From Isoetes taiwanensis (taxonomy: Eukaryota; Streptophyta; Lycopodiopsida; Isoetales; Isoetaceae), in contig JAJEKV010000053.1 of assembly GCA_021234155.1 (NCBI GenBank), positions 9,121,798 to 9,185,797 of the forward strand: a stretch of 64,000 nt of DNA. Direction: 5' to 3'. Every line of letters starts with the position of its first letter. The stretch's first letter is position 1. Below are positions 1-64,000 of the stretch, in pieces. The position numbers and the translations under genes are program-made. The notes under the pieces were generated by a model that was not told where the DNA came from, searched no databases, and saw nothing but the letters and a program-made list of their open reading frames with translations.

Positions 1-1030
1 ACCTGGAGCAATGCTACAAATGGCGTCTGCATAGTCCTCCAAGCTTTCGCCTTGGATCTCTGAATGGTGAAGGAATACTCGCTCTTCTTTTGAAGCGACA
101 ACAAGCTTAACGGCAGCATATCAGGGTTTCCCCATTATGGAAAATCGGCATTCATAGCATGAACCAGAGCATTCAAAGCAGTTCCTTCTTATGGTCGTAG
201 TCTACAAAGACCTGGACTTCCGGAAATCCATCTGGAACCAAATATATCCGTTTTCCAGGCTTACTGCCTTAGCCATCAGCTGCAACATTTACTGGCACCA
301 ACAAAATAGGTCTGGGCATTTTCGCATCCAAGTTAAATGCATCCTTTATTTTTCTGCTGATAGAAAAGGCAATGGACTGGTAAACCCTAGAGCTTCACGG
401 CATGCACTAGAATCAGACTTGCCATTGCAAACTTTTTGAAACAAAGCGGATCCGGGCTGGTTCTTTTTCACAAAGCGGATCCGGGCCCGGTTTGCTTGTC
501 GCACTTTAAGCTCAAAACTAGGGCATCCTAAAAATTTCATATGGTCATAAATTCGGTCTTGCGAGATGTAAATCTTTACTCAAGCAGAATATTCAATAAA
601 AGGTATAGATACCTTATTATGTTGCACACCGGACTTAAACAACTATAGGGTATCTTATTTTCCATCAATTCACATACAAGTTATACTTACATAGTGCATC
701 AAATGTAACAGGTCTTATATCAAACTGACCCAAATGAAGAATTGCACCAAAGTTCAAATGCTGGAAAACATACCATGGGTAGACTAGCTAAGATCTCTTA
801 GATATAGAATTAATTATCTCTTTCAGATATACCTTTTTAAGTGCCGATTGCCTTTGAGCAACTAACCCAGAGCAACTAACCCAGACATACGACACTGAGT
901 GCATGGGATAGTCTTTAGCCATGCTCATACATAACAATATCTGAGGTAAATCATTTGATTAAATGCACCCAATAGTGAATATCAATAATTTGCATAGCCA
1001 ACATAATTATCGTATTTGCATTAATAAAAA
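1..1030. repeat. Direct duplication, copy 1 (runs off the left edge)
   Basis: This stretch is repeated, with small indels and substitutions, at 2879-3584 plus 7012-about 7310. The two copies share the same landmarks in the same order, including the paired GGATCCGG-type motifs near 450 and 3320 and the 'gacccaaatgaagaattgcacc' region. Both copies end in a run of A (short here, about 28 A in copy 2), which hints at retroposition of a transcript-like unit. The left limit lies outside the window. Copy 1 lacks the 3.4-kb insertion found in copy 2 and so serves as the empty site. Confidence 0.85.
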
Positions 1031-2878
1031 AAACCCTACCACCTACCGTGGAATGAGGGTAAACACACCTTGATAGTATCAATCTGTGACCATGGGGAGA
1101 GCTAACCCCCACTGCCACAGCAGGGGTTAAGCCTCATCCCATAATTTAAAGCAGAAGGAGATTCTAGATTTAGAACATACCTTGTTAATGGAGTTTTTGG
1201 AAACTAGAGCACCAACTAGAGCACACTTGTCTTTGTTGTGTCTTTATCATATTGACATAATTATATAGCCAAGCGGCATATGTAAAGTAAACAACTATAG
1301 AGCCAAGCGGCATCGGTATAGTGTCAAGCCTCATGGCCAATCTCATCTTGGTTGCATTTTGCAGATTTCCATAGTATCCTCAGTAGGTGGTATAACCTCA
1401 TACTCTTCCTCATCACATCGTCTGCCTAAAAAATAATATCTAACCTAAAAGTAACTCGCAAAATCAATATGTTGTCTACTAGAAATATCAATGCAATCAG
1501 CCATATATTTACGTTTCCTAAGTTGCGGACTTAGGGCGGCTTAAATGCTCATACAACTAGCCAATAGGTAGAGGACAACACCGGATATCTCGGTGTGATG
1601 AAGTGTCTAAAAAAACCCGGCTGAACTAGTAAACCTAGACCCGGACATCCGCCTCGGTCAATCCCTTGGCGAGATTATCACCCCGATACTAGACCCGAGC
1701 ATCTCTAGATCAGTGTCCTTTTACCCATTTTTACTTGTTCATTCCTGTATGCTTCAGCCAATATAGCATTTTTTCATCCATAAAGTAACAGTAGAATCAT
1801 AATATTTCAACAAAAGTACTATTCTTATCATTAATGTCTTGTCAATATTTAAACAATTCAGCATGTATTGATCATAAATCATTGCAAGAAGTATTTATCC
1901 AGTAAGCATCATGTTGTTTCAATATCTGGAGACTAATGTAGCAGATATTATTTTAATTACAAGCCTGATCTTTTCTAGTCACAGACTATTGCTAGAAAGC
2001 AAAGCTAAAATGATAATATTCTAAAAAAACCGTTTATGTGATGCCTTTGCCAATGTAAACTTCTTAGTGACAAACTTCAGCAACAAAATGAGCAAGATCT
2101 CCATCATTCTTCCAGCCAAATCCAACTACAAAAGCAAAGGGAACAATGGGAAGAAAATCCCGTACCTGCAGCCAATCAGTACCCTGTTAGCGTAAAAACG
2201 GTATCAGGGCAAGGGCCAAAAGGTACATTGGGATTTTCAGCTCTTCGCTGATTACCCATTGTGCCTTTTGCCCTGCCAGTTAGAAAAAGCTAAAAGAATG
2301 AAGGGAGAAACAAGCAACTGCCTAGACTCGTCCAATAAAAAATACAATGTCAAATTGACTTAGCTAAATTCTATGCCATTTCAGAAATATTTATGCATTT
2401 GCCTATTAAATGATGCCATCATGAGTATATAGGCCATCGTATCAGCTTATATCAATCTATCCAGATTTTTGAGTCAAGTCCCTATGCACAAACCTGTTCG
2501 TAAAGATTACGCTTGCCTAGAGCAATGATGTCCATAAGAATTATGTAAGTAAAGGGTATTTTGCTGTAAGCTCATGTCATAAGGACTTGGAAACAATTTA
2601 ACCTTAGAAATTCAGCTTGTAACATACTGCTGTAAGTATAGAACCGAAGAAATAAAAGTATTATGGACCCATTTCAAGTATAGAATCCAGTAACAGCTTG
2701 CTACAATTTTATCTAACAAGTATAGCAGTAAGAAACTGGAAGGCTTTATTTAGCAAATCAAATACATTCTCTGTATACATCTAGAAGAATGAATCCAAAA
2801 ATATTTTATAAAAAAACCTGAATGATTCTGAAAGTTGTGAATGACTTGGGCAGTTGCAAGTCTTCCATGCATTTCGAC
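1031..2878. other. Non-coding spacer between the duplication copies
   Basis: AT-rich sequence with no open reading frame that looks coding, no RNA gene and no obvious repeat structure. Nothing could be assigned here. Confidence 0.5.
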
Positions 2879-3290
2879 CTGGAGCAATGCTACAAATGGC
2901 GTCTGCATAGTCCTCCAAGCTTTCGCCTTGGATCTCTGAATGGTGAAGGAATACTCGCTCTTCTTTTGAAGCGACAACAAGCTTAACGGCAGCATATCAG
3001 GGTTTCCCCATTATGGAAAATCGGCATTCATAGCATGAACCAGAGCATTCAAAGCAGTTCCTTCTTATGGTCGTAGTCTACAAAGACCTGGACTTCCGGA
3101 AATCCATCTGGAACCAAATATATCCGTTTTCCAGGCTTACTGCCTTAGCCATCACAACATTTATTGGCACCAACAAAATAGGTGCAGGCATTTTAGCATC
3201 CAAGTTAAATGCATCCTTTATTTTTCTGCTGATAGAAAAGGCAATGGACTGGTAAACCCTAGAGCTTCACGGCATGCACTAGAATCAGAC
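2790..3290 (-). pseudogene. Degenerate coding relic inside the duplicated unit
   Basis: Reading the minus strand, protein-like stretches of about 20-40 residues appear in alternating frames: one ending ...DYADAICSIAPG (about 2880-2985), one reading LNALVHAMNADFP (about 3010-3060), and one reading RIYLVPDGFPEVQVFVDYD (about 3070-3130). Together they look like one protein broken by frameshifts and a TAA stop. The same pieces are present in copy 1. The family is not recognised. It is inferred to be an old pseudogene or exon-rich relic, but chance frames cannot be excluded. Confidence 0.3.
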
Positions 3291-3584
3291 TTGCCATTGC
3301 AAACTTTTTGAAACAAAGCGGATCCGGGCCGGTTCTTTTCACAAAGCGGATCCGGAACTGGTTGCTTGCTGCACTTTCGCTCAAAACTAGGGCATCCGGA
3401 AAAATTTCATATGGTCATAAATTCAGTGCGCAGATGTAAATCTTTCTGCAGAATATTCAATAAAAGGTATAGATACCTTATTATGTTGCACACCGGACTT
3501 AAACAACTATAGGGTATCTTATTTTCCATCAATTCACATACAAGTTATACTTACATAGTGCATCAAATGTAACAGGTCTTATAT

Positions 3585-3612
3585 CGTAAAGGAATGTTGG
3601 GCTGCCTTCTGC
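3585..3612 (+). repeat. Left terminal inverted repeat of the recombinase element
   Basis: Pairs with 6872-6899 in inverted orientation, 27 of 28 bases. It begins immediately at the point where homology to the empty copy is lost. Confidence 0.75.
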
Positions 3613-4025
3613 TCCCGTATCCAATCCCCTTGTGACACGTGGCAGAGATTCTAACCCGGGAATTACACTAAACTTTTTTTTTATTGCAAGTTATTGTGTT
3701 ATCGAAGTCAATTTTTTAGTGCAAGTTATTTTTAACTGCAAGTTTATCTTCAAAGTATTCTAAGACTATCCAGAATGAAGAGTAAAATTATCAGAATAGC
3801 ACAGTAAAATTATCAGAATGAACAGTAAAGTTATGAGAATGAAGAGTAAAATTATCCAGAAAGAAGAGTAAAATTATCAGTGACACAGTAAAATCACTTC
3901 AGTTCAAAATTCCCATTCATTGAAAAAGTTGTCAATTGAAAAAGCAAAAACATGGAAAATCCAGTAAGAGGCCCTTGCCCTCTTAACAGAGAAAGTAGAG
4001 TAGCGAAACTTTGCCTTATCCAAAT

Positions 4026-6347
4026 TTACTTCATACTTGATCTAGCTGCAATATTTTTCACGAATTCTGACAGATCGATGTTGCTTCCTCCAGGTACAAT
4101 GATGCAGTTATGAAATGTTCCTCCTGAAAAGCTAGTATTGCCAACTTCCACTGATAAGTTGAAGGCCTTCCTCAATCTCACATCTTTTCCTCGCAATTTC
4201 TTCAAGAGAAATATTGTCAAGAAAGGATCATCTAAATCGGAACCACGTGTGTTAAATAATGGGATTCCAAAGCGGCAACTTCACGGTGGTTGACTCTCAA
4301 CAGCAGCAGAATCTTCAGTTGCAACATCAGGAACTAATTTCATATTACCTACAAGAAAAACACAATCATCTATTAAACTACTATTGGATAATTTATAAAT
4401 CCTAAAAACAACTAATTATAATTACTAACCTGCTGAAGAATCAACATTCTGAGGCACCTCGATGACAGAAAAAGTACCTGTATTCTGCTGTTCATCATAG
4501 GCCCTTAACTCACTCTCATATACCTGATCAAACATCCTGCGTGTGCCATCGTCATTGAAAGGCTTCCCGATTATTGACATTGCAGCCTTAGCCTTCAAAT
4601 CTTTAGTTTTATCATACCTATAATTGAAGCCAAATATAAGAATTAACACTAGAATAATTAAAGATAACAAAGGCAACACTACTTACCGCTTGTATGCTCC
4701 AGTAGTCCTGTGGCCTGTCACATCCATTCCAACTTCCACAGGAACATTCGCCCTTGCTAGCCTACTAACAACTGATGTCCTTCCAGATTTACCAGAAAAT
4801 TTACCTTCAACGCCTATTGTCTTCATCATATATTTCATCCAAGATCCTAACACTTTTGCGCTCACTCTATGCTTCTTGTTGTACCAGACCTGCAACACAC
4901 GAGTTTAAGTACTGCAAATTAAATATAAAAAAACAAAAACAAAAAATTGAAAAAATACTTACATGTGATTTTGGTGAATTAATGCACTGCATGAATATGA
5001 ACCATGGTGCATTTTCATCTTCAGGTTTAGGTAAATGTCGAACAAGACATTTAAATGTCAGCACCACATCATCCTCAAAACATCGAACAGGTTGCCTGAA
5101 TGACTCTTCCTGATACTTCTCCATTGTCACACGATGATTCTTGCTCATTCTCTCACTATATTCTAAACACTCCTTAGCATCAACTACCACAACTACAAAA
5201 TCAGTCACAACAAGCTGATACAACTCATCTCTCCCTCTAATAGCAAACCTTGACACGCAGTAGTACATAAACCTTCGCTGAAGACCCCTGTTGCTAAAAA
5301 TAGAATGGTCCATATCAGACAAAAGAGCTTGCTCTGTACTGTAGCTTATCTCATCAACCTTCTTACGCTTGCCACAAACACCAGGAGTTAATCTAGATCT
5401 TCTCATACTAGCAATACAAGCCTTTCTGGCATTAGCAAATATTGGACTCTTCTTGATCTCAAATGGTATCTCCTGAATACCAGTATGCCCTATTCTTACT
5501 TCCTGTTCTCTCCTGATGATAGCTCCAAACTTTCTGAAGATATCTTGCAGCCTACCACAAACGACAAAAACAGGTTACTATCGAATGAAGTATTAAAATA
5601 AAAAAACTAAACTAAAGTTCTACTTACGTTTTCATAGGGTAAAGAGATCCATTAAGCTTGCAAACTTGAAGCATAAACTGCTCCAACATTCGAGCAAACT
5701 CCATCAGATCCAATTCCTCTATTCTTTTCTCAATTGAAATCCCTTTCTTCACTCTCCAGTGATCAAATCTGGATCGAGCCCATTCTATCTTATCTATTTT
5801 TTGTACCAAAGAGAATTAACTTCCTTCACTAACTCATCATCAAGCTCTAGGAAAGGCACTTCTTTTCCAGATCCACTACTAATTTCAGAAACATTTTCAG
5901 ATACATTTTCTTTGTTACACTCTGTTCCAAAAAACCCTGGCATCTTTTCAACATCACGTAAGTACTCCTCAATCTCCCCATCCCCAAACTCTTTCAGAAG
6001 CTCTGTCTCAAAATCAACCTCACATTCTGTATTATCCAAGAAAGTAGAATGATCTGCACCTCCAATCTCTTGAGTGATGTTCAAGATGAAGCAAGGTGCG
6101 TCTATCTCAGCCATAGTAGACTGAGAAAGCATAAAACCTTCAAGAAAAATAAGTACAGACACTAAATAGTACACCAAAGCTCCAGTAGACGACATTACAA
6201 CCTTCGAACTCACTGCCGAAGCGTCAACAACCTGGAAAAGACAAATAAAAAGGTTAGATATGAAAGATTAACCGAAAACAGAGATAAAAACACACTTTAA
6301 TTTACCTGATCCTTCTGCATGTTACTCCCAGTCGCATTATCCGCCAT
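4026..6347 (-). pseudogene. Crypton/DUF3504-type tyrosine recombinase, spliced, with two lesions
   Basis: A tyrosine recombinase would cut and rejoin element DNA through a 3'-phosphotyrosine. The model has ATG at 6345-6347 and exons 6306-6347, 5628-6231, 4963-5551, 4687-4889, 4430-4617 and 4026-4348; all five introns are GT-AG and the junctions keep frame. The domains run in family order: an acidic N-terminus, an N-terminal helical domain (WARSRFDHW ... LYPMKTLQDIFRKF), the first catalytic Arg in FAIRGRDEL, the KSGRTS box, the TGH box, and the nucleophile Tyr in AYKRYD, built exactly across the 4618-4686 intron. The C-terminus has the FHNC motif seen at the end of related proteins. Lesions are a one-base loss in an A run near 5797 and an in-frame TGA at 4281-4283 (a CGA-to-TGA type change). 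The usual His of the HxxR box is Lys. Assignment to the DUF3504/Crypton family is from remembered motifs. Confidence 0.75.
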
Positions 6348-6871
6348 TATCTGCCAAAAATCGACACAACAATTAGATAACATTAAAAAAATCAACCTAA
6401 AACTCTAAAAATTACCTGAAACAGAGAAAGTCGACTAAAGACTCGCCAAGAACACTCCAAAATCAAGGCGCTTTGCGTAAAAACACTTTCGGAATCAAAG
6501 GCCGCTACCACAAATCCAAGACGCTGCTCCAAAACTTCACAAAATCACGAAAGACTTCGCCAAGAACACTCCAAAATCAAGGCGCTTGGCGTAAAAACAC
6601 TCAAGAATCGGGCGCTGCTACCAGAAATCAAGAGAATGCTCCAAAACTTCAAAAAATCACCAAAAACGGAGGCGCTGCAAGGAAAAACGAAGGCGCTGCA
6701 ATGCTAAAGCCTTCCTAAACGGGAAAAAGATGCATGCAGAGCTTAAAAGCTCGCCAAACATGCGAGCGCCACAGCGATCGGCTCGCCGGAAGCAAAAAGA
6801 GAGGAAGAAAAAAATGAACTCCAAAGCTTCGTAAAAGAGTCCGCTGACGTGGCGGACAAAAGGCTGACGTG

Positions 6872-6899
6872 GCAGAAGGCAGCCCAACATCCCTTTACG
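6872..6899 (-). repeat. Right inverted repeat of the recombinase element
   Basis: Inverted partner of 3585-3612. It is not at the exact right edge of the insertion: about 113 bp that are themselves palindromic (6902-7012) follow. Confidence 0.75.
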
Positions 6900-6901
6900 T
6901 T

Positions 6902-7012
6902 AGGGCAAAGTTTCGCTACTCTACTTTCTGGGTTGTCAAGTGGGCCTCGTGGCGACGTAGGCGTCGCCCCTTCCAACCCCGTCAAGTAGAGTAGCGAAAC
7001 TTTCCCTTATCC
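6902..7012. mobile_element. Small palindromic unit at the right edge of the insertion
   Basis: About 110 bp whose ends, 'agggcaaagtttcgctac' and 'gtagcgaaactttccctt', are inverted copies of each other and extend inward through ctgggttg/caaccccg. A related arm sits at 3992-4022, just beyond the recombinase stop codon. It could be a tiny foldback MITE or the true terminal motif of the larger element. Confidence 0.5.
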
Positions 7013-7306
7013 AAACTGACCCAAATGAAGAATTGCACCAAAGTTCAAATGCTGGAAAACATACCATGGGTAGACTAGCTAAGATCTCTTAGATATAGAA
7101 TTATCTCTTTCAGATATACCTTTTTAAGTGCCGATTGCCTTTGAGCAACTAACCCAGAGCAACTAACCCAGACATACGACACTGAGTGCATGGGATAGTC
7201 TTTAGCCATTCTCATACATAACAATATCTGAGCTAAATCATTTGATTAAATGCACCCAATAGTGAAAATCAATAATTTGCATAGCCAACATAATTATCGT
7301 ATTTGC

Positions 7307-7340
<34 letters not shown>

Positions 7341-7345
7341 CTGTT

Positions 7346-8388
7346 TACAGACCAGTATTTCGAAATCCAAATCCCTCCAATCCACAACATAAATACAGTG
7401 TGAATCGGGGGATTGAAAACTCCAGAGCCATAACATGACAGGGCCGGCAGGCAGTTTAAGAGAATTTGCAAGCTTGCCTCTAAGAAATTGTGTGGAGAGC
7501 TCTAGAGTGTTTTAAAATAAGAATAAAAATAAAATGGATATTCTAAGTGTGAAGCAAACACCTTGGTTTTGGTTTGGGTCAGCATCAAATTCTTATATAG
7601 GTACACTGCTCCAGAGAAAAAAATTGCATAACGTTAGTCGGATATCTACTCCTACTTTTTTTGGTTGAAAAAAAAAGCAACCCACGGCCTGAAGCCTTGA
7701 GTTGACATTCACCACAATTGGGCAATTTTTGCCATGGACGTGGCAGAAGCTAAAAATTGAGAAATAGAGCAGAAGATCAAAATTGAGGAATAGAATAGAC
7801 TTTTGTTGATTGGATAGAACAAAATTGTGCACGGTCGTAGACTTGGAGGGGATGATTGGAGGGGCAAATCCGGAATCACCTATATTCCAAATCCGGCATC
7901 ATCTAGAATATGATAGCATTCACAAAAGAATTCAGAATTCAATTCAGAAGAGGCTATTTTCCAAATCAGACATTTTTGAAAAGACCTGGTTAGAAAGAAG
8001 AAGACTGCACTGTCTTCAAAAAGTTCGAAGCCCCAACCAAAATGAAGTTTCAAGTTGTTCTAGCAAAAAAGAACTTCAAGTTGCAAGCTTCGAAACCTCT
8101 CAAAAAACCTCCCCAAAGCAATACCGTTAAAGAATTTGTAAATCGATGCACATGAAGATTTGCTTTTGAGTTGTGAAGCAAACATGTAGCTAGATCGATA
8201 GCTCAAATTGCCAGAAGAATCGACTGCTTCAGAGGCGAACACTCTTTTTTTATGAAAAAAAGCAATATGGAATGGAAATACAAAAGGGCCTAGGAAAAAG
8301 AAGGGAATAAATCTGGCCATAAACATTAAATTTATGTTGATTATGACGAGCTGCTATCATAGATCAAAAAATCCTAAATCTATAATAA
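7346..8388. other. Unassigned sequence
   Basis: No recognisable gene. An open frame at 7810-8130 (+) has no recognisable motif and composition like its surroundings, so it is not called. Confidence 0.4.
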
Positions 8389-8418
8389 CTAGTAACGGTG
8401 CCCGGCGTTGCCGGGCTC
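8389..8418 (-). mobile_element. Helitron-like 3' terminus
   Basis: Read on the minus strand, a GC-rich hairpin (GCCCGGC-aac-GCCGGGC, 8400-8416) is followed after 7 bases by CTAG and then T. This is the layout of plant Helitron 3' ends: hairpin, short spacer, CTRR, insertion before T. The body would extend to higher coordinates. No rolling-circle replicase or 5' TC terminus was found, so this would be a non-autonomous or decayed copy. Confidence 0.5.
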
Positions 8419-9490
8419 TAGCAACTATTTATAAGAAAATATAAAATGTCTTGTAAGTTGGAAAAGAGGCAAGAGAAGATAGGAGAAAGAAGATAATATA
8501 GATAAGGAAATTTGAGCTGTAGGAAATTACCATAAGCAAATGAACCCTAGCAATATATGGCATACATAGAGGCATATGCACGTATATGGAGTTATCATAT
8601 ATAGGGTGTATGTCTACTAAAGTAAAATGTAAATATAGCTAGATATAGGGTTGACATACATTTCAAAACGTACATATGTTGTTGCAACACATAATTCTCA
8701 GTACTAAAAGGAACTAAGATGATGTTACAGAAGATGTACAATATTTGTAGATAATCACCCATTGGTGCAACAAAACAATGGTAGTGTCGCATGTAAAATG
8801 AAGGTAAGGCAAATAGATAGTATGTAATATGGGTATGACAAAATCTTGTTTCCTCATCAAAAGATGGATAGACAAAGAAAGCATATGATTCCCTATAGCA
8901 ATTGTAAATAATTAATGATTTATTGTGCTCGTTGCAATAGGAAATGTATATTGTTGCTTTCTATTACTATTCATGCCATTAATACAAAAAGATTTGGCAA
9001 TGAACGTTCTTCTGATGGTTCATATATGTCTCTTGAATTTTTAGCACTCATATATGTCTCTTCAAGTATTTAGTACCTAATTGCTGTTTTGGACTCTTAA
9101 AGCTGTTGGAATATTGATACATAGGGCACTAAAAGAAAGCCTTACTTCTAAATGAATAGGTAGCAGGCCTTTGTAAGATCTCGGTTGTAACTTGCAAGCA
9201 TGGGTCGTGATTTGCATGTGATGGTCAACATTATGCAATTATATATTTAAACTTTAAAATGTGCTTTTAAGATGATATGATATAAAGGATGGACTCAAGT
9301 GTTGTGATTGAGTACGAACATGTTTATAGTCATTTGTTATGATACTTAGTTTAAGGAAGAGATTATAGGATGTCTCATGTTCATTTGTTTATCATACAGA
9401 ATTTTTCGTAGGGATAAGATGATAGATAGTGAGATAAAAGATATAATTAAGTCTTTTGATTGAGTACAAATATGTGTATGGTCATGTATC

Positions 9491-9552
9491 CGCTTTTATC
9501 ATCTCTACTATCACATTTAGTCGCTTTTATCATCTCTACTATCACATTTAGT
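9491..9552. repeat. Perfect 31-bp tandem duplication
   Basis: The unit cgcttttatcatctctacta... occurs twice back to back (9491-9521 and 9522-9552) with no differences, so it is a recent local duplication. Confidence 0.9.
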
Positions 9553-11778
9553 TTGAGGTGATGACATGAGGTGGATGTATCTTGAGGCAATGATAGCAGA
9601 TAAATCTTAGATTGGAGAGGTTTATAAATCTTTAGATCAAATGCAAAGAATTTTTTTTTTCTTGAGAGGGTGGAGGAGTTTGTTGCTAGTGCAGGGCTTA
9701 TGCATTGAGCACTGCTCAATAACATATGGATTAAAAGATTTTTTTAATGTCAGCAATTGCTTCGCAACAAATATAGAAAATGAGGAGCAACTGGACATAA
9801 TGTGCTTTCATTCTATTTGTAAACATCTATTCCGATTTTTCAAGCATGCCTTGCATGATAGTAAATAGATGCAAGGCTTACATTATATATAATTAATGAT
9901 AAAATATATGCCATGTGATTGCTGTCATGTATAAATGATCAAGATCGATCAATATCCAACCAAATTCAAAAAATATCTCAAGTACATCGATGTAAATGAA
10001 GCGTAGAACCTGCCAGTTCAACAAAGGGAAGAAAACAATCGCATTCAATATAATAGCTAAGAGCATTGCCACTTGTTGAAAAGAATAAATGTTAACAAAA
10101 GCAAATCGCATCGAATATCCTAGCTCGAGCATTGCCCCTTGTCTGGATAACTGAATTGCTAGAATCAGATGTATGCATCATCATAATGGCGCCAAAAGTC
10201 ATTACTTGGATAATGTATTGGCATTGGCTTTAATCGAATAAAAAAACAACACAGATACTGGAACTAAGCAAACACAAATCCTGCAGAACCTTGCATATCA
10301 AAGTCCATTCTTGCGCAAACACAATGTCTCAAATGCCATGGCAAAATGATAACAATTTACAGAAGGCAAAATGCAAAGCATTGATTGGAGAATTTCTAGA
10401 AAATGGCCAGAATGGGATGCAAAGTACTTGACATGCTTTTTCTAATAGACACTTGTTGCACTTTGCTCTTGATCCTAGATTGTGTAGTGGATATCTGTTG
10501 GCACTGTAAAGAGCCTTTTAGATCATTAGTATAGTATAACCTTCGCCTTGACATGGTGGCCTCCAACTTGAATGAGAAACATATACTAAATTATGTGTAT
10601 CTATTTATATGGCTTGGACTATACTTCAAATGACCTAGTGGAACATGGAATTTCATTCTTCTTGAATCAAACGTAGGCGAACAACCAAGTTGCCAATCCG
10701 TATTTCTGAAAGCAGCAAATTGTCATGTGGTCGTCACATAAATGCTACATTCGTCGCATCTTCTTCATGTCTTCTAGTTTAGCTTCTGCCTCAACATCAA
10801 CCTAAGAAAAATAGAGCACTCAGATATCATTTGTAACCTAAAAGATAATGCCACCTTCAAACTGAATAATACTTTTATAACAACCATGCCATCAGAGGGC
10901 TCGGCAGAGAATGCCATTAAGAATTGAAATACCTATTAACAGTCGCAATGTCTTGAAAACATTTAGAACAGCAAATCAGTTATGCTATGCTGATAGTCCA
11001 CATAATTTTTTAGTATGAGTCCCTAAGCTTCTACATTTGCAGGAACACACAGAATCCAAGGCTTGCAACAAAACTATCAACCTTTTCTTTTTTTGCATCG
11101 TTGCTACGAATCTGCCTTGAACAAGAAGATCTACAAAAAAAGTTAACCTGAAATGAGAACAAATCAATCCAACAACTCCATTCCTCCAAGGAAACACAAG
11201 AACGAAAATTCCACCTACCCTTGGATCACGTGCGGTAACCCACGGGCAGTCGAGGGTTTCAGACGGGAAACCGACAGGTGGCGGTGCTGCTCAGGGTTAA
11301 CGCCCTTTGGCTGAGAAAAACATCAAAAACTAAATCCTGTCCACATTCATTGGTGTTTTTTCCTTTATAATACAAGTGGCCATTCAGTCCTTTTGAAATA
11401 AATAGAAGATGTATAATTGGATGGAATAGTATTGTTTTATATCCAGTTAAAGCTAAAAATCTTTCTACACATGACTGTTCTTAATGCAAATGCAAATTAT
11501 CATAGTTTGGGCCAGAGATTTGCCATGATGTAAAATTCTTTTTAATCGCCACCCTGGTTGTTTGTCCGAAATGGCTAGAAATTTGAATGCACTAAGGATG
11601 GGATGGAGATAGTAGGAAAACTTTAGAATGAAATTTTGAATAGTAAGAACATAGCATGTAACATACGTTTGCTTGGCGGCGCCGCCGCCTGTAGGGTTCC
11701 TGCCAAAAACCCTCTCATACCTGTGGGTTCCCTAGCACGTACCTTTAAATTGTTGCTACGATGCATTGTTAATTGCAT

Positions 11779-11911
11779 AATTAGAGATTTGTGTGTCCAT
11801 CTTGTTGGAGTTCTGCCCCATTGGCTTTGTGTTTGTTGATTGCAACATTAGAGATTAGTGTTGTCCATCTCATTGGAGTTCTGCACCATTGGCTTTGTGT
11901 TTGTAGTGGCA
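11779..11911. repeat. Imperfect tandem duplication of about 66 bp
   Basis: Two adjacent units each begin attagagatt and contain gttggagttctgccccattgg or its variant and 'ggctttgtgtttgt'. They differ at several positions, including a one-base indel. Confidence 0.8.
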
Positions 11912-14900
11912 TTCGCAAGAATGAAGTATGTTTGGATCATTTGGATCTAAGTTTGAGAATAGGGAAAAGCATCTATTCGGTGGGCTTTATGGAGATACTG
12001 TAGTTGTTCGAATTAACCAAGACGAGCACCTGAGGTACATACATAAAAAATCTGGTGGCATATTTTATGGTCGGCTATTGGACAAATGGATATTTTTATC
12101 TAAAGATAATTTCCACTTGGTAGAGTGCACTGAACATTGTGCAAAAACCACATAGCCCTTTCGAATCCATTAAATCTCATTTGGCCAGATTTGAGATCTC
12201 AACATGACCCATAACTTGGATTAAGGAAATCCACGTGGAATTTGAACGACCAATATAAGAGAAGGGCATTTTTCGTGAAAATAAGTATTATGTGGCAAGG
12301 GGTAGAGAGGGCATGCTTATTTATCATCCACGTGGCTAATGTTTACATGACATGTATTAGCATTGATTACCATGCATTTAATGATGCGAATATTGTGAAA
12401 ATCATTTCCCAAGATAGGCACAGGGAAATTTAATGACATACAAAATATGGAAAAAAGATCACAAAAATATTATATGCAACATAAGGTATTCAGAAGAATA
12501 AATGTCTAGACTTGAATAACAAAAAGAAATTCAGCATCGTTTCTTGGACAAAATTGAGATTGTAGTCTACAATTCTAGGTAGTTCTACTGACTTGGACTG
12601 TAAGTCGACTTTTTTATTGGCTTCTGGACTTCTGAAAGCCCATTCCATCCCCAGATGCGCAGGCGAATTATTATCTTATAAATTTAATACTGAATGAGCT
12701 AAAAGGTATTCTTGACCGCCTCTTAATATATTCTTTTTGCATCCTGATGCATTTACTGCTATAGGATAAGGTGTTAAAGTAAAGCACAAAAGGTTTGAAG
12801 CTTTATGTCTTCACTTACTAATGATTCAAACAACAGGAATTAGACCATATTGAGCTGTTTTTCTTACATAATTCCACTTTCCAACATAGTGTAGAGTACA
12901 CCAGGAAATACTATGAACAGTTCCTATGAATAAAGTTATTGTCCACTATAGCAGACAAACTACCATTTAAAATGCTTAACATCATGGGATATTTATACAT
13001 GGATACAACATACAATTACACTCTGCAACAATTGCGAAGCAAGCATAAATGCTAATTTTTCTAAGAGTTCTCTAAGAATCCATGTTATAGAACTATGAAT
13101 ACGAAATTGAACAAAACAAACAATTGCAACCGTGGCTCAGATAACTATATACCTAGTTGAGTACCACCTTGTTACGAAAGGCTCCAACTTGCTTGAATGC
13201 CCTTCTATAGATGGCACTCCATATCACCCTGAAATAGATGCCCTAAAATATCTCATTGTTTTACGTTCCTTTATCACCTTTCACCCTGTCATGACCTAGA
13301 TTTTATAGCAAGACAAAATCGAAATGTAAAAGGTGCATTCAACAAAAAAAAGAACGCGAAAAAATGTAACTGTAAATAGACTTTTTATGAGGGTTGAAGC
13401 AGCCAAAAAGGGCAACAAAGCAATAACAGAGAAGAAATGTATTGCAAATGCTTTGTTGCAATACAAATAAACAAATCTATTCAGAATTACCCAACTACCT
13501 CAGATTTTTGGCAAGCCATCACATACCAGCAATGCAAAGATCCTTTCGCAACACATGAACAAACATGCCATTTCAGAAGAGATTGCACCAGGAGCATGTC
13601 AACCGTTTGTAAAGTTTCTCCAATGTATTGACAGAACCATTCTAATAGATAATGATAGATCTTATCTATAAGATTCATTCTCTTGTTTCAAAAAACTTTG
13701 ATTTGAACATGACAAAAATCCCTGCAACAAAACAGACTGAGGTTGCTAGGCAGAAAAATGCAAAGATGTGTTGACGAATTTCTAGTAGCAGGGCCTTAGT
13801 GGCATGACAATCTTTAATGTAGAAAAATAGTTTAGTTCAATCAGATCCTTCTCCACATTAAGGCGCAAAGTTCCCTTCTTGTAAGCATTCCAACCAGAAG
13901 CTTTGACAATACGGTGTGTCGGCAAAACTCATCAATCATAACATGCCCTCCTTAAGGTAAATTAGCAAAGATATTATAATTCCCATCCATGTTTGAAAAT
14001 AGCATGAATCCCATTTTTTCATGGAAGCTAAGTTCAATTACGCCCCCCAAAAATGATACCCAGAATGACCTAAATGTCACACTTTCACGCAAAAACCACG
14101 AAAATGGATATTTTTTATGGAATTTCAGGGAATCTTTTAAAGATTCCTTTCAAAGTGTGTTTGGAGCAAATTAGTGCGTTTCAGTTAATCCCTTTGGTAA
14201 TCTCCCAACCCAAAAGAATCTGATGTGTAGCCTTCTATACCTAGCTGCATTAGGGTACAAAGGTACCATAGCTGCCATGGCCATTTGTGTTTTGTAAGGA
14301 ATCGACTGCATCCAAATAAAAGAATAGTACAAATTCTTGCTAGGGCGAGAGTAAACTCCAAGAGGTTTTTCCCAATTTCCTCCACCACATTATTGAAAAA
14401 TGAGATATTCGAGAGTACAGATTAGGCCACGTCTTTTTTTGCATGATGTGGCAAGCTCATGGATAGGCTAGAATTGAAGCAAAGCTTGTACTCCATGCTA
14501 AGGCAAGGCTGCTAAAAATATATGGAACTTTCTCAATGTGTGTAATAATTGTTCAAGATACGATAAAAAGCAACATCTGAGGTGCCCCTCTTTTTTAAAA
14601 TGATATATAAAGAAGTTTAAAAAAAAGAAGAATAGAAGAACATATGCAACTTTATTAGATGTTTTATAAGAATGATCAAGAGGCCCATAGGAGTCAAATA
14701 TAAAGAATTTAAAAACATAGCAGCCCTTTACTGTTCGGCCCCTTTAAAGAGTTTTCGAGGGAAAAGACTTAGCACTAATAAGCTCGATGATAAATTGTAC
14801 AGCTGTGCCTGTCATTGTAGTGAGCGTCTCCGGAACACACTTATGAAAAAAGTGCACTCAATTCAAAGCATTGTTCTACATGCGCAGCTGCAGTTGCAAT

Positions 14901-15572
14901 CCTAGAAATGGTCGGATTTTGTGCCAGTCACGATCCCTTTCTGTATGTCTTCAGGTCCTATTTAGAAGTATAACTTGCCAGCTTGGATATACATCTCATC
15001 TGAAAGCAAACAAATTCATGAGCAACTTGAGTAGATCCGAAATATATAATGGCTTGGGGGTATTCTTATAATCAAAGAATGTCCAAAAAGTGTAATTTTA
15101 AATGTTGTAATGAAAGGAAGGATTAATAATACCTAGACTCAAATTACTCAAAGAGACATCAACTCAATTGTAATGTTCTCAATCAAGTGTATAAAAATGA
15201 AGAAGAGATGATGAAACTTAACATCTACACTAGTCCAACCTTAGCTTTTCATCCTTCTCATTGCTTGTCATTTATTTGGGCAGCTTGCGGGAGGACAAAT
15301 TTTGAAAAAGGCCTTTATTATTATGTTGTTAACATTCGAGGTTTTTGGCATAAAGTTCATTATTGAGCTTAGTAGTTAATACTTCTTTCCTGAGTCCTGG
15401 CTGATGAGAAATTTCGTGGGATGGCCTCGCATAATCTTCATATTCTACATAGAAAACTGCAACTACCTATTCAGTTTATATGTAGCTAAACAAATAGCAG
15501 GCAAAGAATGGTTTCTTATGTCTGATCGAACTCTACTTGGGTTTTAATCAATTAATTATATTTAGAGAGTGA

Positions 15573-17163
15573 TTAACTGGGCCAACCAACCGGAGGCTCT
15601 TCCAGAATGGCTCCATTCCCATATCTGCCTATGTCATCAGGCACAATATCCTGTAATCTGGCTATATCATCGGGCACAACATGATCCAGTGATCCTTCCT
15701 CTGCATCAAAATGGCTGAAAAAGGATGGACCTGATGTGAACCACTCATAATTCAGTTCTCCAGGTTTGGCATATTTCTGCCTGAAACAAACAAAAATAAA
15801 GTTTCAGAGAAACTTTAAGACCATTAGACTAAACAACTCGACATACCATTCTTGGTCCTCAATCATAATATCTGTCATTCCAAATGCCTTCAACTCTTCC
15901 CTAGTATGGTGGACGAGCAGGCTGTATCTGCATTAGAAAAAAAAAAAGTTCTTTTTACAGGTTTAAGATTTCCTAAGAAAATATGCTGTTTACCTTCCTC
16001 CAGGTCCAAGCTCCATAACCATAGATCCGGTGTTACCAAAATTCCATAAACCTTCAAACTGATCAACTGTCCATTTGTACCATCTCATCAGGAAAACCCT
16101 CAAGGTAAGCCCATGTGAGACAATAATCAGATTCACATAATTGGACTTCTCTTCTGGTCTCTGAAATCGGCCTATTTCTATATCCCCTCTCAGTGTTTCA
16201 CGAAAGCCTGATTTAAAGCATGTCAGCTACTAGTTATCTGTTTGTATGGCAGAGAATGAAGCGCTTGCCTGTTATCCTGTCGTAAACATCTGCTGCAGAT
16301 TCTCCATTAGGGAACCTATAGAAGAACCTGCCATATCTTAACCTGATAGCCTTTTCTACTCTCATTCTTTCCCTGTCTTGAAAATTTCCTGCAGAAAAGA
16401 TGCTGTAGGCTGAAGCTAAGAAAATAGTATTTGCAGAAACTGAAGAGCCATATCCAGCAAAAATGATAGACTGTAACGAAATGAAAGATCAATGCAAAAA
16501 ACGAATCTAGACCTAAAGATGCAAATATGAAGCAATGCAATGTGAATAATCAGCGTAGAATATGAAGGGGCAGAATGAAAGATCAATCGAATAGACAAAG
16601 GTGAAAAACCCTAAATTATTTTCCTTACCAAAATCTTGCTCGCGGAGCCTTGGCTCTTCACGAACTCCGGCAATCCTTTCTTTTTCAAACGCCATGCCCA
16701 TAGCTCTCAAGGTCTGGAGAGTCCGTTTGTAAGGGGATACATAAAAATAAACTTTCCAATCCTCTGCTCCATCGCTTTCTACAAGATTTCTTATTCTTTT
16801 CCCACAATCAATGGCCTGCCTCCAACCATCCTCTGTTAGGGCAATTTTAGAATCCGGAATCTTTGTGTAACAACTCTCGTCTATATTCCCTTGGCTTTCC
16901 CCGTGCCGTACCAGAATAATCCTTCTAGGTCGAGGTGGGGGTTTGGATTCTTGAATAGAATGTGAAAAAATTCCTCCATTTTGAGAATCTCGACTCAAGG
17001 CAAGAGGAAGAAACTTACTTCTGCAACGCTTCTGCGCCGTGGCCACACATCTATCGCATTTTTCTGAATTTTGGAGTCGTCTAAACAGCAAATCTGCCAA
17101 AATGGGGTCAGATTGTGCATATCCCTGTGCCAAGAACTTTGCACCAGTGCTAGACTCTGCCAT
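15573..17163 (-). CDS. Phosphoglycerate-mutase-like protein (AT74-type, histidine phosphatase superfamily)
   Basis: Predicted phosphohydrolase or mutase that uses a phospho-histidine intermediate; the substrate of this plant family is not settled from sequence. Exons are 16629-17163, 16269-16388, 15994-16207, 15847-15927 and 15573-15780, totalling 1158 nt, 385 residues and a TAA stop. The catalytic motif RRIILVRHGESQGN is at about residues 80-94, YFYVSPYKRTLQTL follows, REQDFGNFQ spans exons 1-2, and the second histidine is in LIIVSHGLTLRVFLMRW in exon 3. The match to plant AT74 proteins continues through FEGLWNFGNTGSMVMELG. An N-terminal extension of about 78 residues with scattered basic residues precedes the domain and could be a targeting peptide. 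All exon junctions keep frame; the second intron uses a GC donor (AG|GCAAGC). It looks intact and is the best host gene in the window. The start is the first ATG in the open frame. Confidence 0.9.
16208..16268 (-). other. GC-AG intron
   Basis: The donor reads ACAG|GCAAGC and the acceptor TTAAATCAG|GC. Splicing here joins RITG to FRETLRG in frame, matching the family, so the GC donor is real rather than a misread GT site. GC-AG introns are a known minor class in plants. Confidence 0.8.
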
Positions 17164-17738
17164 TCTAGCTATAAAATCATTCTGTAGCAGGTTCTACCGA
17201 TCCGAAACAGATTAAAAAGCTGGTCGGAAAGGGAAAAAAAATACCTCTGTCTTTGTCACAAATGCATTCTTGAGATGCCGGTTGGTCTGAATCAGAGGAG
17301 AAAAAGGGGGCTTTAAATGTCCCCTGTTATAAATTCGATGTGGAACAGGATTTAGGCCGCTGTTCATCCATCCAGAATCAGATCAGATCAGCTTGAAGCT
17401 TCTATTCTGCTAAAGGGATATTGCGGAAAGGAATTAAGGGGAAATAATGGAGGTTGAGCAGACATGGATTGACGGTTGCCAGGCGGCTACGGGAGCTTCA
17501 CGTTGATTTTCGTGTTTTGTTTTTGAACTGGATTTGAATATTGTTTGTTTTACTTCTTCGACAAGTCAGATTTTAGTGTATTCCAATTTGAGATATGCAT
17601 TACGTGCACATGTTGCCTATCACAACTAGGAGCTCTAGGGGGGAATATAATAAAATTTATAATTTTACAATATAATACCCCTACTGATATTGGCTCTCTT
17701 GTAGGACGGCACTCACACTATCTCCGCCCGATTTGGGT
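17164..17738. promoter_or_regulatory. Upstream region of the phosphoglycerate-mutase-like gene
   Basis: No gene. On the minus strand a TATA-like TTTATAAC lies near 17327-17334, about 165 bases before the ATG, at a reasonable place for a core promoter. No other element is recognised. Confidence 0.3.
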
Positions 17739-18227
17739 GGGTGAAAATAGCTTTACCCTGGTTTTGATGATTCTGTCGCGGTGAATACTCTCCCGAGGAA
17801 TCATAGACCCTCTGGGAACAGGATCCGTTTCAGAGGTCCCATTTTCCGTACTTGACAGTGTCAGACATACCCTCTGATGAATCATAGCCGTCCGTCTGCA
17901 GAGTGCATCCTGTCTATCCGTTTTATACCTCCTCGCAGAATCACAACGGTAGAATACCGCCGGACAGCGATTCCGTCACGTGGAATAGAGGCAGTGATTC
18001 CGTCCGGCCATATTCTGTCGTTGTGATTCCGCGGGGAGGTATAAAACGGATGGCCAGGATGCACCCTGCAGACGGACGGCTACGATCCATCAGGGGTACG
18101 CCTGATACTATCAGGTACGAAAAACGGGACCTCTGGAACGGATCCTGTTCCCAGAGGGTCTGTGATTCCGCGGGAGAGTATTCACCGTGACGGAATCGCC
18201 AAAACTAGGGTAAAGCTATTTTCACCC
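17739..18227. mobile_element. 489-bp foldback transposon (Mutator-like MITE)
   Basis: The two halves are inverted copies of each other over almost their whole length: the left end gggtgaaaatagctttaccc pairs with the right end gggtaaagctattttcaccc, and pairing continues through gaatactctccc, ccctctgggaacaggatcc, cgtccgtctgcag and ttttatacctcc. The centre is near 17983. It is flanked by a perfect 9-bp duplication GATTTGGGT (17730-17738 and 18228-18236). A 9-bp duplication is typical of Mutator-like elements. It has no coding capacity. Confidence 0.9.
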
Positions 18228-20527
18228 GATTTGGGTTATTAAATAAATCAGTGGAAACCCTTCCGGGCTTCAATATTGAAACTCTTCCAAATTTCCATGA
18301 AATCAAGAAGGGTTTCCACATATTGAAGCACAGAAGGGTTTCCATCAAAAATATAAAATAGATTATTTTTTGGGGGAAGATATCCACTGCTTCTTAGAAA
18401 TTAATTCCTACGACTATTCTTGAAGAGCCTTTTAGAGAAAGGGATTTGTTTTTTGTCTTGCCACTTGTTCCGGCAATTTCTCTCTGCAACTGAGAAATCA
18501 GGAAGTGCTTCAGGCGATCAGAAAGTGTTTCGGGCGATTAAGGCGATCAGGAAGTGTTTCAGGTGATTCACGAAGTGTTTCTATTCAGGAATTGCTTTTG
18601 TGATTCAAGAACGGTTTTAGTGATTGCGGTTTAAGTTTCAATCAAGTATGAAGAAGCCAATGTTCCCTTCAATTTTCAGAGTTTCGGAAGCATTGCCCCT
18701 GTGTTTTATTTTCTTTTCTTTTTGTAGAAAAATTAGGAAGCAGACCCAACAGTTCCTTAATCTTTCTTGGGCATTTTTTGCAACTGGTGCTAATTTCTAG
18801 TATCGATCAGGTAAGAAGTAGCTGCTCTTCTGTTCAATTTCTGGATTTGTAGGAGCATTGCACATCCTTTTTATTATTTTTGCAGGATTTCCATGGCAAG
18901 ACAGTATACGCTGAACAAATCAAGCGGCTAATCCACGGTAAATTTGTCGTTTCCTCTATAAATTTGCATGTCGTTTCCTCCGTAAATTTGTCGTTCCCTC
19001 TGTAAATTTGCATGCCATTTCCTCTGCAAATTCAATTCTACTATTATAAAAGCTCGGAACAAAACAACATGGAGCTTGGCGCCAAGAAGCAGCATGGAAA
19101 ACAAAAGCGGCAAGAAAATACAGAACATTGGATGGTAGCTACAATTGACAGTGGCAACAAATTTTTTAATTTTTTCTTAATTTTTTTTTTAGAAGTCTCA
19201 AAGTAAGATTTTTGAGGAAAACCTGGACCGATTCAACGCATTCCAATTTAGAAATATCTGTGGAAGAAAGAAGGGAAAGCTTGATTTCCACTATACAGAT
19301 TTCCTCTACTCTGGTAATGCACAGTATTGCTTTTAGTTGGTAGTATTTTGTTTAGGGATGATGGTACTGCATTTGATATGGCATATGGATTCTTTTTTTT
19401 ATAATTAAAGGCTGAGTGACAAACATTTGAGAAAGTTCAACAAGTAACTGAAAATCAGATGGTTGTGGATGTTTCTACTGTTACTCCAAATGCTAAATTT
19501 GTTGAGCTTGGAGCAGGTTCCCTTCACAATATCTAAGGCGGGTTTGTAACTTTTTGAGAAGTCGTGTTTCTGGGTTGCAGCTTGGAGCACAATACAAAAA
19601 ATTTCTCCTTTTTGTTCATTATAGCATACAAATAATTAGCACATGCAATTAGCATATAAATAATTGCATCTATTTCCTTGAAGAATAGCTTAATTCTAGT
19701 GAAATTTTTTTGAATCCTTTTCATCTCGAATGCTTGAAGGTGCAATGCATTTACTAATTGAGCAAATCATGAATCCTCTTCGACATTCTTATTTCCTTTG
19801 ATAAATATTAGAAACGCTTGGGTTTTAACCCAATCAGAACTTCAAATGTATTGTGTTCAAATATTATAAATAAAAGCACTCAAAGTGCAATTTCATTGCA
19901 CCTCTACTTCTTTTTGCTTATGTAAATTCTCTAGCAAAGTAAAAAAGGGCTGAGCATATTAAGTTTAGGTGCAACAAAAAAAGGGCATGGAAACGATTCT
20001 TCTATATCCACTCAAATAGATTCTACCTTGAACGATTGTAATGCACAGTTATAAGTCAAACGTGAACTAGCGAATTCAATTCTCTTGGAATTCACAATGC
20101 TCTTCTTTGTTGCTTGTCATTGATTGCTCAAAACACGTTGTGTTTTTTATTAGTAATTTTTTTTACATGTTTCTAGTATATTACATGCTTACGCTTCTTT
20201 TGTAATGTTTTAATATAAATACGGTGGGCATAGGTGCGGGCCAAGATCAAGGTGGGCCCCACCCGCCTGTTGGAATTATGACGTTTGCGCCCGACGGGTT
20301 AATCTCTAGTATAAGCGTAGGTTTCTATTGTTCGGTATCTAGTCATGGACACAAATATAGGGTGTCTCCCAATTTTATTTCTTGTTCTTTTAGACATAGA
20401 ACGTGTAGTATTATTCCCGTATGTAGAGAAAACTTATTTTTTTGTCCATTGCTTTAGAGTTGTGTGAACTTAGAATTTAGAATTCTTTAGGGACGAGCTC
20501 CATGGGCATTGGAGAATACGTCAATTA
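18228..20527. other. Intergenic region with short tandem repeats
   Basis: No gene recognised. At 18500-18590 a motif like gaagtgtttcaggcgat recurs four times with variations. At 18938-19030 a unit of about 26 bp (cgtttcctctgtaaatttg, with or without cat) recurs about four times. The remainder is AT-rich. Confidence 0.6.
20281..20310 (+). mobile_element. Possible second Helitron-like 3' end
   Basis: A short hairpin CCCG-a-CGGG is followed by ttaatct and CTAG then T. The stem is only four base pairs, much weaker than the one at 8389, so this is tentative. Confidence 0.2.
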
Positions 20528-20749
20528 TTGATCACCATCCCTGGGGCCCATACAAGGTCCCAGAATAGATGGTTTTGTGAGCACGAGGGTTGCACACACA
20601 CGCTTCGAGGAGACCAGGGTGGTTGGAGTCTAGGTATGGATGCTGCGAAGAAGCACCATGAGAGCCAGCATGGGAAGGTACTATGGGTGCCTCGGCCTCG
20701 TGGTGCACGTAGAGTGCGTCCAAGGGACGAGGAGGACGAGGAGGCATGA
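20528..20749 (+). pseudogene. Small frame with a C-x4-C ... H-x4-H pattern
   Basis: Encodes 73 residues, including CEHEGC followed by AAKKHHESQH. The spacing is reminiscent of a C2H2/BED-like zinc finger, followed by a basic then acidic tail. It ends two bases before the 3' tail of the LINE at 20751, so it may be a gene fragment cut by that insertion. The protein is not recognised and a chance pattern is possible. Confidence 0.2.
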
Positions 20750-20852
20750 GAGAGAATGAATGAATGAATGTTTTATTATTTTGTCGTCAGACCATCAGGT
20801 CTATATGACAATGACATTTTCCTACTAACAACCCCCCGTTCACGAGTCGATG

Positions 20853-22517
20853 TCACTCCAAGGGAGCATCATCCAACTCAAACTCCTGGTCTCTCTCATG
20901 TTCTTCATACATACCGAGTAAATCCTTGTAGTTCTTAATAGTCATCTCTCTTGTCTTCATAACTTCAATGAGGTAATTTCCTATAGTAGTGGCTGGAAGT
21001 GCAAAAAAGGCACTCAGTGTGGATAGCGAGGAGATCCCAAATCGCTCTCTATCCAACTGATACGCCGGACACTGTAGCACTACATGTTCCTCGTCTTCCA
21101 CCTCATCCTCACCACATACTTTGTATACTCTGTGGTACTTGGGAACATTCCCCCATCTCCCAACTTCGACCCCTAAGTGATGTGAGCTCATCCGCAATCG
21201 ACATATTAAATGTCTTTTATAACAGGAAGTATGTCCAGACAGATGTGGTGCTTCTGATAGATTGCTATTAATGTGACACTTGTAGAATGCCATTTTCGTG
21301 CTCGGGTTGCTCCAGATTTTATGGCGTACATGTGCTTCTACCCATGCCATCATCTTATTTTCCTCATCAGGCAAATGATCCAGGTCCATGTTCCATTTTC
21401 TTAACCATCGTCTGATGCTCATATGCCATCCCTTGTCTATGCTTTGCTTCATTGCTAACAAAGGTAATCTATCTTCATCCATCGCATGCATGCGCAACAA
21501 GTATTTAAGCGTTTGGGTAAGTGCTTCTACCTCCAATGCTACCAATCCTGATTCTGCTAGTAGCATATGGTATGGTGTTTGTACTTTGACCCCTAGCTCA
21601 GCCAACAAAAATTTTTTCTGGATCTTTTCTACTCTCTTCCACATGTCATCTGATAATCCCGGCCCCCAAGCTTCACATCCATACAGAACTACTGATTTAA
21701 CAAGTGCTACATACAACCTTTTTATCAATTCCCAATCAATGATACCTGTCTTGCTACACTGACATTGCATTGCATAGAGAGCTTTAATGCTCGCATCCGT
21801 ACGTTGCTCAACCGCTTTGTTCCAACTGTAATTGTGGTCAATAACCAGTTCTAAATATTTATAGGAGTTCGTAACTTCCATCTCCTTCCCATTATAGTAG
21901 AAGTGAAACCCGTCTCGAGACCTTGTGCCAAAAATCATAATCTTGGTCTTGGAGAGATTCACCTTCATCATGCCTCACAAAAGCTTGCCAGCGCATCTAA
22001 ATGTTTTTGCATGTCTTTGCATTTCTGGCAAATATTACATTGTCATCCGCATATAGCAGCATCAATATTGTGTATCCCGCTAGTGGCGTGCCTACCCCTC
22101 CATGATCCTGCATCAAGTTCTCTAACTGATCAATATAAATACCAAATAGGGTAGGGGAGAGGGGGCACCCTTGTCGGACCCCTATATTACTATCAACAGT
22201 TTCTTGGCAGCCTTGGTTGAAGGGGAAAGAGAGTTATACCACTACCTTCTCATATAAGTTTGCAACCACATTTCTCATTTCTGATGGGACCCCTATCGTC
22301 TCCATGTGATCCCACATATTCCCTCTGTTTACTGTGTCAAATGCTTTTGCCAGGTCTACTAAAAATGCAAATAGCGGCTTTTTTGTTTTTTTGATGGAGT
22401 CCATAATAGCCCTGATGGTGACCAAATGGTCGACAGTGCATCTTTTCGGCCTGAAACCTGCTTGCCCTGTAGCCCTGATGTGGTTCCTCTCTGCCCACGT
22501 GCTTATATACCTTTCTA
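20853..22517 (-). pseudogene. LINE A ORF2, RT and C-terminal part
   Basis: Reverse transcriptase that would copy LINE RNA at a nicked target. RT motifs visible on the minus strand are TGQAGFRPKR (upstream of 22425), LVDLAKAFDTVNR, the SNIGVRQGCPLSPTLFG block (about 22100-22190) and YADD-type catalytic residues near 22040. From 21971 to 20853 an open frame of 372 codons carries the conserved RxSSHHLGVEVGRW stretch and the C-terminal zinc-binding CKVCGEDEVEDEEHVVLQC. The frame is broken between 21971 and 22234 and again upstream. No ORF1 of this copy is visible. Confidence 0.85.
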
Positions 22518-22522
22518 TTATT

Positions 22523-25327
22523 TGTGACGAGCCTGCCGAGTTGACCCTCTAGGCAACTCGGGATCTTGTCAATACTGTGCTAATTCTAGGTTGGTGTGAC
22601 AAACAATTGGATATGGTGAAGATTTGAATCTTCCTCTTGCACAGTTGAAATGACACGCTCAAAACTCAATAAGCAAAATACTTATGATCTCAATATAATC
22701 AGAAAATATTAACATCCAAAGAATCCATATTCTCAACAAATATAACATCTAATTGTGTACAATTCAACCCAGGAGCTTCGCTCAACCATGATCCTCAGCT
22801 GCACCGCTGCCATCCCTTGCTTATTCACTGCACATGCATTCACTGGGGTTAGTCCTCGTGACTAAGTGGGGATCCCTGGCTGCCACTGCATGCATGGAAT
22901 ACTCTGGAAATCTCGGATAAGCATAAACACAGACGGAAAATCCTACGTGAGTACCGTGCTAAGACAACAACATAATCCAAGGAAATAGCAACATGAACGT
23001 CAGAAGCAAGACATAGTCAAAAATACCAAACCATCATGACACATAGCTCGGGACAATGGGAAGCTCGGCCCGCCTACATGCAGCCCCCACATTAGCGAGA
23101 AATGCCCGACCGACTCACATTCCGAGCCCCCCTTGGCGGAGTTGGTGGGGTGAACCTCAGTATCGATACCCTTCCCGACCCGACGTCCCGTGAAGGACCT
23201 CTTACCATGGAGTCACAGAGGTGACATAGCATCCCGATCGGGGAAACTACGCCCGTGTCACGAGCACAAGAACCACAGAGAAATCACGGATGAACATGAG
23301 CATCTTAGGAGCAACCTAGGCCACCCAGAACCTAGAAGTCCGGCCAGGAGGTTCCAAGTACATAACATAATATCAAGAACGACGATTGGAACAATGCAAG
23401 ACCATAACATGTGCGTTCATTAGAGAATTTACTACAAATGTGCCTAGATCATACTCTTGCCGATGTTGCCTTTGCACAACTTGCCCATGTTGAGGTAGCT
23501 AACTTACTTGATCCAAACATGTTGAGGAAGTCACAAGCCTAACTATCATTGATGTAGCTCCCATACCTATGTTCTTCTTCGAACAAGGAAAACAACATTC
23601 CAAACAATGCAAACTTACCTCGGGACCATTCTCCCATGAGGATAATCCATTAGCTACGATGCCTTTGTTCAAAGATGTGCAACAACTTAGATACTTACAG
23701 GTATACACTTAGCTAATAGTGCTCCATGCCATAGCCTCATCTGGACCCTCCATATACTTCATATTTCTCTCTCTCGGCCCAACTTCACTTGATCTCCAAG
23801 GTTCCAGCATGCTTTCCTTCTTTAAAATTATTAGCTAAGGTTTTTAATATTTCCATTAAAAACCTACTTTTCCATAGCTAAGGACTTATTAGTGCGTCTT
23901 AATGTAAAAACTCAAAAACCCGCACTTCCAGCTTAAAAATCCACAGGGTCTTATGACCGTAACTGCATATAACTTCTGTCAACTGATCCCTAGACTAGGT
24001 TCCATCTCCAGGAGCCAAAATTACCATTATCTCATTGTTTTTATCCTTATATCACATATTCTCTTACTTAAATGACTTCCGCGATTTTATGCAAAGCAAA
24101 TTATCCTATTTGTTATTACTATGCTATGCTCTCTATGTTCCTATTGTTTCTCCTGAATAATCCTTCTTTAAGCCCAGTGCACAACCCATTTCCATCTATG
24201 GGTATCTCCTTTGCAATATTAAGATATCATATGACTTAAAGTAACAATTCAACCAAGCCAAATGTTAGCAACAACATGCAATGGAACAAAATTACATGCA
24301 AAGGAAAACGAAATTATAGAACTCAAAAGTGACAAAAGTGACGTATCCATATTTCAGCCTCTTCCAGGTCTGATTTTAGCCTCGATTCTCAATCCACTCA
24401 TGACCCACAGCCAAATCGGCATGCCCCAGCACCAAATCGGCTTGATTCCAATGGATTTGAGTATGTTTTCTTGGATTCCCTGCAGTTGGGTAGCTTCTAA
24501 AGCTCTTCAAATCTTGCAAGGTGTGCCTTGATTCTCCAATTTGCTGATGTTCCAGGTCAAATTACCCCTTTCTTAAGCCAAATCGGCCCTTCCAGATGGT
24601 TCTAGTCTGACCCAACCTGGCATACATGGATTAATCGAGTCTGGCCAGATCCTTAAATGCCCCAAATCTGTATTGAAGGCTCACTTTCAGCCCTTGATTC
24701 ACTCTAATATGTCCTTGTCTATATAAATCCGGTTGACAAGAAGCAAATTCGGCTCCTCTTGCTTAATTATGAGCTTATCCCAATTCCAGTCCTTCTCTGG
24801 CTTTCATAGTTTACAGCCGCTCTTATCCTCTGCTGATTCCAGCACATTTGAATCCTAAAATCATCAGGAGCTATTGCCTTGAAAAGCTAGCACACATTTG
24901 GCATGCTATTTGCTATTCGGATCCCTTTTATTAGCTTCCTTGTTAAGCTCCTTTGCAGCCACAATCAACTCCATACAAATTGCCAATTGTTATCATTTCC
25001 AAGTGATTCTCATAAGCTAATCATGCCAGCCTACACAAGCCAAAGAATCACAACAAAACCCCACCTGATAAGAGACGATTTGGTGCAGTTCCGTTCTCCG
25101 TCTCCAACTCTGATAAGCTCCAATGCTTCTCTGCTTTGATGCTCCCAAATAGCCTTCTCTTGCAAAGAGCTTCACGTACCACCAAAAGCCCTCTTTCCCA
25201 AAATTGTCTTATTTTGTAAACCCTTTGTTTACATGAGACCATGCTGCATGCATGCCACATATACAACTCATATACATACCATACCCAAATGTGTATACTG
25301 CACCATTAAGTGGCCAGGTCTGTTACA
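22523..25327. mobile_element. Solo LTR (2.8 kb) inserted in LINE A
   Basis: Begins TGTGACG and ends TGTTACA (a TG...CA terminal pair) and is flanked by a perfect 5-bp duplication TTATT (22518-22522 and 25328-25332). Removing it plus one TTATT rejoins the LINE reading frame as ...FAKLYATIIERYIS..., which matches the other LINE copies here. No gag, pol, primer-binding site or second LTR was seen inside, so a solo LTR left by recombination is the simplest reading; a long non-autonomous element is possible. Confidence 0.8.
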
Positions 25328-25349
25328 TTATTGTTGCATACAATTTAGC

Positions 25350-26075
25350 AAACAGTAGTTCCCATAGTCGTGTATGTCACCTGCTTTATGCAATGGTACA
25401 ACTCTATTCAGTTGCCAAGCGGATGGAAAGCCATTAGCCAATGCATCATTTATCATGTTGGTCACTATTGTAAGCACTGTAGGGCCTGCCCATTTTATCA
25501 TTTCCGCTACCAGGCCAATTGCATCGGCTGCCCTGCCATAGGTCAGTTTACTGATACCTTCTTTGACATCCTCTTCAGTTAGGACCAAAATGTCACCTTG
25601 CTTTTGCATTCTATCATCTAACCCAGCAATGTGGTAGAGTTTACGAACCAGCGATAAGAGCGCATCACATCCAATTTTATTGTCTGTGGCCTCCTTGCCT
25701 TCAAGCGTGCCCAAAATTTGCGGGGGTCTATTAACAATTCATTTGCAAGTTCCTCTTGTTTTGTATTTATATATGCCCTTTTCTTCCTTGTGGTTAGCAT
25801 GCGGTATTCTTTCCTAATCTTATCCCTGTCCCTCCTTTTTGCTGATTTAAACTCTCTTAGCTTCTGCTTCCAGTCATTATCAAACCAGCTGTTGCAAGGT
25901 AAGCCTTTGGCTTTCCTTTTGGATTCAAAGCATTCCTTGGCTGCTCCTATGAGCATATATGTAAGCAGCATATTTATTCCATCAGCATCTGAGGGCCAGG
26001 TAATCTGGCTAGCTTTTCCTTCACATGTTGCCATAAATTTGTCCCTTTTTCTATGATACATTCCTTCAAACCTTA
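25350..26075 (-). pseudogene. LINE A ORF2, linker between endonuclease and RT
   Basis: The minus strand encodes the conserved block KGLPCNSWFDNDWKQKLREF, then RKKRAYINTKQEELANELL, then FWARL; after a frameshift near 25640-25715 follow KLTYGRAADAIGLVAEMIKWAGP and AWQLNRVVPLHKAGD. The same order is found in LINEs C, D and E. It is disrupted by at least two frameshifts. Confidence 0.8.
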
Positions 26076-26340
26076 TAGTATTTTGCAAACCTCAATATAC
26101 AGTATACAAAAACTTGTACAGGCATACCCCACAAACGAGGATCGCTATGTACGGTCCTGATCGAGGAATAAAGGGTAAATATGCCCATCCGACAGCTCTC
26201 GCTGCCCTACGTAACCCCCCGTGTGAATATGCACCCAAACCAAAGGGGGTTTCAGGGGGATTTTAATTTAAATGCATTGAATGCAATGGTTGGTAATTAT
26301 GTGTTTGTTGTTATATCAAAAAAAAATTTGGGCCCTTCGG
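26075..26340 (+). repeat. Dispersed repeat family R, copy 1
   Basis: Shares order and sequence with 54165-54310 (+) and, inverted, with 53884-54115. Landmarks are tatagtattttgcaaa, cacaaacgagga, the cccgtgtgaatatgcaccca block, a ggggg run, then a run of A and the palindrome gggcccttcgggccc. Confidence 0.75.
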
Positions 26341-29220
26341 GCCCTAACAAAAGGAAAAATAGATAAACTTTAAGGGCGTAAATATTAATTATTAATTCAA
26401 GAGATTGTATAAAACATCAAGGACATTACATTACATTACATTTTCATTTAATACAATGCATTTTTAGCTGGAAATAGTTGTAACATTTGAAATGCACAAA
26501 TGGCCATCCAGCGGATATATAGCACGACTGGAGCTGCCTTCTTGAGTTCCTTAGAAATATCTAGCATAGGTCCAGGATCTCCGACATCAAAACAAAGTAC
26601 TGTATTTTCATAGATTATATCCACAAAACTATTGAAACTTGGAGTATACCTTTTGATCCAAAATGTTCCATGTTTGCACAAATCATGAAAATGGGTCAAA
26701 GATTAGCAATAACTACTACACCCTTCAAAGTTTAATGATATAGCTTGTAGGAATATGGATATGCAATGTCTAAGATCTCCGCCTTCTTACGTCTTCAAGT
26801 TACAAACCAAAGACAAACTAATTTCAAATCTCAAATGACAAATATAACACGTCCTCATATTTAGTTAGCAAGTTTATATTTAATAGTAGGTTTACTTTAC
26901 AATCGAGAAACAACTTAATTGTATATATGGACCTCAACGTAAATGTAATGGCAACAAAAGGTCTCCACTTATCCGCTCCATGTAAAGCGGCATTTTTTAT
27001 CGGCAGCCCATAGATTGAAATATCGTCTCCATCCTTCGGGGAGGACTAGCAATGCTTCCCACCAGGTTTTGAGAAGTTAACCTGGTTTCAATAAGCTATT
27101 CAATCGGAGAAATTATCTGAGAAAATACGAGCGAAATAAATACAAAAATTTTGAAGCATCCATACAATCCACGTTTATATGCATTGTGCTTCTCACAAGT
27201 ATAGCCTAAGGTCATCTATTCTTTGAATAATGCAAAATATGTTGGCAATATATGAGTGCATGAGATTAAATAAACATGCATAAAGACAAGCAGGCTCTCT
27301 ACTTTTAGATAGTACTAAGCAGCAAAGCCATGTGCAATGCAAAATCAGAACACCTTGAAATTGAAGTACATGATGGTTTGGACACAGGCGACTTAGGGAT
27401 ATTAGAAAATGATGCTATTATGCTATTATGATGATATTAGAATTATTTACCACTAGTTGCATCTTGTTTGCATGGATATGGGCTGATTGTAGTTGTTGTA
27501 GAGGAGAATTATTTATCACTAGTTGCAAACCTGGATTGCAAGGCTGGGAAGGTGATCATTCATAGCTGTAAAAGCTTTGCCATGCTTTATGTCTGCTAGC
27601 AATTGCATTTGTTAGAGGAGGCAATTAACTATTGAAACATGAATGATATTAACCTGCAAGAGTTTGAACTCCAGCTAAGCTCCCATTTTGCTTTTGCTCT
27701 CTTGCTTGTGATTATGCTTGCATTTCTACAAAGGCCATGTATGTAAAGGCACAATGTTTGCAACCCATAAAACTTAGCATGTTCCTCTGAGAATTCCTGC
27801 AACACATGTAGATGCAAATAGGTAAGAAAAATGGAAAACAAAAGATGTATAGCATCATATGTTGTGTAGAACTCAGAAAACGTTTACTACCTTTTGCAAT
27901 GCGATATCCAAAGTTGACAAGTTTTACATTACATCTCTCCAACAAATAGTAAAATAACAACAAAGAAGTAATATATTATATTCTCATAAATTGCAATGTT
28001 GCCTGTCATCCAAGCAATTCCGTTCAAGCTATGAATGTGTAAAATGTATAATGTCCGAAAAGCTCTTATTTCTACATCCTGTTTTAGTCATTTAGAGTGC
28101 AACTTTACCAATGTGCAATGCGTGAAAGTTCTAAATTGTTAATTCGATAACCGCCTTTTATGGGACTCTTGAGCATTAAAATGCTACATAAAGCCAAGCT
28201 AGGACACAGTAATAACAAAGTTTCAAAGTTGTAAGCGAGTTCATTCATTGCAAGGCAACCCGCTTAACAAAGAGTAGAAGGCAAATGAAGAATGGAACAC
28301 ATACACAAGCTCCTTCGACCGTCTATGTTGCGTAATGGCAACTCAGACATTGTGAAGTGAACTAGAGAGTTCAAATAGAAATAAGTTGCAACCGGTTAAT
28401 AAGCATTTTCTTGCGGACCAAAGCTGATATATGTAGGCTGTACCTTGAACGATGTGGATGGCTTAATCACATGCATGCTTAGAAAAATTTAATGGCGAAG
28501 CCCAAAGATTCGGACATTGCCCATTCTACATCGCGGTGCCATAGAATGACAACACAACCGAGATAGATAGAGGAGGCTTAAATAGGCATGAGCATACACA
28601 CCGAGTAAATACCTCAACACTTCGAAATTAACATTGCGGGAGAGAAAATGAAGATTCGTTATGCTCCAAAGATCACTAGAATTCAAAGATGCTACGAGAA
28701 TATAGACATTAATAGGTTTATAAGGAAAAAAATAGATCAGCTTTCCCGTATGGATTAAGCGGGCATACATAGCATAAATCCCGGATGACAACCCGCTAGA
28801 CCTAAGGCTAACCGTTGAAGAAGGATCACGCAAATTACATTTGAATGAAGTGGAATCCAACACCATTGGGAAAAGAACTAGCAATGCTTCCCAGGCGGTT
28901 CGTTAGTCATCAACAAAGGCATAAGCCCCAAAGCTGCTTCAATCGATCGGCCTTCCAAGAATCGAAATCCGGAATCTTCTGCCGCTGTTAGGTTATCCAA
29001 GGAAAATATTTTAATATCACAAATTTAATAAAAAAACAAACATGCAAGGGGAAATACCTACAACCACAGGATTTGCCTTCTTCTTGGAAATCAATGGCTT
29101 AAAAGAAGGTGCACTCTATAAATACTGTTTAGTACATGCAGATGAATACAACGGCTAAATCATAGGAAAACCATGTAAAAAAGCGTACAAAAACACAAAA
29201 GAAACCCCCTGTTATAATGC
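26075..29220. mobile_element. Unclassified ~3.1-kb insertion within LINE A
   Basis: This interval separates the endonuclease end (...ATSDH, 29296-29305, with PLVLDVQF continuing in another frame) from the following LINE segment. Its left 265 bp (26075-26340) is a copy of a dispersed repeat also present at 53884-54310, containing gggcccttcgggccc. The remainder has only unrecognised short frames (26448-26699 and 28489-28884, minus). A sequence like actagcaatgcttccca occurs at 27047 and 28876. No target duplication or terminal repeat could be defined. Confidence 0.4.
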
Positions 29221-29221
29221 T

Positions 29222-29998
29222 ACATATACTCATGAAACCCTTGTGCTCTGTACCACCCTGCTGCATGGAATTATACATGAATTGCACATCTAGCACTAAT
29301 GGTCTGAAGTAGCATATGTATTGTCTATATAAAAACTATGCATTGTATCCATCATATGTGTTCCTGCTAGTGCAAAATCGACCACGCTGCTGCCTTTTCC
29401 CATAGAGCCAATGGAAGTACAATTACCAGAGTTTGGGAATTTTTGAATACCATTCAAGATAATTAAATTCAGTCCGCTGCACATGTTAAGAAGGTGCGCA
29501 CCTTGTGGGTTTGTCTCCTTATCTTCAGTTATGCGTGATAGTCCTAGTTCAGCAACATCATGCTCACTGGCTGGCTCCACCCATATGGGCTCTCCCCGCT
29601 GCAAATGAATGCTTGCTTACTAGCAATTCTGCTATTAAAATCCCCAAGCAGCAATATATCACCTTGTTTGCTAAGTTCTAGTGCTTCCTGTTCTAGATGA
29701 TAAAAAGGAGTCATCTTTATCCATGTCTGTCCTTCTATATACTGGTGATTCCCGAGGAGGATAATAGCAACCTGCAACATAGATTCTACCACCTGTCCCT
29801 TTGCCTTCTATCCAAATGTGTTGTTTTGATCTGCCCTTATTCACAACGGTGAATAGATGCGCTATTTCGTGCTTGGCATAACATGCTATACCTCCTGTCC
29901 CTCTGTATTTCCACCCTTTGTAATTCCAAACTGACTGCAGTAATTGAAAGCCTGGTATTTCCACCGTCCCCTGCCCTTCATGCTCATGTGTTTCTAAC
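29222..29998 (-). pseudogene. LINE A endonuclease (EEP/APE-type) remnant
   Basis: Encodes the N-terminal endonuclease that would nick the target. Visible on the minus strand are YKGWKYRGTGGIACYAKH, the IYVAGCYYPPR strand, LLLGDFNSRIASKQ with the catalytic D-x-N pair, and ...TSDH with the catalytic Asp-His near 29296. Frames change at about 29670 and 29600. The first part of the domain is missing: the copy stops at the tail of the neighbouring LINE at 30001. Confidence 0.8.
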
Positions 29999-30099
29999 AG
30001 GGGGGGAGGGAGAGAGAGAAATGAAATGAAATGAAATGTTGTATTTCTTACGTCTGTAGACCACCAGGTCTATGAGACGATCAATGTACATATTCAACG

Positions 30100-33000
30100 T
30101 TATAAAAGATATCCTCTAATGCATCTTCTGACAAGAATGCATTAGACTCTTCCCATCTCTCATCATGTATAACATTACAATCTTTAATACTCATTAACTG
30201 TTCTCTCTGTATCAATATTTCCTTCAAGTATTTCCCAATGTGATGTCGGGCATATCAAAGAATTCCAACAAAGAGTTTGAATGGATCTTGTACTTATCTC
30301 GAATCCACGAGTATGGCCGGGCACCTTACGATGACATGTAATTCATCTTCTACTTCTCCCATATTGCATACTTTGCAAAATCTCAATTCATGGGGAATAT
30401 TACTCCAACGTCCTACTTCAACCCCAAGCCTATGGGAGCTAAGCCGCATCCCCGCTTATCATCATGCGGCCAAAAAGACACACCTTCCTTGAGGTATTTG
30501 GCCTCTTGGAGAGTGGGATTTATATCTTGTCTATAGAAATGTTTTTTGTCTCCTGACTCTCCAACTTCTTCTAATGAGGTGCTCATGCACCCACTCTCTT
30601 AGATTGCCCTTATTCTCACGCATACCATGAATGTCCATCCCCACTTCCTCATCCATTCCCTAATATCTCGAAAATACCATCCCTTGTCTCTTGTTTCTTC
30701 TAATGCTAGCCTTGGTAAGCTATCTTCGGCATATCAAATAGCAACTTAGAGATATATGTAAGTGTTCTGCATAGGGGCTTCACCTCTAGTGGCATCATGC
30801 CACACTCTACAAGTAGCATATCATATGGAGTTTGAGCTTTAGTACCCAATTCTGTTCTCAAGAACTTCTTACGCACTTTCTCAACCTTTTTCCGAGATTC
30901 TCTGAGATAATCCGGCCCCATACTTCACACCCATAGAGCAAAACTGTTTGGACCAGCACTTTCGATATAATGTGCGCTTCATGCTAAAGTCCCATATTTC
31001 TGCTTTTTTCCACTTTTTTGCATGCTATATAGTGCTTTCAGGGCCCCCATTTACTCTATGCTCAACAAAGCCGAGTTCCAAATATGCCCCTTGTCCACAT
31101 GTATCCCTAGATACTTATATGAGGTGACAATTTCCACGGGTTCTCCATGATAGAGGAATTTAAGATGATCTACTTTATTTGTCCCAAATACCATCATCTT
31201 AGTCTTTGACATATTTACCCTCATACTTTTACGTTCCACAAAATGTGCCAGTAGCATCTAAATGCTTCGCATGCCTTCCACCGAGCGGAAAGAAGAACAA
31301 CATCATCAAAGATATAAGAGCAACAGAACCATGCATCTAAACAATGGGGTCCCCTCCCATGTATTCGGACATCCAAGCACCCCAATTGGTCTATGAATAG
31401 GCCAAATAGTGTGGGCGACAATGGGCACCCTTGCTTCACTCCAATATTACTTTCTACCACATCTGCATTGCTCAATGTAGGGGATGATAGCTGTACCAAA
31501 ACTTTATCATAAAGTATCTTCACCGCATGTCTAAGCTCAATTGGTACCCCTAGGGCCTCCATCCTCTCCCACAAATTACTCACGAGATCACCGTGTCAAA
31601 TGCCTTAGCATAATCAACAAAAGAGCATAAAGGGTTTTTTTTACCCTTAACCGAATCAACCATAGCTTCGCAAAGTAACCAAATGATCAACTGTAGATCT
31701 TTTTGGTCTAAAAGCACTGCCTGTCCAGTGGCTCTAACATTATGTTTTTCAGCCAAGGTGCTCAATTTACAATTCAGCATAGCAGCAAATAATTTGGCAT
31801 ATAAACTACTAACCAGAATCATTCGGTAATTTCGAGGATCATTCTCATCTCCAGCTTTATGCAAGGGGATAACTCTGTTCAGGTTGCCAAATCTTGGAAA
31901 CCCTTTGCGCAAAACATTGTTAAATAATGACAACAATGCAGCATGTATTGAGTTACCTGCCCATTTGAACATTTCAGCTACCAGCCCAATTGAATCAGCC
32001 GCTTTCCCGTTGGCAAGATGACTTAACCCTTCTTCTAAGTCTTCCAAATCAAAGCACCAGCCTACATCCTGTAAGTCAATATTACCGACATTGGCCTCCG
32101 GCATGTGATACAGCTTACGCACTTGGCTTAATAAAGCCATGGTTTCCAGGTGGGTCTCCTGCTTCATCTTAGGCTTAAGCTCATTCCAGAATTTTTTGGG
32201 ATCTGCTATAGTGTCACGGATCAGCTCCTGCTGTCTCTGATATACATACTTTTTCTTTTTTGATTTCGTGAGTGCAAAATATTCTTTCTTTAATCTCTGT
32301 CTATCTTCCCCCCTTGCCTGCTTAAATGCCTCTCTTTTTGCTCTACAAGACGCATCAAACCAACTATTGCATGGCAATCCCTTCATCTTTCTGCGTGAGA
32401 CAAAACAATCAGTGGCAACATCTAGAACTAACTCTGCAATCTTGTCACTTAATTTATCAGTGTCGCTGGGCCAATTTGTTGTGGAGGCTCTTGCCTCACA
32501 CTTCTTCATATAGCTTTCCACTTTATGATATTTCATACGTATGCGAGGCTTAGAGACACCACGTGCCTGGTGGCATGTGTAATTCTTGGTGCTTAACACA
32601 ATCAAGTATCGATTGTATGATCCGAGATCTTTTCCATCTCTTCCCCTATAGACATATGTAACACCTGCTTACGGGATGTAGCAAGAACGAGATCAACAAC
32701 ACTTGCATTTCTGCATGTGCACTTACCTGTACCTGGAAACCTTTGTGTGCCATTATAAACCAATAAATCAAGCCCGCTGCACATATTAAGCACATGGTTG
32801 CCTTGGGGTGTAGGCCATCTTATTCTATCTGTCGTGGTTCTACTCCATCCTTCCTGGGATACTTCCTTATCATCAAGCATCTCAACCCATACGGGATCCC
32901 CTTCCATGCTAGCGATAGCTGCTTGTTTGGTAGCAATGCGCCCGTTGAAATCTCCTAATAAGAGAACATCACCATCTGGCAGCAATGAAAGCACATCCTG

Positions 33001-33387
33001 TTCTAAGCTAAAAAAGGGGTCATCCGCGATCCGTGGTCCGAGTCATAAATCGGTGATTCTCTCGTGAAAGTAACATCCCGCCACAAAGATCTTACCTTTC
33101 TGGCCTTGTAACTCCACCCAGATATGCTGCAATGATCCTCTTTCATTCATTATTTTCACCAGGTGTTTCATGCCTGACCTTACATAGCATGCAATCCCGC
33201 CATGTCCTTTTAGGCGCCAGCCTTTATTGTGCCAAACGGAGTGCAACAGTGTAAACCCATGTATGTCTGGTAAACCTTTTTCTTCATTTTCACAAGTTTC
33301 TAAGAAGAACAAAACATCTACATTTGAAAATAGATCATCTACTACATCTATTTTATACTGACTAATAGAATTTATGTTCCAACACAT
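30100..33387 (-). pseudogene. LINE C ORF2 (endonuclease-RT), frameshifted
   Basis: Starts with ATG at 33387, 22 bases after the ORF1 stop region, reading MCWNINSISQYKIDVVDD. The endonuclease has GGIACYVRSG, LLLGDFNGRIATKQ and ISDH (33387-32602). The linker-RT segment 31580-32605 has KGLPCNSWFDASCR, ANGKAADSIGLVAEMFKWAG and LNRVIPLHKAGDENDPRNYR. RT continues at 31221-31583 with NIGVKQGCPLSPTLFGLFID. The C-terminal region to about 30100 is heavily broken. At least four frameshifts are needed, so this copy cannot make a full protein. Confidence 0.85.
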
Positions 33388-33408
33388 TATCCTAGTGGTC
33401 TCAAATAC

Positions 33409-34284
33409 CTATGCATTTTCTGGATTTTCCACCATGACCTTCCCCCGTCGCCAGTACGCTTTTTTCCCCGCTTGCCTTGCTTCCTTGAGGATCTGCACCT
33501 GTTCCTTGTACTCTTGAAACTGGTTCTTAGTAAGATCATCATTGATCCAGATCTTCTTTCCCTTGAGCATGGTCTTCTTTTTCAGTATATTAATCTTGTC
33601 TTCCTTTGATCTGAATTTGACAATAATGTGACGATCCCTATCAGTTTGCTTGCCAATCCGAAATGCATCTGTAATGCCTGAATCTATCACCGCCAGTTCA
33701 TTTTCACAAAACGCCTGAACAATGTCTTTGGTCTTTTCTCTGGTCTGTTCCGGTATGCCAATCAAACGGATGTTCAATGCTTTTTCTCTCCTTCCTTGCT
33801 CTTCTATAAAAGCTGATAATTGCTTTTGGATTCCAGAGATGTCCTTTTCTTCCTGCTCTTCTACATCATCTTCACAATCACTATCTTCACTCAAAACCTC
33901 TTGCTTGAAAGCTTCAAATTCTGCTTTAATCCCCTTCTTGAACTGCTCTAATTCCATTATCATATTGTGCTGACATTTCTCCACTTCTGCTTGCACATGA
34001 GCTGACAAGAAAGATTTCAAATCACTTACCATGTTTTGGACAGAGGCCTCCATTGATGTCTTCATAGACAGGGTTGAGAATTCCATGGCTGCCCTCATCT
34101 GGCCAACGGCATCTAACAGATCTTGCTTGGTCACTGCACTCTCAGTTTTCTCTGGAGCTTCCGATTCTGTGGAGGAAAAAACCAGGTTCCCTGTTTTCTT
34201 GATACTTCGGCTCCCCTGTTCCGGCACCGAGTCGATGATCGACCCGGCATCCTCGGTTCCCTCTTTTTGTTTACGCGGTCCCAT
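33409..34284 (-). CDS. LINE C ORF1 protein (coiled coil + RRM-like, L1 ORF1p type)
   Basis: An intact 291-codon frame. Known L1-type ORF1 proteins trimerise through a coiled coil and bind element RNA. Here residues about 1-50 are polar, about 50-180 are helix- and acid-rich with a coiled-coil look (the EEQEEKDISGIQKQL stretch), and about 185-285 match the ORF1p RRM and C-terminal layout: ALNIRLIGIPEQ, DAFRIGKQ, HIIVKFRSKEDK, LKGKKIWINDDLTK and the EARQAGKKAYWRRGK end. It ends TAG, 22 bases before the ORF2 ATG. This ORF1 type is common in animal L1/Tx1 elements; many plant L1s instead carry a CCHC ORF1. Confidence 0.85.
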   Translation of the reverse strand: MGPRKQKEGTEDAGSIIDSVPEQGSRSIKKTGNLVFSSTESEAPEKTESAVTKQDLLDAVGQMRAAMEFSTLSMKTSMEASVQNMVSDLKSFLSAHVQAEVEKCQHNMIMELEQFKKGIKAEFEAFKQEVLSEDSDCEDDVEEQEEKDISGIQKQLSAFIEEQGRREKALNIRLIGIPEQTREKTKDIVQAFCENELAVIDSGITDAFRIGKQTDRDRHIIVKFRSKEDKINILKKKTMLKGKKIWINDDLTKNQFQEYKEQVQILKEARQAGKKAYWRRGKVMVENPENA

Positions 34285-34481
34285 CTACGGTCCGTTTCTT
34301 TTTGCCATTTGCTTACTACCCGTTTGTCCTATACACAAATTCCGAAAATGCCAATTCTGAGACTATCAAACTGAATCAAAAGTATTGATGTTATACACCG
34401 TTGGAAAGAGCTTCGATAAGCTTTCCAACGAGCCCAACCGTTGCAATCGACCGCAATGGCTTTCTGAAGTTACGAAACCCT

Positions 34482-34625
<144 letters not shown>

Positions 34626-34675
34626 GAAGTGTATTAAGTCTAGGGAGGCCTCAAAGGCCCAAAGACATCAAAATT

Positions 34676-37600
34676 TTAAACATGATCATAAAAAAGTAGA
34701 TGAGTCTCAGAATCCTCATCTAACTCATCACTCTCACTCTGTATGTCAACATCTTCTAGTATACTATTCAATCTTTTCAGACAACTCTCTCTATGTTGTA
34801 AAAGTTCTAATAGATAGTCACCAATCTTCCCTCCATCTATGGAGAAGAAGGTCTGGAGATCTTGTGCATGAATCCCATGTTGCATTCTCAGTGAATAGTA
34901 TGCACTGCATCTTAGTAATGCATGATCTTCATCTTCCACTTGGTCCTCGCCATAAACTTTACAATATCTCTCACTTCTTGGTATGATTTGGTCCCATCTG
35001 CCAGTCTCCACTCCTAGACGGTGTGAGCTAAGACGAATCCTGCCCAATGCATGTCTTTTCTTGATTGAGATATTGTCCTGTAAATACTTAGCTGCTACTA
35101 GCCCAGGGTTCATCTGTTGTTTGTACAGGATCATTTTCGTTTTAGGCTGCGACCACATCTTCTTGTATACTTTATCTAAAACCCATTGCCTCAGATTCTT
35201 TCCCTCTAGTAATGCTTCCTCCCATCGGATATCCCATCTATCCAGCCATCTAATAGCATCCTGAAACCATCCTTTATCTTTGCTAGCTGATAAAGCCTTA
35301 TGTGGTAGCCGTGTATCATCCATCAAAGTTAACTTCTTTAAATACCGAATACATCGAATCATGGCTTCTCCTTCTAGAGGTAATAAGCCACATTCCGTCA
35401 GCATCATTTGATAGGGTGTTTGGGCCTTAACTCCCAGTTCAAGGCGTATGAATTTCTTTTGTATCTGTTCAAGATCATCCCATAGTCCACGTGGAAGACT
35501 GGGCCCCCATACCTCACTGCCATATAGAGCTACACTTTGTACCAAAGATTCAAAGAGTCCTTTTTTAAGTGGCCAAGCCCATAAGTGCGCTTCCCTGCAT
35601 AGGCTTTGCATAGCATAGAGTGCTTTATGGCTGCCATCTATTCTCTGATGAATGCAGGCGTTCCATCTGTGATTCCTGTGGAAAATCAGCCCTAGATATT
35701 TATAAGAATCACAAGTACTTACCATTTGGTCTTTATATCTGAACGAAGTTTCTTGTTTTAATGCTCCCACTGTCATGATATTTGATTTATCCAGGTTTAC
35801 TTGCATCCCTGTGGCATCACAGAACCGGGCCAGCCCATCTAGATGCTGTTGCATATGCTTCACAGAGCGAGCAAAGATGACCACATCATCTGCATACATC
35901 AGAAGCTGGATTACATAGCCATGAATCTCTATTCCACCTGGGCAGTTATCTTGTAGCCATTTTTCCAAGCTATCAATGAATAAACCGAACAGCGTGGGGG
36001 ACATTGGGCAGCCTTGCTTGACCCCAATGTTGCTACTAACATATTCTCGTTTGTCTAATGAGAGAGGAAATGACAATTGTATCAATACCTGCTCATACAA
36101 TCTTTGTACTGCCTCTCGCAACTGCTCCGGTACCTGTAGCTTATCCAATCTCCTCCATAGCTGCGATCTAGGTACTTTGTCAAAAGCCTTCCTAAAATCT
36201 ATGAAGGCTACATACACTGGTTTCTTCGTGCCTTTGACTGTCTCAAATATAGTCTTGAGTACCAGTAAGTGATCGATTGTAGATCGGCCTGCTCTGAATC
36301 CAGCTTGTGTTTCTGCTCTTATGTTATTTGTTTCAGCCCACAGACTTATTTTTCTCTCTAATATAGATGCAAGAAGTTTTGAGAGTAAGCTGCTCACCAA
36401 TATGGTTCTATAATTTCCTATATCATTGATATCACCTTCTTTATGGACTGGAACCACTCGGTTAACTTGCCATTGCTCAGGCAAGCCATGTGCCAGTGCT
36501 TTGGAAAACAAGTCTGCTATGACATAGTGCAGCTTTGGGCCTGCCCATTTCAAGTGTTCCGCACATAAGCCTTGTGAATCTTTTGCTGTGCCATTGGATT
36601 GATGGTCAATACCATCTGAAACATCTTCAGCCGTGATCACAAGATGGAGTCCTCCCTGTTGTCTGATATTGGGATGTTCTCCAGAACTATGGTATAGACG
36701 GTGCACATATTGCCATAATATTTCTGCTGTAATTGGAAATTCTGTTTGCCTATTCTTACGGATAGTATTCCAAAAACTTTTTGGATCCGAGACATAGTTT
36801 TGACATAAAAGCTCTTGCCGAGAATGGATAAATTGTCTCTTTTTCTGCCTAGTGATCTTCCTGTACTCCTTCTTATAATGTTCTTTCTCAGAATCAAGAC
36901 TCAGCTTCCATTTAAGCTTAGCATCCTTGCATGTCTGATCATACCATGCTTTACATGGCAGCCCCCATAAAATTCGTTTTGAAGTGAAAACTTCTTCAGC
37001 CACTGTTGATAGCAGTTTACTTAATTGTTTGCTAGCTATCGTTAGATCCGGATCCCAGTTTATCTCCTGTACCTTTTGCTCAATCATAGCCTGGTAACAT
37101 GCTTTTAGGCTTGGTTTCAGATAATATCTCTGTGTCTTATTTGTTTCAGTCACACCATAGTTTTTTCTAATGCTAAGAGTAAATAATAATGGGCAGTGAT
37201 CAGATTCTAAGTTTTCTTCTCCAACTCGAAAATCTGATATTTGATTTAGTGTGCGATCTGCCATCATGACATAATCGACTGTGCTCTTAGCACGGCATGT
37301 ATTTCTATGTGATGCTGGAAATCGTTCTAAGCCATTGCATATCAGCAAGTTTGCGCTGCAGCATAATGTGAGCAAGGATCGCCCTGTTTTTGTTACAATT
37401 TTATCATGAGATTGCCTGCTCCATCCTTTATTCATTAAATCGTCTTTATCCATTTGATCCAGCCAAAGAGGATCATCCATCTCGGTATATATTACTGCTT
37501 GCTTGCTTCCTGTTCTTCCATTAAAGTCCCCAGCCAAAATGATTTCGCCCTTGGATTGGAAACATATGATATCCTGTTCAAGATTGAAGAATATATCGTC

Positions 37601-37975
37601 TTTAGAGGCATCTGTTACAGCATAAATTCTTTTGTGTCTTGGTGCAAAATAGCATATAGCCATATAATAGGAAGCATGCAGCCCATTAATTTCTATTCAG
37701 ATGTATTGCCCATTCTTATCTTGCTTAATCCCTTTCACAAGGTTTCTGTAACATGGTCTTGTGTAGCATGCAATTCCACCATTTCCATTATCCATTGCCT
37801 TAAATCTCTTACATCTTACTGAATATGTTAATTCAAAACCTGGTATTTCTGGTAAAGCATACAATTCATGTTCCTTAGTCTCCGTAAAAGCATATCAGAT
37901 CTATTTTCTCTAGATTATCCTGCATAGTTACCACTTTATCAACCGTCAATCTGTTAATATTCCATACAGCTATGT
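34676..37975 (-). pseudogene. LINE D ORF2 (endonuclease-RT), 995 codons open but N-terminus broken
   Basis: From 37663 to 34676 a single frame contains, in order, the endonuclease C-terminal half (ILAGDFNGRTGSKQ, ESDHCPLLF), the linker (GLPCKAWYDQTCK, RQELLCQNYVSDPKSFW), RT (GFRAGRSTIDHLL at about residue 456, FIDFRKAFDKVPR, NIGVKQGCPMSPTLFG, YADDVV at about residue 590, KYLGLIF) and the C-terminal zinc region CKVYGEDQVEDEDHALLRC. The second Cys of the usual C-x2-C is Tyr here. The upstream 300 bp has stops in the frame that would encode the start of the endonuclease. The long open frame suggests a fairly recent copy. Confidence 0.85.
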
Positions 37976-37994
37976 TCAAGCCTCCCACGCTTTC

Positions 37995-38760
37995 CTATGC
38001 TGTGATTATTGCCTTGCCCTTTTCCCATTTAACTTTCTGATTCTTTTGCTTGGCTTCTTTGAATTTTAGCAATTCCTGTTTTTTCTCTTGCACCTGCTCC
38101 TTGGTTAAGTCATCATTTATCCAGATAAATTTGCCTTTCAGAGTATATCTTTGTTTCAAAACTTGGAACCTAGCATCTCGGTTGGCGAATTTCAGCAATA
38201 TATGTCTTGTACCCATGCCTTGCTTACCAATCCGGAATGCTTCTGCTATCTGAGGGCTGTCCATAAGCATATCATTCTTCAGAAATGTTTCTACTAGCTC
38301 TTTAGTATTCTCATTATCCTTTTCGGGCAGTCCAACGATCCGGAGGTTTAGGGAACGCTGTTTTCTCTCTTGAGATTCAACATATAAATCAAATACATTT
38401 CTCAAAGTCCCTATCTCTTCCAATGCAGTTTCGACTCCTGATTCTGAGTTTTTTTTCCTTCAGCTCTTGTAGTTCACCTTTGATCTCGTTTAGTTCATCC
38501 TAGAGTACTACGAAATTTGCACGCAAAGCCTCATTCTCCAGTCTTAAACTCTTCATTTCTTCAATCAATCTTATTTCCCTTAAAGCAGACTCTTGTCGAA
38601 ACTAAACAATTTCTGCCATGATAGTGGTAAGTGAAACCTCCATGGATTCAGAAGCCTCGCCATCTGAATCAACAGGGTTGGGTCGAGCAGTTTTCTCTTC
38701 GATATCTGTCACAGCTTTTGTCTTTTTCGCTCTATCCTTCTGCGCCATAGAGTTTTCAGC
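37995..38760 (-). pseudogene. LINE D ORF1 remnant
   Basis: The open part 37995-38423 encodes RSLNLRIVGLPEKDNENTK, EAFRIGKQ, HILLKFANRD, LKGKFIWINDDLTKEQ and KEAKQKNQKVKWEKGK, matching LINE C ORF1 domain by domain. The upstream part (start probably near 38748, MAQKDRAKKTK) is interrupted by stops near 38500 and 38600. Confidence 0.8.
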
Positions 38761-39159
38761 GATAATGACTTGTCTTTTTTTTAACAGATGCACAATCTGA
38801 TATAACAGAGTTCCAGAAATAGCCCAATCCTCCACGGCTCAGATCTTGGGAAGAGATCAGCTCGAATCCACAAGACCCTGTTGCCTCAGGTTTGCTTCAG
38901 AATCCGAAGTTTCTGAGCCAGAGATTTGCCCTGCCTTAGTATTCCTGCCACGAATCTGCCTTCGAATAATTGCAGCGAACAGGGGTTTCGGCCAGGCTAA
39001 GCCGATTTGTGTTTAGCCAAGACAAAGGTGAGCCCACCCGGCTTATTACAGGCCGTGGCCTTGCATGCAAACAGTGAACGGAGTAGTAGTTGCAGCAGAC
39101 ACAGTTTTCAGCGAACAAACTTCTTGGGGCGCATGCAACTAGCGCCTAGGGTTCCCACA

Positions 39160-39469
39160 CTCACATATTGCCATAATATTTCTGCTGTAATTGGAAATTC
39201 TGTTTGCCTATTCTTACGGATAGTATTCCAAAAACGTTTTGGATCCGAGACATAGTTTTGACATAAAAGCTCTTGCCGAGAATGGATAAATTGTCTCTTT
39301 TTCTGCCTAGTGATCTTCCTGTACTTCTTCTTATAATGTTCTTTCTCAAAATCAAGACTCAGCTTCCATTTAAGCTTAGCATCCTTGCATGTCTGATCAT
39401 ACCATGCTTTACATGGCAGCCCCCGTAAAATTCGTTTTGAAGTGAAAACTTCTTCAGCCACTGTTGATA

Positions 39470-39473
<4 letters not shown>
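39160..39473 (-). mobile_element. LINE fragment duplicating 36704-37015
   Basis: About 310 bp nearly identical to the ORF2 linker region of LINE D (KRILRGLPCKAWYDQTCK ... FWNTIRKNRQ). It lies in the same orientation, fused on its low-coordinate side to the LINE D 5' region and on the other side directly to a (GA)n run. This looks like a chimera made by template switching or a 5'-truncated copy invaded again. Confidence 0.85.

Positions 39474-39537
<64 letters not shown>
39474..39537. repeat. (GA)n microsatellite
   Basis: 64 bp GA repeat joining the LINE fragment at 39160-39473 to the 3' tail of LINE E. Confidence 0.95.
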
Positions 39538-39541
<4 letters not shown>

Positions 39542-41706
39542 AATGAAATGAAATGTTTATTAATCACGTCTGTGAGACCATCAGGTCTAGAAGACGTTCA
39601 CACTATACACATTCAAAGTTATAAAAAATATCATCTAATGCATCCTCAAACAGGAGTGCATTAGCCTCTTCCCCCTCATTCTTATCTATAAGATCCTTAT
39701 CATGCAGCTTCTTTAAGCAGATATCTCTATGCTTGAGGACCTCCACAAGGAATCCACCCATCGAAAAGGCACCAATATCAAAGAATTCTAACAATGTACT
39801 TGAGGAAATCCCAAATTTGCTTCTAATGTCAGCATATGCAGAACAATGGAGAATCACATGGGGTTCATCCTCTATCTCATCAGTATCACATAGTTTGCAT
39901 ACTCTTGCTTCTCGTGGTATATTGCCCCATCTTCCTACCTCCACTCCAAGTCTATGGGAGCTGAGTCGCATTCTGCTAATGGTCTGCCTCATTTTCATTG
40001 ACACCCCCTCAAGTATGATGCCTCCTGCAGGGTCGGGTTCATCATCCTTCTATAGAATTCTTTTTCCACTTCTGGGACACTCCACAACTTCTGTAGCATA
40101 TGCTCCCTGACCCATTCTCTAAGCCTACGTCCATTGATGCTGAGCGTATTTATATCTAGACGCCACTTGTGCATCCAAGCTACTATGTCAGCATACCACC
40201 CTTTCTCTTTACTTGCCTCTAATGCCAAGCGTGGCAAACTATCAACTTCCATCTCAAATTGCACTTTGCATAAGTATAACAATGTTTTAAGCAACGCTTC
40301 TACCTCCAAAGGGAGCATCCCACATTCGGCCAATAACATATCATAAGGTGTCTGCATTTTTGTACCTATAGTTCTGTATGGAAAAATTTCCTCTGAACCT
40401 TTTCGACCTTTTTCCACATCTCCAATGAAAGCCCAGGCCCCCAAACTTCACATCCATAGAGCACAACAGACTGCACAAGGGAGCTATATAGCATTTTCTT
40501 GATACTGAAATCCCATATTTCAGCATTTGAACACCTTCTCTGTAATGCAAACAATGCTTTTAAGCCACCACTGACTCGTTGCTCTACTGTCTGATTCCAT
40601 ATCAACAATCAACCCAAGATATTTATATACACCTATAATTTCTATAGTTTCACCTTTATAGTACCATGCAAGGCGATCCACTTTATTGGCCCCAAAAATG
40701 ATGATTCTCGTTTTATTCATATTCACTACCATACCTTTTGCATCGCAAAATTCCGCCAAGGCATCTAAGTGCTTCTGCATTCCCCCAGCATCTCTAGACA
40801 AAATCACAATATCATCTGCATACAACAGGAGTAATATAACAAATCCATTCAAGGACGCACCTGCTCCTCCATTTCTGGCTATCCATTCCTCTAACTCGTC
40901 TATAAATAGCCCAAATAAAGTCAGAGACAATGGGCAGCCTTGCTTTACCCCAATATTGCTATCCACTAAGCTTTGACACTTTTCAAAAAAGGGAAACGAT
41001 AATTGAACATATACCTTATCATATAGCATCTTGACTGCAAGTTAATATTCCATAGGAACTCCTATCTTGTCCATGCGCTGCCAGAGATTACTCCTTTGCA
41101 CCTTATCAAAGGCCTTTGTGAAATCAACAAATAATGCAAACATAGGTTTTTTCTTACCTATGACAGAGTCCATCAAAGCTCTGAAGGTGACCAGATGATC
41201 TGTCATGGGTTTTTTGCGACGGAATCCAGCTTGACCCTTAGCTCTAACCTTAGATTCCTCCGCCCAGCCACTAATTTTAGCATCAAGCATGGTAGCAAAA
41301 AGCTTTGAATACAAGCTACTAATCATTATCATTCGATAATTATTTGGGTCTGATTCATCACCTGCTTTATGCAACGGTTTGACTCTATTTATCTGCCATG
41401 ATTGTGGGAATCCCTCATGTAATGATGCATTAAACATCGAGACAAGCACATTAGCAACAGAAGAGCCTGCCCATTTAAACATTTCTGCTGTTAGCCCCAA
41501 GGCGTCTGCCGCTTTTCCATTAGAAAGCTTTTGTAGTCCTTTAAGGACATCCTCAATAGTAAATACAAGGGTATTAAACCCAACTGCATGCCCAGCGGTC
41601 TCATCCAGCCCCTGTACATGATAGCTCTTGCACCTGCTTCCACAAATCAGCCACATCAAGCATTGCATTCATTGGTTTCTTAGGCTTAAGCCTTAGCCAA
41701 AACTTC
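39538..41706 (-). mobile_element. LINE E: 5'-truncated non-LTR retrotransposon
   Basis: The 3' tail is (AAATG)n at 39538-39555 with a hairpin at 39566-39598. ORF2 remnants run from about 41706 to 39603 in four frames. The 5' end stops in the linker region and abuts a GA-rich run at 41707. Confidence 0.85.
39603..41690 (-). pseudogene. LINE E ORF2, RT and C-terminal part
   Basis: 41042-41668 encodes NGKAADALGLTAEMFKWAG, SWQINRVKPLHKAGD, KGQAGFRRKKPMTDHLVTF and LFVDFTKAFDKVQR. 40520-41029 gives NIGVKQGCPLSLTLFGLFID and LLLYADDIVILSRD. 39995-40444 and 39603-40004 give the thumb-like region and C-terminal zinc motif CKLCDTDEIEDEPHVILHC. Several frameshifts separate these blocks. The first half of ORF2 is absent. 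Confidence 0.85.
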
Positions 41707-44350
<2,644 letters not shown>

Positions 44351-47300
44351 GACAGTGGCAGTGGATCCCCTTAGTGTGAAGGGACACATGGAAAGACATG
44401 GGCTTGTCACGCCTTATGCCCCATCGGCACGAGATTGGGCAGAGATTAGTCATGAGGCATGGACGATTGATAGGACTGCCTTAATTTAGGAAAAGGATGT
44501 TTTGGAGTACTAAAGAGTCAATATCAAGTGTCAATCAGACGTCAAGCCATTAAAATCCCTTTTTACTATGTTTTTCTTTTCTCTTTTGTTTGAAGAAATG
44601 ACAGAGTTTTTTTTCATATGATGTAGAATTGCAACACATTTATGATTCGATATGAATCGTATTGGAAGAACTCAAGCACATAAGGAACCATGAATCTCCA
44701 AATAAGAAACTACTATTACAAAGTAAGATGAATGAACAAGTCGAATACTATTGGTGGGGTCATTCAACATCTTCGTCAGCTTACTACATGGAAAGAGCAT
44801 CCTTCTTCTGCTAAAACTAAGTACTATAGAAACTTCTCCATGGTTGCCAATAATTAATTATTTTTCTACCTAACCATAGCATCTTATGATACCCTTATTG
44901 GCCATATATGGATTAAGCACAAATAATGATTTCCAGTATTATTTTGCAAATTAGAGGAGTAAAACTTGGATCAAAATCTCGAGAAGACAGAGAAATGATA
45001 TGTAGACAAATAATTGTCCAAACTTTATGCTGGAAGGCAAACATTCCTATTGTAAAGGCAATGCAATAGCTTAGCTCCCCATGAGCCTGAATCCAAATGA
45101 ATGCCAACTAGACCTCAGCCCAACCCTAAGAATTTGACTCGAGCATGGTGCATTATTGGAGTTGCCTTTAGGTCATCATGCGTCCTTACAAGTAAAAATT
45201 CAGCAGCTATCCATCTATCTAGATGTGATTAGTCTACTATTAACTTAGAACAAGACAAATCTACCAAAGTACTCTCCAAAACCCAGCCTTCAAATACAAA
45301 ATGTGAGAAAACTTTCAAAATCTTGGAAACTCACTAATCCATCTACTATAGCTACATAAAGAAACAAAACTTGTTGCCCCTAGAAAATGATTTAATATGA
45401 ATGACCTGGGTGAAGCCATGGATCCTTACCCATGAATCAGAGCAGAAGGAATCTTATAGTTACAAATATATAGGAGCCACTATTTTTTACAAGTTTATGA
45501 ATTTCAAAAATCCTTCTAGTATAATTTGTGGAAATCCAATGCGATTTTCTTGCCTATAGCATGAGAAAGAAATAATTCTTCCTTCTTTCCATAGAGAAAT
45601 TACCATCTAGGAAGCATTCTTGAGTTGGAAACGGTGCCATGATTGGCTATGTTGGCAGGATTGCAACTAAGTTTTATTACGTCGTGGGGGACTAATTCGA
45701 TGAGAGCTTCTGGTGCCTTTGCTGCCATAATTGGGTCATCGGAGGTAAACCCATCCCATCTGATTCTAGTCTTATTTTATCTGGCCCTAATCTTATTTTA
45801 TAAGCAAATCTATGGTGTCGCCCACAAACCCAAGCTCGCATTCAAATGTGTAAAATGGAATCTAGTTCCTTATATTTGCAGAACAAAAATCAACGCTATA
45901 TTTATGGGCAAATCTCGTAGTTTTGATGATGGTAAATTTGCATTTTGCTTTAATACACTATGGATTAGATGGAAAGATGAAGCTTTCTAAGCTCTATGCA
46001 TTGAATATTTTGTCTAGCTCATACCCCGTGATTAAACCTCTGCTTAAGATTTTGCATGATACAACCCTATGATCAATGCATATCCTTATGGCCCGTGGCG
46101 GTCCAGGCGCCCATGCCCGCCCAGCCGCCCACGCCCGCCCGTGCCCGTGGCGGTCCAGGCGCCCATGCTTTGGAGGAGAATTGCAGAGGTGATTGAAGCA
46201 CCCAGGCCAATTGCAGGTCAAAATGCTCCAAAGTTTAGCAGAGTCCCACCAAATGTAGCTGCATTCCATTGTTAGTGAGCCCACATCAACTGGGCTGTTG
46301 GGCCATGATGGTGGTTTGAGGATCCATGACCATGAGAAAGGTGTGACTGCACGACACCAGATGCCAGGTCGGCGAGTGGCAGCTAGGTCGGCACAATAGG
46401 AGGCAACCCTGCTTAGCGATGCATGGCCTAAGGGGCTATACTGACAGGATAATGCACAGCCATGGACCGGGCGGGTTACGCAGCGGGGGCACCTACCCCC
46501 CCCCCAGGGTGTTCCCATGAGGTCGAATGGACCTGAAAGAAACCAAGCCAAAGTTCGAGTCCCCCTATTGCCATGCAACCGGACTTTGAAGCCAGCAAGT
46601 CAAATTCGGATCATGGGAATGTGTCCTTGCTTTGAAACCCTTGTAAGTCAGCCAAGTTTGGTATTATGCTTATATCCAAAAGAACCATGTCCATGTCGTA
46701 TGGAGGATTGCTTGCAAAGCCCACGCTGCTTCTGCTAATGATATAACCTGCATTATTTATGGCTCAGGTGAGTGCATCAAGCCGATTGATAGGATTATGA
46801 AGAGAAGACACGGTTATTGGGATGATGGGCACATGGAAGAAAGACGGATGTCTCCTTTGAATGTGAGAATCTTGCTGATATCCTTAGGCCAAAAGAGCCG
46901 CCTATATCTGTAGGCACGGATTTCATACCTTTTAATTTGGATAATTTTCACTTGATGTTGCTTAATTTTATTGGAAATACTGATGTTGTAAATGTGGTGG
47001 TGAAGTGATGGCGCCATCACACTTGTATTGAGTTTATTTCTGATAGTGAATACTAGTTGGAAATAACGTTTCATTACATGTGGTAGAATAGAATGAATGG
47101 ATGGTCTAGAACTTGCAGGTTACGAAACTTACAATGTTGGATGTCTTCAGGAGCGCACACAAAGATACTAGGTAAGGTTTCAAATTTTTGGCTATTTAGA
47201 AATGCTTAGGTTCGATTCCTAAGGAGTTGTTTGGCGGTAGCCTTTTTTATTCCTTAAGATTTGTGTTTTCGAATTCATTAAGCATAAACCATTATATATT

Positions 47301-48352
47301 CATTGAATGGATTATATCCCTGTCTTATATCGCTTCGTGTCTTATCACTCATTCCTAGCCATTGATCATTGTAATATTCCTTCTCTTATTCCTTCTAGCG
47401 CATTGTAGACCATCCACCGAATCCATGATGGGGTCAAACTGGCATTTCCACCTCACCATAAGATTTGTGAACCATTGATAGAAGTCAACATATAAGTCAA
47501 TTAGGAAACAACATGCAAAAAAGGGGACTTGAACCCCCTGCCATATGAGGCAGGCTCAGGTTGTTGTTCTCCTTATGGCTTAACATAACATTACATAGGA
47601 CGCTATGAATTATATGTACTACAGTCTACATGTTTGTACATCCTTCTAAAATATAGACACGAAATGTGTGCACTACATATTTCTACAAACTTAATAAAGA
47701 ACCATACATTCTTTTAAAATGTACACAAGTGCTTCTCAATCTCAAGTTGAAACCACGGACTTTGATGTACTTGTCTGCCAACGGCAGCAACAGCAAGTGT
47801 AAACTATGCAACACCTTGTCTGCACAAATTTGCAGCTAAAAATAAACTGTGCATTCCAAAATTCAGAATGTCACTTGCACTTTTAGGACAAATCCTAAGG
47901 CTAAACAACATGCAGAAATTCAGAAGATCTGTGTACATGAAAACCTGCGCGCATGCTCCAAACTGCTATTTCCATGTCAGCATATGATTTCGGAACAATA
48001 GTGTCTGAGTCAATATCAATCACTAACCAAGGCAAATAGATCAAAACAAATGAACAAAAATATACTATGAAATACAAGAATGACATATGAATAGAATTGC
48101 TCATACATTAATCTATTCCATATATTATATTCTCTTACCAAAGTAATGAACCTGATTGGCTCGCTATAAAATCCATTGTTCATGAGGTTACGACTCAATC
48201 ACTGTTACAACAGCTGCAACGACTACTTTCGATTTTAGCACACCAAGTCTATATGAAAATCACTCTTAATTTTTCAAATTCTAATAGTTTGAAACCTTCA
48301 ACAAGTAGCCCCAAGAGCATGAGCACAATCTGCACATGCAAGAAAGGATATC
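44351..48352. other. Intergenic region without identified genes
   Basis: Mostly AT-rich and featureless. Segments at 45715-45770 and 46000-46080 are similar in order to 53225-53410 (ctttgctgccataattgggt; tgattaaacct), so they belong to a dispersed repeat. A GC-rich local duplication (gtggcggtccaggcgcccatg) occurs at 46094 and 46145. An open frame at 45643-45990 (+) overlaps this repeat and has no recognised motif. Confidence 0.45.
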
Positions 48353-48623
48353 TCTTTTTTTTTTTTTTTTTTTTTTTTTTTGGAGGTAAGATTAGATATA
48401 TATATTAATAGAAAATAGTATGTACAATGAGACCCTCTCAGGAGTAAATAGAAAGCATTACAGCTTAAGACGATGTAGCGGGAGTCACAGCACGTGTACT
48501 ACGGAGAGCATCTTCTCGTCTTCCCTACTTTAAGGGTACTATCGGGAGTCGCCCATCTTCACCATAAAGTAGGTACTATAGAGGAAAGCAACTCCGTTCC
48601 ACTACTGGGTCCACATAACATTC

Positions 48624-51600
48624 TCAATTCTGAATAGATAGAATACCTGAGCCATTGTCATCACTTACTTCGTTATCAGCCCAATGACACTTAAAATAAA
48701 AGTAGAAGCCCTGTAAGGATCCAAGTCTGTCAAGATCCTTGTTGTAGTTAATACCATGCCTCCTGTGATGTGATAGCGCCATCAGTGCCACTTCTGAGTT
48801 GAAAGAGTTCTTTAGCTTCATTATGGAGATCCCTTGGCCACCTAGTGCCACATCACATCGGTGCTTCCAGATGACCCATAGCGCAATATTCACTAAAGAG
48901 GCTTCGATACTGCACCTATCAATGATCAATAAATCTGGCCACCTCAGATGGTGTACCATCAGCCCAATAATGGGGCAAACCCAGTGCCAGAACTCTGCAA
49001 TCTGGGGGCAGAAGAAGAGGTGTTCAATAGATTCAGTGATATGGCAACCAAGTGGACACCTATCGTTGTCCAGAATACCCTTATTAAATAAACTTTCCTT
49101 TGTACTAAGCCCCCCTTGCAAAGTTGTCCACCTGAAGAATTGTATCTTTCTTGAACAAAGATACTTCCAGGAGTTGGCTAAAGCAGCTTTGGCAACTCCA
49201 TTGCTCACCCCAAGCCTTGCCTCGGCTATCAAAGGAGTATCTTCACATAGTCCTCGATAGATTCTAGCCACATTATATTGTGCATGTCCATCAAAACGCC
49301 ATTCCTCACAAGGTCCCACTGTTCCAGATAGGTTGGTGACCTTGCCTAAGATATCTCGTAGCACCTTACGGTCACCTTTGCCTGGGTTCTGGATTTTACT
49401 CTTGAATGTAGTCCAACAGACCCATCTCCCATTCATCCACAAATGCTGCAACCTAGTGATTCCACAACTCTTCCACTTAATGAAGATGCGGGGGTGAGAG
49501 AGGGGGCGCAGTAAGGCCCTCCCTCCCCCATACCCCAGTATTCCAAAATAAGCTGAAACCACCTGCTTCCCTAGGAGGATCCATAGGGGTGAAAAGATGT
49601 TGCACGTCCAGCCACGCTTGGAGAATCTTTCTCATCACAGGAGACGTACCAGGGGCTACCTTGAAGCTAAAATAGAAAGCTCCCAACTCATCTCTGGGGA
49701 GAGCTGGCTTTCCCAAGAGCTTACCTTGCTTCAACCAATAGGATATAAATTTCAAAGCAGGTGATAAAGTAGATGACTCACCTTGTAGTACTCTCCAAAC
49801 AAATTTAGCTGCCAGGGCCTGTGCCTGAGTGAATGGGTCTTTGCAGCCCAATCCCCCATCCCTTTTATCCCGACACAGCTCCTCCCAGGCCACCTTAGCC
49901 ATGCCACCCCAGATGAATTTCCTGATGATAGTTTGCATTTGATTGTAAACCCCTTTCTGGGCAATCATCGCTGATGAGTAATAGATATGAGAGGCAGCTA
50001 GCACTGCATTAGCAACTGTCACACGTCCAGATGTTGCCAAGGTCCTTGTGGACCATAGACTTACCTTCTTTCTGAGTTTATCCAATATGGGGGCCCAGAG
50101 GCCTTTGAGGTTGTCTGAAAGCACCAGGGGAAGACCCAGAAGCTTAACTGATTCCCCAGCTGCCACAACTGGAAAACCCAGACCCCCGGCCCGAGGATCA
50201 ATGGGACTATCTGAAGCCCAGAGAACTGCACACTTATTCGCATTAAGGCCGATTCCAGATATAACCTCAAAGGACGTCAGAATCTCTCGAAATGAGTGGA
50301 AACTGTTGTCATCATATCTGAGGAACATGAAGGTGTCATCTGCATATTGCATAATTGTTAACTTTTCTGTACCCCCGGGAAAAGTAAGCCCTTCCAGATC
50401 CCCCTCCAACATCTTTAACTGAACCATTCTTGTCAAAAGGTTAGCCATGATGAGGAACAAGTAAGGAGCGAGGGGGCAGCCCTGTCTAATCCCCTTCTTG
50501 AGTTTAAACAGGCCAGATGGTTGTCCATTAACCAGGACCAGTGTTGTTTACGTACCCGTATTTTACGTTTACATACGTCCCGTACCTTCGTCACAGTACT
50601 ATACGTACTATACCTATAAGTTGACAGGTCAAATTGAGCTCTTGTTTTATTAATACCGTACTTAACGTATTTAATACGTTTAGTACGTATGATACGTACT
50701 TTAAAAAAAAAAGTGTCCAAATGACATTAGACCAATAGAATTGGTAAAATTATACATTAGGAAAAATACATTAGTATATATTATTATAGAATAGGAGAGT
50801 AAAAAACACATTAGGAGATATCTTCTTGCAAATAAAAACCCAAAACCTCTGCGTTTTCCCCCTCTTTCTTCTTACCCTAGCCGCCAAATCGGAATGGAGA
50901 TGGAGATGCAGACCCACCTTTCTCCTTGTTTTGCCATGGCAGGAGGTAGATCTTCTCCTTAATGCTTCAGTAGCTTGCATTTATGCCAGGAAAGAAATAA
51001 GAGGTCAGCGGCGTTTAATAGCTTCGGATGCAACAAATGAGCAACAATTACTTAAATTTATTTGTCTGTGGGTATAGATTGCAAACTAGAATATATAACT
51101 CTTAAATAGACATATTTTGGATTGAAAACTTTGAGAAATACTTAATTTTCTAGAGTAATATATTCTAGTTCATTATTTAAAACTTGAAGCTCTTCATACT
51201 AGTTGTTATTGCAACTATTGCAACTACAATACAAGAAATAATAGTTTTAAAAAATTACAGGAAGTACTTAACGTACTATACGTAAAGTACGTATTTTACG
51301 TATTTAATAAGTATTTTATAATTTCAAAAAACGTATTTAAAGTACATTTTAAATGAGAGGTATGCATACGGTATTAATACGTTAAGTACATATAATACCC
51401 GTACCGTACTAAACGTACCTGACAACACTGACCAGGACCGACGCAGATGCTAAGTTATTCATCCCCAAAGCCAACTGAATAAAGTGGGACTCAAATCCCA
51501 TATGGTACATGACTGAGCGCAACCCTTCCCATCTAAGAGAATCATATGCCTTTCTAAAGTCCATCTTGATCATTACACAATTTTGTTTGGAGGCCTGGCA

Positions 51601-52059
51601 CCAATGCAGACCTTCCCTGGCTGCAAGGTAGTTATCCAATATGTATCTGCCTGGCAAGAAAGCTGATTGCTCATGCCCAATGACCCTGTTCAAAATTGGT
51701 TTCAAGCGGTTAGCAATAACCTTCATGATTACTTTATAGATGACATTGGTGAATGCAATAGGCCTCCATTCCCCGAGGCTTTGAGGTCTTGGAACCTTAG
51801 GAACAAGAGTGATAAACCCTGCTGCTAGTGACGGGTGTAGAGAACATGACAACCATGCTCCACATACAGCTCTGATGAAGTCCGGTCCAAGCACATCCCA
51901 AAATTCAACAAAGAATTCTGGAGGGAAACCATCTGGCCCAGGAGATTTTCCTGCTGCAAGGGAGCATAAGGTTTTGTAGATCTCATCTCCCTCTATGTTA
52001 TGTAATAAAAGTTGATTTTCTTCTCGAGTAACCTTCCCCCCCCAATCCACTTTAGACAA
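48624..52059 (-). pseudogene. LINE G reverse transcriptase, plant L1 type
   Basis: RT motifs: GKSPGPDGFPPEFFVEFW, LVPKVPRPQSLGEWRPIA, NRVIGHEQSAFLPGRYILDN and MIKMDFRKAYDSLRW in 51431-52059; then, after the hAT insert, GIRQGCPLAPYLF, MQYADDTFMFL and NKCAVLWAS (50460 downward). The C-terminal zf-RVT zinc region reads FFRWTTLQGGLSTKESLFNKG then CPLGC...ESIEHLFFCPQIAEFWHW (48960-49150). Frames change near 49500. The insert at 50539-51430 splits the RT between the LVNGQPSG and KKG blocks. Confidence 0.9.
50539..51430. mobile_element. Non-autonomous hAT element (892 bp) in LINE G
   Basis: The ends CAGTGTTGT and ACAACACTG are inverted repeats, and a perfect 8-bp duplication ACCAGGAC flanks the element (50531-50538 and 51431-51438). 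The 8-bp duplication and CAGTG-type ends fit the hAT superfamily. Both subterminal regions are packed with acgta-type motifs (tacgtac, acgtattt) that could be transposase-binding repeats. No transposase gene is present. Confidence 0.9.
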
Positions 52060-52060
52060 C

Positions 52061-53883
52061 CAAAGTGCAGAAACTGCTACAATTCCTGCTGCCTATTGAT
52101 GGGTATGGCTACGTGATACACTCTCCAAATTCCCTCAGCAAAACTGCTAAGAAGACTTCCTTGGCTCTACCTTACCTGGAAGATGAGAAAACCTATCAAG
52201 CCAGGGCATGCCGATGCCTCCACATAGCCGCCAACATGCAGCATGGAATCCGATATCTAACTCCGCTCCTGGCTCCATCTCCATGGTTCGGATCCCTGAG
52301 TCCCCTTTGTCCCCTGCTAAAACAAAAAACCTTCGAACACGAATACAAACCCTGGGGTCCAACATCAGCAAAACAGGGAATAAATTGCTAATCGCATATT
52401 TCTTATTAGCCAGAATGACTTTAGCTAAACTTGCTCGATATTAATCCCAAATCTTTCTGTGGTTTAGCTAAACTCTACACTTTTTTCCTCTCATACTTTC
52501 TAGCATTTAGCTAAACTAATCCAAACATCATCCCAAAAATTTCTATGGTGTGGCCAACAGAAAATATTAAACCAAATTAGTTAACTTTTTTTCAATATAT
52601 TCCATTTATTTTAGTCATTTTCTTTGTGAAAACATTCTAAAATAATGCTAACTAGCAAAGTCTAGGACTCAAATTAATTCATAATGCTAGAAATTAAACT
52701 ACTAATCATATATTTCATATAAACTAGAATGATGTTAGCTAAACTAGCCCGAAATTCAATCTAAAAGTTTCTATGGTTTAGCTAAACAATACAAAGTTTC
52801 ACTCTCTTACTTTCTAGCGTCTAGCTAAAGAGCTCCAGGGTTGGTGCAGTCTCGAAAAAAGTTAAGCTAAAATTATTATTCTTTTCCCAATTTTTTCCAT
52901 TTACTTTAGCCAATGTTTTTTTAAAATGTGCTAAAAAATTGCCAAATAGCTAAGTTTAGCCCTTAAATTATTCCATGCAGCAAAATACGACCACCCATAT
53001 GAATATCTAGTTTTAACCATTCCAAACCTTACTATACCGACCTCAATTCACGTTTTTTTTTTTTTTTGACACATTATTGTACTGTTTGGTTATTCCAGTT
53101 TTAGGATTTTCATTGGAGGGGTTAAGATTTAGCCTCAGATATCCAGTAGGCCCTGGCCCGTCGAACCAAGGTTTAGTTAGAATGCAAGATTTAGCACACC
53201 CTTATATGGGACGAAATATTGAATATAACCCCCCTTTTCTGTTCGGGGTCCCTTTGCCGCCATAGCTGGGTCGCCTCAAGTAAACTCATAACGAGTGACC
53301 TCATTCTTATTTTACGAGTACAACCATGCATTGAATTTTCGGTGCAACTCATACCCTGTGCTGTGATTAAACCTGAGCTTAAGTTTTTGCTATGACCCAA
53401 TTCATATCCTTATTTTGCATACAAAACCGCAAGTGTTATCGCTTGGAAATGCGATGTTAGAACCCAATGCCAAAGTAAAGGCTCCCGAAACTGGATTGGT
53501 TTATACGAATCTATTAGGCGCACAAATGGATGCAGTTTATTCTGCAATAGATGCATTGGATTTTCACGATTTATAGTTTTCCATAATCGAAACAGGATGG
53601 CCATCAAAAGGAGAACAACTGAGGTAGGAATTTCTCTGAAAAATGCGGTAAGTAACATACAATGCAAATTTGGCGATCTGTGTAAATTTACGAACGGGAA
53701 ATCCAAATGTGAAGCCTGATTTGCATAGGTTCGAATATATTCCCAATATATTATTTCCCAATATATTATTTTTCCTACAACCCAAATATTCGCCACATGA
53801 TCCATATTTGAAATAAGCATCAGAAAATAAGAACCTAACAAATCTAATGAAACAAGCATCAAAGAATAAAAATATAACATATA
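52061..53883. repeat. Spacer with a diverged ~300-bp tandem duplication
   Basis: 52378-52680 and 52686-52980 are diverged direct copies, each running from aatcgcatatttc-like sequence through ttagctaaact, tctatggtttagctaaac, tttcccatttattttagcca and a tagcaaagt-like end. 53225-53410 resembles 45715-46080. No genes were found. A minus-strand frame at 52147-52371 next to a GTAAGG donor-like site is unrecognised. Confidence 0.6.
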
Positions 53884-54310
53884 ACACAAACCATTACATT
53901 ACACCCATTAAAATTAAATTCCTCCTTAAACCCCCTTTTGTTTGGGTGTATATTCACACGGGGGGTGACTCCGGGCAACGAGAGCTGTTGGATAGGCATA
54001 TTCACCCCTTATTCCTTAATCTACACCATACACAAAGTTCCTCGTTTGTGAGGTATGGATGTACAGAATTTGTTATACTATATAACAAGATTTGCAAAAT
54101 ACTATAAGATTTCAGGCAATATACTATATGGTGTTGATTTTGTACTTGCAAAACATAATTATAAGGGCTCTCGTTGCCCTACGTCACCCCCCGTGTGAAT
54201 ATGCACCCAAACAAAAGGGGGTTTAAGGGGGAATTTAATTTTAATGCGTGTAATGTAATGGTTTGTGTTATATGTTAAAAAAAAAATTTGCCCCTTCGGG
54301 GCCAAAAAGA
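53884..54310. repeat. Dispersed repeat family R, inverted pair
   Basis: 53884-54115 is an inverted copy and 54165-54310 a direct copy of the repeat at 26075-26340. The facing copies share the cccgtgtgaatat-gcaccca and caacgagagct/agctctcgttg blocks. The direct copy ends with a run of A and gccccttcggggc. The pair could be the two ends of one foldback element. Confidence 0.7.
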
Positions 54311-54879
54311 AACAACGTTACATGACACTTAGATGAGTTGATGTTGCGAATATAAGCCAAACAAAACAAAACAATTATACATTTAGAATAGATAATGAGA
54401 AGAGCAACTGCAATTTTTGGAATAGTTGTGCATCCAATTCATGTGTATCAAATTCCTGGGTGGAGCGATAGCTTTGGTCTGGAATTTGAACCCAGAGTTA
54501 ACCATCCATCATGATATGAGTTGTTTACAGTGCTATATAACATAACAGGGCTGGTCAATTGCAGCAAAATAGAGCGTTGAAGCTTCATTCTTGCATAAAA
54601 TATGTCTTAGGAGAACAAACAAGAATACAATTAATATCATCCATTTATTTGCAAAGAAATAATGAAAGCTACACTTACTGGATATGTAGCACAATTGTGG
54701 CCTAATACAAAAATTACCACGATACAATCCAGTTATTGCATATCGCGTTTCATCAACAAATCTTGTAAAGCTTGATCAGGGCAGCGACAGACTATAGTTT
54801 CTCATTATACTTGTAAGGAATACAAGCTCCAACATGTCATGCATAATCACTTCAAATACAAACCTGTGTACGGCCTGCA
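54311..54879. other. Unassigned sequence
   Basis: AT-rich, with no gene recognised. It may hold decayed 3' exon or UTR sequence of the PTH2 relic to its right. Confidence 0.35.
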
Positions 54880-55180
54880 TCAGCTACTGTAGTGTGAATG
54901 TTGGAAGACCAGCTTTTTCAGCTTTCATTCTAATATCATTCCTGATAATAATGGGCAAGCCATCAGTCAGACAATATCCAAGAATGCTGTTAAGATACTG
55001 CAACCTCTGTGGTGTTCATGCCTTTGATATTAAAATTTCACCCACTCTACTAGAATATAGATAGATAGAGTATAATAGCCTCATTTCTTGTTGATCTTTG
55101 CATGTGACCACAATCTTTGGCTGTCCACATGCTTCCCATTTGTATAGCAATGTCCGCTGACTAACTCCGGAAGTAAATTG
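54880..55180 (-). pseudogene. PTH2: Peptidyl-tRNA hydrolase 2 (PTH2) family gene fragment
   Basis: PTH2 enzymes release tRNA from stalled peptidyl-tRNA. On the minus strand, YKWEACGQPKIVVTCKDQQEM (about 55070-55135) matches the plant PTH2 core (family form ...WENCGQPKIVVTC...QEM). After an intron-like gap ending ATTATCAG, a second block reads RNDIRMKAEKAGLPTFT (about 54905-54950), then VADAGRTQ in another frame (54880-54903), the conserved PTH2 signature. A 5-bp insertion breaks the frame between these two. The N-terminal catalytic segment and a clear C-terminus are missing. It is best read as a decayed fragment. Confidence 0.65.
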
Positions 55181-55548
55181 CTACTGAAAATTAGTCAAAA
55201 CACCGATTTATTTCTAATACACATATGAATGAGGTGCAAACTTTCTTTGGAGCTGAACAAAAACCTTTGCGATCAAAGAAACCGAATGAATATTGTGTTT
55301 TTTTCCTTCTGAAGGTAAGCCACTAAATCTTACCATTTTGAGTTCTTCATTTTCCGACATTGTGTAAGTCCCCAGACTTTTCTCCTTTCAGCTTTCTGCG
55401 ACGATGTGGCGTTCCAAAGACAATTATCGGTCCCCGGGGCGTATCTTTGTCTTTGCCAAATCGCAGCGATACCATACCACCATTTGGCGTTAATGCGTCG
55501 GCGACGTAACGTAGCCAGCGGTAGCCCTAGGGGGCAACTTGCAAGGAG
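55181..55548 (-). other. Sequence between the PTH2 relic and the LTR
   Basis: GC-richer than its left neighbour. On the minus strand a short frame MSENEELKM ends at a splice-donor-like GTAAGA (about 55333-55362), possibly a first exon or 5' leader of the PTH2-side gene. Not demonstrable. Confidence 0.25.
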
Positions 55549-57086
55549 TGTGCATTTATTAATGTGCACATTTAACCATGTGCACATTTATCTAGGTGCA
55601 CATTTTCCCATGTGGACACTTTATGCCAAGTGGACCATACCCAAGTGTGCAATTAATGTGCACATTTACCAATGTGCACATTTATTAAGGTGCACACCTT
55701 TCCATGTGGGCACATTTTGCCACCTAGCCATTAAAGGCAAGTGGGCCCATTCCCAATTATCCCACATGCCTAAAGGGGATAATTGGAAACCCTAGCCAAC
55801 CCCTTGTCTATTTAAGAAGGGAAACCCTAACTTGCCCATTTTTTGTTCCTAGGGTTTTAGAGCTCTGTTTTGACTGGCTGCCCCAGGGGTCAAAACCGCC
55901 TCCCCAGAACTTGCGAGCGAATTGCCCCATTAGTTTCCCTTGATTCGAGCAGTTTAGCAGGATGGTTGAGCTCAGGTCAGGAGGAGGAGCTCAAGGATCA
56001 GGTATTTCGTCAATTTAATAGCCTAAACCATCTTCTAGTCATTTAATTAGTAGGTTTAGCCTATTAAATTGCCCATAGCAGCCCTCTAGATCTCTAGATA
56101 CCAGACTCTAACTAAAGAACCTAACTCTATGATATAGATTAGATCTTGTTCTTTAGTTCTTCTATGATGTATATGGATGATGTATCTCTATGAACTCCTT
56201 GTATTGGGAAGGGGGGGAGAGACCTAAAGCTTGGTAGTAGATGCTCCTAGATTAGCCTCTCTAGCACACTATAGTTCGGCCTGTGTACAAGAGCCACACA
56301 CAGTTGTGGGTGAAGGGGCCGCACCGGCTTAGAAGGAGGTTCGTGTCCCCGACCCTTCAACGATCCTTCCGGTGTGTAAGGCCTCACCGGGATCATTGTG
56401 ACTAGGTCTAATGGCTTACCACCGAGTGTGGGTAAGGCATGGGCTCGACACCCAGAGTGAAGTGGTGTACACTTTCCAAAGGTTCATCCGAATAAGGGCG
56501 GTGGCCCTCTCTAGTCACCTTGGGTCGAGCATGTAGACCTCACGGAGGGAGTGATCCCTACACCCCCCATCGAACCGGGAGATGCAACCCGGGAATAGCC
56601 CCTTTGGCTATGCCTCCTAAGGGCTTCTGATCCAGTCCCAACACTTTTCAGCCTACTCGCAAAGTGTGCACAAGAGGGGCGGATGGAGTGGACAACCCTA
56701 AGCCATGTTCTTATGCCAGCCAAATCCATTGCCATGAATTCTGTCTGCAATGAACTCTGGAGACCCAAGCCGTCAGTCATTCCCTCGAGTCTGAGCCTTG
56801 GGTAGGACCCCTATGTATGATGCTGATCATTGTCTATGCAGATGTTGGTGCACCACCCTTCGGGGTGGGTATGTGTTTATGTTGTATACTGACATGTATG
56901 TTTACGCTTCCGCAGCTAGGTAGGCCCTGAGGGAGACGGGGTAAAATGACCCCTTCACTCTTCCCACTGGGACTCGTTACGGGTGCAGTGATTGTGGAGG
57001 GCCCTGTATCAGTGTGGAGCTGGTATGGGGGATGAACTCCTGTTTGTATACGGTGGATGCACCGTATGTGAGTAGGGGACGTCACA
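55549..57086 (+). repeat. 5' LTR
   Basis: The right edge is firm: ...GACGTCACA, then one base and the primer-binding site. The left edge is a guess at TGTGCATTT (55549), because the 3' LTR is not in the window; a TGTGAC at 55103 is an alternative start that would pair better with GTCACA. The first ~200 bp carry a repeated latgtgcacatttA-like motif (about eight copies of tgtgcacattt variants between 55549 and 55700). A TATA-like ctatttaag at about 55808 precedes presumed transcription start. Confidence 0.65.
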
Positions 57087-57087
57087 G

Positions 57088-57099
57088 TGGTATCAGAGC
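57088..57099 (+). other. Primer-binding site for initiator tRNA-Met
   Basis: TGGTATCAGAGC, the standard complement to the 3' end of plant initiator tRNA-Met, one base after the LTR end. Confidence 0.95.
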
Positions 57100-57295
57100 A
57101 ATGTTCTTGGAGACCAAGAGCAAAGCACTGACCATGCTCCCAGTAGTACTAACTTGATAGGATTCTCAAACCTCGAAAAAAATGGGAATTTTTTTTTTCT
57201 CATTTTTGTAGTTTATGCTAAGCGAGTAACAGTTAAAATGAATGAAAACATAAAAAAAACTAAAATTGGTGAGCCAACCTCCAAAAAGCAGGGTG

Positions 57296-57362
57296 GTCTC
57301 ACACGTCGCGCCAGGACAGATAATGAGAATCTCATTTTCGGGCTGGGCGCAACGTGTGAGAC
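57296..57362. promoter_or_regulatory. 67-bp near-palindrome, type A, module 1
   Basis: Starts GTCTCACACGTCGCGCC and ends GGGCGCAACGTGTGAGAC; the centre is aatgaga/atctcatt. It can fold into a hairpin nearly end to end. First of four equal-length copies inside the element. Confidence 0.9.
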
Positions 57363-57497
57363 ATTCAGCTTGGAACACACTAAAAAGTCATAAATTACAG
57401 AAAATTAACTTGATAATTCTAAAATTGAGCTAAGAAGTAGTAGAATTGGCGGGTTGCATCCTCAGAAAGTATAAAATTTAGTAGCGGGACCCACCAT

Positions 57498-57564
57498 GTC
57501 TCACACGTCGCGCCAGGACAGAAAATGAACTTCTCATTATCGGTCTGGGCGCAATGTGTGAGAC
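57498..57564. promoter_or_regulatory. 67-bp near-palindrome, type B, module 1
   Basis: Same length and ends as the type A copy, but with the centre aatgaacttctcattatcggt. It lies 202 bp after the type A copy and 77 bp before the TATA box at 57641. Confidence 0.9.
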
Positions 57565-57640
57565 CATGCTTAAAATTAGGTGTTTTAGATGTTTTAGGCA
57601 ACCCAAAAAGGTAGTTGAAATTTGACCTAAAATCGACCCC

Positions 57641-57649
57641 TATAAATAG
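57641..57649 (+). promoter_or_regulatory. TATA box of module 1
   Basis: TATAAATAG, 109 bp upstream of the ATG at 57750. The following leader (ctgctct ... aggcgatctt) is shared with module 2, supporting a duplicated promoter. Confidence 0.7.
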
Positions 57650-57749
57650 ATCTAGACCCCCCCATTTCCGCGTCCCTTCCTTAGAAAATCTGCTCTCGTT
57701 TGCCAAGGCGATCTTCTGGCGCATAGCTCGGATCGGCGAACCGTCGAAT

Positions 57750-58986
57750 ATGGCCCCTGGAAAGCGGATCGCTAGGAAGCCCCGCCCCGAGGCGAATCTT
57801 CCAAATGCCAAAGGACCCCATACGATACGAGGGATACCCAAGAACGCTTTTTTCGGCAAATCTTCATCCGAAGAGGGAGGCGCACTGCACCAAAGCGACG
57901 TAACGGAGGTCATAGGGCAGGAGCAGCCGGATGTCATGCAACAAATCCTCGAAGAAATCGCCGAGGAGGAAAGGAGGAGCAAGGAGGAACGAGAGCAGCA
58001 GGGGCAGCCGACCGTCGAAGAACAACTCGAAGCTTGGGCCCGTCTGGAGGAAGCTGAGGAGAGGGAGGAGCAGCAGCAGCCGAAGCTTAGCCCTGCTGAA
58101 GAAGCAGACTCATGGCGCTCATCGCCAAGTATGAAGCCAAAGAGCCCCGCCGAGAGAGGAGGACAAAAAGACGGGAGGACGAAGCTAACCACAAATGCAT
58201 GAAATAAGAGAAAGAGGGCCAAAGGCATTAAGGCGGGCAAGAGAACAGTTGTGAAGGTTGGTAACCGAGCGCAGGGTCCCGTCATCAATGAGCCATCAGG
58301 CAAGCAGACCCCGCCTTCTACCGACGACTCGGACGAAGATTACGTCCCCAACACTGGGGGGGCAAGCTCTTCGAAACCCCCGGTCGTGGAGAAGGAAGTA
58401 CCCGAAAGGTGGCACTTGAGCAGAGCAGCCCGCAGGCCGGCTCCCACCATTCCCGACGGGGATAGGGTCAAAGTCCCACGGCCACAACGGGAGGCGTACG
58501 TGATAGACCCCGTCAAGGTCTATCAGAAGAAGATCAAGGAGCACAACGCTTACATGGCGAAGTGGGAGGCATACAACGCTTACTACCAGGAGCACAGGGT
58601 GAGAACAATTGAAGGCGGACGCCCGACAAAAAGCCAGACCACGGCCGCCGCCACCCGTGCCCAAGCCTCCTGAGCATCGAAAGAAGCGGACCAACAAAGA
58701 AGCGTATGAGCAGAGAGCCCTCAAGGAAATCCGGCACTTCCAGCGAAGTTACGGACTCTTGATCCCCCGGGCACCGTTTCAACGCTTGGTCCGAGAGGGT
58801 ATGCAAGAGTATAACACAGATATGCGGGTGACCGATGAAATGTTGCTGTGCCTACAGGAGGCAGCAGAGGCAAAACTGGTGCAGCACTTTGAAGATTCGA
58901 CGGCCTGCACAGTTCGCGCGAAGAGGGTCACGCTCATGAGACAGGATATGCATCTTGCGAGGCACATCAAGGGAGAACGCCCTTGA
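57750..58986 (+). pseudogene. Histone H3-fold protein with long N-terminal extension, carried by the LTR element
   Basis: Starts at ATG 57750. The frame runs to 58202, meets one TGA (58200-58202, from a likely CGA), continues in the same frame to about 58605, then needs a one-base shift into the frame ending at TGA 58986. The first ~285 residues are low-complexity: a basic start (MAPGKRIARKPRP), an acidic coiled-coil-like stretch (ILEEIAEEERRSKEEREQQ) and a basic proline-rich linker. The last 89 residues (58717-58983) align without gaps to the H3 fold to its C-terminus: ALKEIRHFQ (alpha N), LLIPRAPFQRLVRE (alpha 1), CLQEAAEAKLVQHFED (alpha 2), AKRVTLMRQD and LARHIKGER (alpha 3 and end). It sits between the primer-binding site and gag in sense orientation, behind its own TATA box. 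Function unknown; nucleosome incorporation or chromatin targeting is inference. Confidence 0.85.
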
Positions 58987-59130
58987 ACTTTTTGTAAATA
59001 ATGAAAAATTTTGCTAATATAAAGAATTTTTGTGTAAATAATGTGTCCAATCTTGCTTAACTAGGTTAAGATATTGAATTCTAGCTTTTGTTTTGATCAA
59101 ATTGGACTTTTTGAGCAAAATTAAGACGAT
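58987..59130 (+). terminator. AT-rich 3' region of module 1
   Basis: Follows the H3-fold stop with tttgtaaataatgaaaaa and aatataaag, resembling plant polyadenylation-signal regions. It separates module 1 from the second hairpin pair. Inferred from composition only. Confidence 0.35.
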
Positions 59131-59197
59131 GTCTCACACGTCGCGCCCGGACAGAAAATGAGAATCTCATTTTCGGGCTGGGCGCAACGTGTGAGAC
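59131..59197. promoter_or_regulatory. 67-bp near-palindrome, type A, module 2
   Basis: Nearly identical to 57296-57362, including the gagaatctcattttcggg centre; 1835 bp downstream of it. Confidence 0.9.
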
Positions 59198-59329
59198 CAT
59201 GCCCAAAAATGCCCAAAACAGCTCCAAATTGACCAAATAAGGGGTCAATTCTGCCTAACTCGGCGAGTCCAGTAAGATTAGACCCTTAGATCACCCAAAT
59301 TGATCAAGTTTATCCCATTTAGAGCCCAT

Positions 59330-59396
59330 GTCTCACACATCGCACCAGGGCAGAAAATGAACTTTTCATTATCGGTCTGGGCGCAACGTGTGAGAC
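59330..59396. promoter_or_regulatory. 67-bp near-palindrome, type B, module 2
   Basis: Matches the type B copy at 57498-57564 (cattatcggtctgggcgcaa); 199 bp after the type A copy. Its left arm has drifted (cacacatcgcacc). Confidence 0.9.
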
Positions 59397-59587
59397 CTCT
59401 CAGCATTTTCTTCACCATGCCATGTCTAAATCATCTCCAGTTTCTTGCAATAGGTTCATTAGTCCATCTTAGCATGCTCAAACCCTAAAAGTAGTCTTCA
59501 AACTCTCAATTGCACCTCTTAATAGGTCAGAATCGCCCAATCCCAGTAAATTCTAGGTCATTCAAAAATTAGGGTTTTCCCCTTTTC

Positions 59588-59596
59588 TATAAATAG
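59588..59596 (+). promoter_or_regulatory. TATA box of module 2
   Basis: TATAAATAG, 124 bp before the ATG at 59712, followed by the same kind of leader (cccccccatttc ... ttgctct ... aggcgatcttc) as in module 1. Confidence 0.7.
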
Positions 59597-59711
59597 GTCC
59601 CCCCCATTTCTCATTTAACACCCTACAAATTTGCTCTCCACTGCTTAGGCGATCTTCCAGCTCCCTGAGGCGCTCCTGCATCTGTTTGATAGTCTCTTCT
59701 TTGCTAGATCA

Positions 59712-61224
59712 ATGACCACTGCTGACTTCAGGCGATGGTACAGCGCCAGTACCCATGCTACCGAGGCGGATGTCAATGACATCTTCCGAGTCTTTGGGAA
59801 AGAAATAGATGTCCAAGCCACTCTGAATGCAACCCCAGCATATAGACAAGTCTTAGCAGAGTTCCAAGCTAGGTTAGGACCCTCCCTCGTTCAACTTGCA
59901 TAGGCTATTTTGTTCCCCGCCCATCCCTTCAAACAGCCTTGGGCGATGTCCCCAACATCGCCAAGTACTTAACTAACAATAGGCGCAGAGGCTGCCAGAC
60001 TACATGTCCTGACAGTTGACAGGACCAAGTATTTCTCCTATACCGCCGCCCTAGCTATTTTCCTATCCCACCATGCCGAAAACCCAATGGGGGCAACCTC
60101 TATAGGGATGGAGGTGGACCCCATAGCAGCCCAAGCAGAAGAGCGGATGCTTTTGCAGTACCAGCAGGAGCAAGAAGGAAGAGAAGAAGAAGAGGAGTCG
60201 GACGACGAAGAGTACACGGAGCTCGACTCAGACGAAGAACGGCGCCAAGCAGAGGAGGAGCTGGCCAACATGGAGCGGAGCCGGCAGACCCTCAGGATCG
60301 CTCCCCCACTTGAACTAGGCATCACAAGCCTAGCCCCCATCATCATCAACGGAGAGGAGTATTTACTCCTCAGTGACATCCAGAACCTCCCCGAATGCAG
60401 GGAGAGGGAGCTCAGACTTGATGAGTTGCTGCACCAACTACGGCAGCAACCAGAAATGGACGACTTCATCGTCCGAGGAGCCTCAGACTTCCCGCTTCAA
60501 GTGCGAGAAGCCGACACCTACACAGGGGAGTCGACTTCTGATATCCAGGCCTTCAGCAGCATAAGACAGGTTATGGAGGCCGGAGACCTGCCATCGGAAG
60601 AAGAGTTCCTCGCCATCCAGGAACGGATGGGGATCAGAGGCAAGACCACCAGCATCTTGATGCCGAGCCCCTCGACACCACCTCCAACAAGAGGAGCAGG
60701 AATCGACATCAGGCGAGTCGACTCCACAATTGCAGACTACCGGGAGCTGACTGAGATAGAGGTCGACGACTACGCTGGACGGCATAGAACGGGAGGCCAA
60801 ACAAGTGGAGAATCATCTGCGACACACAATGACAGGTCGCTGAGGTACTACCTGCCCCTGCTGCTGGATGGGAGAATAGCGGTGATACACCGCAAATTCG
60901 GCCCACGAGGTGAAGAGGGAGTGTTCATGCTTATTGCACTCTCAAGCTTCGGCAGACATAATAGCGGCAAATGTCGACTATGCTGTTCTAGTGAAGAGAG
61001 CAATGGCAATGGACCTCTTTGACTTCGCCATGCCCTACCGACGGCAGGGAAGATTGGCAGTAGCCGCGGCCTACACCTCCGACCGCAGGGTGGAAGAGTT
61101 GGTGGCGGCCTTGCAGGGCGGGACGTCGACCAATGTCCTTAGGAACTTGGGAGCCTCAATAGGAACGGCCCAAGTTAAGAAGTTCCTAGAGGACAACCCA
61201 TCTTACCGGCGATTTCAAGATTAA
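59712..61224 (+). pseudogene. Unrecognised acidic protein of module 2
   Basis: ATG 59712 opens a frame encoding YSASTHATEADVNDIFRVFG and following residues to a stop at 59903. The same frame reopens at about 59970 (RLHVLTVDRTKYFSYTAALA) and runs from 60087 to 61022 with a very acidic block (EEEEESDDEEYTELDSDEE at about 60185-60240), then mixed sequence. After a one-base shift near 60950, another frame continues to 61224 (DYAVLVKRAMAMDLFDFAMP ... NLGASIGTAQVKKFLEDNP). An intact version would be about 500 residues. No family is recognised; it is not a histone by inspection. The acidic block is the kind seen in histone chaperones, but that is only a compositional likeness. Confidence 0.6.
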
Positions 61225-61442
61225 TAGACTCTTGATCCCGGAGATTTTGTACTAAAATATTATATAATATAAATATAATTTCTTTTGCACTTTAAATGTT
61301 TTGTTGATATATTTTGTTCCACAACTATGCCAACAAACCACATACAATGCAAGAGAACAAGTAAAACTAACCATATAGCCATGAATTACTTGTGTATGCA
61401 GCTAGAGGCCTAGACTCAGGGGAACGACAACGCCGAGACCAT
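61225..61442 (+). other. Spacer between module 2 and gag
   Basis: AT-rich, with tattatataatataaatataat that could serve as a polyadenylation or TATA region. No hairpin of the 67-bp type is present before gag. Confidence 0.4.
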
Positions 61443-62639
61443 ATGGAAGAACAGAGTCCGCCCAGGCCACCCCCGGCAAGGAACCTGTTTGAGGAATTTG
61501 GACCCATGACCCCAGAAGAGGAAATATCACAGATAAGAACGGACCTTGAGCAGATAAAGGCTTTGCTGGCCGCACAAGCAGGAGCAGGTTCGGTGGGCAA
61601 CGCTCAGTTGCCTCAAGCATCAGCTTGGAAAACAGGCAGGGACAAGAAGAGGAGCAAGAGAAGGAGGTCCTCCAGCTCGGAATCCTCCGACTCAAGCTCC
61701 GATTCGGACTCCGACTCTGAGGAAGAGGAAGAGCAGGCCCAGGACCGAACAGATGGAAGGCAGAGGAACACTGCAGATGGAAGACAGAGGGATACCACAG
61801 ATGGACGACAAAGGGACACAAGAACCTCTGATTACCAGAAGAAGGTAGATTCGGCATTGGGAAATGTTTGGAAGGCCAGGAAGCAATTCTCAGGCGAGAA
61901 CAGGTCAGGCATGGAGGCAGAGGCTTGGCTCGATGAGATGAGTGAATATGGCAATGCTTATGGTATGAAGGACAAGGATAAAGGCAGGGTGGCAACAGCC
62001 AACCTGAAAGGAGCAGCACGCATATGGTGGAAGGGGTATGCAAAGGCCCATGGCTTGAGCAGGGATGCTTGCAGGTTCAGGAAGTTTGCTAAAGCCTTCA
62101 AGCGCCATTACATCCCAAGAGAGCACAAGTCCAGCATGATGCAGCAATTCTATAGGTTGCAACAGGGAAACAAATCAGTCCAGAAATATACAGAGGAATT
62201 CATGAGGCTAAGGCTTTATGTGCCAAAGTTGGGCGAAAAGCATGCAGTGGAAAGCTATATTGAGGGGCTGAATGATGAGATCCGTAAGCTTGTAAGGGCA
62301 ATAAACCCTAAGACAGTATCAGAAGCAGAGTCCAAGGCAATAAGTTTGCAAGGAACAGGGCCTCAGAATAGCGGGCAGAGGCAGCAGTATTATCAGGACA
62401 AAGGCAAGGCAACAGGGAGTTATAGCCCTAGGGCAGCCAGCCCAGGCCCAGCTAGAGCCCCATATGGTGGCAACCAGGGAAAGCAGCAGGAAAAGAAGCA
62501 GGTGTCCTTCAAGGACAAGCAGGGGGGGTCAAACTACTCCAAAGCAGTGCGATCCTTTTTGCAGGCTATGCCCAAGGAAAAGAGGCAGGAGTGCATAGAA
62601 AAGCAGCTTTGCTTTAGGTGCTTCCAGCTCAGGTCATAG
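61443..62639 (+). pseudogene. Gag polyprotein, Ty3/gypsy type
   Basis: Structural protein that would form the virus-like particle and bind element RNA. The first ATG in frame is at 61443 (MEEQSPPRPPPARN). Features in order: a basic and Ser/Asp/Glu-rich block (KKRSKRRRSSSSESSDSSSD, then EEEEE), three repeats of DGRQR(N/D)T, and the retrotransposon gag domain (GAARIWWKGYAKAHG, FAKAFKRHYIP, YTEEFMRLRLYVP, YIEGLNDEIRKLV). The zinc knuckle starts CFRC and would read CFRCFQLGHRTANC, but one extra base at about 62627 shifts the frame and gives a stop at 62637-62639. Confidence 0.9.
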
Positions 62640-64000
62640 GACAGCGAACTGCCCCTACGTCATGAGTGCGGCACTAGCGGAGTTGGGAGATTGGGACATT
62701 CTGTCTGATGACGACGGCGAGGCAGGCCGCGACTACATCCAGGGTGAGTGTCATATCTTTGCCGCAATAGATACAGAGCAAGCAGAGAGCCAGTATAAGG
62801 TAATTTCTACAGTAGGGAAGGCCAAGGCCAAGTCTTTCATAGTCTTGATAGTGCATCCCCCAGAATGGTTGAAATGTTGAAGTTGAAACCATTAAAGTCG
62901 AAGCCAAGGCCCGTCGTCTTAGCAAGTGGAGCAGTAAGGCAGACGGCAGGTAAGAGAATTAACTTCGACATTGACCTGCCAGGGATTAATATCTAGATGG
63001 GGGCAGAGGTAATGGGCATTGGCAAGTATGACCTGATCATAGGAATGGAGTATCTTGGACCAGCAGGGGCCATCATCGATTGTGGGAAGCGGAAGATGAC
63101 ATTCCCAACGCCCGACGGCAAGATCATTGAGATCACAGGTAAAGAAGTTGTCCCCATCATGCAGTGTATGTCTTCTAAGCGACTGTTCAAGTGCATCAAG
63201 AGCGAGCAGGTAGCTTACATCTTCAAGCTTGAGATTGAAGAGCCGGAGTTGGAAGAAAGCAAAGAAGACAAGATGCTCAGCAAGTTGCCGAAGCAAATAG
63301 CTAAGTTGATCACGGAATTCCACGATCTCTTCCCAGATGAGATCGAGCACCTCCCTCCTTACAGGGGAGTCGAGTGTGAGATAGCACTCGAACTGGGAAC
63401 GAAGCCGACAAGTAAGGCCCCATACAGAATGAGGACGCAGGAGTTAACGGAGCTAAAGAAGCAATTGCAGGAGTTGCTCGACCTAGGCTTCATTAGACCT
63501 AGCATCTCGCCGTTTGGAGCGCCTATTCTGTTTGTTAAGAAGAAGGATGGCAGTTGAACAAGCACACCATCAAGCACAAGTATGCGCTCCCCAGATCAGA
63601 TGACTTGATGGATCAGCTCCAGGGTGCAAAGGTCTTCTCCAAAATTGACTTAAGGTCAGGTTATCACCAAATCCGGATAAAGGAGGAAGATATCCATAAG
63701 ACAGCTTTCAGAACCAGGTATGGGCACTATGAGTTCACGGTAATGCCTTTCGGCTTATCGAATGCCCCCGCGACGTTCATGAGGCTCATGAACGACATCT
63801 TCAGGGAGTTCTTGGACACCTTTGTGATAGTATTCTTTGACGACATTTTGGTGTATAGCAGATCCCTTGAAGAACACGTACAACACTTAAGGAGAGTGCT
63901 GGAGAAATTGAAGAGGCACCAGTTGTACGCCAAGTTGTCGAAGTGTCACTTCGCAACGGAGAAGGTGGAATACCTGGGTCATGTGATCTCAGCGGAAGGA
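62640..64000 (+). pseudogene. Pol: protease and reverse transcriptase (truncated by window)
   Basis: After the gag shift the frame continues to 62880 (ELGDWDILSDDD ... GKAKAKSFIVLI). In the next frame LDSAS (Asp codon at 62847) stands where the D-S/T-G-A protease active site is expected, one residue short. LKPLKSKPRPVVLASGAVRQ and YDLIIGMEYL complete the protease fold; a TAG at 62994 interrupts it. RT starts near 63270 with FPDEIEHLPPYRGVECEIAL, YRMRTQELTELKKQ and [11 protein letters not shown] deletion of about 28 bp after DGS removes the conserved RxCxDYRxL segment and shifts frame. RT then continues: [61 protein letters not shown] and EYLGHVIS at the window end. Confidence 0.9.

Follow-up and report, generated by a model that had tools for sequence, protein, structure and literature searches.

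A Ty3/gypsy LTR retrotransposon of Isoetes taiwanensis encodes an H3-type histone, and the family to which it belongs, numbering at least hundreds of copies and possibly thousands, has kept this full H3 variant, whose fold shows a dN/dS of ∼0.04 among the copies studied. In those copies the variants show that the element lineage maintained a real H3 and that individual copies decay after insertion. Most of the element described here lies at the right end of the window, i.e. the whole 64,000-nucleotide stretch of DNA that was analysed (C1060:9121798-9185797); the assembly containing it amounts to 1.66 Gb, and all copy counts refer to this one genome. The first-pass annotation of the window had considered the histone gene to be the element's own and not a pseudogene that had landed there by chance. 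This is supported by its constant position, its copy number, the purifying selection acting on it and the recurrence of a promoter-like module upstream of it, and the gene is assigned to the element on these grounds.

In the window the H3 gene occupies positions 57750–58986 of the forward strand, downstream of the primer-binding site and upstream of gag (Table 1). Its fold matches Pfam Histone PF00125 (E = 2.5e-26), a sequence comparison with solved structures ranks H3.3 first (E = 3.2e-25, query residues 33–123), and it aligns with canonical plant-type H3 without a gap (49 of 88 residues identical), confirming the gapless H3-fold gene that the annotation had placed inside a Ty3/gypsy element. 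Three details of that description were amended. The sense-strand coding region does end in the fold but is not a single open frame in the window copy, where the frame that opens with the ATG at 57750 (frame 3) is closed by a TGA at 58200 and the reading frame shifts between 58603 and 58673. The low-complexity acidic and basic stretch reported ahead of the fold is present, but the N-terminus is also that of an H3: the MAPGKRIARKP found here is a decayed MARTKQTARKP. Finally, the gene does lie between the primer-binding site and gag, but ORF2 (59712–61224) also intervenes before gag. In open copies, the protein consists of a tail that is canonical at residues 1–9 and has a proline at position 10, an insert of ∼300 residues in which acidic and basic stretches occur, and, last, the fold. 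The linker, some stretches of which are very basic, matched nothing in a comparison set of 240 proteins.

Table 1. Features of the element within the window (position 1 is the first nucleotide of the window)
Feature	Position	Strand	Basis or remarks
5′ LTR	55499..57086	+	left edge approximate; end = ACGTCACA
Primer-binding site TGGTATCAGAGC	57088..57099	+	sequence; exact in 7/10 other copies
Hairpin A, before H3 gene	57296..57362	+	repeat and fold, −39.8 kcal/mol; covariation
Hairpin B, before H3 gene	57498..57564	+	repeat and fold; covariation
TATAAATAG box before H3 gene	57641..57649	+	109 bp before H3 ATG; exact in 8/10 other copies
H3 N-terminal tail	57750..57782	+	MAPGKRIARKP here; exact MARTKQTARK in 44/67 copies read
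H3 gene, first piece	57750..58202	+	frame 3, terminates in TGA
H3 gene, second piece	58203..58673	+	frame 3; basic/acidic linker, conserved aromatic block before fold
H3 gene, third piece	58609..58986	+	frame 1; histone fold at 58714–58983
Hairpin A′, before ORF2	59131..59197	+	repeat and fold
Hairpin B′, before ORF2	59330..59396	+	repeat and fold
TATAAATAG box before ORF2	59588..59596	+	exact in only 2/10 other copies
ORF2, second pre-gag gene	59712..61224	+	broken: stops at 59901 and 59970, and a frame change; matched in 10/10 other copies
gag (capsid)	61443..62639	+	Retrotrans_gag E = 9.4e-18, Ty3_capsid E = 3e-16
Protease region and reverse transcriptase	62997..64000	+	RVT_1 E = 3.4e-36; pol runs past the window

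The element spans ∼13.2 kb (C1060:9177296-9190520), a length that follows from the pairing of the 5′ LTR in the window with a 3′ LTR at L018:3444-5021 (95.0% identity over 1597 columns; K2P 0.034). Ten other copies, picked as H3 matches and each fetched in two stretches, were compared with it. A credible LTR pair was found in eight of the ten (K2P 0.024–0.056), which at a substitution rate taken to be 1.3e-8 per site per year would give LTR-pair ages of ∼1–2 million years, as a rough figure only. The LTR termini of copy L084 read TGTGACGT...ACGTCACA, with TG..CA ends. By eye, a 5-bp target-site duplication (GCAGT) was recognized at L096/L097, one of the copies, but could not be made out at L084/L085. 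The match between L090 and L091 (76.8%, 2.2 kb) was dropped, not being an LTR pair. The upstream part of the 5′ LTR in the window contains 32-bp tandem repeats (55553–55717). The primer-binding site at 57088 is presumably of the tRNA-iMet type, and two extra genes, the H3 gene and then ORF2, separate it from gag. From there the order is gag followed by reverse transcriptase, RNase H and integrase: the RVT_1 match places the start of the reverse transcriptase at ∼63554, and RNase H, integrase (rve, Integrase_H2C2) and a chromodomain were found downstream in L018. The protease was assigned by reading, RVP_2 reaching E = 0.14. Gag, in which reading revealed the remnant of a zinc knuckle, broken in the window copy, returned one weak match (26%) from the 5.8-billion database when the best 8000 candidates by shared words were scored, and scans of viral contigs found no relative. 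By its LTRs, primer-binding site, domain order and chromodomain the element would be a Ty3/gypsy chromovirus.

When the genome was searched with the fold of the window copy, all 150 scored places (the best 150 of 9551 loose candidates, selected by protein similarity to the window fold) matched at 77–100% identity, the window copy included, so that restriction to a single copy, which the first-pass annotation had named as a ground for refuting its reading, does not apply. These places are distributed over 83 contigs and have open frames of 122–488 aa; a stop lies inside the fold in 13 of them and none in the other 137. Sixty-seven copies, again including that of the window, were read. The fold is gapless in all of them and carries a stop in five; 44 have the exact MARTKQTARK upstream in some frame and 23 lack the exact tail; 31 have an uninterrupted frame running from the exact tail through the fold (398–439 residues) and 36 do not. 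A 32-base degenerate pattern for MARTKQTARKP, which is independent of the fold and which host-type ARKS tails do not fit, occurred at 419 places in the genome (216 forward, 203 reverse), the reversed control giving 0 and 0. Of the 100 tail places listed, at least 19 precede a fold from the fold list by 0.85–1.03 kb. At least 16 are followed within 10 kb by a gag from the gag list, the distance being 3.7–4.5 kb in 13 of these.

The position of the gene relative to gag is equally constant. A gag search, in which the best 150 of 16079 candidates were scored, yielded at least 33 hits preceded, on the same strand and by no more than 9 kb, by an H3 match from the fold list, against a chance expectation of ∼0.06; this is a lower bound, since each list holds the best 150 of thousands of candidates. 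The spacing was 2930–3200 bp in 28 of these 33 pairs and 3080–3198 bp in 27. Within the same best-150 lists, one gag–H3 pair lay on opposite strands and no H3 lay downstream of gag. The ten other copies contained ORF2 in every case, gag in nine cases and the integrase–chromodomain region in eight. The window copy alone, being broken, could suggest that a host H3 gene or pseudogene had been inserted by chance into one element, but the many copies (150 of 150 scored places, 419 tails), their fixed spacing and the purifying selection described below make this extremely improbable, and it was rejected. Nor was there a sign of the flanking duplication that the annotation had named as the mark of a separate insertion: the longest direct repeats between 57560–57750 and 58984–59130, a comparison of the gene edges only, measured 7 bp. 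Additional H3-fold frames of 467–567 aa (e.g. C974:15275209, C1041:9312591 and C1043:5062415), absent from the best-150 list of the fold search, match a plant CENH3 at 55–59% and perhaps represent further H3 subfamilies of the element.

Selection on the fold was determined in 66 copies (the window copy was left out). The median pairwise dS was 0.67 and the median dN 0.024, with a ratio of means of 0.037; the dN/dS of the copies examined is thus far below the value near 1 that the annotation had set against a retained gene. Having been picked for their protein similarity to the window fold, these copies have a lowered dN. The choice does not readily explain a contrast found within the same sample: singleton variants gave a nonsynonymous to synonymous ratio per site of 0.87 (35 missense + 3 stop versus 12 silent), while variants common to at least two copies gave 0.076 (26 + 2 versus 101). 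The low ratio of the shared variants and the near-neutral singletons indicate that the element lineage is under strong constraint and that copies drift after insertion. For shared variants, the 31 open copies gave ratios of 0.049 in the fold, 0.141 in the conserved block before the fold and 0.288 across the whole linker; the corresponding singleton ratios (0.296, 0.574 and 0.824) are low because open copies had been chosen. The open copies are uninformative for the tail, having been chosen by the exact tail, which makes the counts zero by construction. The tail was analysed instead in those 53 of the 67 copies whose tail matched at 7 or more of the 11 positions, giving ratios of 0.156 for shared variants (7 versus 14) and 0.93 for singletons (12 versus 4); K4 is present in 52 of these copies, R8 and K9 in all 53, and P10 in 52. 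A further measure, the number of conserved columns kept (26 of 29 at the 98% level versus 25 of 59), is biased, the matches sharing words with the element, and was given no weight.

The distribution of constraint bears on what the protein might do. One explanation is that it serves as a decoy, its free tail and fold sequestering the host's readers, writers or H3 chaperones and weakening silencing without stable incorporation into chromatin. The exact A1–K9 tail and the many copies would suit such a mimic, as would Pro10, which would be expected to block Ser10 phosphorylation, but the fold (0.049–0.076) is more constrained than the tail (0.156) and the linker (0.288). A real histone role is favoured over mere tail mimicry for this reason, and a decoy function seems rather unlikely.

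Within the fold, R72, K115, R116 and C110 are kept in all 67 copies, and R69, R83 and D123 in 66 each. R69, R72, R83, K115 and R116 are taken here to be the DNA-touching residues of H3, and the fold, the most constrained part of the protein, includes residues presumed to contact DNA and H4 in nucleosomal H3. Most copies depart from canonical H3 at around 40 positions of the fold. The changes R63P, K64R, L65A, K79N, F84V, Q85T, Y99K, L103H, N108T, P121R/K, K122Q and R129H are fixed or nearly fixed in the 67 copies, and those at R63, L65, Y99, L103 and N108 might make a normal nucleosome less stable. K56R was dropped from the fixed changes, position 56 being R in 39 copies, K in 27 and a stop in one. 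H113R was likewise dropped as a functional clue: His occupies this position in 65 of the 67 copies and Gln in one, the Arg being private to the window copy. A predicted monomer model had helices at 28–45, 53–66, 75–105 and 110–119, in the order found in H3, but was weak in overall shape (pLDDT 70.8, pTM 0.40). The 50 Foldseek matches listed for it were all nucleosome or histone-octamer chains, at 44–55% identity, with a TM of ∼0.5 and an rmsd of 8–17 Å. Since the overall shape of the model is poor, the fold assignment rests on the sequence.

Several residues are held in common with plant CENH3 (HFQ, LLIPxAPF, RxTxE and TLMRxD), raising the idea that a host CENH3 was the ancestor of the gene and that the protein guides the element to centromeres, which CRM elements reach by different means. 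The window copy is identical to rice CENH3 in 53 of 90 columns, as against 49 of 88 for canonical H3, and in a tree five element copies fell on the CENH3 side of the H3s. The support for this placement (88/50) is not significant, however, and with the window copy alone the grouping was no firmer; a tree built on 89 columns cannot decide the origin. The alignment score is higher with canonical H3 (240) than with three CENH3 references (227, 220 and 186); the loop-1 insertion is absent, the fold being gapless against H3 and showing gaps against all three references; the C-terminus is H3-like, ending in HIKGERP and without the G-rich, PW-containing end of CENH3 type; and the canonical tail MARTKQTARKP... 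is one that the CENH3 references lack. Capture of a CENH3, considered for the shared residues, is judged improbable. Element copies and what seem to be host H3 genes were retrieved with a CENH3 query (P0062), and no host CENH3 exon was picked out among them; the best rows of this query include four H3 matches at C1025:2.98-3.28 Mb, with open frames of 161–232 aa, which are perhaps host H3 genes.

Among the proteins compared with the fold, the highest-scoring (55 of 88 identical) belong to a family of long-linker H3 proteins encoded on metagenome contigs. Its members (P0194–P0238; ∼240–640 aa), found on many separate contigs and several of them starting with MARTKQTARKNTGGK, have a long insert before the fold and share HFQ and LCLQ with the element fold; the linkers are unlike. 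That many members are diverged and seemingly broken suggests another repetitive, possibly mobile, carrier of H3. A scan of genome contigs with this family gave nine loci (L001–L009), all of them resembling H3 and located in contigs that bear bacterial MAG titles; presumably they are contamination.

The regions preceding the H3 gene and ORF2 are diverged duplicates of one another (72% over 277 bases, E = 2e-33). Each has the layout of two hairpins ∼200 bp apart, followed by TATAAATAG (TATA) and a C run ending in CATTTC. The four near-perfect hairpins, of 65–67 nt, form two ordered pairs (57296–57564 and 59131–59396), and hairpins were present before the H3 gene in nine of the ten other copies and before ORF2 also in nine. 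The distance from the TATAAATAG box to the H3 ATG was 109–111 bp in the five other copies in which both could be located. Among 97 distinct 65-base hairpins, the inner pairs 25–31 change on both sides; counted over all pairs, two-sided change cells numbered 100, whereas in 200 shuffles they averaged 44 and never exceeded 58, kinship being ignored. The outer ten pairs were largely fixed by the search pattern and lengths other than 65 were dropped, so the inner pairs alone are informative. Because of these compensatory changes it seems that the hairpin itself is kept, either at the RNA level or as a two-fold site in the DNA. The module looks promoter-like, which suggests that the H3 gene is expressed separately. 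ORF2 is also constrained (shared variants 0.283, single ones 0.908, in 15 copies of which five have a stop); a family search found nothing convincing for it, and a single-sequence structure model was uninformative (pLDDT 36.5).

The arrangement of the genes also bears on whether the H3 protein might be used in the manner of a nucleocapsid, coating or compacting the cDNA or RNA of the element in the particle or pre-integration complex with no role in chromatin. The location of the gene upstream of gag, the very basic stretches of the linker and the broken zinc-knuckle remnant, as read in this copy, would fit such a use. The canonical H3 tail is kept, however, although packaging would not need it, the promoter-like module points to separate expression, and constraint is strongest on the fold, including the residues with presumed contacts to DNA and H4. 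The probability of a packaging function is accordingly considered small, and both this and the decoy function are less favoured than a role in chromatin.

The preferred interpretation, held to be somewhat the more probable, is that the element H3 is a nuclear variant that pairs with host H4 and is built into chromatin, where it aids either targeting or resistance to silencing. Having kept the DNA-contacting arginines, it would pair with host H4 and enter nucleosomes, perhaps variant ones, or tetrasomes. With K4 and K9 kept, Ser10 replaced by Pro and core lysines changed (K64R, K79N and K122Q), it might carry host chromatin marks or evade them. The benefit to the element would be a usable chromatin state, in the form of chromatin marked for its own integrase complex, with its chromodomain, or of copies that resist silencing. 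Targeting is suggested by the presence of a chromodomain in the same element; an anti-silencing effect is considered because the proline at position 10, unlike Ser10, offers no phosphorylation site and because several of the modifiable lysines of the core have been lost. The two are regarded as equal alternatives.

The chromodomain, at the C-terminus of the integrase in L018, matches Chromo PF00385 (E = 1.8e-10; 41 bits, with a cut-off of 25.1), and its best solved match is Chromo domain protein 1 (E = 9e-6). Compared by eye with an HP1 sequence, cage positions one and three are Ile/Val and Leu, and the Trp is kept; the domain would therefore appear, by eye, to be of group II, without the first and third cage aromatics. 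According to two papers, plant group II chromodomains lack the first and usually the third cage aromatic (PMC3350952, PMC3059260); one of these adds that plant Gypsy elements were the only source in which such domains had been identified and that, as of 2012, their partner had not been found (PMC3350952). Without those aromatics, classical reading of methyl-K9 on the tail is not expected. A simple methyl-K9 explanation is thereby weakened, and the H3 encoded by the element itself stays a candidate for the partner. It is conceivable, if on balance doubtful, that the group II chromodomain of the integrase recognises chromatin containing the element-encoded H3, which would then be a self-made address label, both written and read by the element.

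Histone H3 is among the most conserved of host proteins, and we know of no retrotransposon with a histone H3. Ogre/Tat elements have an extra ORF between the primer-binding site and gag that is of unknown function and is not known to encode a histone; the present element resembles them in that extra frame and differs in its histone and chromodomain. With plant chromoviruses it has in common the LTRs, the tRNA-iMet-type primer-binding site, gag, the reverse transcriptase–RNase H–integrase order and the integrase chromodomain; unlike them, it has two extra pre-gag genes, one a full H3 variant, each of which lies in the window behind a duplicated hairpin and TATA module. Compared to other H3 variants, CENH3 included, the protein has the same fold, gapless with canonical H3, an identical A1–K9 tail and some CENH3-like residues, but it bears the ∼300-residue insert and the ∼40 fold changes and is encoded by a mobile element.

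Capture of a host gene by a chromovirus is of a known kind; H3 as the captured gene is new, as far as is known. The available text of one study describes Phalaenopsis Gypsy elements that carry an AlkB-type m6A demethylase, a host-derived domain fixed in many copies, and reports 15 frequent extra domains in 25,565 consensus sequences from 121 angiosperm genomes, section 12 naming no histone domain (PMC9289625). Both cases thus concern a large Ty3/gypsy lineage with an extra host-derived domain in many copies, an RNA demethylase there and a core histone here. CRM centromeric retrotransposons are, like this element, Ty3/gypsy chromoviruses linked to special H3 chromatin, but they use a C-terminal motif of the integrase, and no element-encoded histone is mentioned for them in the portions of the source available (PMC3059260). 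A search of the open-access literature, covering titles and the starts of abstracts among the matches listed and leaving most subscription papers and bioRxiv preprints outside, found no LTR retrotransposon encoding H3. If the H3 protein does enter chromatin, nucleosomes made by the element may wrap part of the genome. The H3 and the chromodomain form a matched pair within one element, making directly testable the question of the group II partner, given as open in 2012 (PMC3350952). The many copies also provide a natural catalogue of tolerated H3 changes.

Elsewhere in the window, reading revealed LINE-type reverse transcriptase frames at 34676–37663 and in neighbouring frames, one of them 995 aa long, beside long runs of the AG dinucleotide, and a frame on the reverse strand (16513–17163) resembling an exon of a plant phosphoglycerate mutase-like host gene.
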